Source: Phorcus lineatus (lineage: Eukaryota; Mollusca; Gastropoda; Trochida; Trochidae). Taken from it: a stretch of 64,000 nt of DNA. Positions 1-64,000 of this stretch are shown here, piece after piece; within the stretch, counting starts at the first letter, position 1, and each line of letters begins with the position of its first letter. The position numbers and the translations under genes are program-made. Below the pieces are notes generated by a model, which saw only the letters and a program-made list of their open reading frames with translations, made no database searches and was not told the origin of the DNA. The stretch is from assembly GCA_921293015.1 (NCBI GenBank), contig OV121081.1, forward strand, positions 63,381,022-63,445,021, given 5' to 3'.

Positions 1-3000
1 GGTATCGTGGCCACGCTGTCTCACTGTATCGACCTCATGTCACAGCGGGAGGAAGCATGGAAAAAGCGTCTAGAGCGGGTGGGTGCAATATTGCTATAAT
101 AAATATGAACATTCTAATGGGCAGTCATTATTATTTCATAAGTTGTTGACAAATGACATGGATTTCGATGGATACGAATTGAAAGTGCTTGGAAGAAAAG
201 TGTTGTATTATTGCAATGTTAGTATGTTTGACCTGTTGGCTTTCGGCTTGTTCAGGAAAAAGAATGTATGACTATTTTTAAGGCTAAAGAAAGACACTGG
301 TGTTGATTCTATTGTGAATTTAAACCTTGATATTTATGCTTTAGGGCTTTGTTTTTTAAGTCTTTTAAATCTAAGTGAGAGTAGCTTTTCCTTGATTTAT
401 GATATGTTTGTTAACAAAATGTTTTGGTCATTTACTTTTTAGTGGTTTGTTTCTTGTTTTTGGAGAAGTTGAGACATATATATATTTCAGGCATTTGTTG
501 AATCTAACTTAACATAAATAACATTGAACATGAAAATAAGCAGTGCTTAGACTGTATTCATTTTGCAAGATAAGGTTGGTAATAAATTTTCGTTATGAAT
601 TTTTTTCCTTTAGATTTTAAACAGGTGTTCTTATTTGTAAACCAGTGCAACGTGAATTAGATAAGCATTAAGCATTGGGTGCTAGGATGCACCAGGTGAA
701 TATATACTAACTCAGGTTCTGTCATGAACGTGACATTAACAAACTGATTGAAGTGTAACGTCAGTGTTGACTGCACTGTTGTAGGAAGTGGAGAAGAGGA
801 AGAAGATTGAGGAAGCTTACAAGTCCAGCGAGAAAACAAAACCATTGGTCGTAGGGGGGCCTGACTATGAGGTTTGTTACGTTTCAGATTTTTAGCTTAA
901 GATTTTTTTACATTTGAATGATAACCACATTTTTTTAGCTCGTCATTTCAATATCTGAAAGATCTTTCCTTTGTGTCGAGAATAGGTAACCAAGAGTTTG
1001 ATTGTAAATGAAGGATTTGACTTTGATGAATTGACAACAAAATATGGAGAAATGTATCTTTTTTAGAGAATCTTCTACATCTTCTGAAAATCTTCTTAAA
1101 GTCTGAGTAATTTTGAGGTCAAGAAGATAGCATCAACCAGAAAATAATACCAAGAATAATTTTACCAAATTGTCTGACTGGTGAAGAGTTGTTGCCCTTG
1201 TTTCTGCAGGAGGGACCTCACTGTATGATAACAGAAGATGAATTCTATGATGCTGTTGATGCTACTCTAGACAAACTTGAGAAGGAAGAAGAAACAGTAA
1301 GTAACGACTCGAGTTATGAATAATCTAAGACTCAAATTTGTCCATGAAAATATATTCATTCATTTGTCCATGAAAATATATTAATTCATTTGTCCATGAA
1401 AATATATTCATTCATGAGAATGAGGATTTAATTTTAATGTCATTTTCTGATATAATTTTTTTCTCGGTTGATTCTTTCAGAAAGCTTCTAGTCGACCCCT
1501 TCACAAGGAACCACCAAAGATCTCCCTCTTACCAAGCAATCCATTCTATGAAGAGGTAAAACATCTTCGGAGAAACAATGCTTGACATTGTGCAACTACT
1601 GTTATCATTTTTGTCCTGTATAATTCAATACCTGTGATAATCTAATAACTGAATATTATCACTAGGTTTTACAGATGAAATGTTCTATTGTGTATGTATT
1701 CCATGGTTTGTGTTGAGATTGTGTTTTTCCACACCTGATTACACTTGGTAGAGATATTATGTAAATTTTACATTATTGTTTGAAATTCAATGTCCTGGAG
1801 TATATCTGCTAAGGTTTCATATTCATAAGTAATGCAAGTCCCTGGTCCGACAACTGCTTACAGATTAACCGCGTGGTGTCCGAACATCAGTACCGACTCA
1901 ATGAGCTGACGTCCGAGGGAGAGGACACGTGGACCTGCATCGCGGAGGAGGGGGAGATGAAGGTGTACAAGCGGGAGCTCGAGATAGATGGGGTAGTTGT
2001 CGACCCTCTCAAGGCTGTCACAACCATCTCGGTACTGTTGTGTTACATTCAACTATAAAGTTAAATTTTCATCTTGACTTCTAGCAATTTCCTCAGCAAG
2101 GTGTAGCTTGTGCAAGTCTCCATCAGAGGCTAATCAGAGTCTTGCTTCATTTCCTGATATCCATTGAGTTCAGTGCCCCGCGGGCGATAAGAAGTAACCT
2201 TCAGGCAGTAGTGAGACAATTTAAGTATCAACTATTTCAAATCCTTATAATGTTGAATTACATGAACAGTATGTCAGTCGGTCAATGCTTGTTGTACGTA
2301 TTTCAGGGCATCACTGGGTATGAGTTGTGTCACCATTTCTGGGACATCGATGTCAGGATGGAGTGGGAAGGTAATAAGCTCGCTTGATCCAACTTGTTAA
2401 ATAATATTAGTGTTAATGTACAGACAAAGCTTTTGTTCAAGATTGTAAAGTTATCTTCTTATCTGCACGTCCTTAACAGCCTTAATGTCAATTCATTCCC
2501 TTTATTACAAAGAAGTGGTTGCTGTGTTTTTCCTCCTCATAAGGGTTGTGCATTTAAAATCTTAAATGTTAAGAATGCAAATTATCTCTTAATGAATTAT
2601 CATATATAACCCCTGATAAGTTGATATAGCATCGATTGATAACAGCAACATTTCACCCCAAATATATACAAAAATAACAAACTTGTTAATGTAACTGTAG
2701 TTAATAAAGTAAATATGTTGAATGTATGGTTCCCCCACAGCCACCCTGGAGAGCAGTCGACCGGTGGAGTGGTTGTCGGAGGACACGCTCATCTGCAACA
2801 ACGTCATCAAGCGAGTGTGGCCGGCGTCGCAGCGAGACGCACTGTTCTGGTCTCACATCCGACACATCCAGGGAGAGCATGAGGATAGTCCTGACAGCTG
2901 GATCGTCGTCAACTACTCGTGTGATCACCCGTCATGTCCCGTGAGTTATCGTGTTTCTATGTTGGTGATAGAGGACCCCTGATAGGCATCTTGTATTTTA

Positions 3001-4641
3001 TTCTTTGAACATCGTGAGTACAAGAGCTCTTGGTAATAAGATTATTTTCATGAACAGTTTAACTTGAACAATGATTGAATTGTTTCACAATATTGCTCAA
3101 AGTGTCCTTGAGTTGTGTCAGTAATTTAGAATATACAAGTGTTTACTTTTAATTAGAGAGCCACTCCGTGATTTTCATAACATATTATTTACTTTTGATA
3201 CGAACCTAAATGTCATATGTGGTGATATAAATTTAAAATCAAAACATCTTAACTTTTCATGTCTGAAAGACATATATAGGACAAATACTGGGTTTCCATG
3301 AAAATCTAAAAACAGTCTTATAAATGCACAGAGGAGTAGATATCACGTCCAATATACATGGATACTAGTTATATAACCAAACAAACACTATCAACTCCTA
3401 ACTGCCCTCCTTGCTGTTTTAGCTAAGTCTCAAAAATTACGTTTGACCATTTGACGCAGGCCTGGTTTTCGATCATTGCGACGTTCTACATTCATATTGT
3501 CAGTGTTAAAAAACAATAAGCCTTAAAATGTGTCTTTTTCGTAACAGTGACCCTTCGCGATCAAATAACACCATTGATTAAATGACTCCAACAACTCACG
3601 TAGTGGCTCTTTAAGATACTGTATACTTCCTTAGGACTGAGAAATCTAAAGTTGGTGATATTCTCTATTATACCAAGTCACTGGTTGATGTTTCAGACGG
3701 GGAAGTATGTGCGGATCACCATGAACGTGGCAATGATCTGTCAGACAATCGTAGAGCCCCCGGCGGAGGGACCCATCACACGAGACAATGTCAAGTGTAA
3801 AATAACATACACTGCTGATGGTAAGACTATATATATATATCATAGAACATCTTTCAACATTGCTTATTTAAATGCTATTGTTCCAGTGATTGCTTTTGTA
3901 TGCGTGAAATTAAAAATAATGTATACTTTGTGCCTGGTCTGCAAATAGTTGATGAAGGACCTTGCATAGTTACAAAACACGTCTTCTTTCCTCTTCTTGC
4001 TACATTAACTTGCACTTGGTGTTACATTGATAAAGTTAAGAAGAATTGTGCTTCATAAGATGCTATTGGTTGGATGTGAATATTTTTTTAAAGTTAACAC
4101 TTCATATTGGATTATATTTCCCACAATGTTAATCTTTAAGCAGCAATATTTAGAACTATCCCACACCTGGGATTGGCAGCAAGCTAACGATAATCTTATC
4201 TGCATTATTTAAGCAGCAGTCAGGTGGGCAACAAACGGGTTACTGTTTTGGCTATGCTACTTGTAGTTGCGTAGTCAATTAGTGCCAAACAAGTGATGCC
4301 TACTCTACAGGAATCTCAAATCATTGACAAATAATCAATATTATTAATGGTATATTTATTCATAAAGATGAAATATCAACTATTAAAATACTGAAATCCA
4401 TAACTTTTTGTATGCAATGTATTTTGACTTCAAAATGATGTTGGTGTTTATCTACTTGTTGTATTGTCCTCAATCTTATATTCCGCATATTGTCCCATAT
4501 GTTACAGTCAACCCTGGAGGATGGGCCCCAGCATCAGTACTGCGAGCTGTTTACAAACGCGAGTACCCCAAGTTCATCAAGCGTTTCACCCAGTACGTCA
4601 AGACGAAGACAGAGGATAAACCAATCAAGTTCCAGGCCTAG
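1..4641 (+). CDS. CERT1: Ceramide transfer protein (CERT/STARD11), 3' nine exons, 5' part outside window
   Basis: Moves ceramide from ER to trans-Golgi for sphingomyelin synthesis (known for the family). Exons seen: 1-78, 785-871, 1210-1296, 1481-1555, 1864-2031, 2307-2370, 2741-2940, 3697-3820, 4508-4641; all introns GT/AG and phases agree, giving 338 residues plus a TAG stop. Order: charged helix ([12 protein letters not shown], continuing [15 protein letters not shown]), the GGPDYEEG block, an FFAT motif (EFYDAVD), a short serine/proline linker, then a START domain. By-eye comparison with human CERT shows the same blocks [35 protein letters not shown] and KREYPKF, so the ceramide-contacting Gln, Asn and Tyr appear kept. 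The N-terminal PH domain must lie upstream of base 1. The protein ends KPIKFQA, close to the human end. Very confident in family, confident in borders. Confidence 0.95.
1210..1296 (+). CDS. CERT1: CERT exon carrying the FFAT motif
   Basis: 29 codons in phase 0, flanked by ctgcag and gtaagt. It encodes [20 protein letters not shown] and more. The core EFYDAVD matches the FFAT consensus E-F/Y-F/Y-D-A-x-E with Asp in the last place, preceded by acidic residues. In CERT this motif binds the ER membrane proteins VAP-A/B and tethers the carrier to the ER. Confidence 0.88.
1336..1414. repeat. Short tandem repeat, 26-bp unit x3, in a CERT intron
   Basis: Three near-identical copies of a unit containing TTTGTCCATGAAAATATATT lie in the intron between 1296 and 1481. 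No coding or splice signal is inside it. Confidence 0.85.
1864..4641 (+). CDS. CERT1: CERT START lipid-transfer domain (five exons)
   Basis: Exons 1864-2031, 2307-2370, 2741-2940, 3697-3820 and 4508-4641 encode the helix-grip START domain, from the [20 protein letters not shown] region to the C-terminus. In-frame joins restore Ala (g|cc) across 2370/2741 and Val (g|tc) across 3820/4508. The stretch between WEGN-like sequence after 2370 and the next exon is intron, as shown by the gtaata donor. The intron 2941-3696 carries a 454-bp TIR element. Confidence 0.9.
3157..3610. mobile_element. Non-autonomous DNA transposon with TIRs, copy A
   Basis: A 454-bp segment begins AGAGCCACTCCGTGA and ends with the reverse complement TCACGTAGTGGCTCT (one mismatch). 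A second copy, same orientation and similar along its whole length, is at 34224-34685. There is no open reading frame of note, so it depends on a transposase elsewhere. It sits wholly inside the CERT intron 2941-3696. No clean target duplication is visible at this copy. Confidence 0.8.
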
Positions 4642-4954
4642 AGCTCGACCTCGGACAGAGAACAGCTTCTTCAGCCAGCCATGGGATAGTTGGTTGGAGG
4701 CTTATCTTCATATTCTGTGTGGTTGCATTGGAACACTCCATCAGCTAGGTTTACCTCCTGTCTTGTGTTACAGATTCCTCCCACAGACCCGTTGATCTCG
4801 GTCCGTTTAACCCTTAAAGCTCTATCAGTTCCCTAGCTAAGTGAAACCACATGCTGAAAATATGGATTCTTTTCAGTTTGCCCATTTTAGATGGTGAATT
4901 GAGAGGAATCACAATAGAAATTCTTAATCTCACTTTCTATGTTAAAGTGAGTTC

Positions 4955-5210
4955 TGAGATTGAATCTAGCCAGGGGCTCAGCAACTTTGTCTGCAGGAGA
5001 GAACTGTTCTACATGCAGTAAGGTTTGGGTGCAATAGTACACTGAATTTCAGTGCAGTACCACCTGTGTTTCAATAGTTCCAGCTAATGCTCGCAGGTTT
5101 CATCCCAACGCATAGACACAATTGTGCTGCATGCTTTCTCCCTGCAATAATTCTAGAAGCCATGTAATTCTCTTGAAAACAGTCTTAGAGTCACCTTACC
5201 TCACCTTTTT
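4955..5210 (+). mobile_element. Decayed tRNA-derived SINE in the CERT 3' flank
   Basis: The stretch from GAGATTGAATCTAGCC through CAGGGGCTCAGCAACTTTG, ATGCAGTAAGGTTTG, TTTCAGTG-AGTACCACC to TTACCTCACCTTTT matches, block by block, the reverse complement of 52002-52250 plus 49963-49985. The decayed GATTGAATC block takes the place of the intact B box GGTTCGAATCC in the other copy. Confidence 0.7.
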
Positions 5211-5262
5211 GATTGGCTACATGATGATTAAAAAGGACAGTTTATATGGATCAGTAACTTCT

Positions 5263-5363
5263 CTGTTCTGTGAAAGCAACATTTCCACATGGAGTCTATA
5301 GTGTAATCATTTGCTTGACGACATTAGAATCTACATCAAAATGTTGCTTTCACAGAATAAAGA
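5263..5363. repeat. Foldback (inverted repeat) with an AATAAA in one arm
   Basis: Left arm TTCTGTGAAAGCAACATTT and right arm AAATGTTGCTTTCACAGAA are near-perfect reverse complements about 50 bases apart. The right arm runs into AATAAAGAAG (5356-5361). A weaker relative, with GAGAAAGCAAC and CACAGAATAAAGAA, lies at about 10180-10250. Confidence 0.75.
5356..5361 (+). terminator. Candidate CERT poly(A) signal AATAAA
   Basis: First canonical AATAAA after the CERT stop, giving a 3' UTR of about 0.7 kb. Later AATAAA hexamers also exist, so this is only one candidate. Confidence 0.35.
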
Positions 5364-5685
5364 AGTTTCTTACCCCTAACAATTTTCCTTATTGATATGC
5401 TGAAGTGTTTTGTGTAGTGATGTGTACCCTAAGATCAATGTTAGGAGATGAGGTCAACATGTCTGTTAGATGAATTTGCAACGTGTATTTAACGACTGGA
5501 AAGTATTCTATGTAAACTTGTGGTGATGAAATATCAAAAACATTGTACTCGAGGCATGAAGAATGAAATGTACTGCTATGAAATCAGATATTTTGCCGAT
5601 CAGTCAGCTTGCAATTCAGACACAAACAAAGATTCTCTGCTATTTTGTGAAGGTTAACGCATCAAGCTTCTGATTCTTGGTAATT

Positions 5686-5945
5686 TGTTGCAGTATTGTA
5701 ATGGGTTGATTTGTTGCAGTATTGTAACGGGTTGATTGTTGCAGTATTGTAATGGGTTGATTTGTTGCAGTATTGTAATGGGTTGATTGTTGCAGTATTG
5801 TAACGGGTTGATTTGTTGCAGTATTGTAACGGGTTGATTTGTTGCAGTATTGTAACAAGTTGAATTGTTGTAGTATTGTAATAGGTTGAATTGTTGCAGT
5901 ATTGTAACAGGTTGAATTGTTGCAGTATTGTAGCAGGTTGATTAT
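5686..5945. repeat. Minisatellite, 25-27-bp unit, about 10 copies
   Basis: Tandem copies of a unit containing TTGTTGCAGTATTGTAA followed by C/T-GGGTTGA. The units vary by single bases and by a 2-base length difference. Long antisense open frames here are by-products of the repeat. Confidence 0.92.
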
Positions 5946-7262
5946 CACAGCTTTGTCTGTAAAATGACGTTATAAGGGTCTTGAGATGCTGTGTTGCTAG
6001 TTCACATGGTGATATGTAATCATATGTACGTCCCTCAGTATTTTCATGTAAATTTTGTACAGAAATTAAAATCAGATTCAACACTCTAGTTACTGTTAGC
6101 AACAACATTGACAGTTATATAGAATCCCTAAAGTTGGGTTGATATGTGATTTATTTTATTGGGTTCACTGTTCTTAGCAACTTTCTACTTTTCCTTTTGT
6201 ATAAATGACACTTTCACTTTCATTAGTAATATTCTATCATATATATATGTTTATAGCTGCATGAAATTAATAATACATGCAATTAAGTGGGTTAGAATTT
6301 TGTTTTTGTCAGCAATAGTTTCATATTAAACACATTTTGCTCCTCCCTGTAAATTCATGAGTAACTGGATTTATTTTTGTACAGTGAACAATATACTCTC
6401 CAAACCATTGTGTTATTTTTTTACATTAAAAGCATATCTATTGTTTGCAACTGAATGATGTTTGAATATGTGGTTTCTGTGTCTCAATTGCTTAGCATTA
6501 TTGAAATTGGTAAAATTGCTCACTGTTTTTGTAAAGTGCTGTTCATGTAACCATCCATATGTGGAACCTTTCTGTTATGTTCTTCATAAATATAATTTTA
6601 TTTCACAAATGAAAAAAGAAAAATATAATTTTCACAAATCATGGTTATTCATTCATATATATTTTAGAAAATATTATGGTTTCTTTACATCCTAAACTTA
6701 CATCCACAAGAAATATAAGTTGAGATTGAGTTGAATGAGAGAAACAATTACAGAGTGGACCGAGGACATTGTCTTGTAAAAAAGCTAGTCTAGTCACTAT
6801 CTGAACCACTGAGGTTTTTGCTGAATAACCAACTGTTTCTTCTAACTCTCCCGGACCGTATGCCTCTAAAATCTTTTGGTGAACCAAAATTTAATGGATG
6901 TCCTCTTTTGTGCATAATTTTTATCTGATGCATGACGGACACATTGATCATCAAAACCTCTGTATTTTTTCTGTGAGATAAATTTTGCACAGAGACCTGC
7001 CAGTAAACAACATAACATCACAATAACTTAACGTCATGTTGCCAAGACATCATTAACATGATGATGTCACACTGTCATGAAATCTATGCAGTTGATATCT
7101 GATGGCAAAGCTGTCTTTAGAGATGCAATTTTTTTCTTTGAAAATTATGAAAAATGATTTTGAATGATGAATACAATAAATTGAATGTCTGTTGACAACA
7201 AATTTACCAACGCTCGGAAGGTAACTAATTAAATATATCCTCAGATATTTGTTACTTTTATT

Positions 7263-7315
7263 AACTTGTGTTGATATATTTGACATCAGAAGACACTTGG
7301 GTGAGATTCTCTATA
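7263..7315 (+). repeat. Fragment of a dispersed repeat (second copy inverted at 13812-13862)
   Basis: The blocks GTGTTGATATATT, GACATCAGA, GACACTTGGGTGAGATTCT recur in reverse complement at 13812-13862. Function unknown. Confidence 0.55.
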
Positions 7316-10300
7316 TAGGTCCATTTATCTATCAACAGTGGCAGCGCATTATCAGGAGAATCTCAGTATTATATAAAAAGATTACTTGTCATATTTTCCT
7401 TTAAACCTAACTGATCCACTATTACTCTGACCCACTGGATCCTAAAGTGCTAAAGTAGTTGTTTTTGTTTTATTTAGTAGCACTGGTTTAATAACTTTGA
7501 AAAACGCTTTAAACTTTTAAGATTTTAATTACAATTTAAAAACAAACCTAGAATAAATACTGTAAATAACCGTGGGTTCTCTAGAAATGAAAAAGGAACT
7601 TTTTGCTTTCAAAAGTGAAGAGTTACCGGTCGTGAAAATTATACAAAAAACCTTTGGGCCTCTGGCATCTAATTTGCTGTGTTCAGTTAGTTACCAGAAA
7701 GAGTTGGTTGGTTGTTGTATTGTTAATCAAGGTTGTTTCAGGGACGTAGCTATCTTAGCAGAGCTTTATCTTTATAAAGAAATATCACTCTTGTGTTAGC
7801 TGCCTACTAATATCCTCAAATTGTCCTCGCTTGGACTGCATTGATATGTATGGATTGTGTTGCTTGGAGACTATGAGGTTACACTACTTCTCCTTTTCAT
7901 TCAGCTCAACTTACGATTTAATCCCTGTAAGATGTTAAGATGCTTGTGATAATCTCATCTCATACATATGCTTGTGTGTTTAGGCTTTTTTTTTTTTAGT
8001 GCTTTTTCATAACAACCTTTCCCTTGCTCAATTTTAGAGGTAATCTTTGTATGTGACTTTCTTAAATGTAACTAAACTAATCTCCACCTGATTCAAAGTC
8101 TTACACCAACAGAATTCCTCAACTATCTTAAAAATACTTATTTTAAAGGGTATCAATAATTTTTACTCTAAAGTTTACAATTTCTCAAACTTACTCTTCT
8201 TTTTTACTCCAATGTTAATTTGGAAAATTTTGATCTATTGATCTTACCCTCAACATTTAGTAAAGCTATGAGGATCTTTGGGTTGATGTCTAAAAATCTT
8301 ATGGAGTTAAAAATGGAATGTGTTTTTGATTGTACAACTTCAATGGTGAAAGTGCTGTGGGTTTTTGTTCCAATGTCTACTGTTCTTGACATGCTGTTGG
8401 TCCTATGGTGTTGTCTTTGGAATTGTGATCAGCATTGGGCACTTCGTTCGTGAACACTCAACCATGGTCGAAGCTCAAGGTTGTTGCGTTTTCTACAGGG
8501 ACTCTTTCATGCTCATGTTATCTAATGATTTGAAGCGATTGCTTGTAGCTTGAATTTTGTGTTTAATATCAGAGATGTTGTAATTCGTTCCCAAGTTAAG
8601 GAGAAATTTCTCTCCATAAAGTCTGAAGTCTGATGATTTCAGGCCTACTTATTGGCAGTTTGTTAAGATCACGGGACATTTAAAGAGATCTGATTTAGAG
8701 ATAGTGTTTAGAACATTACTTAATCATGTAAATTTGCTTTTTGAGTCAAGTTATCTTTAACAAAAGTTGCTGAAGTTTTATAAAGAACTACTAAACCCCT
8801 TTCAGATTTTGTAAAGATATTCTTGTAAAGATGTTATCAGCAGATCAGATGTTAAGAATTACAGGCAATGCTTGTCCTTCCTCTAACTCATAATAATAAT
8901 TCCTGGGTTAGCCAATTCAATTTACATAGCTGGCATGTCTTGCATCTAGGAGTTTGTGTTGAGGACTAGTGTAAGTGGTTGATTACAGTTTCAAAGTTGA
9001 GCATGGAAGTGCCCTCAGAAAGTGTTCAAACTTTGGGCGAGAATGTGGCACAAAGATCACAGCACCACAAGATGCCCTCTTTTGATGGTGCTTATGCATT
9101 GCGTAGCAATATTCTTTATCATTATTGTAAATACTCTGAATATTTTTCAAGAATTATTTTTGAAATTAAAAGACAATTTTAATTCTTAATGTTTTGAAAA
9201 AAAAGTATTTTATTATTATGCTTAAACTGGAATACTGTTGTAAAAGTTTTCTAAACATTTGCCTGCAAAAACATTTCTACATTGCTTTCAATATTTTATT
9301 ATCTATAAGCTGTTCATTCTGCTTCTTATTTATTGTGTGGAACTATTTATCTATTTTATCAAATTGCCTGTTCATTATTGTCAATCAAGTTATGATTATG
9401 ATGTTTATGCATGAGGATGCTTGTTATCAAAAGTTTTGTGTTTCTTGTATCCCCTCGGGTGAGAGAGAAACCAACTGTCACAATATATCCAGTTCTGTGA
9501 AGATATACATTTATTTTTTCATATTTGTTCTACCAATTTAAGTGCTGCTTAGCCTTGAGCTTTCCCAATTCTTTCTAAAGACCACCTATTTTATACCAGC
9601 TACTTTTCCTTATGCTCAGAAACAGTGTGAAACATGCTGTGATTGAGGCAAGCCAGTTTTTCATAAATAGTACTATCTTATTAAAATTATGTTTTCATTG
9701 GCCATTTGCGATTCATTTCCAACAGTGGACAGAACAGTATAGAGAATTGACCGCTAGTAGTTCTGCTTTCATAAAGAGAATAGTCACTCTGCTCTGTGCC
9801 ACCATTCGAAGGTCTTGCTAGCTGGTCAACCGCAGGATCTTCATCAAACAAATCTGAGATGTATATCCATTATCCTGACTAAGTATGAGGTATTATGCAT
9901 GTAGTCATCCAAGATGAGCGCTGTAGTCTACCTATTGCTGTTGTACAGGTTAGTTTGAGTGAACTCTAAAATATTACTGTGGTTATGTTTGAGTGCATGC
10001 ATGAACTAAACAAGCAAATATTACAACAACCAACAGTCTTTGGTTCTCATATTTAACTTTAGACAAACTGAAACATTTAAGTGTTTAGTATCTTTTCTAA
10101 CACTTAGTTTTTTTATTTGCATTCTGAACTTTGTTGTGATGAACTAGGAGGACAAAGTTATGGAGAAGCAAATTCTTAACTCTGAGAAAGCAACGTACCT
10201 ACGTACACAGAATCTGTCGTGGTTTTGCTCACACAGAATAAAGAAATTGCTTATCCATAAAATTGCACAAAAGTTCACTTAGTGTTTTTTAATGATTAAA

Positions 10301-11833
10301 AACATCCTCAGAATCTATGCCCTGTTGCCAAACAACTTAGAACATCAGTTATTAAGCAACATGATGGAAGTTCAGAAGCACTCCCTGCTATGATTTGCTC
10401 AAAACCCGCCCCAAGCGAACCAGTGCTGCTGTGTCTCTCATCTGTACATAGACACACCAGCTTATGTGTCTGTTGATAACACATCATTCACATGTTCTCT
10501 GTGTGTTGTCTACACCAATCATACCCCGAAATAAACATGTTCTGTTTCTTATGCTTGCCCTTGTTTTGTTTTTTTTGATACGTGAAATATTGAATCCAAT
10601 CTCAATTATGAAAGGACAGTACTTGTCTGCAGAACAAGTTTACTTGTCGGCTGCTACATCAGCTTAGTATCACTGACGTTAGGTTAGACAACAATAATTA
10701 TAGCCTGGAATTTGTCAGTCAGTGGAAACAAAATATTTTAGCTCCATGCATCGTTGTCTAGCAAGGGCTTCCTGTGCAAGAAGTGTAGAACACAGCCGGG
10801 GAGCTTAGCAGCAAGTTAACACAAACTAAGTATGATAGCTTGAAAATAAAACAATCTTGTGCATGCAGCAATATATCTGTCAATCTCAGATTATTAAATA
10901 CTTGGTAACGAGGCCGCCATATTTTTTGTAACATCAAACTACCTGTAGTTAGCAACACCCGCTTATGTTAATGTGATCGATGCTTGTATGACTGGTCCAG
11001 GAGGTCATCACTGGACGTCGGTCACTTCATTTACTGGTTGTATATAGAGATACGAGGCTCTTGTCCTGAAGGAAAGGTTATTTATCAGGAGCTACCCTCA
11101 GAAACAAATACGCTGATGCAGCAGGATGCAGCTGTGCTTGTGCACTCGTATGATCCAAATGTACAAGGAGACATAACACTGACAGTAGTCTAGGAACTGG
11201 AATAATGGAACACTGTAATTGACATAAGATTCCTTGGTGTCTGGCAAAACTCATTTGAATTGGATGAATATATTATGATGAACTCCTTATGAGGTGATGT
11301 AATGCAGGCGTGAATAAACTGGGTTTGAAACGTACACCGAATGTGTTATATTAAAAAAAACCCATCTCAGCTTTTCTTGTTATATAGACTTCCTCTAAAA
11401 GAACAGACCCGATGAAAAGTGCACATAGCTTGTTGTCTACAGTTGTTTAAAAATTAATTTGACCAAGTGACCCATAACAAGTGGCCACAGGAGCCATGCC
11501 CTATTATATATTTTTATCTTCTCCAGGCCAATGAAAGCCATTGCCTCCTTAGCTGATGGGGATTATGATCTATAGATTCTGATGCCCCTCAAATGGTGAC
11601 CCTGGGATCATTTGAATAATGAATTATAGATAGCCTAATGAACTAAAGAGACAACGGGTCTATTTTTTACCTGAAGCCATTTGAATATTTTGCAAAATTA
11701 TTTTTATATATTTTACAAGCACATGCTTTTCATGCACCTAGTCAATTGGGATTGTGTTGGATGAATGCTATGAAGCATATGTTGTCAGCCCCAAAATCAT
11801 CATTAAAGATATATAGGTATTTAGACATGTACA

Positions 11834-11839
11834 TTTATT
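11834..11839 (-). terminator. Candidate REXO2 poly(A) signal
   Basis: Reverse complement AATAAA lies about 190 bases after the REXO2 stop, the nearest canonical hexamer. Confidence 0.5.
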
Positions 11840-12028
11840 TCACCAGGAAATGTTCCTGTCAATTGTCAAGTTGTCACACAAACATAGATTGGATATTTAA
11901 GACCTCCGACTCCATCCACACACTTGAATAATGTCACATTCCTCTTGCAGATTTTGGTCCATGTTTTTAAATCTTACTTGAAATTTTGATAGTTTTAACC
12001 TTTGTTCATAAAAGTGTAACATGTATCA

Positions 12029-15000
12029 CTAACTGATGAAAATGGAGCGTCTGTAGTACTTGAGTTCCTCTATGCTTTCCTTGATGTCGTCAAGAGCCCT
12101 GCAACATTTGAATTATAATGTCAGTTCAACAATCAGACAAATTGTTTTCAAATTTTTTTTATATATTTTTATTCCTGTTATCTTACATCTTGATACATCA
12201 TATTAGGCATATAGCCTATAGTATTATAGATGACAGGTGTTTTCTAGAAAGTACATAAGAAAATACAAAAAAAAGAAAATTAAAAATAAGAAATTTCATT
12301 CACTCACTTAAACATACTCATTCATTCCTTATTGTGTAACTACTCCATAACAAGTTTTAAATACATTGCCCATTTTTCCACAAATTCATCAAACTTAGAC
12401 TTATTCCAGTATCTGATTTTTTCTATATAGTAATAATACTTTAATTCTTTCTTAAAAAGTGACAATTTTGGTTTTATCTTCCTCAACTTACATTTATAAA
12501 TATAATATTTTGCTAAAAGTAAAATGAGATCAAAAGTATCATCTGTATAAAAAGTGGGAGAACACCCAAAAAGAATCAAATCACTTTGTAAATTTATGAT
12601 ACCTGTGTGAACACAGTTCACTTTCAGCCATTTTGAGAAATCTTGCCAAAAAGTATTAGTTGCTCTACAATGCCAGAAGAGATGAACTATAGATTCAGGT
12701 GTTGCTCCACAGAAAGTACAGAGATTATTTTCAACAATATTCATTTTAATCAAATGAGTTTTTACAGGCAAAATTCTGTGAAGCAGTTTGATTTGCAACC
12801 ATCTTAGTTTCGGATCTGAAGTAGTCTTGAAAGGCTTAATAAACACTTTAGGCCAATTAATATTAATCAAAATTTCCTCTTCCCATTTTTCAATTAACTT
12901 TAGTTTTTCCTTATTCTCAGTTAAACGAAAATAGTAGCTTTTTTATCCTTTTTTATAAGATAGAAGATTTCTAATACATAAACATGTACTATTTTCTAAT
13001 ACAGCTTCAGGTGTTTCTTGTATGTCAAGTGTTTTTCTGTATTTATTAACTGTTTTTAAAAATTCCATGAAATTCAAGAAAATTTATCTTGAAAAAAGCA
13101 TGAGAAAACTGTTCAAGACAAACAATCAGACAAATTCCCTTTTAGCTTTAAATCCATGGCCTTTGACTCTGTAGACCATCAAGCTAAGATAGGGACCTGA
13201 AGATTTATATTTCAATAACAACTATCAAATGGTTCTCCGGACATCACTCAATTCCTTGCCTTAACTTGAACGTAATCAGCCAAAGTAAATCAACAAAACA
13301 GATTTTTCCATTGTATGAAAACAAGATGCATTACTCTCAGTTTTCATCATAAGCTTATCATGAAAGAAATGAATTCAAATGATACATTTACAAGTCATTA
13401 CAAATAATTCTAACTGGTAACACAGCACTATTGAAGCTATCAAGTTAAACTTAAGATCAGTGCATCAACTGTGTTATCTTACTCCCTTTTGATAGACTAG
13501 TACTGCAAGCTCATTAACATGATCCACCGATAGCTTGATGCATCTACAAACACTACGAGTAAACTTACCTGTGACACAATTTCTTTCTTGGTGCTTCCTC
13601 ATACTGCTTTGGAAACCATCGTCTGTGGAGAAGAAAAGTTAGTATACGAATGTACAATATAAGAGAAGAAAACAGTTGAGCATTGGAGAAATTGAAGCCG
13701 GACCAGGCCAAATACTAATGGCAACTTCCAGGGGGATTCCCATCTGCAACAGGATATAATCCAACCAGCAGAAACCCGAAAGAATGCTTGCTCTTTTTTC
13801 ACTTTTCATGAGATATCGAGAATCTCACCCAGTGTCCTCTGATATCCAATATATCAACACGAGATGATAAAAGTTTTCAGAAGACATTTATACTTGAATT
13901 GACGAGTGTTGATGTTTGATATCAAAGTCATAGGAGTGTGATTCTCTTTAGTAACGAGAATCATCATTAAATACATTTCACTGAAAAAAGGACAACTCTG
14001 GAGGCATTACTTCACCTAGACTAGCAATTCAGTTATGTCATAGCATTGTGAGTTCATGTTGGTGACAGCATAGCATTGTGACGTCATTACTTGATTATGT
14101 ACAACAAATATGAAGTTATAAAATTTACCGGTAAGACGGCAGCTTATTGTTCAAAATCTACCATCAAAAGAACATCTCATGCCAAACTCAGTTTTGGATG
14201 TTTAATGTACATCTGTGAGTACTGTACTGACATTACCCTTTCAATATGCTTATGCAATAGAATTGTCACTTCTCATGTCTATGAAGTTTATTTTTATGTC
14301 TTGTTGTTGGAAATGAGAGCTTTGTTCAATTCTTTTATGTGGAAAATAATTTTGATGATACAGATTTTTCCCTTGTCACAAAATATCTGGGTAAGCAAGA
14401 ATAGGATGAAGTATCTGAGCACCCGCTAACCTGCAAATCTCCTTGAGAGTGCTGACATCCACGATCCTGTAGTGCAGATGTTTGGTGAGGCGGGGCATGT
14501 ACTTGTTGAGGAACATGCGGTCGGCGTGGACAGAGTTGCCGGCCAGCGGACACACCCCATGGGGAGTGTATGTTGACAAAAAACCCAGGACCTGTGATTC
14601 TGCACTCATTAGATCCGTCTTGCTTTGCCGTACTGCTTCTGTTAGGCCTGACTGTAATCAAACAGGGAAAAGTGAAGAAGTGACACAGCTAATATATAAC
14701 ATTGTTAAGACAGAAAGCACACAATATCATTACCTAGCCCAGTCGCTGATTGGCTGGAGTGCAAAGATTACCTAAACCGACCCTTATGTAACAGTACTCA
14801 GATTAGAAATACACCAAAATACAAGTGATAGGTTTCCACTGATTTCAATGAGATTGATGAATGATTATATCATTGCAGTCAGTATTATCACAGCGAGAAA
14901 GCCTGTGATACTATTTTAATGAAAAATAACCAGTGTCAACTAAAACAGATGAAGCTATGGAAGAATTATGCAGGTATAGTGAAACGTTCAAACGAACTAA

Positions 15001-16553
15001 ATGCAGATTTCTAAACAGGAGATCAAACATAATCTTATCAATGTACAAAAGGTAAAATTTTAACTTGCATGTCCTACCCTTTTCTCAGAATATTTTTCAC
15101 TGGCTGATATGAAGTGACCAAAACAAAATTATCTCTTATAGATAGTAACTAGATGTAATGCCATTAGTTTATTAACATGTAATATCAAGCTTCACACTCA
15201 CTCTTCCATGATGTTCCTTGCACCAGTCGTTCATGTTGTCCAGGACCGAGTTGGGCTGATGAATCACTAGGTTTGGACCCTGGAAACAAACATCATAATG
15301 ATGAATCACTAGGTTTGGACCCTGGAAACAAACATCATAATGATGAATCAAGACAACTCTTTCTTTCTCCTGACAGCAATATGCTCTTTATATTTTCTTA
15401 TTAGTGGAGAGTTCTCTGACAGGTGACACTTTCAAACACAAAATAGAGCCATTGGCTCTGCAGCTTGGTGGAATTTTCATGATTTCTATTTCAGTTTACA
15501 CAATTTTGTACCAACAATAGAATTTTAGGTATTTAAGTATTTCTTACACATAGGACAGTTAGTATTTTGGTAAATTTGATAAACCTCTTTCTAAATTCAT
15601 GGTGAGACACAGGCTATGTTTGTACAGGAGGGAACCTATGTTTAAGGTAAGACCCTATTCACCAAACTCAGAAGAAATATCTAACTGTATATTTATAACC
15701 AAAAAATTAGAGAAATTTCGGAAAAATATTTACAGCAGATACAGAGACAAATATTGGTTGATAGTGTTAAGTAGTTCATTTAACTAATATACACGTTGAT
15801 ATGACACATGATTTCAAATTCTTACTAAAGCCAAAAACATATCATAACACATTCTGTGTATGTGTCACTTTGATCATTTTGGGCAAAGGCGGTTCGAAGT
15901 AGAAAGTTACATACCTCTGCTATAACACTGAGATCTGCATCAGTCACTAGACATGCTATCTCGATAATATGATCTGTTTCTATGTCTAAACCAGTCATCT
16001 GCAAAAGAAAACAAAGTATTTCTTTACTCTAGTCTGTGAATCAATGTTTACATCTCGTTACTCAGCTCGTTACTGGTTCAAAACATGTTCTCTTGTTTAT
16101 AGTCACTTGAACAACAGGAAATAGATCTAGACAGTTAGTTGTAAGAAAAAATATAATATCAAAAGTGTCTGCATATAATATAAATGTAAGAGAAATTTTA
16201 GATTTACATACAGACTCGAGTTGAGTAATAATTAACATAATTGCTTTGAGTCAAAATTAAGATAACATTAAGAGATATCAAGATGTAATAAAAAAACTTT
16301 GGAATTTTATCCAAACAAAAACATGAAAATAACAAAATAAGACGTTTAATGTTAATGACAGCAGTTTCACCATCAGCATCAATTAGGCTGCTGAATTAAT
16401 TCAAAGTAAAACGAATGTGGCAACCTCCAAATCCACCCAAATCATTCGGTTTCTGTCTGTAGAAAAATTCCTTCCATTGTTTATGTAATTCATTCTTTTC
16501 AAATCTGTGAGTAATGTCCTGCGACAATATCGGACAATTTGTGAAAACAGCAT
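12029..16553 (-). CDS. REXO2: Oligoribonuclease / RNA exonuclease 2, complete, six exons
   Basis: 3'-5' exoribonuclease that clears 2-5-nt RNAs in mitochondria and cytosol (known for the family). Exons (minus): 16425-16553, 15915-15998, 15202-15279, 14431-14651, 13569-13622, 12029-12098; all phases agree; 211 residues plus TAG. DEDDh residues by eye: Asp41 and Glu43 (IWVDLE), Asp141 ([10 protein letters not shown]), His188 and Asp193 (HRALDD). Family blocks [30 protein letters not shown] are clear. The start at 16553 gives a 36-residue leader [15 protein letters not shown]... ending RNFST, a good mitochondrial presequence; Met37 just before IWVDLE could start a cytosolic form. The first donor, gttgcc, is weak. 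The C-terminus (YYRRSIFIS) is shorter than the human lysine-rich tail. Intron 5 contains a LINE. Confidence 0.93.
12128..12143. repeat. LINE target-site duplication, 3' side
   Basis: AACAATCAGACAAATT, identical to 13121-13136. Confidence 0.88.
12144..13120 (-). mobile_element. 5'-truncated L1-like LINE in REXO2 intron 5
   Basis: A 977-bp insertion on the same strand as REXO2. Its open frame ends at 12340 and reads back to about 13068 with a single TAA at 12943-12945; one frame change near 13055 joins it to [12 protein letters not shown]. The product is the C-terminal end of an L1-clade ORF2: basic RT-distal region, then the zinc-binding knuckle [18 protein letters not shown] (C-x2-C-x8-H-x4-C). 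The 3' end is A-rich (T run near 12150 on the plus strand). Both ends touch the 16-bp direct repeat AACAATCAGACAAATT (12128-12143, 13121-13136), a target-site duplication. Truncated and carrying breaks, so not able to move by itself. Confidence 0.88.
13121..13136. repeat. LINE target-site duplication, 5' side
   Basis: AACAATCAGACAAATT, identical to 12128-12143. Confidence 0.88.
13812..13862 (-). repeat. Second copy of the dispersed repeat at 7263-7315
   Basis: Reverse complement reads GTGTTGATATATTGGATATC then AGAGGACACTGGGTGAGATT, matching 7263-7315. It lies in REXO2 intron 4. Confidence 0.55.
15202..15279 (-). CDS. REXO2: REXO2 exon 3, with a duplicated upstream acceptor
   Basis: Encodes [20 protein letters not shown] and HHGR, matching the human WCKEHHGK block. 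The first bases of the exon and the acceptor TGTTTGTTTCCAG lie in a 42-bp tandem duplication, so a second identical acceptor opens at 15321 and would add 14 codons in frame. Confidence 0.88.
15257..15350. repeat. REXO2: 42-bp tandem duplication across a REXO2 intron/exon border
   Basis: Two exact copies (15257-15298, 15299-15340) plus 10 bases of a third. Each full copy contains the reverse complement of the splice acceptor and of the first codons of exon 3. Confidence 0.95.
16425..16553 (-). CDS. REXO2: REXO2 exon 1: mitochondrial presequence plus first catalytic motif
   Basis: 43 codons. The reading frame differs from the longer overlapping open frame on the same strand, and was chosen because it runs into IWVDLE and joins exon 2 (MTGLDIE) without a shift. 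The leader has Arg at 8, 11, 12, 20 and 28, and Lys 19, with one acidic residue (Asp17) and hydrophobics between, then N-F-S-T, as expected for matrix targeting. Confidence 0.85.
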
Positions 16554-17149
16554 GACAGGTGCCCGTAAGGGAGGTTACTCTCACGAACAAACTGTTTAGA
16601 ACGACCGGTAGTGGAAATTTACATATCCCTTATTCATTTACTAGTCACACCGCTGTCCTATCTTTGCGGGCCCAGAATACTTATTAGAATATGTATGTGA
16701 TCGAAATATATATACGAGTCTGTTTCTTCTTCAAGTATGAAAACCTATCAGCTCAGTCTTTATCAATCTTAATATTATCTATCTATTAAAGCCTGCAAAA
16801 ATTACAAAAATATGATAAATAACGATGTTAACGTTGGCTCAATTTATAGTTATTATTGGGCAATTGAAAAAATATTTAACATCATGACATATAACAAAAC
16901 CAACCATATTGATCCCCTTGCAAAAAATATTTCGGACTTTAAAAACGTATTGAAATATTTTTTGATCGTTAAAAACAAATGTTCACTGATAAATGTGATT
17001 AATCAATTAATATGTATTTCATAATAAATGTTTGTGATTGTCCTACAACTCATTATTCGTGACTCAAGTCTACTGGAATAAAATGGAATGGAATAACAAG
17101 CATTTCCATAAACTTTTCACGTCCTATTCCCAATTGTGTGGTTCTCCTT

Positions 17150-17218
17150 CCATAGCGCATTGCGTCTGTATCATGGAGAAATGCGCTCTATAAGTACTAT
17201 TTATTATTATTATTAATA
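17150..17218 (+). mobile_element. Probable retroposon 3' tail with TTA microsatellite
   Basis: The sequence GCGCTCTATAAGTACTATTT followed by ATTATTATTATTAATAAA looks like the common invertebrate SINE/LINE tail (GCGCTATATAAAT then TTA repeats). The body of the element upstream was not recognised. Confidence 0.45.
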
Positions 17219-17629
17219 AAATGGTTGTTCTTGTTACTATCATTCCTTCAATACAATTAATTGTTGCTATTTGATGTTTTTTCTTAATCAGTATCTTCTT
17301 CTGAAACTTTAATTGTTACAAGTCCGGACATGGAGCCAGAGGGATAATTGCATCAATGCATATGAATAAAAACAACAATAGCACGGTGTTCTGTTTAGAG
17401 AAAAAAATAACTGAAACTAAATTCACACACAACTTCCACAGGCTCGCGCACATACTCTAACAAGAGCTTAGAATGATCTTCAAAGATCATGTAGTTCACT
17501 GAATTTATATTTTTAGTATGCAAGATTTGGATTCAGAAACATATGTAGACTTGTCGATGGAACAGCTCAAATTCCTTTATTAGTCTGTGATTATTATGGT
17601 TTTGGCTGAGTTCCCGTCAGCATCCGCGT

Positions 17630-17870
17630 CCGCATCCCATTCATATCATGTAGATGTGTCTTTTGGGGGTTTTAACTTATTTTTCAATTCTTTTTTTTGT
17701 TTCCTTGGCAACAGTTTGGAGTTGTCATTTTAAAGGGTAGTGTTAGTTTCCGGAGCATAACTTTGAAACTACATGACCAATCCTCACCAAATTTGGTACA
17801 CATCCCCTTCATATTATGTAGATGTGCTTTTTGGGGGTTTCAACTTCTTAATCTTAAATTGAATCATATG
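17630..17870. repeat. Dispersed repeat with two internal related blocks
   Basis: TTCATATCATGTAGATGTGT / TTCATATTATGTAGATGTGC, each followed by TTTTGGGGGTTT-AACTT, occur near 17640 and 17808. The text between (ACATGACCAATCCTCACC, AAATTTGGTACACATCCC) has the look of a noncoding molluscan repeat. Confidence 0.5.
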
Positions 17871-18710
17871 TAGTTAATATTTTGTCAAAACTGTGGAGAT
17901 GTTCATTAACCCAAACCTAAAGTTTATGTTGTTTTATAGAAAAATTCTTAAATTTTATTTGAGTTTTAAAAAACTGTTAAGAATTTTCAAAAAAAAACCA
18001 AATATGCTGAAAAGGTGTACGGGAGAGACATATGTTTTTACGAGTAAAAACACTTTCTAGTTCTTTTTATCGATAGCGTCCTTTTTGATGAGCATTTTGT
18101 GTTTGAATAGTCTTGGCTTGAAACAAATCATTGAAGTCGATAGTTTTCATTAATCAAACTTTAACCATAACCATTTGCATTTGAGTTTTTTTCACTCTTA
18201 TGTATTGATAAGTTTTCAATTAAATGGAATGAGACATTTAGCAAATGGAAACCGAGAGATACACATTTTATACTATAAGGGCCTTATGAACTTTTATTAC
18301 AATGCAGCTGACACATTAACCCGAGTCATTTGTCTATTAATCTAAACACAAAGAGGTTTAATTCTTTACATATTTCATTTCATAATTCAAAATGTTTAAT
18401 ACAAAGTTCGATTCATTTGATGCGCACGTAAAATCTGATAATAAATCGGACATGGAATACAATAGAATAATGGTGTATAGAAGCAAATATATATATGGGC
18501 TTAATAACGGCAAGGCTTAAATACGAGAATTCCCGGTACATTTTGTAGGTCTGTACATTTGGTAGTCCTACACATATGGGTTTTTTGTAGGCATACACGA
18601 TATAACATTTGAACGACCTTTACAATACCAATTGGTACAGAAAGCTTACATTTTCAAAAATGTCAATGGAATTTCAGTGTCCATTTGATCTTCATCCTCT
18701 TCAAATATGG

Positions 18711-19405
18711 GCGTTATTGATTACATTAACCTATTCCCAGAAATTATCAACCTACGTTATTGATTACATTAACCTATTTCCAGAAATTATCAACCTGCGT
18801 TATTGATTACTTTAACCTATTTCAAGAAATGATCAACCTGCGTTATTGATTACATATAATATTAACCCATTTCCAGAAATGATCAACCTGCGTTATTGAT
18901 TACATTAGCATATTCCCAGAAATGATCAACCTGCGTTATTAATAACATAAACCCATTTCCAGAAATGATCAACCTGCGTTATTGATTACATTAGCATATT
19001 CCCAGAAATGATCAACCTGCGTTATTAATAACATAAACCCATTTCCAGAAATGATCAACCTGCGTTATTGATTACATTAGCCTATTTCCAGAAATGATCA
19101 ACCTACGTCATTGATTACATTAGCCTATTCCCAGAAATGATCAACCTGCGCTATTGATTACATTAGCCTATTCCCAGAAATGATCAACCTGCGTTATTGA
19201 TTACATTCACCTATTCCCAGAAATGATCAACCTGCGTTATTGATTACATTAACCGATTCCCAGAAATGATCAACCTGCGTTATTGATTACATTAACCTAT
19301 TCCCAGAAATGATCAACCTGCGTTATTGATTACATTAGCCTATTTCCAGAAATGATCAACCTGCGTTATTGATTATATTAGCCTATTCCCAGAAATGATC
19401 AACCT
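18711..19405. repeat. Tandem array, 43-bp unit, about 16 copies
   Basis: Unit contains GTTATTGATTACATTA, then A/G-CCTATT, CCCAGAAATGATCAACCTGC. Copies differ at a few positions and one is expanded by several bases near 18850. No unique spacers, so not CRISPR. Confidence 0.95.
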
Positions 19406-19622
19406 CAGAAAGTTAAAATATAGGGTTTGTTGAGGCAAGAGTTCCAGCCCCGATTCCTGGACAACAGTAACAGCAGCAGAGTTGTGAATTGTTTATCCTT
19501 GTCTTTATTCAGAAGTGTACAACCTCAGATCTTGCCCTGGCACTCCTCCTTTATATACAGTCGCACTTGTCTCAACAAGCTAGCCTAATATTTGTCTATT
19601 GTTCTCCCATATGGTAATTAAG

Positions 19623-19657
19623 TCATTCTCTCCCAACTCTCTGTTGTGAGAGAATGA
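19623..19657. repeat. Small foldback of the CATTCTCTC family
   Basis: TCATTCTCTCCCAACTC and GTTGTGAGAGAATGA are imperfect reverse complements separated by a few bases. Same outer sequence as the larger foldback at 20512-20595. Confidence 0.6.
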
Positions 19658-19699
19658 TGGTAAGTAGTCTATAGTGAAAATCAGTCTGGTTTTATGTTG

Positions 19700-20890
19700 C
19701 TAGCATGGAGTGGCTTATAGGGACGCAAAGTCAAAGAAGTTTATTATACTATACCGGCCCATATACATATGGTACAGTTTACAGTGGGTACATACATAAC
19801 TTTTAACATTTCATAGAAGAATTCACAATTCAGATATTAATTATCTTAAGATAACATCATGTTTTACAAAAAGTGTTAGATGACGCATTACTTTTTCGTT
19901 TCTGGAAGATATAATTGAAATAAAGGCAGTTGAAGGGTATTTTAAAAGATAACGGTGGTGTTTTCATAAATCAGCATAGTGTGGACAAAGGAAAGCAAAG
20001 TGGACTTCATCTTCAACAGCAGATTTACAAAATGGACATCTTCTTAAGTGTCTTTCTATTGAAATCTCCCGCCTGTATTAACAGCTAAGTCTAACAGGCC
20101 CAATCGGAAATATACATGTGCGGCTAATATTTCTTGATGTCAATATAGTAAGATATGTTTCTGGTTGGATTAATTTCTTGTGGGATTTGTACAATTGAAA
20201 TACTGTGCTGTTGTCTAAATTGGAATGTCACTCTTGATAAAACATGCTGACAGATTGTTCTCGAAATTGAGGAATAGGTTAATATTACCAACTGTTTGAT
20301 TTAGCCACACATATCCAAACCCATGAGAAAATAATATATTTTATATATGAGTCACCCATGTTATGTTACCTATATCGTCTCAGTGAACAAGGATGTTATA
20401 AGCTAGTTTTGGTAGTCTTTGCTCGTGCGTTCCATGGATCCCTACCAAAATCTTAAACATCTAATTTGTAAATTTATGTATACTAGATATCTACCACATT
20501 AACCATAAACCCATTCTCTCCCCACAGAGGTAGTTCTGTCATAAATTCATATACAACGGAATTTATGACGGAGCTCCCTCTGTGGGGAGAGAATGCCATA
20601 CGAAACTGTGAAATTCGATTTTGCTGTGCTACATTTAAAAATCGTTTGCATGCTAGAAAATGTAGTTTCTCGATACAAAAATGAAGTTGGAATCCCCAAA
20701 TTTCAGACCCATAAAGCATATTAGTTTGGATTTGCGAATCAAACAATTTGAAATATATAACATCCCAAAGTTGTGGGAAACTGACATAATGTTGATAACA
20801 GCCTTTTTAGTAAGTTAAGGTCTAAAACACTCTGCTTAAAGTTCACAGTATAGGTTAACATAAGGCCAATATATTTATACTATATTTATA
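19700..20890 (-). mobile_element. Decayed non-LTR retrotransposon (CR1/L2/Jockey-like) 3' part
   Basis: Minus-strand frames between about 20483 and 20890 encode the end of a reverse transcriptase: YIGLMLTYTVNFKQSVLDL, then, after a shift, FPQLWDVIYFKLFDSQIQ, NMLYGSEIWGF and IEKLHFLACKRFLNV, all matching the usual LYGSE-x-W / IEK-x-H-x-x-x-C-K block. No continuous frame remains, and a foldback (20512-20595) interrupts it after RFLNVAQQN. The part below 20483 is probably its 3' UTR. Confidence 0.65.
20512..20595. repeat. Perfectly centred foldback, 37-nt arms, 10-nt loop
   Basis: Left arm 20512-20548 starts CATTCTCTCCCCACAGAGG and ends TCATAAATTC; right arm 20559-20595 is its reverse complement with three mismatches. 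It lies inside the LINE coding remnant. Confidence 0.9.
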
Positions 20891-20941
20891 TTATATAAGA
20901 CAGGATCTGTAACCCATGGAGTGTGACTCGCTGATGGTCCA

Positions 20942-21112
20942 TCACGAGTCTATGCACCAGGTCAGTGCTTTCATGACAAGTGCTTGTTGAGGGGAGGCCT
21001 GCACAGAGGTCAGCATGTCTCTGTCTGCCATGTTTGAATTCACTGGCACTTCATTTTCTTGAAGCAGATGAAGGTGAACGTGCTTGGTCAAGTTTCCTTC
21101 CAGGACTAATCC
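20942..21112 (-). other. Unexplained 56-codon open frame, product not recognised
   Basis: Reads GLVLEGNLTKHVHLHLLQEN, then a polar stretch with MADRDMLTSVQASPQQAL, ending KALTWCIDS and TGA; a TAA precedes it at once. Composition is protein-like (few rare residues, balanced charge). It adjoins the LINE remnant, so it may be a piece of a mobile-element protein or of a missing exon. No family recognised. Confidence 0.25.
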
Positions 21113-22449
21113 TTATTACAGTTCTAAAGACGAATCAGTTTTATCCATTTTCCTACTTTGAGGTGGGTTTCTACAAGTTTCAAATGTCACACATGTTCAT
21201 ACTTCATGTCGGACCTTACTTCCTGTACATCTGTTACAATTTGACCCTCTTCAACAAAAATACCAAAAACAAAAGTAAAACTATTTAACACTTTATTTTA
21301 ACAAAATGAATTATAATAAATCAACATATGAAATCAAAACCTGATAAGAAATAAGGTGCTTTAATTGTCAGTCTCCAAGGATCCACTGTATTCACCAACA
21401 CAAGACTGCATGCAAATTAATGTTTCCCAGGCACATTTTTTTCAAAAGGGATAATGATGGCAGGACTTCATTTTTTCATTTTATTTGGATCAAATATTGA
21501 TGTGTGAGGAACACATTTTCATACAGACACTATCACTAATTACAGAAGTGAGGAGGGCGACATTTTCCATGACATTTTCCATTTTGTAGCGGAGTCCGAC
21601 TCAGACAGGTGTTTAATCAATATCTGCTTTTCATAATATTTTAACCTTAAAAGATGCATAAAATACAGCTTTGGGAAGGTAGAATATCAATGTCTTCTTA
21701 TGTTATCATTGCTTAAATTTTGGGCATGGCCCAGCCCCTTGTTTCTTTGGGTCTGTTATATTACTTCAAGCATGTACACAACGGTTTAATAGTTAAAATT
21801 TATTTCTCTGATGACAATAAAAAAATGTTATGCACTCATATGAAAGTGATGTCAGGGTGCCTGAGAAAGATTTCATTTGTTTTGTTTAGCCTGATAGATT
21901 TTGATATACATGATTATGCACTTGAGCTGTATTTGTGTGTGTAACATTGTTGCAACATGATGTATATAACGTAAAATATGAAAACACGCAAGACACGGCC
22001 ACAGTATGTAAATCAGCTGTCCACTGTAAGTTATTAAGAAAGCAAAAACACATTCAAGTAAATGTACATTCACATATGATGATGTATATATATTTTGATT
22101 CTATAAAATCTGACTGAAAACAATACAATATTATGCCTTTATAAAATATGACGAAGCAAACAAAATTTTGATTCATGTTTTTGTTCATTCACAATGGTGG
22201 TCTATCGCTTATAACCTATTAACAATAAAAAGAAAAAAATTGTAAGAATTTGACTGTCCAGCAGTTAAACTTCTTTTTGATCTTGCAAAACTTCTAGTTT
22301 TGAACAATAAATGGAAATGTTATGTCTTGTAGAGGTGACATTACTTTTTGATGTATGATATATCTAAGAAAGGGTTTTATTCATTTTTTACCTTGTCTGT
22401 ACCTTAACTGTCAAGCAAAAACCCATACTAACTCACACATAAAACTGCT

Positions 22450-22455
22450 TTTATT
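22450..22455 (-). terminator. Candidate myosin poly(A) signal
   Basis: Reverse complement AATAAA, about 170 bases beyond the assigned stop; another lies at 22376-22381. Confidence 0.4.
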
Positions 22456-22626
22456 TTTGCTTGCAATCTGCCATTATTTCCAACTCTTGAAATGACTTGA
22501 GAGGAAATCTAATTCTCCTGACCTCTGATAAATGTGCATATCCCTCACCATAGAGAACAATGATGTTAGCCACACAATGTGACATGAATAAGTTAATGAA
22601 CTGTTTGGGGTTGATTAGTGCATATG

Positions 22627-25600
22627 CTAGTGCAGCCTCTTTCTGGTTGCAGATAACCTTGACCTTGGTTGATCTGGCGTCTGCTCCAGCTGGTGATATC
22701 TATGTTGATCCGTCTGTAACAATAAAAAAAATCAGAACCCATAAACAAATCATACCCACCTAGAAACTTTTGATATGTTAAGAGACTGTTGATTGTAGAA
22801 TTTGAATTTGAATTTGATGAAGAGTGAGATCTATTTGGTATCATGAAGATGTGATATGTAATACAGGTCAAAAGAAGCATTTCAAGAAATACAGAAGTTT
22901 GAAAATGATGATAAGCTGCGAGAAAAATATAGTGATTCTAATTTTATAAGGCAGCCATTTTCAGGTGACATGTGGCAGTCTGTTTATTTAGGTACCACAG
23001 AGATACACCACACAACAATGGCTATGGTAAAAATTAAAGAGACAAAGACGTTTTGGAGAGAGGAAAAAGCTGCCCAAATTCTGTTAAATATCCAATCCTG
23101 ACCAACACCACAGTCATGTGTTAAGTGATTTGGAGGAATTGCCCTGCGAATGCCATAGAGAACTCGCAGAGACATTCCAACCAGTTATTTCTGTTTTCAA
23201 TATGGCTAATATAATACCTTTTGTTAGTTACATGTATATTTTTTCGGAATTATTTAAACAAGTAATGGTTCCCATTAATTTAAGCAACTGAATTAAAAGA
23301 TTCCTGAAATTAGTGGCAGTAACTACACTATCCAAGAAGCGTTTTTATCTTATACAACCAACCAGATGTGAAACTGTTGAAGAGATCGCATAGACATCAG
23401 AAGAAATGTTACAAGAATAAATATTTTTGATAATGTCTCTTTTTATAGGCATAAGTGTTAGAAAGAGAAAATAATATTTGTTAAAATTTTTAAATAGCAT
23501 TGTGCATATCAATCCTTATCTTTGTAGGAACTCTTAATTTGTAAAGTTACAGTGAATATTAATGTCATGAGTATCATTGATGGGACTAAATACTCTTTAC
23601 TAGAACAGAATGTTTTGATATCATTTACACCCAGGTTCATTCAGATTATACTTCTTTGTTTAATGACTTAAAATGTCTTGGAAATGGTATCATAAAATAA
23701 TTTACAAATTTCAAAATCCTGAAAACTTAATGGTCTATAATGTTGATGTATGGTATTTGATCCGCCAACACTGAAGCAATTCAATCAAAGGTGATTTCAA
23801 TACACGAACTGAATGCCTATCAAGCCAAATGTAAACTATTTCAAACCATCAGTCCCATCTGTGAAAAGTGCTTATACAATATCATCAGTTTCAGTAGCTT
23901 ACCTCCTTTTCCAAAGTTTTTTTCCTGTACATAACAACTGTTTGTTAAATTGGGCAGAAATTCTGTACACATTAGTTTAGATCTGTCAGAAATTCTGAAC
24001 ACTTGGATGATTTATTTTTTCAGAAATTATATGTTAATGAGATTTCAAACCTTTACAATAAAGCCCATCACCTTGAACACAGATAGACCCTTCCATATAA
24101 ACACTGTGCGTATTGATCAATACTTCCAATTTAAACACTGTGCGTATGGATCAATACTTTAAATATAAACACTGTGTGTACTGATCAATACTTTGAATAT
24201 AAACAGTAAACACTGTGCGTAATGAGCAATACGCTAAATATAAATACATAGTGTATTGATCAACATGTTAACTCTTCATCTGATAGTGAAAACCGTGTAC
24301 AACTTAACTGAGTCCAACGGACCCCAGTGGCAAGTTCTACCTGTAGTTCATGAATAAGGTTTTGTTTAAACTCAAACACAAACTTACCATGGAAAAGTTT
24401 TCACGTTTGGTATCTTTATGAACAATTGTGCATAATTTTAAACTCACACACCTCCTGAGTGTTTATGTCTTAAAATAGGCAAAATCAACGCAATTTAGTG
24501 TGTTGATAAAAAAATATATCAATTAAATTAAAATAATTTGATATAAAAAAAAATTATCATAGAGATAGTTGGTTTCAAAGACACCCACCTTCATAAAAAT
24601 AAAATGACACATTTTTCTGTCAAATTGTCATGGTCAAAGTATTTCTCAGCCCATAATATTTAGCTTTGATATACATACCAAACTAACATATGTGCTGATC
24701 AGTTCAATTTAACCTACAAAACTTGTTTTATATGCCCATATGCCAGAGTGACAATTACTTGAGGTGAGGTGAGGTGATATGGGGTTTAAAGCCGCTTTCA
24801 AGAGTATTTCATTTATTCTTGCAAATCTTGTCAATTTGTTATTGTGTTGATAAGTACTGACTGACTATTTCCTTAAACTTACAAATTCAATGCAAATCAG
24901 ATCAACATGGCGACAAAAGATATCTTTACACTTTCTATTTGTTATCCAAGATGTCAAATGTAATTGTGAAAACATATCTATGTCAGAGAAACAGACAAAT
25001 TTGGTATGACACCGTATGACGAGCCGTGAGACGGGGACACATGTAAGCTGCGCATGATGTACCAGAATAATGTCATATATCTCGTATTTGGAAAAGATAT
25101 GCAAGTCAGATGAGTTCATCTAAACTTCAACAAGCACAAAGGGTATTTTAGCATGTTTAACAGCGAAATATTATCAAACAAGATAAGAATTTAAGAGTGA
25201 ATGCAATGACTGGCAATGTTCCCCACCTGGTTACTGATGAGTCTCTGGTACCTCTGGGGGGGCTCTGGGAGGGGACGGCCCGACATCCGCGCCGGACCAG
25301 GCGGCGGCTGCACGCTGTATTGCCGTGGAGGCAGTGTTGGTGTTGATGATTTTCTTGTGCTCTGCAAACGTGAATTGTCAGTATTGTAGCCTGGTTGTTA
25401 AGCATCCATTCAGTTCCTTAAAACCATTGTTTGATTTAAAACCCATTTAGTACCATCAGAATGCATTAAAATATCAGAATTGTTGCCAGCTTGCCAAGTA
25501 GCTATAAATGTCAGATGAACTTCCTACTAAATGAAATGACAAATGACAAAAAATAATGAAATAACCTCTCCATGACAATGAATGAAGAATGATTTTTGAT

Positions 25601-25798
25601 ACAAACATGCAATCTCACTACTTTGAACTCTTTTGCAACTTGAATTGATATTATTATTTAAAAAAACCCCGCTTTGGCAAGATTATTGTAAATGTTTAAA
25701 AACAAACAGCATTGGCTACCCACCCTTTCTTCCTTGTCCAACACAAAGTACATGCGGTTGGCCTCGTCTAGCAGGTCCATGTAGTCGCAATCACCGCT
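22627..25798 (-). CDS. Myosin exons 27-29: C-terminal tail
   Basis: Exon 27 (25724-25798) carries [16 protein letters not shown] with acidic surroundings of Tyr; exon 28 (25227-25361) is proline/arginine rich with [18 protein letters not shown] and [13 protein letters not shown], likely SH3-type ligands; exon 29 (22627-22713) ends [12 protein letters not shown] and TAG. Exons 27-28 are firm. Exon 29 is chosen from its acceptor (attgttacag), phase and early stop; another last exon is possible. Confidence 0.65.
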
Positions 25799-28700
25799 CT
25801 GCAACATGGGAGGATAAGGCTCAGGGTTGGTGTGGTGGTGGGGGAGGGGAGGGGTGAGGAGGGGGATTTGAGTGAGGGAGAGGGTCTGGTCAAGGTTAGA
25901 GGGAGGGCAGCGTTAGTCAACTTTGTGATACTTTGTTAGAACAGTTTGAGTAGTTTTATTAAGTGGGTGAGGTACTATAGTACAAGGTTTTCATAAAAAT
26001 ACAAAATGCTGAAGGATATCACATGTTTAGTAACTAATGGCTTTGAGCATGTACCTTTTGTCAGATGTCAGATTCAATTAAAATTTATCAAAGATTAGTT
26101 TATCAAAAAATTTATTTATCTACCATGTTCACATTTCCATTCTTCAGCATGCCTGTTTCACTCTGCTGATATCATATTTGATTGAAAAGTAAAATGTTTT
26201 CTGTTAAAATTGCAGTTGTCAAAAGGACTTCTCTGTTATGAGATTACTACAAATAATAATACATCTCCAACACTTTGACTCACCTGACCGCAGGGGTCCG
26301 ACAAGAGTCCGCTCCAGTTGGAGATGTGGTGCTGCAAGAAGAGTGGATGGACACTGAATGAGTATTGTGTCAGTGGTAGAAATACTTTTGAATTCAATAC
26401 TTGAGCTGAAACAACTCCGGCCAGTCTCTTTCAAGGAGTTGGCAGGTCCAACAATGGGCAGCCATATGGTTTGAAACTCCCTAGCCAGAAGAACTTGCTT
26501 ACGACTGTTTTAACAGGCTCAAACCAAAATCAAAAGACCTGTAATTGGCCAGCTAGTTCTTTATTTCAAACAATGCATTTAGTCATGGTTTACATAATTT
26601 CTTACATAACAAATACAGAGAGAGCCTGTTCACGTGCACTTACCAATGAGTGAAAAAAGGTAATAAAATATTAGTAAATCTTTTGAAGTTTAAGCCAATA
26701 TAAGCCCACAAATGAACAAACCACATTTTCTGCATTGCATATAAACGTCTAACATAATGAATGCATAGACCAAGAAACGATAGGGAGAGAGACATGAGTT
26801 AGAATGAGGATGAATGTAAAGCTCACAGTCTTGTGGTGCTCGATGAGGTCGTGTAGAGATCGATGCACTTTCGTCTCGCCGATGATGATAAACTTGCCGT
26901 TCTTCAGCTGGTCAATCATGTAGTGTCGACTCCGGTCTTCAGCTCTGTCACATCAAAATAACACATCTAGAATACACGGTTATAGCTTCCTTAACTTCTT
27001 TTCATCTAAAAACTAATGTAAGATGATTATTTAGACTGGGAAGTAAAATGAGTTCTTGATATAAAAGACAAAAATAAATGACCAAAGAAAAAAACTGGAC
27101 TTTCCTCAGAAAATAGCTGGACACATCAAATATTCAGATTGGAGAGCAAAGTTTGAAAAAAGATATGATGAAAAGACCTTGAAAAAACTGAGAGCAATTA
27201 CCACGTAGATAAAATGACAGCAGGTTAAAGGTTCTGAAAATCAACTTACCTAAAGGAGAGAGTGTAACCAAAGCGACTCTCACTGACACGGATAAGGTAA
27301 CATCCCACCGGCATCCCCCGCAATAACATCTCTGATTGTCTGCAAATGATAAGTATTTCTTTATAATCCATATGGTAAAACATAACCAATGTGGGAACTA
27401 AAGTAGTTAGCTACTGTCTTCTATACAAGTTATAACACCATGGTGCAGACTGAAACGATTGTATGCTATCAACTCAAATACAAAGGCATTGCACGTTCGG
27501 TCTTGTATATCCTGTAGATTTTGAACCAATGCTAACAGAAGTACAAGCAAAGCTACCTTCTAGAAATAATACCGTGGAACCACTCTGCAAACTTGTTGGA
27601 GTTGGAGTCTATCACATTCTCAGTCTGGGTTTCCTGGAACCAGACCGTGGTTGCCTGGCGACCAGGAGTTCCAAACTTCTTCTTATTGGATGCCTCTGCC
27701 TTGAAGTCGTCATCAATTATTTCATCATCTTCATCCATCTGTTCGAAAGATAGGACATTGATAGACTGACATATAAACAAACAGATGGGTGGATATCATT
27801 TCAATATTCCCTGCCAACTGCCCCAGTCAACATTCAAAATTAATTCAATTTTTAAAATAAAATGAACAAGAATCCTCTTATGTATAAATCCCCCAGTTGT
27901 CTTGTCTCTATCTGCTTTGGATAAACAGCAAATTAATCAACTCAAATTCAAGCATTTAATTAGTGAACAGAACTGCTGACACGGCAATCAAGGAACGTCT
28001 GTACCATGCATGGTCTGAATATCCTGAAACAGAGGGATGAAGATCAGAACAAACAACATACCCCTGTGCCACAGGATACTGTTTGAGACTGGGGAGGCAG
28101 GTGGTTGGTGTTGCTCCCCTGGGGGCTCTCAGTTGGCACTGGGGGTGGTTCCACGTGGCCATTCTGTCCCTTATTCCTGTCTGCAAGACATCAGGATTAT
28201 ATAAGATATTGATCAGGATATAAATGATTGATTTTTCAACAAATAAATTTAATGCATTTTCAAAACTCACAAAAGAAGCTTTATGTTAACCAAACATTCA
28301 CAGGATGCTGGAAGACCACCTTAATATATCAATTGACTTCTTGGTGAACACGTTGTACACAAGGTGATGTAAACCACAACAATGTTTCAGGCTGGGCCAT
28401 TGATTTATCTTTCTAAACAAGTTCACCGTTCAGTAATAAACAATGCATTTATTGTTTAACTTTGTTAAATAAAAACAAATTAGTCTTTGTATTGTAAAGA
28501 TTAAGACATCCACATCCATTTTTCAAAAATCTTATCAAAAGAACTCCGATTCCTACAGTTATACCCTTCCTGTTTATGACAATATTTGCACATCCCTATG
28601 ACCTCTGACCTCTTGGTTTCTTGGTGTCCTCTGCCCTCGCACGCTCATTGTTGTCAAAAGAGACAAGACTAAGCTGCCCGAGTTGTTGCATTAGACCTGC

Positions 28701-31700
28701 CACAAGCTGGCGCTGTTTCTCAGCTTCCAGGCGGAGTCGTGCAGCCTGACGCCGTGCAACAAACCCTCGTGCAGCTGAAAGAATTATAAAATTAAATGAA
28801 TTCTTTGATAGTCAAACACTTGTAGAAATGTGACTTACTGTTGTAGTGCCACTTGGGGATTATTAAAGGCATTAGCATGCTTGTAGAAATGATATTCAAG
28901 CAAATAAACCTGCCAACAGTTTCATGCCATGTTTGCATATGTACATGAATAATTATGTAAGACTCGAATCCATGGCAGGCCTCAAATCTGTGGCGGATTT
29001 CCAAATCTATGGCAGATTTTCAAATGCCTGACATTTGTAGCTTCTTTTAAATTTTTCTGCAAAGATTAACCAAACCTTACGCTAGACAAACTTACCCTAA
29101 AATCTGTCGACAGGAATCCAAGGGTTACAAAAGATAGTATTTCAATATCTTAGGGCTAATATATTCATTGACACCTTATTGCCTGTAAGCTTATTTTGGT
29201 ATGTTAAAGATACAACTAGCTGTGAGGCAAGTCACTGACAAGATCTATCATGGTGGTGATAATCTTTATATGCAGCAAAGACAAATGGCAGTTATGTAGA
29301 ATGAAGCAGAATCCCCTCCGACGTCCAAACAATTCAAGTAAATCTGAGAGAAAGAGATACAGATTTGAGAAAACATCACATCAATTATTCAATATCCTAT
29401 TCTAAATTGTAGCAAAAATTCAATGATAAACTTACCCTTTTGCAGGATGATGGCAGATTTTCCGATCCTTTCGATGATGTCGGCAAGTTGTTCAATGTGG
29501 TAATACTTGAGAAACACCTTGGTCTTCCTGTAACAGAATACGGGCAGACATATAGCAGTGTGAACAATAAATCTCACATCAATTTGATAGCTCGTGAGCA
29601 ACTAAACCTGAGTGAACTAATGATAGCATTTGAAGTTTGAAATGGCAGCAATTTGGCATTTCTTGCAAAGCAGAATCAAAACATGCTCATTACACAATTT
29701 GATTTTGTTAAGCTTATTGTTTGCCCTAGCACCTTTTCAGAAGCACCATGTGTCAGAATTCATGTTGATAAATTTGGTATTGGCAGGCACGCAGGTGTGA
29801 ACCTCTAAAATATGAGGGAAGTGCTGAGAGTAAACTGCTCACCCGATATGCCAGCCCGTCATTCCACTGGCTCTGAGAATCTTGGCACTGTTTTCTGCTG
29901 AACCTCGCAAGCTGTGTTCACATAGCAGGATCTTGTAGCTGGAACAGACAATTCTAATATAATACTTAGGCATTACTACCCGGTAAATCATATTGATTTA
30001 CAGTTTCAATGGAGACTTTAGAAAGAAATGAATAAGCCACAATGATAAAATTGTTTTTAAGATTTTCAAATAGAAACAAATTGCTGTATGTATATTGATA
30101 TCAAAAGAGAAATGGCAGCCGTATAACATATTTCTGATATAGTCCTGTAAATATAAGATATAAAATTCACAATAGAACAACATCACAATGAATGCAACAA
30201 CAAAACACACTGCATGCACATTCTTGACCCTGTTGTAACTATCATCCAGTGTCAGTGCTTTTATCTTCTTCATTAAATTGATAACATATGAAATTTGGAT
30301 AATCAATAACTGCCTGATTTCTTTTGCTTAAGTGCATAGGTTACATTATGAGTATCCATTTTTCACATGTAATAAAACAATATTCTATCATAACTGTGCA
30401 ATATTCCCACTTCTGATTGGCTGCTGTGAAAAGTCAGAGGGCGTATATTCTGGTTATACAGTCTTCTATTTACTTTGTCTTACGCGCAAGAATTCACTAG
30501 TTGCCTAGCAAAAATTTTCCCTAATTAAGTACTTGTGTACTAGACTTTAAATGAAATTTAGAGATTTTATAATTCCGTTATATGCCTCTGATTTCCAAAC
30601 ACAGTATACTTATGTTTATCTCCTAAATATCATAAGTTCCAACATGTCATGATGCAGTTTGACATATTAACTTTACATACCGAGACTACTCTTAAAGAGT
30701 TACTTTCCATGTTTGTAGTACTGGATAATTCCATTAAGGATTTAAAGAAAAGAATTTTGGCAATACAAGTTGGAATATCGGTTTCAATGACACCTAAAAT
30801 ATTTCTCCTCAACTGTGCATGTAGACAGCAGGATATTCGTAGCTAAAAGTCCTGTTTTATCAATTATAGCCTACTTGTCGACAAACTCCTGGAAGAGAGG
30901 TCTGACGGCGAATCCTTCCCTCCTGATCTTGGTCGTCTCCAGCATGCCCGTGTACAGCAGCTGCAACAAGTCATGAACACACATGCACATGCAACATGCA
31001 CAGACATTTAACTGTCCTGCCTCCGGTAACACAGAGTTTTCTTGATGTTTGCAAGCATTTAATATTTTATACTCATATAGGATAATTATGCCAAGAGAAG
31101 TATAGGCTACCTCCTTGTTACATTTCACCTCTAGGGTACGACAGTTCTGAAGATGTTTGAGTAACTAAAGGAATGGAAGCCTAAAGGTTACAAGATGGCT
31201 GTCCATGATTTGAGCTCATCAAGCCAAGGGTTTGGTATAGAAAATTTTAGATTGAAACATGACTTTCCAAAAGGATTAAGCATGGCCACAGTAAACAATG
31301 TGTTACAAAACAGAGGGTGAATACAATAATTCATCCTGCTAAATCAGCATATTTGAATCCGCTGTCGCTCCTTCCTAATACCCTGATCTCTCTCATGCCA
31401 AATGCCTCGTATGGTTGGCATGGCATGATTTTCTTGGCTATGTTCACCTGTTATTTTTGTTATTCAAAGAGCTTGAAGCTACTATCTGGAACTCAACAGA
31501 TTTTCTATCCGGGTTGTGCCGTTGTTACTGGATGTGCGTCGTCTCATTGGTTGGTTAGATAGCTACTGATACAAGGCTTTTGGCTTGAAAGATATCAGGG
31601 TATCAGGGAGGACCTGAGCCGATTCATACCCGCTGATTTAGCAGGATGACAGTTACTAGAATGGCAACAAAAAGCAATATCATGCACAGAAAAACCCAAC

Positions 31701-34700
31701 ACAACATCTAAACATTTTGAAGCAACAATAATATTGTATATATTTTTTACCAAAACTATACTGAAAAGCTGGAGGGAGAAAAAAGGGCTCTAAGCAATTA
31801 AGCTCTAGGAAGACCAGTGCCAACCCATGTCGTCACATAATGATTGAAGCATACATAAAATCTACAGCTACACTACTTATGTTTCACAATTACTGAAGAT
31901 TCTGTGCTAAGTGATTCAATTTCAATAATGTACATTGCATAAACCACATGTACTAAGCATCTTTAGGTCCCTCATGCCTGTTGACATCACATTTACTACA
32001 CACCAACTACAACAGCTGAAACTGCCTACCTGTGCGAGGATAAACTCATCCATAAACAGATCTGCCTTCTTCAAATGGTTGGGCTTCAGACAGCGGACGA
32101 AGACGGGCGTGGCTGACTTCATTCTCTCCATCAGGATGTTCAGAGATGTCTATAGATGGAAGAGGATTGTTAATAAACCTATTCATTTAATAATGTTAGT
32201 AATGAAGTTTCCCTGGCAGAGTAACTGGTCAGAGGTCTATTCTATTGGTACGAGAGAAAGATTCAAGGATCAAATGGTCATGCAAAAGCGCTTATAAGGC
32301 TACCTTGATAGTAAACTTCCTCCAGTGTAATATTGTCATGATATAATGTAGGAAGCAATTTGAAAATGTGAAGCACTTGGTTATAGTGTCATGTCAATAT
32401 CCCTATCATTATAATAATTGAAAGAGGTGTGAGAAATCAACAGAGAAGTTGTGAGAAATTGTGTGGACCTACCTTGAACTGAGCTCCGACTGTCAGCTTC
32501 CGCTTGGCTGCACTAGCTCGGATAGCCTCGGGGGTCATTTTGCGGATCTGCAAGGGGGAGAACCTCACTGAATAATATGACACATTATAATAATATGGTC
32601 ACACTGACTGAATTAAGAAAAAACATTTTTAAAGCTATAAGAATCAATGAAATAAAAAAAAGCACTGCTGCCTTTGAACTTTCTTGCAATATGTTCCGGT
32701 TGTGTTCAATTGTCTTACTAAACCAACATATTTCAATCTTCAGTTTGGGGAGTATAAAAGTTATTCGAAAGCATGTTTTAGAATTCCATCTTGTAAAAGA
32801 TGAAGAGCAGGAGAAAGATATAGAGGCATTGCCTCTTATCTCAATCCCATTGAAATCAGACTGAACCTATCACATCGACCTCATTGCATTTCTGATGTAC
32901 ATACTGCTGAATGGGAGATGCACTCCAGCCAATCAGCAATTAGGTTTTAAAGTCATAGGCACAAATCAAAATTTTAGCAGGCTTTTGATTGATTGAAATC
33001 GAGGACGATGAAATTCATTTAACAAGGCCATCTGACAAGATCCATATGGAGAAGTACTCAGACCATAAACACAGTAAGTTACAAAGATAGGTTACATATG
33101 ATTTTAATGAGATTGCTTTTATCTAATTCCTAGTCCACACCCACATTTTCCTTGATTTCTTATAAGACTTATCTTTTTGCTTTTTCTATAATTCTAAAAT
33201 ACATATTTAATGAGAACACCTGAAAATATTATTTATAATGTCTGAAGTGATTAATCTGAAAGAAGTAAACATACTCGTGATGATTTTCTCAGTGTTCTGC
33301 CCTGTAGAGCAAGACTGCCGGTCCGTGTGATCTGTGCTGTAATACAGGTATGTTGACAATAGTCTTTCATAGTTTCATCTTCAATTTGAAAATGTCATCA
33401 TAATTTGTCTGACAATTTGATATTTGACAATAGGTGCTAGGAACACTACCTAACTTTGACTTCAATAAAATAAAAAAAATAAGTTACTTTTAGAGAAAAA
33501 TTCATTACAAAAGCAAAAATCATGTTTTTATTTGACAACTTTAATCTTGTTATGAGCACCCTTTCCAGCATCCAAAAAAACAGATCAAAGGAATGACTAA
33601 TGTGATGTGGCTGAACTAAATGAACGGTACGAACCCTTAAAGATGGTCTTGACGAGGGGGTTGCTGCTGGACATGAGTATCTCCATGACGCCGGAGGGCA
33701 GCGTGTCTCGGTTCTTCCCCAGCCACTGGCTGCAGTCGTATGTCACCTACATGGAGAGCAGGGAGATAGAGAGCAATATATTTACAACACTTTTTCTCGG
33801 TGGACTTAGCGTTTTCAGATATGACTATATAATCTACAAAATTAAGCGAAGGATAAAAAGTGATAAAACTTTGACTTGTATAGAGAGCCCTTAGCAGAGG
33901 AGAAATGTACAAGGTATATACACTATTAAACAACAACCCTCCTGAACATTAACATTAGAAGTTTTGGAGGGTAAATATTTACAATACATCTTATCCTAAC
34001 TAGCACTTTTCATACATAGAATACTTGAGAATGTGTTCAGAAAATAAAAATATCTTTAAAAATTGATTTAACCTTGCCCGCGTAGTGGTTAACGGAGAAG
34101 ACGGCTTGTCGAGTGTTGGGGGAGGGCACAAAGTACTTCTGGCCCTTGAAGTGAGCCGTCACCTTCTCTACGTACGACTGGTCCGTGCCCTGAGGAGGGA
34201 ACATCAAACTGTTAACCTTTTAAAGAGCCACTCCGTGATTTTCATAACATATTATTTACCTTTGATACAAACCTAAAGGTCATATGTGGTGATATAAAAT
34301 CAAAACATCTTAACTTTTCATGTCCAAAAGACATATATATGAAAAATACTGCTTTTCCATGAAAAACAGCCTTATAAATGCACAGAGGTGTAGATATAAC
34401 GTCCAATAAACATGGATACTAGTTATATAACCTAACAAATGATATCAACTTCTAACTGCCCTCCTGGCTGTTTTAGTTAAGTCTCCAAAATTACGTTTGA
34501 CTATTTGACGCGCGCCACTGTCCGGTTTTCGATCATAATTGCGACGTTCTACCTTGATGTTGTCACTGTAAAAAAACAATAAGCTTTAAAATGTGTCTTT
34601 TTGGTAACAGTCGATACTTCGCGATCAAATGACACCATTCATTAAGTTTAGCATATATGACTCCAACAACTCACGGAGTGGCTCTTAACATTGACAAAAA

Positions 34701-37700
34701 TGGCAAGACATTACCAAATACCAAAAGTTTCCGTGACATGTTCAGCATTAGGTATCGACAAGAGTAAAGCTCATTTAACTACAACCTCTTGACATTGACA
34801 GAAGATCAATGACCCAGATTTTATTGCTAGATTCATCAATAGTGTGCAAGTACTAACAAGGCAATGGTTGAAATTAGATCAGATAGCAAGAATGGCAAGC
34901 AATTTCAATATTTTTCAAGTTTCTATTTCCTCCAGTATTCTTAACTCTTACGTTGCTGAATATTATTTTGACCACTTTTGCCCCCGTGGCTGAATTTTCC
35001 AGCACTCGCCTCGCTACAACATATGGCGTGTTTACATGGCGAATTATGGACATTATCGTCGTTTTATACAAAGCTAGTCGGCGAATCCCGTGTTACAAAT
35101 GGATGACACTTACTTGACACTTTGAATGAAATTTCTATCACCCCTGGAACGGTTTCTACAACTGAAGTAAACTTGTTTTCAATTCGGGCGCCGTAACTCA
35201 ATAAATTTCAAGAGCTCATGCGCGAAATCAAAACGAAACTAAAGATGAATAGTTCCTCTTCACATCGATATAAAAATTATTTTTATAATATGTTTAGAAC
35301 GAATTTTACAAAAAATTTTAAAATTGTCTTCATTTCAAACATTATAAAATCATTTAATCACTGAGTGCACACATGCAAATTATATACAGAATTGAAGCTA
35401 ATTTTTTGCTCTATATTTCACGATAAATTTTATTACGATACGCCATCCTAAACGAAAGATATAAATTACGAAAACAGGGTAGTGATAAATCCTGATAACG
35501 TTCTGACCCCCACAGTAATATTACTAAGCTAATAGCCCCGGGCAAACGCACGCGCTCAGCGCGTGCAGGCGGGGTATCCCCGTTGAAACATACACTCACA
35601 CACAATATAAATTGTCTTTATTTCCAACTTCATAAATCATGTTATTCGCTTTGTATACATGCAAATTATATATGGAATTGAAGGCAATTTATTCTTCTTT
35701 ACGAAGAAATAAATCATAACAATCTTATGCACTGTAATTAGAAGTTATTACCAACGAAACGTGGGTATAGCTAGTAATAAAGTCTTTGATAATCGCCTTA
35801 CCGCAACATATGTCGCATCGTTTCCACACGTTTTATTTTGATGCAAATATGGGCAAATTACACATGAAAATGAAGGTATTTCTTTCTGCTTTACGATGAT
35901 ATGAAAATAATAAATATGTACCACTTGGTTTGGAATATATAAAGTTTGCAAAGATGGTACCCTCGGGTGTTTTAGAACAGATTTTGATAATTGCGACATC
36001 ACTAACCGCTCCTTTATTGTCTAATTGTAATTTGCAAATTTTATATAGAATTGAAGACGATCCTTTCCTCTTTATTGTGATATAAAAATGTCGATAATGC
36101 GCTCTGCCGTTAAATGGATAGGAAGTGTAAAAAGCAGTTGAAAATAAATCGCTTCTCGGTAAACAAAATATGAATAGAGAAATTGCCTGTTTGTGCGATG
36201 CGCGCCGGGTCCTTTCTGATTTTCTTGTACATACCAATTTTACATGGCAATAAAGATTATCCTTTTCTCTATATTTTGATATATGAAATTGCAAAATTTA
36301 CCGAGAAGTTTATGTGATATAAAGTGAGAGAAAATGGTAAAAACGTAAAGAATAAACAAAAGTCACAATTTTGCGGAACTTGCTGTATCTTTATTCTATA
36401 TGGTGTATATACATTTTTTTTATATCAAATCGAAGACAATTATTCCTTCTTTATCACGATGTAATCGATTTCAAAATACGCCTAGCTGTTGAGAAGATAT
36501 GAGCGAAAGAAAGGCACATGTCAAAATCGCCGTTCAGTTTACATGATTTGAATCGAGAAATTAGCTTTTTGTGCGGCGCTTGCTGTGTCTTTATTTATTA
36601 TCGCGCATGTACACATTTTACATGGAAAGAAAGACAATCTTTCTCTCTGTCTTATGATATAAAAATTGTCAAAATACGTTGAACACATCATATAAAAATT
36701 GGTGTGACAAAATGGTGTAAAACTAAAAATATGTAAAAATCACCTTTTTTGCGGCACATGCTGTATCTTCAATTCAGGTAGCGTAGTTACGTATTTTATA
36801 TTGAATTGAAGACAATTTTCTGCTCTTTCAAATGATCCAACCGGTATTGAAATTTGCCCAAGGGTTCAGAGCATAGGGCGTGCGATATAAGGTTGTGCGT
36901 TTGGTGTGAGTGCAGGCTTGTAAGCAAACGATAGCACGCGCGGGACGGTAAGCTCGTGCGAGCGGGGAGAAAGTGCCCACAGGCTATTAGCACGTGCGGC
37001 GGGGAGTGGGGGAAAATTGAGTGATTTTAACGCTTATTTTCGGTACGATAAACGGTATCAATGTTTGCATAATTTTCGGGACATGTACGCGCATTATTTA
37101 GAACACCAACGAAACAAAATTCGGTAGCTTAGCGACAGACGGACGGAAAGTACTAGCGTTGAACTGACACTACTGCCGTGCAACAATTGCCCGTCCTTCG
37201 CTACTGTGAACCTCGGCGTTAATGAGCTAGCGTGAGAAAAATAGAGTTTGGATGTCGCATCTCGCCCAGAGGACATGCGGTCAAAGCAAATTTCAACCCG
37301 GACAGGCCCGGGACCCGCATCTTAAGGGTTAATTCAATTCATGGTAGTGATACCTTGGTATTATTAATGGCGCAACTCCTATTCCTCATGGGTTTATAGA
37401 CGGCCAGCAGAGTATGCCTTGGTATCATTAATGTCGCAACTCCTATTCCTCATGGGTTTATAGACGGCCAGCAGAGTATGCCTTGGTATCATTAATGTCG
37501 CAACTCCTATTCCTCATGGGTTTATAGACGGCCAGCAGAGTATGCCTTGGTATCATTAATGGCGCAACTCCTATTCATCATGGGTTTATAGACGGCCAGC
37601 AGAGTATGCCTTGGTATCATTAATGTAGCAACTCCTATTCCTAATGGGTTTATAGACGGCCAGCAGAGTATGCTTTGGTATCATTAATGTCGCAACTCCT

Positions 37701-40700
37701 ATTCCTCATGGGTTTATAGACGGCCAGCAGAGTATGCCAGGATTACAGTCATGTTGGTCTTGAAAAACTTTGGTAAATAATGTGTCAAAACAATGGAGGG
37801 CTTGTCATATTTTGAAAATAACCCATACAAGCCCCATTAACAGAAAACTTCTGAGATGATTAACTGTTTGATAGACAGATTTGCATGTAAAATAAGTAGT
37901 ATCATCAGTCATCATCTTTGTTGAATTTGTTGATCGGATGTCGCCATTGTTTGATTGCTCTTGGTTAGAAAGTTTATCCTCGACACCAAATGTAGTATAT
38001 CACCCCCCTTTTACACATGACACATCATCTCCTAAAATCACACACTTCTTTCATTACACAGAGAGTACTGCAGGTCAGTCTAACAGGTTCCAATATGGCT
38101 GCTGTTTGACGTCACATAGCACCTGCTTGAATTCATAGTCCTAGTAAAATAATCTCTAATCTGGCCCTGTGGCCAGCTCTGCACATAAATAGTCTCAAAC
38201 CATGAAATTATGATATGAATACTAGTATATTATAAAAGAAAACCAGCTCTCACCTTGGGGAACCTGCTCTCCTCGTCCAGGAGCGCCAACAAACCCATGG
38301 GCCGCACCAGGAACATGTCCTGTAACACATCATAGATCTAACGTATAGAAACTTGTTCAATATAATTTTTGCTGATTTGACTCATTTAGAAAAAAAATAA
38401 CCATTATTTTCAGATGACATTATAAAGGGAGTCTCGTAGATGATTATGATAACATGACAGTCCCTGATTTTAACTTTGGCAGTGATTTTTTAAATAGACA
38501 AACAGGAGCAAAATATCAAGACAAATTTAATTTTTATTTTATTACACTCAAGTTGTTGAGCAGAACTCACGAGAAGCGGCTTGTTGTCTACAAACTTGAT
38601 CTCCTTCCAGTCGATGCCTTCCTTCATGTACTCCTCCTGTTCCATCTTGAAGATGTGCTGCAATATCAACATCATTGTCAACATCTCCAGCATCATCAAC
38701 ATCATTGTCAACATCACCCGCATCATCAACATCATTGTCAACATCTCTCGCATCATCAACATCATTCTCAACATCTCCAGCACCATCAACATCATTGTCA
38801 ACATCACCCGCATCATCAACATCATTGTCAACATCAACATTATTGTCAACATCACCAACAACATTATCAGCAAAGCATCATCAACCACAGCATTGTCAAC
38901 ATCACAATCATTATCAACATAATCAACAACATTATCAACATCAGTATCATCACTAACATCATTTTCAACACCAACTACATCATTGTAAACATCATCAACA
39001 TCTTAAAGATCATATTATAAGTAACATCATCAATACCACTGGGCAACATTTGTATCATTATACATGGCCAGGGTCATGACTTGCACTGATTTGTACCAAA
39101 ACATTCTGAACAGTGTATCTTGCAACATTGTCAGCATTACTTGCAACATTGTCAGCATTACTTGCAACACTTTCAACAATTTTAGTAAAGAGATGGTAAA
39201 AAATGCAACATTGATATAGACATATTGAACACTGTTATCAAAATATGCAACAATGTGTATTACATTTGCTATAATGTCTGCATTTTCCACAACATCATTA
39301 AAGACATGCCTGTAGCAAGTGGGGGGGCTGGGGCTCGGCCCCCTCACTAATTTTAGGGAAAAAACCCACTTTTTTTGCTCTTTATTTCAATGTTTGTATG
39401 AAAAAAGAGAATATTATAAGTTTCATGAGGCATCTGACCCTTTTCTGCAGATTGAGAAAAAAACTGTATTTGGTCTTACCGACGTTGTAAGCGGGTGTTT
39501 TTCTTAAATAAATAATCTGTCATGACCTATAAAGTATATAACCCTACCTCCCCCCTCCCTGAGCTAGCAAATCCCTAATTTCAGCCCCCCCCACTCTCGA
39601 AATTGGTGCTATTCAATGCAACATCTACAATATCAAGAACATCTCATCTACACAGTGTTTATCAACAAAGGCACATTTATTTGTAGTTCTTCCATTACCA
39701 CCAAACCAAGTGAGGCACAATAAACTGACCTCATTGAAGAAAAACTGCAGCTGTTCGTTGGCCAGGTTGATGCAGGCTTGTTCAAAACTGTTCTTCTCAA
39801 AGTGCTCAAACCCAAATATGTCTAGGATTCCTGCAATGATGAATTGATCATTTTTCTGTTTAGAATAATTAACCCTTTGTCTGCTTATTGCAAAATCATC
39901 AATCATTCATGGAACAGAATAAAGTGGTTCATGTATAAACTGTAAAATCATCTGTTATTAAAAGGTTCATATGAATAATGCAATAATTTGCACCATCTAC
40001 TACTAATACGCTGAGACCATTTCTAATCTTCAGAAAAAAACCAAATCGTTAAAAAAACAATAAACAAGGAGAAAGCCCCCGGGCTCCAGATAGGCAACAA
40101 TAAAATTTTTTAGTAAAGCTATAAGAATTATAAAGTATCAAAAGTGAAGTTTGCTTCATGCATCATCTAAGTCTTGTACGGACATTCATGAATTGTTAAA
40201 TCCTAAACAGAGTGTCTAAAAAGAACCAACAATTACAGTAACCGCTAACAATAAGCAACGGAAACCAATATTTTACCATTGTTGTTAGGCTGCTCTCTTT
40301 GCTTAGTCACCTTCAGACATGTGGAGCTGGACCGTGGTTGTTCAGGAAAAAGTTATGGCATACCTTAATGCTGTGTACTGACATTGTACTTGAAAGTGAG
40401 TGAAATCTTGGTTCCCATAGATCTATACATGAGCTCACCTATTTCTGTCAACTCGTCAGAAGGAATATCATTCTCCGGGGCCAGCAGACAGTTGATCTTG
40501 TTTACGATCCATCCAAACAAACGTCCATAGATTGCCTTCGCCATAGCGTCCCGGGCATCTGATTCAATATGAATTATTTGGGTAACATGATTTACACTCT
40601 TGAAGACCTCTGATAAAATTTTAATATAGAATTGTAGAATATAGAATTCTAATATTACATTTTATTCAAAATACATAACATTATCTATGGCAACATTTTG

Positions 40701-43700
40701 TGTGAAAATGTGCAAAAGTCTATCTTGTTTAATGAGGTAGTGTTACAAAACCTACCCTCAGCCTGATGCTTGTTGTAGTTGCGTTTGACGTACTCGCCCT
40801 TGGTTACGGTTACCATGGAGGTGAGACACGCCTGCACCTCCTCCTGATCCACCTGCAGCAGTTTCTGAAAGGAACGGTCAGATGGTCAGACCTCAAGCAT
40901 GCATGTCCACACCATCTACGGACAGACCTCAAGCATGCATGTCTACACTATCTAAGGTCGGACGGTCAGACCTTAGGCATGCATGTCCACACCATCTACG
41001 GTCAGACCTTTAGCATGCATGTCCACACTATCTACGGTCAGACGGTCAGACGTTAGGCGTGCATGTCCACACCATCTAGGCCAGACGGTCAGACCTTAAG
41101 CATACATGTCCACACTATCTACGGTCAGACCTCAAGCATGCATGTCCACACTATCTACGGTCAGACGGTCAGACCTTAGGCATGCATGTCCACACCATCT
41201 ACGGTCAGACGGTCAGACCTCAAGCATGCATGTCCACACCATCTACGGTCAGACCTCAAGCATGTATGTCCACACTATCTACGGTCAGACCTCAAGCATA
41301 CATGTCCACACTATCTACGGTCAGACGGTCAGACCTCAAGCATGCATGTCCACACCATCTACGGTCAGACGGTCAGACCTCAAGCATACATGTCCACACC
41401 ATCTATGGTCAGACCTCAAGCATGCATGTCCACACCACCTACGGTCAGACAGTCAGACCTCCAGCATGCATGTCCACACCATCTACGGTCAGAAATGCAT
41501 GCATGTCCACACACTAGAGGTTTTTACTCCTGGGTAAACTTGCCATCATTCTTGAAATCTTTCTTATTTCAAATTTACTAGACCTAAACAAAAACAGACA
41601 CCATAAGTGAAGACTAAAAAACTTAAGCATCAAAGACCTCATTGAAACCTAGTTTAAGAGCAAACTCGAACCAAACAGCATATCCAAGGTGGTGTAGTTC
41701 TCTGTTGGTGGAGCATCTGCTCATCACCATGGTAACAAGGGTGCGAGTGCTCGTTGCATCCTACCAAAAGACGTTAAAAAAAAAGTAGATGCCGCTGCAC
41801 ACACTCAGTAACTAAAGGACACAACAGAACTTGACAGTTGTTGCACTGTGGCTACCAGGTTCAAAATACACAAAATGAATTTCTAATGTAGATTACATTG
41901 TTGAAAATAAATTAAACTAAACATAGACCAAATTCTCAAAAACAAAAGGCAAACTTTTTTTGGACTCACTGACGCCACTTTGACTGCTCCGTTAGGGTGT
42001 GATACGACTGCTGCATCCTGGTCATCCAAGTCGAAGCTGATATTGCCAAGGTGAAGGACACTGGCGATCATCGTGAACATGTTCATTTGCTCCTGTAATA
42101 CAATGGTACAAGAGAAAACTTTATTACCATTGTGTATATTATTATGTTAAACTGCCATAAATGGCACCACGAGCTAATACAACATCAAAGCAGAAAGTCA
42201 TAGAATTGTTATTTGATGCAGGCTTATTATCATGTGTCATTTATTTCAACTTCAATGTAAAACAGAGGTCAAAACCAGCTGTGTTATACCACATCTACCA
42301 GTGCTAGCTGTGGGAAGTTTCAGCGCCTTGCTTCAACAGTACTTACTTTGCCGGTGAGCTTGAAGACAATAACACTTGAAAAAACATAAAGCGAAAATAT
42401 GATATCAACATGTAGATGATATCACTGTTTGGCTTTAATCATCTGTACCTCGTCAGTGAATCCCACCAGGTCCATTGAGTTGCAGAGCTCGTCGTATCGC
42501 TTTGTTAGTGATTCTTTCTTCTGATTCAAAACATTCATCCCATTACAGAAATATCTGAAAATAAAGCCACAAACATGAGAAGTTATCATTTCAAATTTAA
42601 TACAGTTTTTGTATAGAATATTTCTTCTCATAACAGCTGATTAGTAGTAAGAAACAACCCAAAACACAAATCATAACCAAATACTTTGATGATCATTTCC
42701 TCTGTTACAGAGATTGTAATTATACTCAGAAACCAATTCAGAAAGGTTATATCTTACCCAAGCGGGAACAATTATGCCGGGTATAAAAGTTTTCATAATG
42801 GTCATGGGAATAACAATTTTTCTAAAATGACTCGAACTCTGATTGGTTGACTGAACTACTCTCTATTCACTCAATCAGTGCATCTAGCAAACATTTGTCA
42901 ACCCGACTTCAAAATGAACATTGTTTTTCATTTTGTATGGTATAACATGAAACGTCAAGTGTTGGTATGTGGTTTGTTTTACTATTTCATTCATATAAGA
43001 TTTTCTTACTAAATATATGATCAATAAACACGTTAGGAATTGCTGGGACTACATTTGGTTACGCAAATGAATACCATAACGTAATCGTTGTTTGTCGCGC
43101 ATTAATATAATGAACAAATTAGCTTCATCTTGCCTTCACGAAGGTACTTTCCAAAAGTACCCAAAATATTCTTAAATATGACTTTGGAAAGAAAAAGAAT
43201 AACCAACTCCAAGCTCGGAATTATGGTTTATCTGTCCCTTGTGAATCATTGTTATAAAATCAATGCAATACAATAATCCAATTAAGACAGATAAACCGTA
43301 ATTCCTCGCATTTTGTTGATTATTCGTATAATAATTTTAATGGAAATTAAACAAGAAATGTTTAAGATGTTTAGAATCTGGACCAAAGATAACAAAGATA
43401 TATATGTTGTCAGAAAGGCCTGCCTAAAGCAATACAAATACAGGCAAATAATATTTAATTTTTTTTTTATATTTGAAACACAACAGTTCACAATGACAAT
43501 TAGGCGCTTGTGGCAATAACCTTGCAAATTATTTCAGTTTGGCAGAATATTATCATAGAATACAATCTGCAATGATAATCTTTCCAAATCATTTTTCCAA
43601 ATTCCCGGCATGATATTAAGCCTAAGAGGAAAGTGAGACACTAAACGAAAGGAATTGCATTATCGCACCTGTACTTGTCAACATCGCGGAGAGAGAACAT

Positions 43701-46700
43701 GTCGTGGCTGTCAGGCAGACTGGCGAACAGATAGTAGAAGATGTGGAAGTTCTCCTCCCCAGAGCCCTGCCGCACTACCCTCGACTTCTCCAACAGGTAC
43801 TCCGAGATCTTCGCCCCCATCACTGCCAGACAGACACACTCAACCAATGAAAATAGAACAATCACTGACTTGATCAAGACCATCCTGCTACATCAGCATA
43901 TCTAAAGCTGCAAAGCTCCAACCAATGAAAAGAGCAAAATCTTTTATTCTTCACCTCGCCTACTCCCAGATCTACCTTACACTGACTCTTATAAACTCTA
44001 GATATCTATATCAATGTGGCAAATCTGAGATAAAGATTGAATTCAACAAGGTTTCAAGTCACCAGTTGGTCAATATGTGAATCCTGACCACAATCTGACA
44101 TTCAACCCTACTGTAACAAGGGAGATAATCTCACCATGTCCCTTTTGGAACTTGAGTTGGATGTATTTGCCGAATCTGCTGGAGTTGTCGTTCATGTTGG
44201 TTTGAGCATTTCCGAAAGCTTCCAGGAGAGGGTTCACCTGACAACAAGTCATATTGATGATAACAAGTAGTAAACTCCAAAATACCATGATTGCTGAGGA
44301 CGAGGAAAAAAATGCTGGTTTAGAAATATGTTGAATAAAGGCTAATTATTTATATAAAAAAGTCATTACAGCACAAGTATATATCCCTTTAGACAAATGT
44401 TTGTTTCCTTATAAAAAGCTGACCCGTCCCTTTACCTGGAGGATTTGTTGTTCCAGCTGCGTGTTGACATTTGGGTTACTGGCGCTACCGTGACACAGAT
44501 TGATGAGCTGTTTGATAATGTGTTTTGTACTCTCTGTCTTTCCAGCACCACTCTCCCCACTGATGAGTATACACTGGTTGCTAGGGAGACGACCCCCTGA
44601 CCCCAGCAGGGACTGGTAGGCGAGGTCCGCAATTGCAAAGATGTGCGGCGGCTTCGTGCTCTTCTTCGACATTTTGTACTGCTTCGATACCTGGTAGGCA
44701 GAGAATGATGTGTTAATACATCATATTAGTTAGCATTTAGTATTGTAGTTCAAAACCATGTGGGCATTTGTCTGTTTTGAACAACTTACTTTATTCTGTC
44801 AGCTCTCTTGTTACGTAATCTTGCGTGATAATATGGTGAACAAAAACTGAGGATGAGATTGGTTACATAATGAATGATATTGACATCTTTTACACAAAAT
44901 AGATTTGCTACATTGTTTTAATTTTCCTGAGATTTCCTTAAAAAAAAAGGTGCTACACTCCTTTAATGCGTGACAGAATCAAGAGGTGCTTAACCATACT
45001 TACATCGTTGCCGTAGATTCCGAGCTCCTTGAACGGGTTGACAGCTATTAAGATGTCACCAACGTATGTCTGTAGAAAAAAATTCACCAATTGATTAAAC
45101 AAGATTTGTTTTATTAATTTTTCAGCCCCTGAAAATTATTCTAATAACCATCACAAGAAATAATAGTTTTTACACCAATATTGGTAATCCATATAATTTC
45201 AATTTATCAATAATTTTCTCTATGGGATCTATGATGTCAATCAACCTGGTAAATGAATAATTCAAATATGTCAAAGAATCATATTATCCAACAATATTCT
45301 TCTTTAGGTAAAAATGATTCACACTTCATGATGATGTGAGGGAAATTTGTATTAAAAATATCATTCATTTGGCAAAAAATCCCAATGCAATAATTGACTA
45401 CATTCCAAATATTTATGTTAATGGCATTATGAGCGCATTTACATTCATTTAAATCTAAAGAATGAAGTTTTACTGCACTGTAAGGGATTGAACAGGCTGA
45501 GACTAAGAAATCCAACATGAAGTTAATTCAACCCAAGAGCTTGTTGACTGCTCCCCCTTACATACATTCCCCTACTAAGTAGATTATCTTTCTCGTGGTT
45601 TGCTTGTTTGTCTACCCCTGACTGTCCAAACTAGAGGGCGTGTCTCAACTGAGCATACCACCATAAATTTGTCTACTCCCCCTGCCCCAAACTGACTTTC
45701 AAAAACAATTAGTTTTCATTTTCTAAATATGCTACAAATGAAAATAGTAAGTGAGATGTAAAAAGTTTCAAAAGACAAATTGATATTTTTCAATCTTTTG
45801 ATTATTACAACATCCATGTGGTTGATCACTGTGATAAAAAACTACCACACATTTTTCTTTATGACCTAAAACGGCTCTTCGAAACTAATAATGAATATAT
45901 GTATGAATTGCTAAGGAAGAATCTTGTTAAGTTGACTTGTCATTTAGATCGATGTTCTTTTCATAAGTCAGCACTGATGAGCAACTTTGTGATGGCAGGT
46001 CACTGCTTGCCTAAATTACTCATCATCCTCATTACCTAAGTCCTTTAGAAATGTTCAGATGTTATAAACAAGGGATAAGAAAGAACGCTGAGTATTCACA
46101 ACAAACAGGAAGCTGATGCATACTTTTAATTAGTCATGCATGATCAGGATCCTGTGCATCACTTTATGATTAACAAACACATTTCACTCCAACATATTTA
46201 GTCCAAAGATATAATGCAGTCATTCTTCCCAAAGCCGTAGCTCCCTTGCAAATTCCTATTCAACCTCTCTTCTATTAGGAGCGTTGTTCAGGTGTAAGGC
46301 AGATTCCCTCAGCCGCAATATACTGCAATTTGAACTTCCTTGCAATATTTCAGCCACTAAAATCATTGCATGCATAGATAACCTATTTGTTAAGAGCCAT
46401 GCCTATGCAATGGTGCAGTTGCTAACGGAAGGCGATTGTGTTCATTGAATAAAAGATTCAAAAGCAAAGTGCACATTGGAGTAAAGTTTAGCTTTAATCT
46501 TCAAGCATACTGACATAACCGAGGCTTCTTGAATGAATCCTTATGAAAATCCATCACTGATTGCACAACTAACGTTTACTGCATCAAAACAGGCTTTACA
46601 TTTCAAAATGGAGAATACTAGAAGAAAGGATGGTGTAGGAACTTATGACGGATTAACCGTTATGCAGAGAATATATATAAGAATACTTATCATGTTATAT

Positions 46701-49700
46701 ACAGTATGATTTTAAAAAAAGGTCATCAGCTTTTAAGGCAAATTGATTTTGTTGGGACAAAAACTGTAGAGATAAATAGAGGATACTAAACGACCTTCAA
46801 TTTAATATTTTTTCTATTAAACGAGTTAATGATTAAGTAAAAAAGTGTGTTCATACCAAATCATTTATGAGATTAATAAAAATAGTATTAAAATGAAGGA
46901 AGTTTAGTATTCTGTTTATTACTTGACCTCAGTAATCAAGCATGATTGCCGAAAGTGTACTGAACGAAAAATTTCTGCAACTTGGCTGCCATTGTGATGG
47001 TGGTGCCAACATTGTGACGTCACAACAACACAGTATAATGACGTCATACGTGCAGCCGTATTACACTAGTTTGATATCACCGTATGAATATCACACTGCA
47101 GAATCTTACACGGGCAAGTAATAATCATGTTCGTCAAGTAATACTATCAACACACATCAAACTAAAATCCTCAAAGTTTTTGAAATCAACATTTTCTTAA
47201 ATATTACTTAAATCAAATTTTTAAAAATAGTAAAGAACAAAGATTCCCCTAAAAAAAGTTATTTTGAAACTGCTTAGCTGCAAGATCCCTTTAGTTTTCC
47301 ATCGAGTGATCAGGAAAAATTTAAATGAAGTTAGGAAATCCTTAATGTTTTCATAGAAAAGATTATATCCTAAAGACAAAATTTTGAATAAATCACTTTT
47401 ACACTTTGTTTAATGTGATAACACAACTCTTATTTCAAGGTTCAATTTTTCTTGTAAATGTCATTTTCCTTATCAGATGAAGTTTTCAAATTGCATACTT
47501 GTAAAATGATGTTTATTTTATCATTAATATAAGAAAAAAAAAAGTTTTCCATCTGATTAAGTGTAAGTACAAAAACGTGTTTATACATAATCAATACCAC
47601 ATTTCTTACTCTAAATAATTCATCTGCATATCTCCTAAACTCATTTATTATAAACCATGAGTTCACTTTATTTCATCAACTTGTAAGATTTAATTTGAAG
47701 TGTCTAATGAATATTTTGAATGTATCACCTGCTTATTTTACAAGCTGTCAGTGTACCAGAAGGACAAAAATTGAACTGTAACATACTTTTAACTGACATT
47801 ATATTTCATGCACTCAAATCAAACAAGTAATGGCATCATACAGTAATATAAAGAACAAACAAAGAACCAAATAAAGAGCCAAACAAAGAACCAAACAAAG
47901 AACCAAATAAAGAACCAAACAAAGAACCAAATAAAGAAACAATTAAAGAACCAAATAAAGAACCAAATAAAGAAACAATTAAAGAACAAAATAAAGAACC
48001 AAATAAAGAACCAAATAAAGAAACAATTAAAGAACCAAATAAAGAACCAAATAAAGAAACAATTAAAGAAACAAATAAAGAAACAAATAAAGAAACAATT
48101 AAAGAAACAAATAAAGAAACAATTAAAGAACCAAATAAAGAACCAAATAAAGAAACAATTAAAGAAACAAATAAAGAAACAAATAAAGAAACAATTAAAG
48201 AACCAAATAAAGAACCAAATAAAGAACCAAATAAAGAAACAAATAAAGAAACAATTAAAGAAACAAATAAAGAAACAAATAAAGAAACAAATAAAGAAAC
48301 AAATCGTAATTCATAGGATCATGGCTGAATCCATAAAAAGGATTTTTTTTAAGTATTCAAGATCAATATATCACTGAAAGCATCAATTAAAGGATAGGAT
48401 TCACATCAGTTTTATTGTTTTGAAAACAAAATGTTTAACACAACATTGGCAAAAAGTTTCTCACAGCTCTTACATCAGAGATGCAATGTTCATGCAACAA
48501 CATATGAATCAAGTATTATTAGAATAAAATATATCATGATTGAAGTGTTATTAGAATAAAATACATCATGATTGAAATATTATTAGAATAAAATACATCA
48601 TGAATGAAGTATTATAAGAATAAAATACATCATGATTGAAGTATTATTAGAATAAAATATATCATGATTGAAGTATTATTAGAATAAAATATATCATGAT
48701 TCAAGTATTATTAGAATAAAATACATCATGATCGAAGTATTATTAGAATAAAATACATCATGATAGAAGTATTATTAGAATAAAATATATCATAATCGAA
48801 GTATTATTAGAATAAAATACATCATGATCGAAGTATTATTAGAATAAAATATATCATGATCGAAGTATTATTAGAATAAAATATATCATGATTGAAGTAT
48901 TATTAGAATAAAATATATCATAATCAAAGTATTATTAGAATAAAATACATCATGATCGAAGTATTATTAGAATAAAATATATCATGATCGAAGTATTATT
49001 AGATTAAAACAAATCATGATTCAAGTATTTCAGTGTAGTGACAAATCTTTTTATATTATATGTTTATGATGAATCTTTCATACAAATTCATCATCACTGT
49101 AGTATATCTCACTGATAAATCCCACAATACGGTCCGGCCAATCAGCAGACAGCAAGGCAAACGACTGAAGATGACATATATATTAAGGTAGTATCAGGTA
49201 ACTAAAGCTTCACGCTAGATTACAGTCTTAAACCTATCAAGATACTCTGACCTGGTGGTTGTTGCACAAAACTGCCACAAGGTACGAGGTAATTAGGAAT
49301 AACATAGAATAAGTGAAAATATTAACGCTCTACTTGCTCTTTTCTCATCAAGAGTGCTTTTCGCATTTAGTGTTTTTAATAAACTAACAAAATGTAATTG
49401 TTATGGACAGATGTAAAAAAAATTATTTTGAAGTGTGTTTTCTTTCTTTACCAACTTGAACGAGGAAGTCTGAAATCCCACAATACAGAGCTAGATCCAG
49501 TTACAGCAGCCCTTTTGTTAAGCATCAGGGTCTACACGACATCGAGAGACAAAGAGCATGATACGTACTTCTCTATACATAAATTGTTCACATTGGTGAT
49601 AAAAAACAAATACTTTAAGAAAGGCATTATTTTTTCGTAAACTTTTGTTAATGTAACATTATTCTATTTTGGATCACTTTTCTGTAATAGTACAGATTCT

Positions 49701-52700
49701 TGTAGTTTTTAAGGTGGAGTACAGTTTGGGATGCAAACCCACACCCTTGGAGTCAGGGGAAACCCTTATGCACTGACAGTACTTACAGTATACCAACTCA
49801 CACAACAGGTCTTGACTGTTGATACTATCAGGCGATAACATTTTACATAACGTTCTTAAATATACAGATTGGACCACAGTAGAAAAAGCATAGATAAATA
49901 CCAAGTTCATTCTACCAAAGCCTTAACTCATGAAAGTCGATGAAATCCTACTTGTGGACTAGAGGTGAGGTGATTTGGGGTTTAACCCTTTACATACTGA
50001 AAATATTTTTATGAAGTTGCTTCATAAACCCAAGATTTTTTTTGGCAACATGTCGCTTGAATACCGCAGCCATTATGTGGCCTCAATACTAGAGAAAAAT
50101 GCAAAATTTAGTATATTTCTAAAAATGAATCAAAGGATGTTTTGTGTGAAAAATAAATACATGTGTGACATAAATCAAAGAAACAGGTGAGTAATTAAAT
50201 ATATTTAGCTTTCTATGTACAGAAATATATGGGTTTTTTTATTAGTTAGAAGCGTTTAAAAAAAATAATTTTAGAAAATCATGTAGTTTGCAAAAATTGT
50301 TGCAATAATTAAAATAAATTTAAATATATCATTAATTGTTTTCTCAGGTAATATATATGTAAACAGTTATTTAAAAAAAATTAATTCTAAAAAAGAAATA
50401 AATTATTTGATTGGCCTGATGAGGAAAATTAAATCATTTCAATTCAAGGCCTTGAAATTAGCATGAGTGAATTAGAGTCTTTCAAATTCACGTACGTTTC
50501 CGCCTGAAAAAAACAAACAATGCATTTAAATGTTACCAAAACAATAAGAGAATGACTGTAAATGTTCAACTTGCTATAAAAAATCTTTTGTGTTGACAAA
50601 ATCCGGAGTCACGGTCATTGCCAAAGCGACATATGTACTGTTTCAGGAACGAAGTTACAACTTGTACATGTGAATTGAGTCCAATTGTGTATCTTCATTG
50701 TTTACCAAAATTAGCAATAATGCAATCGTATATACATCAAATATATATCGAAATGATCTGTATTTTCTAAACATGTATTCTTAAGCAATCGTGTATTTGA
50801 TTTTATATCGGGATTTACGAAAACACAACCCGGAAGTAAACTACGCAGCTGTTCAGAGCACGTGGTCGAAACGTTGTCAATACGACATATAATTTAAGAA
50901 GATATCTTGTCCCGATTTAAAACTACTTGTTTCGAGATTAAATGATATTTAATTGAGGAGACATTTAATGAAAACAAATATTCGATATTACAAAGAAGGA
51001 TACAAAAATAATAACATAATCGTGGTCACGAAAGTAAATTTAAGAATGTTATTTTCGCATATTTTGGATTATCATATTTATCTTGTAATAATTCATAATT
51101 TATTGACAATTTCCATTTAGGATGATGAAATGTTATTATATTGTTCATAATGACTAAGAATAAATAAAAGATATAACTTTAAACGATAGCGTGTCTGGCC
51201 GAATTACCATAAGGCGATTGTTGACTATCGCTTGTTATCAAGAAAATAGTATTTAGATGATTTCTCGTTTCGTAATATTGTCGAAAACTTTTCACCATTA
51301 TCGACAAAAAAACAAGTGACATACTTTGTAAGGAATAAAAATATATTGAAAATTAACAATATTTCACCGATAAGTGTTGCAAATATTTAGATTTTTATTA
51401 ACAAAGTTGTATTTTCGGTTTGATTTCAAACCACGTGCGCAGCTTGTTTTGACATATTCTGTTTGACCGTGACCTTCCAGTTAAGTTCGTTTAATGTTGA
51501 TCAAAAACACATTTGATAATCTTTAGATCAAAATCTAAGACTGTAGAATATCGATTTTAATATTTTATAGTTTCGAGAAGCTATACTTTCAAAATAATTT
51601 ACACTCGATGAAAATATAACATCACTTAGCGTGTCAATGAACTGGCGAAACATCGGCAAGTTTCAATTGAGTTTTCTTTCAAACAGCTTCGATTAATTCA
51701 TCAACAAACCTATTTTTTCCCAAAATATAATGATTTTCAGTGAAGATAATTATATAATTTTACAGAATTTTATGAATTTATTATTGTTACTGTGTTAGTT
51801 TATCTCGGACAGGTAAGTTTTGACAACAACTCGCCCTCGCGCTTAGATGCGCTACTGAGGATACAGCATTTCGTAAAAGCGCGCTTACAAGCGTCACTGA
51901 GTGCCACGGTCTGTTATGCGAGCGCGCCTCAGTGCGTCACTGGGTTTGAGAAGCAACTTTTTCCTTGCGCTTATATGCGCTCGAAGTATGTAAAGGGTTA
52001 ACGTCGCTTTAAGAGTATTTCACAACTACTAGTATTATTGCAGGAAGAAAGCCAGCAACACTATTGTGAAACTTGTCAGCATCGGCTGAAACTAGCAAAC
52101 CATGGGTGGTACTCCACTGAAATTAGTGTAGCATTGCAAACAAACCTTACTGCATCTAGAACAGTTTTCTATTGCAGTCAAAGTTGCTGAGCCCCTGGCG
52201 GGATTCGAACCCTGGACTTCTTCATGAGGTATTTAGCGGCCTCTGAATGTTTGAGTTCATGGAAGGTGAAAGGTCACAGAAAAGGCTACATGACCCTTTG
52301 GAGCAGTAATCAGATCAGGAACCAAGCATGGGATGATTTGATCTGATTTCAATGAGATTAAGATGTCCTTTTGCCGACAGGAGAACATCACATTGACTTC
52401 ACAGTGTGTTAAAATACATGATCTTTGTACCTGAGAAAAATTTTCTCGTTTGGAAAAATGAACACAGATGATGAATACATTGGGAAAGAGAAATGTATCA
52501 CTGACTTAAGAGCTAGACATAACTTCAACACCTTGATGTATGTGAAATGTACATTAGAGAAATAAATAATTATAAGTTGCAATAGGACATTGAGTGACAG
52601 TAATATACACTTGAGGACACCATGATAAACTGTACATTATATGACACATTACTTGTTTTAGTTGGCCTTCCTCGTCAGGTTTAATGACTAAAACTGTTAG

Positions 52701-54156
52701 GTGAAAATAAATATCACTGGCATACATGTATTTGTTTAAGTTTTACTTATAATGTAACCTCTTATTCATAGTCATTTGCAATAAAATTCTGCTGTTGGAA
52801 ATAATGATTTTGATTTTGTAATTTTTTTCAAAAATGACTGAAGATATTCTTCTTTTCTTTCACTGTTGAATTTCCCGTTCTTACAATAACGATCATTGTT
52901 TGACATTTCACAATGGTGAACTGTATATGCAATAGAAATTATTAACGGTACAATTAATCATTTCATGTGTGGATGACTGACATTGATTAACAGCTATAGA
53001 CGATGACAAACAGCAATATACAACCCGACCTCTACACTGCCCCGGGACATTCGCACTTCCGTGCTTTGTAGTGCAGAACTATAAACTAGGATGTCACTCA
53101 GAGATTGAGAGTAGGTTTTTTCTTTAAGAATAAGAACATATTTTATTTTTAGTCATTTATTCATTAGCTACGCCTTGAGTACTTCTGTCAAATTCATTTA
53201 CTTTGAATTTGAAAAACTTAAATGGTTTTTTTATATTCAGTTAGTATTAACTCGACCAACCTTGTTGTGATTTGAACTTTTATTAATTAATCAAAATAAA
53301 AAAATTAATAAATGTACTTTATATTTGTTGTTTCAATTATCATCAGTAGATCCTGACAATGATATTTTAACATATTGAAGCTTTACCAATTTGAATCAAC
53401 AGCATAACTGGTACAGAATGTTTTAACATGTGACTGTGTGCAACTATGTTTCCTAATTGTGTTAAATGTTTCTATTATTTAAAAAGATCTTAAGGAAAGT
53501 TAAAACGACAAAGTGTCACAATCGTGAAGAATGTTGATATATCACTATGTTTACGGAAACAACAAAAACAATTTCAAATATTTATTTGATTAATCATAAT
53601 ATCTTACTGATCGGCGACTTATTTGTCGTATGTGATTAAAGACTGGAAAACTTTAAAGTAAACACATATGACCACAAAGCGACTATGTCCAAATAATGAT
53701 TAAGAAACTTATAAAATCGCATAGGTATATGTACATACCACAAACACACTGACCCATTTATCATGCTTGGAACGTAGACGAAGAAAAAACAACGATCTAC
53801 TTCCTAGTTGGGAATTGACTATTATAGTTTCATCGTATATATCAAAACTTTCAAATTCAAGTAGGTAAAATCTGTAAGAACTCTAAACTCATTTTCAACT
53901 GACAAACACTGGGTTGTGATAGACAGCTATTTAACTGTAAAACGACAAGTACCCTATCATCTACCCTCTACCCCGGCTAACCGTCACGGTCACTAGTTAA
54001 CGCTGATGATCGTACAGAACTAGTGCAAAATACTTTTTCACTTACATATATTTTTCCTTTCCTATATCTTTCCCGCAACTCTCCGAGAAGTATTTGTTCA
54101 TCAAGTTTAGCAAGTGTTGTAAGATCCTCAACTTCTCCGACGGGTGGTCTGTCCAT
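22627..54156 (-). CDS. Unconventional myosin with IQ motif and C-terminal SH2 domain, 29 exons
   Basis: Actin motor. Exons (minus): 54046-54156, 45004-45069, 44436-44690, 44135-44237, 43669-43822, 42449-42554, 41970-42092, 40756-40864, 40439-40558, 39730-39830, 38571-38657, 38254-38319, 34073-34189, 33635-33746, 33275-33336, 32473-32547, 32030-32149, 30875-30960, 29843-29938, 29436-29527, 28610-28774, 28062-28180, 27557-27738, 27250-27339, 26827-26944, 26284-26331, 25724-25798, 25227-25361, 22627-22713. Phases match at every join; 1059 residues. Motor: P-loop GESGAGKT (104-111), switch I NDNSSR (160-165), switch II DIFGFE (386-391), acidic TEDS-site residue Glu330. Then an IQ-like segment, acidic linker, SH2 (about 868-960), proline-rich tail. 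No kinase domain precedes the motor. Resembles myosin III-type motors; I recall an SH2-tailed metazoan class (XXVIII) but cannot check. Last exon is the least certain. Confidence 0.9.
24090..24260. repeat. Short tandem repeat, about 32-bp unit, degenerate
   Basis: Four to five copies of TATAAACACTGTGCGTA followed by TTGATCAATACTT in the last myosin intron. Confidence 0.75.
24760..24830 (-). mobile_element. SINE tail fragment in the last myosin intron
   Basis: GAGGTGAGGTGATATGGGG, TTTAAAGCCGCTTTCAAG and AGTATTTCATTTATTCTTGC match the tail block split at 49963-49985/52002 onward. Only the tail is recognisable. Confidence 0.65.
26284..27738 (-). CDS. Myosin exons 23-26: acidic stretch and SH2 domain
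   Basis: Exon 23 begins [12 protein letters not shown], then leads to WFHGIISRR. Exons 24-26 give [24 protein letters not shown], then [28 protein letters not shown] and [10 protein letters not shown]. This is the full SH2 order: W-F-H-G start, pTyr pocket arginine (Arg893 in YLIRVSES, equivalent to FLVRES), H-Y strand, and the LIEHH end. The key arginine is present, so phosphotyrosine binding is expected. Confidence 0.95.
28062..28774 (-). CDS. Myosin exons 21-22: IQ motif, short helix and proline-rich linker
   Basis: Exon 20-21 junction gives [20 protein letters not shown], an IQ-type light-chain site (first position Leu-Gln rather than Ile-Gln), followed by a charged helix [20 protein letters not shown]. 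Exon 22 is low-complexity: [21 protein letters not shown] second GT for exon 21 at 28602 was rejected because it puts exon 22 out of frame. Confidence 0.8.
29436..38657 (-). CDS. Myosin exons 11-20: lower 50-kDa, loop 2, SH helices, converter
   Basis: Contains [20 protein letters not shown] (exon 11), [20 protein letters not shown] (exon 13), a basic loop-2 region ([12 protein letters not shown]... [12 protein letters not shown]; exons 15-16), [20 protein letters not shown] (exon 17), [17 protein letters not shown] (exon 18) and [14 protein letters not shown] (exon 20). The RCLKPN block and the converter are typical and unbroken. Confidence 0.92.
31331..31649. mobile_element. TIR element, 319 bp, perfect 18-bp ends
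   Basis: Starts TCATCCTGCTAAATCAGC and ends with its exact reverse complement GCTGATTTAGCAGGATGA. Weaker complementarity continues inward (AATACCCTGAT / ATCAGGGTAT). No target duplication seen. It lies in the myosin intron between exons 17 and 18. Confidence 0.75.
34224..34685. mobile_element. Non-autonomous DNA transposon with TIRs, copy B
   Basis: Begins AGAGCCACTCCGTGA and ends with exact reverse complement TCACGGAGTGGCTCT; internal sequence matches copy A (3157-3610) from end to end with small differences. Flanked by TAA on both sides, a possible 3-bp target duplication. It lies in the myosin intron just past exon 13. Confidence 0.85.
35270..36860. repeat. Degenerate tandem array, period roughly 190-210 bp, about 8 copies
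   Basis: A block of the form TGCTGTATCTTTATT ... TACATGCAAATTATAT ... GAATTGAAG-CAATTT-TTCTCTTT ... GATATAAAAAT recurs near 35320, 35605, 35810, 36010, 36195, 36385, 36575 and 36760. Copies are strongly diverged. It sits in the myosin intron between exons 12 and 13, followed by unusually GC-rich sequence to 37325. Confidence 0.7.
36860..37330. other. GC-rich, CpG-containing tract of unknown nature
   Basis: Holds many CG dinucleotides (CACGCGCGGGACGG, GTGCGGCGGGG) against an AT-rich background and ends GCCCGGGACCCGCATCTTAA then GGGTTAA. The GGG-TTAA border is like the end of a piggyBac-type element, but I could not find a matching left end. Confidence 0.4.
37351..37738. repeat. Tandem array, exact 64-bp unit, 6 copies
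   Basis: Unit contains GCAACTCCTATTCCTCATGG, GTTTATAGACGGCCAGCAGA and GTATGCCTTGGTAT. Copies start every 64 bases and differ at only one to four positions, so the array is recent. Confidence 0.95.
38663..39010. repeat. Minisatellite, 30-bp unit, touching the exon 11 acceptor
   Basis: Unit CATCATCAACATCATTGTCA plus ACATC/TC-CAG variants. The array starts within six bases of the myosin exon 11 acceptor and degenerates toward 39010. On the minus strand the array has no stop codon in the exon 11 frame for tens of codons. Confidence 0.9.
39107..39172. repeat. Short tandem repeat, 21-22-bp unit x3
   Basis: TTGCAACATTGTCAGCATTA repeated; near the 30-bp array in the same intron. Confidence 0.8.
39730..42554 (-). 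CDS. Myosin exons 6-10: upper 50-kDa region, TEDS site, switch II
   Basis: Includes the HLGNISFD block (exon 7), [20 protein letters not shown] (exon 8), [20 protein letters not shown] (exon 9) and [20 protein letters not shown] (exon 10). The residue 16 before DAMAK is Glu330: an acidic TEDS residue, so no heavy-chain phosphorylation would be needed for activity (known rule, applied by inference). Confidence 0.92.
40880..41510. repeat. Minisatellite, 36-bp unit with optional 8-bp insert, about 15 copies
   Basis: Unit: AGACCTCAAGCATGCATGTC, CACACCATCTACGGTC, with GACGGTCA inserted in about half the copies. It starts about 16 bases upstream of the myosin exon 8 acceptor. Open frames in all three forward frames are repeat artefacts. 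Confidence 0.93.
41687..41765 (+). other. tRNA-like segment (tRNA-derived SINE head or pseudogene)
   Basis: TAGTTCTCTGTTGGTGGAGC resembles a tRNA D-arm/A box (TAGCTCAGTTGGTAGAGC), and about 40 bases later GTGCTCGTTGCATCC weakly resembles a B box. Arms do not pair well enough for a functional tRNA. Confidence 0.4.
43217..43305. repeat. Foldback, 20-bp arms
   Basis: GGAATTATGGTTTATCTGTC (43217-43236) and GACAGATAAACCGTAATTCC (43286-43305) are reverse complements with one mismatch. Lies in the myosin intron between exons 5 and 6; possibly a tiny MITE. Confidence 0.8.
43669..45069 (-). CDS. Myosin exons 2-5: nucleotide-binding half of the motor
   Basis: Exon 2 (45004-45069) [20 protein letters not shown]; exon 3 (44436-44690) with the P-loop [14 protein letters not shown]; exon 4 (44135-44237) [12 protein letters not shown] and switch [14 protein letters not shown]; exon 5 (43669-43822) [12 protein letters not shown] and [10 protein letters not shown]. 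All ATPase residues I can check are present, so an active motor is likely. Confidence 0.93.
46772..47124 (+). repeat. Dispersed repeat with internal foldback, copy 1
   Basis: Matches 55126-55489 from ATAAATAGAGGATACTAAACG to AGTAATAA. Its first 130 bases are an inverted repeat (GATACTAAACGACCTTCAA / TGAAGGAAGTTTAGTATTC). It also carries TGACGTCA-type palindromes. Confidence 0.85.
47850..48304. repeat. 12-bp minisatellite (AAAGAAACAAAT family)
   Basis: About 38 copies of a 12-base unit in three variants (AACCAAATAAAG, AACAAATAAAGA, AACAATTAAAGA phases), arranged partly as higher-order groups. Confidence 0.95.
48506..49020. repeat. 32-bp tandem array, about 16 copies
   Basis: Unit contains GAAGTATTATTAGAATAAAA then TA-C/T-ATCATGAT. 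Copies are 32 bases apart with few differences. Confidence 0.95.
49963..52250 (-). mobile_element. tRNA-derived SINE, split by a piggyBac-like insertion
   Basis: Read on the minus strand: B box GGTTCGAATCC (52201-52211), CAGGGGCTCAGCAACTTTG, ATGCAGTAAGGTTTG, TTTCAGTGGAGTACCACC, GAAATACTCTTAAAGCGACG, then TTAA at 51998-52001. The SINE resumes at the other TTAA (49982-49985) with ACCCCAAATCACCTCACCTC. Removing 49986-52001 restores a tail like the one at 24760-24830. Related copies: 4955-5210 and 24760-24830. Confidence 0.8.
49986..51997. mobile_element. piggyBac-like non-autonomous element, 2012 bp
   Basis: Ends are exact inverted repeats CCCTTTACATACT (49986-49998) and AGTATGTAAAGGG (51985-51997), flanked on both sides by TTAA, the invariant piggyBac target duplication. 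The CCC start is also typical. No frame longer than about 70 codons and no DDE transposase motif, so it would need a transposase from elsewhere. A GC-rich subterminal patch (GCGCTTAGATGCGCTACTGA, GTTATGCGAGCGCGCCTCAG) lies near the right end. Confidence 0.85.
54046..54156 (-). CDS. Myosin exon 1 (start codon)
   Basis: 37 codons beginning [20 protein letters not shown] and ending RKGKIY, followed by gtaag. The block [11 protein letters not shown]-x-LL-x-x-L-x-x-RY is the normal start of a class III-like motor head, and KIY joins directly to [13 protein letters not shown] in exon 2 across an 8976-bp intron. No long open frame marks it, so it is easily missed. Confidence 0.9.
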
Positions 54157-54269
54157 GTTTACAGTTCAAGCGATCTTCACTGTCTTAGCCGATCATCGAA
54201 GAGGGCCGGGCTGACGGGCTGCACGCGGGGCTAAATATAGCATCAATACATTGCAGTCAACACGAGATG

Positions 54270-54277
54270 TGACGTCA
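54270..54277 (-). promoter_or_regulatory. CRE palindrome TGACGTCA, 114 bp upstream of the myosin ATG
   Basis: Perfect CREB/ATF consensus. A TATA-like CTATATTTAG lies between it and the start codon (about 54232-54241). A second perfect TGACGTCA is at 54381-54388. Confidence 0.5.
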
Positions 54278-54380
54278 TAGCTTTGAGGTATGATCTTAAA
54301 TGACACACGGTAATTATTCTTAGCACCTGTGTTTCTTAATCATCATTCATTCTGCGAGTTTAGATATTGGAGGTGAACAA

Positions 54381-54388
54381 TGACGTCA
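54381..54388 (-). promoter_or_regulatory. Second CRE palindrome TGACGTCA upstream of myosin
   Basis: Perfect 8-base match, 225 bases from the ATG and 111 bases from the first CRE. Confidence 0.4.
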
Positions 54389-54654
54389 GAAGATCGCAAA
54401 GGGTTTCTCAACTTCATGTGCTCTGTTGAATCATATCGCCTAAGATTTTAAGGGTAAACAGGTAAATTAGTTATATATATAGGTTAACATTTTCTTAAAC
54501 ACGGAAGTCACTATGATTGAAAACAATTGACACATATTTGACATTTTAGAAGGAATATTCAAGTCAAGCCTGTGTTTAAATTCATTGACTTTAAACTGAT
54601 AAAGCAATAACCGCATTCACATTTCCACAAAACCATTTCAAACTGATAAAAAAA

Positions 54655-54830
54655 ATCCCCCCAAAGTGATAAAACAATAACCTCAAACTGATAAAACGAT
54701 CACCTCAAACTGATAAAACAATCACCAATCACCTCAAACTGATAAAACAATCACCAATCACCTCAAACTGATAAAACAATCACCTCAAACCGGTAGAACA
54801 ATCACTTCATATTGATATAGCTATCACTTC
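54655..54830. repeat. Degenerate 22-bp minisatellite
   Basis: Repeated CCTCAAACTGATAAAACAAT with CACC/CAC spacers; decays on both sides. Confidence 0.85.
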
Positions 54831-55125
54831 AAACTAATAGAAAAATCAAAAATGGACAAGTAGGCCATTAATGGATCCATAATAACTCCTTTATTCAGAG
54901 AGCTCGACAGAACGATTTAAAAACTGATAGAAAAACTCTTCAAACTTATAGAACAATTCATTCAAGCTGATAGATCAATGGCAATAAGAGAGAACAACAA
55001 CTTCAAACTGATATCTAAATCGGACGCTGCTAAATCAAAGCTCAATCATGACGCGATAGTTGCTTCAGTCACTATTACATTGAAACAGAACATGAGTAAA
55101 ACCATGACCCTACTAACGTGTAATA

Positions 55126-55489
55126 ATAAATAGAGGATACTAAACGACCTTCCATTTAATACTATTTTTATTAAACGAGTTAATTATTAAGTATAAAACG
55201 AGCGAAAGCGAGTTTGATACCAAATCAATAACGAGTTTAATAAAAATAGTATCAAATTGAAGGAAGTTTAGTATTCTGTTTATTACTTGACTTCAGTAAT
55301 CAAGCATTGATTGCCGAAAGTGTACTGAACGAAGCATTTCCGTGACTAAGCCGCCATTGTGACGTCGGTGCCAAGATTGTGACATCACAACAACACAATA
55401 TTATGACGTCATACGGGGAGCGGTATTACACTAGTTTAATATCGCCGTATAAATATTACACTACGGTATCTTACACGGGCGAGTAATAA
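55126..55489 (+). repeat. Dispersed repeat with internal foldback, copy 2
   Basis: Same element as 46772-47124, with a few more internal bases (AACGAGCGAAAGCGAGTTTG). Both copies end GGGC-A/G-AGTAATAA. No coding potential seen, so probably non-autonomous. Confidence 0.85.
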
Positions 55490-56304
55490 ACGTTAAGATC
55501 TCAGACGCACGCAGAATAAAAGGGAAAGCAATTTATTGAACTTACAATAGATTATTCAAGGAGATTTAACGGGCGCTTCACGCAAGCGTTAGTAAGGTAC
55601 ACAAATAATTCCGTTATTAACTGATCTGCATACCGTGACCAAATAGCCGACTCCCAAACAGGACATTCCTTCAGAGTAAGGGATAACAAGGGTATTTTCA
55701 CAGAGTTTAATCACTAATGGCCAAATATAGCACAAGGTAACACAATGGACGAAGCAGCAATATGACACAATGCTCCAGGAAGTGATACGAAGTATTATAA
55801 GAAAGCCAAAACAATTTTTAATGTAGGCCTATTCTCTCACTGTGCGCTGAAGTAGTTCCGTCATAAATTCGTTGATTCAGGTTTATGCTTAAAAACCGTT
55901 ATAAATAACATCTAGCTCATAGTGACAGTTTCATTTGGAAATCGGTTCAAGGGGTTCGAACCTTTCCCCTTTTGTGAAATTCTTAAGGTCAATGGAAGGT
56001 CGGGGAAGATCCGTCAATGCGGTAGACAGGTAATCAAACGTATCGATAACGGCACTTCCGCGAGCTGGGTTCCTTCTAATGAAATCTACTGCGTCACGAT
56101 ACACATATTTCGACTCTGTGTCTACATGTGTTTGGGCCTATCGATAACTTTTAATTTGCTTGTACCGTATACTTCATTATAAGAATACCAGTACAAAAAC
56201 CTGTTGTACACAGTGGTCTTAGAAATAGCGCGAGAACGCTAAATAGATGCCAAGGCATACATGTATTACATGCAAATATGGTTCTTTTATGTAAAATTCA
56301 CTGT

Positions 56305-56959
56305 AGTTTATCAAATTGGGAGATGAATGTTTTAGAAGCCCTGTTTATATTCATACCTGTTAATCTTTTAATAAATGAAGCACCTCTCCGGTCTGTAAAA
56401 CGCATCCTATATTCTCATCATACATTTTAAAGTGACTTAGGGTATATATCAAATAAAATTTCATTTGCAATTACGATCGAGAAATTAACATTTAGTCACT
56501 CATACTTTTAAAAACGTATCTAAAGCATTTAGAAGGGTTGAACGTGTTAGAAGGTGTATATAACTACTATTCATATAAACTGAAGACGTGATTTTTGAAT
56601 TTATATCATCATATATTATGTTATATAATGGTTAAGGAGGACATTTACTCTCATGTAAACTTTAAACCAACAATACTGAAAAAACGGAACAACACATAAA
56701 CATACTAAACTATACATTTTACATACAGAAACTAGACAAAGCTACCACCCCAACTCCAACTCCCGTTATCATGAACCTAACTCAACTTGAATATTCTTAA
56801 CAATATGAACAAAAGACACTTTCCTGTTTTAATTGTTAATCAATCAAATGCTTAGTATAATGTCCAGAGGCCGAAATCTACGTCCCAGTTATACTTATAT
56901 AATCAACCCATCCAAACAAACCAATAGTTTTTCCTTTGTCTGCTTTAGAACGGTTTCCA
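56305..56959 (+). repeat. 655-bp direct duplication, copy 1, with 38-bp flanking repeats
   Basis: Identical as far as I can see to 58887-59541 (offset 2582). This copy alone is bordered by two copies of a 38-bp sequence starting CATGCAAATATGGTTCTTTT (56269-56306 and 56958-56995). Confidence 0.92.
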
Positions 56960-58246
56960 TGCAAATATGGTTCTTTTATGTAAAATTCACTGTAGGCTTT
57001 TCTGAGCCCTTGCAATGCTCCAATGGGCGAGAGGGGTTCTCGGTGTTCGACCCCTTCCTTTCTTAACCCCTCCCCATCTCCCTCATAAATTCTTTCATTC
57101 GCCTCTGTCAAGACATATTTTGAATTAAAATAAAAATCGCATAGGCCCAACAATATTATCCTTAGCTGTCATTAAGCTTACTGATTCTCGACACAGTAAA
57201 CACGGTACACGAGTCACGCTAACCGACACCCTTTCATGTCAACAGCGTTATCTCGGTAGTTTACTATTTGACTTTCACTCTCGCTGTCAGTGACATTAAA
57301 TCATCGATAATAATAGCTGAAATCATGACTCATTTGATATCTAAGATACCCAATAGGAGAAAGTTAAACTGTGCTGTTGATTTATGAGTTTGTATTTTAA
57401 CACTTTTTTTTATATCAATGTCCAACAGAATTTCTGCAAAGAAACTATTGAAAACTGTTTCCGCCAGGATATTATGCGATGCTTGTTTAAGTAATTTAAT
57501 TAACCTGATAGTAAAACGATAGTAATAGTAATATTATATACGGTAAAGTGTGTTTATGCAAGTCTGAACTTCTTTTTAAACAAGCTGTCAGCGTCAAATG
57601 AATCACCCGTAAAATCTATCAAAACGATCATGAAAATTTAAGCCCTTTTACTACTCTGTCATTCAGATCTTAAATTTCCCGCTACTTTACGCAGTTATCA
57701 CCTTATGAACTTTTCAACAGAAAAATGTGTCTTGAATACAGCCAACGTTTCATTGGCGTTAACTTGAAGTTTGGGCCAATCGCATGTCTAGCCTTATGTT
57801 AGGCTTGTTCGAATCCCTTTCTCAATTATCATCACCTATACTGGCCTCTGTTTTACTGTTTCTACCAGTTTCTGGGCTTGACATGCAGAGGCGTGAATGG
57901 AGGTAGTCAAAGTTACTTGTGCCAGTGACAACGTCATAACTGCAATCATTCGAAAAGCCTAAGTCATTTCATAGAAATTTCGGAAACTAGAATTGATTCA
58001 ATTACGCAGTTTTCACACAAATCTTGTTGACAGAACATAGTGTTAGGATGACGGAACACAATTATTATGTTGACATAGTCCTAGGAGACGACAAGATGTC
58101 CATGTTTTCGTTTGCTGAAATTTTGCAGATAGTTTGCGTTGTAGGGGAATGTAATGCAGAACGTTTTCGAATTATAACAGCGGTTAGCGTATGAAGTTAT
58201 GACTTAAGCTACATTTTGGGTAAATAAATGTTTAAATATGATCGAT

Positions 58247-58545
58247 GGGGAATAGATCGCTGTTGACAATCGATGAGATCACCGACATTGTATCAAAATG
58301 TGTATACCCCCTGTTTTATGGAAGACTACCCGTAAAATACCCATATATTGTTACGCGATGAGCCAATAAATCAGTCATTGGTATTAAAGGAAACCAGGGG
58401 TTAGATAGCTGTTGACAATCGATGAGAAATCACCGACATTGTATCAATTGTATTGTGTATACCCCCTTTTTATTCAATACTCATACATTGTTACTTTATG
58501 AGCCAATAAATAAGTCACTGGTGTTTAGGGAAACCAGGGATTAAG
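58247..58545. repeat. Tandem pair, about 147-bp unit
   Basis: GCTGTTGACAATCGATGAGA, CACCGACATTGTATCAA, GTGTATACCCCCT, GAGCCAATAAAT and GAAACCAGGG occur in the same order twice. Confidence 0.85.
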
Positions 58546-58699
58546 GGCGAATTCCAGCGTATTTCATGTTGTATTAGGGGCTAAACAATATCCAAAACTC
58601 TGAAATTGTACAAACTGGTTAGTTGACGTATTGTATATTTTCTTTGCATTCGTTTTTATAAGTCTGGTTGTTCGAGTCGACCGCGATTAGAAGAATGTA

Positions 58700-58810
58700 A
58701 AATTTCATAAGAGTGTCTGTACTGGGATGCGAACTCGATCCATCATGGGTGTCCAACATAGTCGCTTGTTATGACTTGGCTCCGGTTAGCCATCCAAAGG
58801 CCCCTAAACT
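58700..58810 (-). other. tRNA-like fragment
   Basis: On the minus strand TGGCTAACCGG fits an A box and, about 50 bases on, GAGTTCGCATCCC a B box. No cloverleaf could be drawn, so likely a SINE head or tRNA relic. Confidence 0.35.
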
Positions 58811-58886
58811 TCTCATTGGTACCGACATGATTGATATTATCGCAAAGACACGACGTTGAAAAGTAAGTTGAAAATCAGACACTCTG

Positions 58887-59541
58887 AGTTTATCAAATTG
58901 GGAGATGAATGTTTTAGAAGCCCTGTTTATATTCATACCTGTTAATCTTTTAATAAATGAAGCACCTCTCCGGTCTGTAAAACGCATCCTATATTCTCAT
59001 CATACATTTTAAAGTGACTTAGGGTATATATCAAATAAAATTTCATTTGCAATTACGATCGAGAAATTAACATTTAGTCACTCATACTTTTAAAAACGTA
59101 TCTAAAGCATTTAGAAGGGTTGAACGTGTTAGAAGGTGTATATAACTACTATTCATATAAACTGAAGACGTGATTTTTGAATTTATATCATCATATATTA
59201 TGTTATATAATGGTTAAGGAGGACATTTACTCTCATGTAAACTTTAAACCAACAATACTGAAAAAACGGAACAACACATAAACATACTAAACTATACATT
59301 TTACATACAGAAACTAGACAAAGCTACCACCCCAACTCCAACTCCCGTTATCATGAACCTAACTCAACTTGAATATTCTTAACAATATGAACAAAAGACA
59401 CTTTCCTGTTTTAATTGTTAATCAATCAAATGCTTAGTATAATGTCCAGAGGCCGAAATCTACGTCCCAGTTATACTTATATAATCAACCCATCCAAACA
59501 AACCAATAGTTTTTCCTTTGTCTGCTTTAGAACGGTTTCCA
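58887..59541 (+). repeat. 655-bp direct duplication, copy 2
   Basis: Same 655 bases as 56305-56959 but with different outer sequence on both sides and no 38-bp repeats. Confidence 0.92.
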
Positions 59542-61753
59542 AAGTCACGTTTGACTCATTGCCGCGCAAAGTCGCTGTAGATTGTTTTCCATCTGTTTCG
59601 ATATATTGTCACTTTTCTAAATCAATTAGCATCAACAGCATGTCTACATACCACAGCTACATCAGTACTAAATATCCCCGTCTCTTACCAGTGATCCGTG
59701 TCTGAAAGTGTCAATAAAAGAAAAGAATGGACAACTCTAACAATTTATTTATATTCAAAAACAGTTTTGACGTTTTCAATTCAATGATAAAAATATTTAG
59801 AAAATAATCAAAACAATGACGACAACGATCTTGAATCGAATGATCCTTTCGATGAAAATATATCTCTGACAGAAACTTACTGACAGTTAGTAAAACATGC
59901 AACCATATACCTAGCACATTGAAGATTGGTATTCTAGTGATCACAACAAATGCAAAATACATAATATGATCTGGAATCTTGTTTATCAAATGTCAGAATT
60001 TTTTAAATGGTTAATGACTTAATATATGCGGCAATTCAGGTTTTATTTCTATCTTAAGGATCTGACACTTGTATATGAAACAGAAAAAGACGTGAAAATA
60101 AGTAAAATATTATGTTACGACAATACCACAGTATCAAGTTACTCTGTTAAATAGAAATAAACCGATGTTACAAAAGAAATTAAAGATGATGAGAACATTA
60201 AGAGACTATTAAACAACCAAGCATTCATAAAGTTTCAAAATTTTAAAGCACAAAATCTGAAAAAAATGACATAAAACGAACAGAGGGGTTAAACAATTAG
60301 CAACACAATGACGAACATTAGTTTATAATGTCACAAATCAAAAATACAATAAAAACAAAAATGGAAGTTATGAATGTTGAAAATATGTTATGCGTATATA
60401 GAAAAAACAAAATTATAGACCTACATGTATGAAACTTCATATTTTTTACCTTCCCAAATTTCACTTTCATTTCCCCCTCTCCCTTATTGATCGAGATATA
60501 AATGATTAGATACGAATCTTCGTTTGTAGTCAATCCTCGTCCTGATAGACAAGCTTGAATGTGATGCAACACAATAGAGATCGATAATGTAAATTAATAT
60601 TTGCTTATTTGGCGAGTGAGAAGCTTATTTAAATGAATAAAAAGCAACATCAGCTATGTTAGAGAACTTTGAACATGAAGGCATTATTACAATGGTAGCT
60701 AAAATACAAATGTTGTTTAAAAAGTACATTGATGATCCACATAATTAAAAATTAATTGTCATATTTTCTACATGTTTGAAATATTTGACTATCAAACTAC
60801 CATTCAAAATGCTAATGATTTTAGTTATTATCAATGTAATGTTTTAAAAATTCTTCTCTAATGGAATCATCCGCAAAGCTATTATGAAAAATAATTCTTC
60901 TTGTTATTTGATAAAGTATTTACGTATGGAGTGACTACATTATGTAAAATTTAGAAACAATTCTATAATCACAATGACATTCCTATTTATATAAACACAC
61001 ACACACATACACGTGGGATGAGACTTTAGTAAATAATCTGCTTGTCTCCCTAATAAAAATGATTAAAAGTTTATCCTCGAAATGTTTGAACGATCCAGTG
61101 GAAGATGATACATAAATCCTCGATAAATTAATCTTCATATTGTTCGACAAGTTTGAATATGTTAACTAGGACCAAAATAATAGAACGCATCCGATTAGTT
61201 TAAATATTATCTTCGTTATGTTCGGAGATTTGAAATAATCTCAAAAACAGTGTTCAACGAGTCATGGGTTATCATCACACAACCAACTGAATGCTACTGA
61301 TTAAATTTCAAGTTTATAAAACGTCGACGTTTTAGGTATACTCATAACTTTAAAATTGTTAGAATCTTAATGATATTCCATTTGCAAATAATCGAAAGTT
61401 AATATCCGTTATATTTGACATGGCTATCGACTGCGTCAGTCAGTGAGCCAAAAGGAAAATACTATCTGAACACGCACAAAACATATTGACATGGCTAAAC
61501 GGACATCTCTTCTCAAACTTCCCGCTCCACCTAGCTCTGGTATCATCTTCTCTGTCGAGAACTTCCTTCCATCAAATGATTTTTCTTCGCTTTTCTTCAC
61601 GTTTCATCCTCCTTCATAATTAAGGGCTCAACTCGAACCATGTCTTAAAACGTAGAATGGATCTCCATCGTCGATTGAAGACTCTCAAGACGCCACAAGA
61701 CGTACAAATCTGCACTGCAGACTAAATTCACCAACAACTTGTTGCTCGTTCCC

Positions 61754-62707
61754 TCAGGTGACCCTCCATGTCCTCGGAAGCTCCAGGACGGTTTTGATGG
61801 TTGTATCCACACCGTCGGGATAAACATGGATGTTGCCATCGTCGAAACCGATGTAGATGGTTTTGGACGTGTCCGTACACAAACTGAAGGGCTCACAGCT
61901 GTCGTCTTCCATCTGGATCACCGGTCCGAAACACCAACCATTTGTCGCGAAACTGAACACACATTTCTTCAGTCGGTCCACAAGAAAGATAACCTCGTTC
62001 TCGCTGCAAGCCACAGCTACAGGATCTTCCAAAAAGTTGTCTCCCTTATGAGGCTGGTGCCGCCATATGAGGTCACCTTTCTGCGAGATACACGTTAGAG
62101 AATGCATTGAGTGGTCAGACACCAGGATGTCTCCTAGTGGAGTCGAACACAGGAACGTTGGTGTCATGAACATCCTGTTGTCGTATTTGTCGTGCACGAA
62201 GGATTTGAGAACATGGCCACTCATATCTATAATGTCTACCGACCCCGGCTCCTCCCTGTGGGTCCCCACAACCAAGCAGTGTCGGACCCTCGGTAAGGAT
62301 GTAACTCCAATATACATCTTTCTTGTCTTGATGACGTCCGTTACATTCATATCTCTAACTGACAATATTTTAATTTCTCTCGAAAGTGGAAGTGTAACAG
62401 CAAGGGAATCATTGTCAACTTTGCACAATCTGTAAGGCAAGCCTTCAACTGGTACCTCGCGATTTCTGGAGGGGGAGAAAAATTTAATGACTTTGTTAGT
62501 GTAGTCCGCTACGACGAGTGTGTTCCCATTATGCCGTGTAATGATGGCGATATCCGTTGGGAAGGGAGACCACTCCTTGAGGCTGATTCTAGACGAGGAC
62601 ACTCTAAGCAATGACCTGCGGGAAGATGAAGAACTCGACTCTGTGGAACGACGTCTGTAGGACAACGTGGTAACCTCGGAGCGCCTCTTAACCGCCTTGT
62701 TTCCCAT
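61754..62707 (-). CDS. Single-exon NHL / beta-propeller protein, TRIM-NHL-like without RING
   Basis: 317 residues, uninterrupted. N-terminal 50 residues are basic and serine-rich (MGNKAVKRRSEV, SSSSSRRSLLR). From about residue 50 come repeated propeller blades: GNTLVVADYTNKVIKFFS, DSLAVTLPLSREIKILSV, VDIIDMSGHVLKSFVH, GDILVSDHSMHSLTCISQKG, NEVIFLVDRLKKCVFSF and KTIYIGFDDGNIHVY. This is the pattern of the C-terminal propeller of mollusc TRIM-like proteins, where it binds protein or RNA; there is no RING, B-box or coiled coil. Start chosen because a TATA box lies about 32 bases upstream; Gly2 follows Met but position 6 is Val, so myristoylation is doubtful. Exact ligand unknown. Confidence 0.82.
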   Translation of the reverse strand: MGNKAVKRRSEVTTLSYRRRSTESSSSSSRRSLLRVSSSRISLKEWSPFPTDIAIITRHNGNTLVVADYTNKVIKFFSPSRNREVPVEGLPYRLCKVDNDSLAVTLPLSREIKILSVRDMNVTDVIKTRKMYIGVTSLPRVRHCLVVGTHREEPGSVDIIDMSGHVLKSFVHDKYDNRMFMTPTFLCSTPLGDILVSDHSMHSLTCISQKGDLIWRHQPHKGDNFLEDPVAVACSENEVIFLVDRLKKCVFSFATNGWCFGPVIQMEDDSCEPFSLCTDTSKTIYIGFDDGNIHVYPDGVDTTIKTVLELPRTWRVT

Positions 62708-62738
62708 GTCACAACAACCGAACTTCCTTCCACTAACC

Positions 62739-62746
62739 CTTATATA
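62739..62746 (-). promoter_or_regulatory. TATA box TATATAAG of the NHL gene
   Basis: Reverse complement of 62739-62746 reads TATATAAG, 32 bases before the ATG at 62707; a start site near 62715 would leave an almost leaderless mRNA. Confidence 0.6.
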
Positions 62747-62749
62747 CAG

Positions 62750-64000
62750 GTTTCTTGTTGCTTGTCAGATTGCTTCACTGTTTCTAAAGCTCATTGCAGT
62801 AATAGTCATTTATGATTTGACGCAAATGAAGCGTATTGGTAAGACGACACCGTTGCCAAAACAGAGAACAGGGAAGCCTTGGGTGGTAGGGTTTGCATGT
62901 TGTCAGCAATGTGTTAATTCGACGTATAGGTCGTGACTGTCTCAATGCACAGATAATGACTGGCACTGTGCAGCCCCTTGTGTTTTATCAGCTAACCTAT
63001 GTATATCTATATATACCTACACACGTGTCTACTTCCTGATTGATATGGGCACCCGGCTTTGTTCATGTCAATATATACGTACACTAGATTCGATAAGTAC
63101 ATGAAGTAAAAGCTTAGAAAAAATTCCCGGTTCCTGGTTTACCTTCTTTGATATCGTTCTGCTTTCTGAGGTATACATATGGTCACATGGACAGAAAGGC
63201 CACTCACGAAACTTTCCTTTTAACGCCGTGTATCATTACAGGGCATTCTTGACATTCACCGTAAATCATATCACACTAAGTCGCTGCTGTCTGTTAATCA
63301 GTCCACACTATGATTAAAAAAATAATTGCGAGGGGCAAACGAGGTTATAAAAAAGTTTGTTTAGGGTTGGGTTGGGGGATAAGATGACTTTGTGTCTTCT
63401 ATTTACATATACTACTTTAGACGTTTCTTTGTGCGATTTATTAACCGTTGATCATTACAGGAATCTTAAATTAAATTCTGAAGTGTTCTCAAGCATGACT
63501 GAGAAGTCGTGGTGTCGTGTAGTCTCCAGTTCTGATCTCTCCCTGGTAGAACGATACGCATTGAGGAGAACGTGTGCTGGGCTTTACTGATATGTTTGTT
63601 TCGTGTTATCTTTATGTCACATGTTACCCTTTATAAGCGATAATATATCTCATAAGACAAAGAAACCATAAGTGTACACTTTTTATTTTGACTGTACAAA
63701 GGGTGAACCTACAGCTATACCTTCCCCATATATCGGCCACTGCTACTAATTTTAGTAAAATTAGTTAATAATCAGTTTACTAGAAATTATTAACTTTTTG
63801 GCTACATTCATTACTACTAAATTTTGCGTTTGCCTTAATGATAAAGATTTTTTCAGTGAAATCACAGCAACAACCATGGGTCACCCGCTGTAAAATAACA
63901 TCGCAACGATCATACGTTACCCGAAAAAATCATCCTAAACAATCTTAGTTCAAATGACACGGGTTTCACATTTCCATAAGAAAGACGACATCTTCCTAGA
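62750..64000. other. Upstream of the NHL gene, nothing recognised
   Basis: Only short frames without family motifs and no clear repeat. The end of the window is AT-rich. Confidence 0.5.

Follow-up and report, generated by a model that had tools for sequence, protein, structure and literature searches.

In the 64,000-nt stretch of Phorcus lineatus DNA analysed here (the window), a short tandem duplication has doubled the complete 3′ splice site of REXO2 intron 2 along with the codons that open exon 3. The two complete acceptors lie 42 nt apart, and we propose that they compete for one donor at 15915, giving rise both to the normal protein and to a form longer by 14 residues. Taken as a whole, this account, in which the duplication is a near-neutral or mildly harmful variant, is one towards which we lean slightly. 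The repeat is as follows:

Positions 15257 to 15350, minus strand: perfect 42-bp tandem duplication, a 94-nt periodic tract of 2.24 copies spanning the intron 2/exon 3 border.

The minus strand of the window contains a complete REXO2 gene with six coding exons:

Positions 16425 to 16553, minus strand: exon 1 from the ATG, with a presumed mitochondrial leader; donor GAG/gttgcc.
Positions 15915 to 15998, minus strand: exon 2; donor GAG/gtatgt, phase 0 end at 15915.
Positions 15202 to 15279, minus strand: canonical exon 3 of 78 nt; donor AGA/gtgagt, gap-free in the alignment with solved REXO2 chains.
Positions 14431 to 14651, minus strand: exon 4, from the spliced product, the solved-chain alignment and the whole-assembly protein search.
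Positions 13569 to 13622, minus strand: exon 5, from the spliced product and the whole-assembly protein search.
Positions 12029 to 12098, minus strand: exon 6, ending at the stop codon, from the spliced product and the whole-assembly protein search.

The 211-residue product matches the Pfam RNase_T domain (PF00929) over the entire profile (1-164 of 164; 133.1 bits, 1.8e-38, against a curated cut-off of 24 bits) and the NCBIfam oligoribonuclease model NF003765 with 263.3 bits (9.3e-79; curated cut-off 106 bits). The best solved mitochondrial oligoribonuclease/RNA exonuclease 2 chains match it at 3.3e-83 and 4.3e-83, and its residues 35-209 align without a gap to residues 8-182 of solved REXO2. 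The segments VDLEMTGL, HADRMFL, CHRALDD, DWCKEHH and LHYR align to the solved enzyme, with the D, E, D, H and D that we take to be catalytic all present, as are the stacking Leu, Trp and Tyr. The matched chains are presumably human, which is consistent with PMC6521605. In the part of that paper drawn on here, the substrate-stacking residues of human REXO2 are Leu53, Trp96 and Tyr164, which were located in the solved chain of 237 residues by shifting the numbering by 6. On domain and residues, the identification of the gene as REXO2/oligoribonuclease (DEDDh) holds for the predicted protein. When the REXO2 protein was searched against the entire 957.8-Mb assembly (74 contigs), 8 candidates were scored and the 6 matches were the six exons described above; the matches all convert to the gene's own exons, and this search found no second REXO2 locus that could supply the normal form. 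Donors usually conform to GTRAGT, which the exon 1 donor GAG/gttgcc (16425/16424) fits poorly; splicing of exon 1 to exon 2 may be inefficient, or another donor may be taken. In intron 5, a 200-codon open stretch (12340-12942, minus strand) matches zf-RVT (PF13966, E 1.5e-8); a non-LTR retrotransposon-like element within REXO2 probably has its tail here. Elsewhere in the window, a 336-codon open frame at 61757-62764 (minus strand) has an NHL repeat match (E 1.5e-5) and is, we presume, possibly a TRIM/NHL-like gene.

TRF describes 15257-15350 as a repeat of period 42 with 2.2 copies and a 100% match and, together with a repeat search, bears out the exact 42-bp tandem duplication of the original prediction. 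The two full 42-nt copies (15257-15298 and 15299-15340) are 100% identical, and a 10-nt unit occurs three times at a spacing of 42. The tract therefore measures 94 nt and not 84 nt, the third, partial copy TGATTCATCA occupying 15266-15257 of exon 3 proper and coding there for part of V-I-H-Q. The repeat carries both the acceptor and the first codons of exon 3, as had been claimed: TGTTTGTTTCCAG precedes both 15321 and 15279 on the minus strand. This is not a chance similarity, because the 29-nt intron piece, searched across the assembly with up to 3 mismatches, gave 2 matches, both of them here, against 0 for a reversed-pattern control. A 200-bp query found a single place in the 957.8-Mb assembly. 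A mobile element or dispersed repeat was rejected, given that the 29-nt piece has no further copies in the assembly at up to 3 mismatches, and Rfam at gathering score gave 0 matches across the window.

Judged by sequence, either copy could be the newer one. The array would probably have arisen by replication slippage, or by microhomology joining, between two TGATTCATCA repeats; if a single event made it, the ancestor would have had TGATTCATCA twice at a distance of 42 nt, once at the end of the intron and once in the exon. At least 10 nt were shared by chance in 14 of 5000 base-shuffled comparisons (129 nt of intron end with 60 nt of exon start). Though uncommon, an ancestral match of this kind is just what slippage or microhomology joining would exploit. 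With 0 differences at 42 sites, the 95% upper bound on the age of the copies is ~18, 7 or 4 million years at assumed rates of 2e-9, 5e-9 or 1e-8, respectively. Because bounds compatible with zero differences reach 4 to 18 million years, the notion of something just being born, in the sense of a very recent event, finds no support.

The acceptor region can be divided as follows:

Positions 15322 to 15350, minus strand: upstream 29-nt intron end with TTGAT (A at 15348), TTCAT (A at 15344), a pyrimidine-rich stretch and CAG; AG1 at 15323-15322.
Positions 15280 to 15308, minus strand: downstream 29-nt intron end with TTCAT (A at 15302), a pyrimidine-rich stretch and CAG; AG2 at 15281-15280.
Positions 15280 to 15321, minus strand: the 42 nt gained by exon 3 via AG1, 14 residues in frame.

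The branch-point consensus is yTnAy, and by motif match the TTGAT and TTCAT elements are putative branch points. AG1 and AG2 share the same context over 52 nt (-29 to +23, comprising 29 nt of intron and 23 nt of exon), in agreement with the earlier statement that both acceptors have the same pyrimidine tract. Since the sequence there is identical, acceptor scoring limited to this interval cannot separate the two sites; what sets them apart is their order, the wider context and how far each lies from the donor. In each copy the A of TTCAT lies 22 nt from its own AG with 0 intervening AGs, and the first copy only has an additional yTnAy match, TTGAT, 26 nt from AG1. The AG-free run measures 33 nt before AG1 and 27 nt before AG2, and 2 AGs intervene between the first branch-like motifs and AG2. 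The pyrimidine tract is interrupted by purines, and TTCAT and TTGAT are weak fits to the branch motif; a more convincing candidate, CTAAT with its A at 15401, sits 79 nt before AG1, and 8 AGs intervene. The anatomy is that of an alternative (tandem) 3′ splice site, with one donor, two AGs that each have a tract and a branch-like motif, and the frame kept.

The birth of a new alternative exon, as originally envisaged, did not hold up. GT-AG spans between the acceptors are only 41, 30, 12 and 8 nt, with poor donors, and to our knowledge animal introns are rarely as short as 41 nt or less. A new exon or a new intron within the duplication was rejected on account of these short spans and the lack of a usable donor, and the duplication could thus yield an alternative 3′ splice site, by which exon 3 would be extended. 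In the predicted RNA fold the copies pair with each other and AG1 lies in a loop. Such pairing is trivial, because CATCATTATGATG is a near-palindrome, and a regulatory RNA hairpin was rejected at z scores of only -0.84 for 176 nt (40 of 200 shuffles as good) and -1.74 for 72 nt (15 of 200).

What are the implications of the upstream acceptor for the protein? Joining the donor at 15915 to 15279 gives a 211-residue protein and joining it to 15321 one of 225 residues; the spliced translations confirm the prediction of 14 additional in-frame residues without a stop. The multiple-of-three length is uninformative, because simulated acceptor-spanning duplications at the REXO2 site are in frame and open in 403 of 1225 cases, close to the third that length by itself predicts, and a special in-frame design was rejected on the same count. 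From the 211- to the 225-residue form, the RNase_T score falls from 133.1 to 122.6 bits and that of NF003765 from 263.3 to 258 bits. The longer form also scores lower against each of the 24 distinct solved sequences listed, several of which are variants of one protein (281.6 to 261.3, for example). Insertions or deletions between query residues 60 and 90 occur in 0 of 80 bacterial Orn homologues, the best 80 of 121 prokaryote-genome relatives, all of which cover the insert region; the eukaryotic comparison comprises solved chains only. From beta2 to the Trp helix, the 211-residue form has the length of its relatives and the 225-residue form is 14 residues too long.

In the AlphaFold2 model of one of the 80 Orn homologues (L022; mean pLDDT 95.6, input alignment of 28 of the 80 loci), strand beta3 comprises residues 32-40 and a helix residues 45-49. 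The REXO2 exon junction falls at E35/G36 of this model, inside beta3, and residues 41-44 link the strand to the helix. As the insert is a repeat, the first GPNLVIH could complete beta3, and 14 residues would loop out between the strand and the next helix. Folding of the putative 225-residue product is plausible on this model, and the approach to the active site may be changed. An effect on activity is plausible too, because the substrate-stacking Trp (Trp96 of human REXO2, in the cited part of PMC6521605) is close by. The 80 of 80 homologues without extra residues suggest that the long form would be impaired, and selection would then favour AG2 if the allele were fixed.

How would the transcript be spliced? 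A lariat on the first branch point would lead to AG1, the first AG after it, and to the 225-residue protein. A lariat on the second branch point, which would sit within otherwise exonic sequence when AG1 is used, would lead to AG2 and the normal 211-residue protein. In the passages drawn on here, the first AG downstream of the branch point is described as preferred (PMC1431707; PMC7317903, which speaks of a strong preference); on this footing AG2 would require the branch point of the second copy, and the upstream acceptor would be its natural competitor because a complete module comes first. Our expectation is that both products are made and that AG1 accounts for a substantial share, because the upstream AG comes with its own branch-like motif and tract, which would be impossible for a single-base change. 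An RNA fold hiding AG1 in a loop could favour AG2 and counts against competition, although the predicted fold barely beats shuffles. Rather than an adaptive isoform, the duplication most likely represents a variant, of the individual or of the species, whose effect is nearly neutral or mildly harmful.

The original prediction had offered a choice between two isoforms and a neutral duplication that the spliceosome ignores. The sequence upholds the former insofar as the acceptors appear able to compete and the 14-residue product is in frame; the latter is, in our judgement, the less likely half, because the upstream copy has full signals and comes first in the scanning direction. Were the duplication ignored, AG2 would be used almost exclusively, through downstream exon signals or because pairing hides AG1, and the extra 42 nt would simply join intron 2. 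We regard this as unlikely, albeit a real contender. The absence of any insertion or deletion at this place in all 80 bacterial homologues, the higher scores of 24 of the 24 listed distinct solved sequences with the 211-residue form and the predicted pairing of copy to copy all argue for it, but the RNA fold is not significant, and AG1 equals AG2 over -29 to +23 and precedes it.

Almost exclusive use of AG1, with the 14-residue form as the enzyme itself or the allele as a loss of function that is recessive and, in this individual, heterozygous, seems quite unlikely to us. The intact second branch-like motif and tract imply that AG2 should not be dead, and the 80 of 80 homologues without a length change weigh against this outcome as well. 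It draws some strength from the first-AG rule (PMC1431707) and the precedent of snapdragon FAR (PMC7261849), within the cited parts of both papers, from a repeat register that would leave beta3 whole, and from an NCBIfam oligoribonuclease score that falls only from 263.3 to 258 bits. That the 225-residue protein is the main form, with the duplication fixed, AG1 the main acceptor, the beta3-to-helix segment duplicated and access to the dinucleotide pocket altered, we consider very unlikely. It is hardly credible that the second copy was produced during assembly, by consensus building or the merging of haplotypes: the exact identity of the copies would fit an assembly error, but the 957.8 Mb are resolved at chromosome scale (74 contigs, including four of 62 to 79 Mb), other short exact tandem tracts are present in it, and ordinary reads are longer than the 94-nt tract.

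How unusual is a duplication of this kind? In 194 kb (the window and 13 stretches of 10 kb, a small sample, with tracts reducible to a shorter period dropped), 30 exact tracts of period 12-200 were found, 24 in the window and 6 outside. Most of the 24 fall in arrays also listed by TRF (minisatellites), and among the 6 at most two look isolated and short: L011 (93 bp, 2.02 copies) and L010 (20 bp, 2.6 copies). Our guess for the genome, built on this tiny sample and an assumed intron number, is of the order of 10,000 such duplications, with tens spanning an acceptor. The window is rich in minisatellite arrays by TRF, for example at 37353-37738 (64 bp x 6) and 48504-49029 (32 bp x 16), and a 43-bp minisatellite of 16 copies (18711-19405) lies just upstream of REXO2. 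A 12-bp repeat array of 38 copies at 47848-48304 is open for >150 codons in two frames per strand and probably represents low-complexity sequence rather than a gene. With its doubled 3′ splice site in a gene found once in the assembly, the REXO2 case belongs to a known mutation class and looks fairly ordinary. If both acceptors are used, as our preferred account of competing sites would have it, REXO2 provides a clean natural test of first-AG scanning: AG1 and AG2 are identical over 52 nt, differ only in order and wider context and reside in a gene that is single-copy in the assembly, and junction counts would reveal the weight of position, apart from sequence, in 3′ splice site choice. Otherwise it is a short tandem duplication that probably has many counterparts in a genome rich in repeats.

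The 211-residue product resembles human REXO2, to which its residues 35-209 align gap-free, whereas the putative 225-residue form differs from bacterial Orn, with the 14-residue insert in 0 of 80 homologues. BRCA1 c.671-395_2287dup, as described in the part of PMC11839443 drawn on here, is like the REXO2 repeat a tandem duplication across an intron/exon border, covering 395 intron and 1617 exon bases of intron 9/exon 10; its cDNA retained the duplicated intron part, in a non-quantitative assay, altered allele only. Unlike the REXO2 case, it is 2012 bp long, frameshifting and from a cancer patient. In potato, an intron/exon-border duplication gave a new intron that uses a cryptic donor, following the Rogers model (PMC4974935, in the part cited); gain of this type is unavailable in REXO2, because the GT spans between the AGs are only 41, 30, 12 and 8 nt. 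In the NF1 data of PMC7317903, as far as drawn upon, 49 single-base variants upstream of -3 created an AG in the AG exclusion zone. The new AG was used in 25 of the 49, skipping or cryptic sites resulted in 17, and 7 combined new-AG use with skipping; an added AG is thus not always taken, since it was used alone in only 25 of 49. AG-clade MADS genes share with REXO2 an acceptor duplication, a competing AG, an in-frame insertion and a conserved protein, according to the part of PMC7261849 cited here: in snapdragon FAR a CAG is duplicated and seemingly the new one alone is used, and in rice OsMADS3 a TAG is duplicated (TAGTAG) and both are used. Acceptor use in the MADS genes is known from RNA, while the REXO2 acceptors are known here from genomic sequence. 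The MADS duplications comprise 3 nt and add one residue, against 42 nt and 14 residues in REXO2. Because only 3 nt are duplicated, the two MADS AGs must depend on one and the same branch point and tract, whereas each REXO2 AG would have a set of its own.
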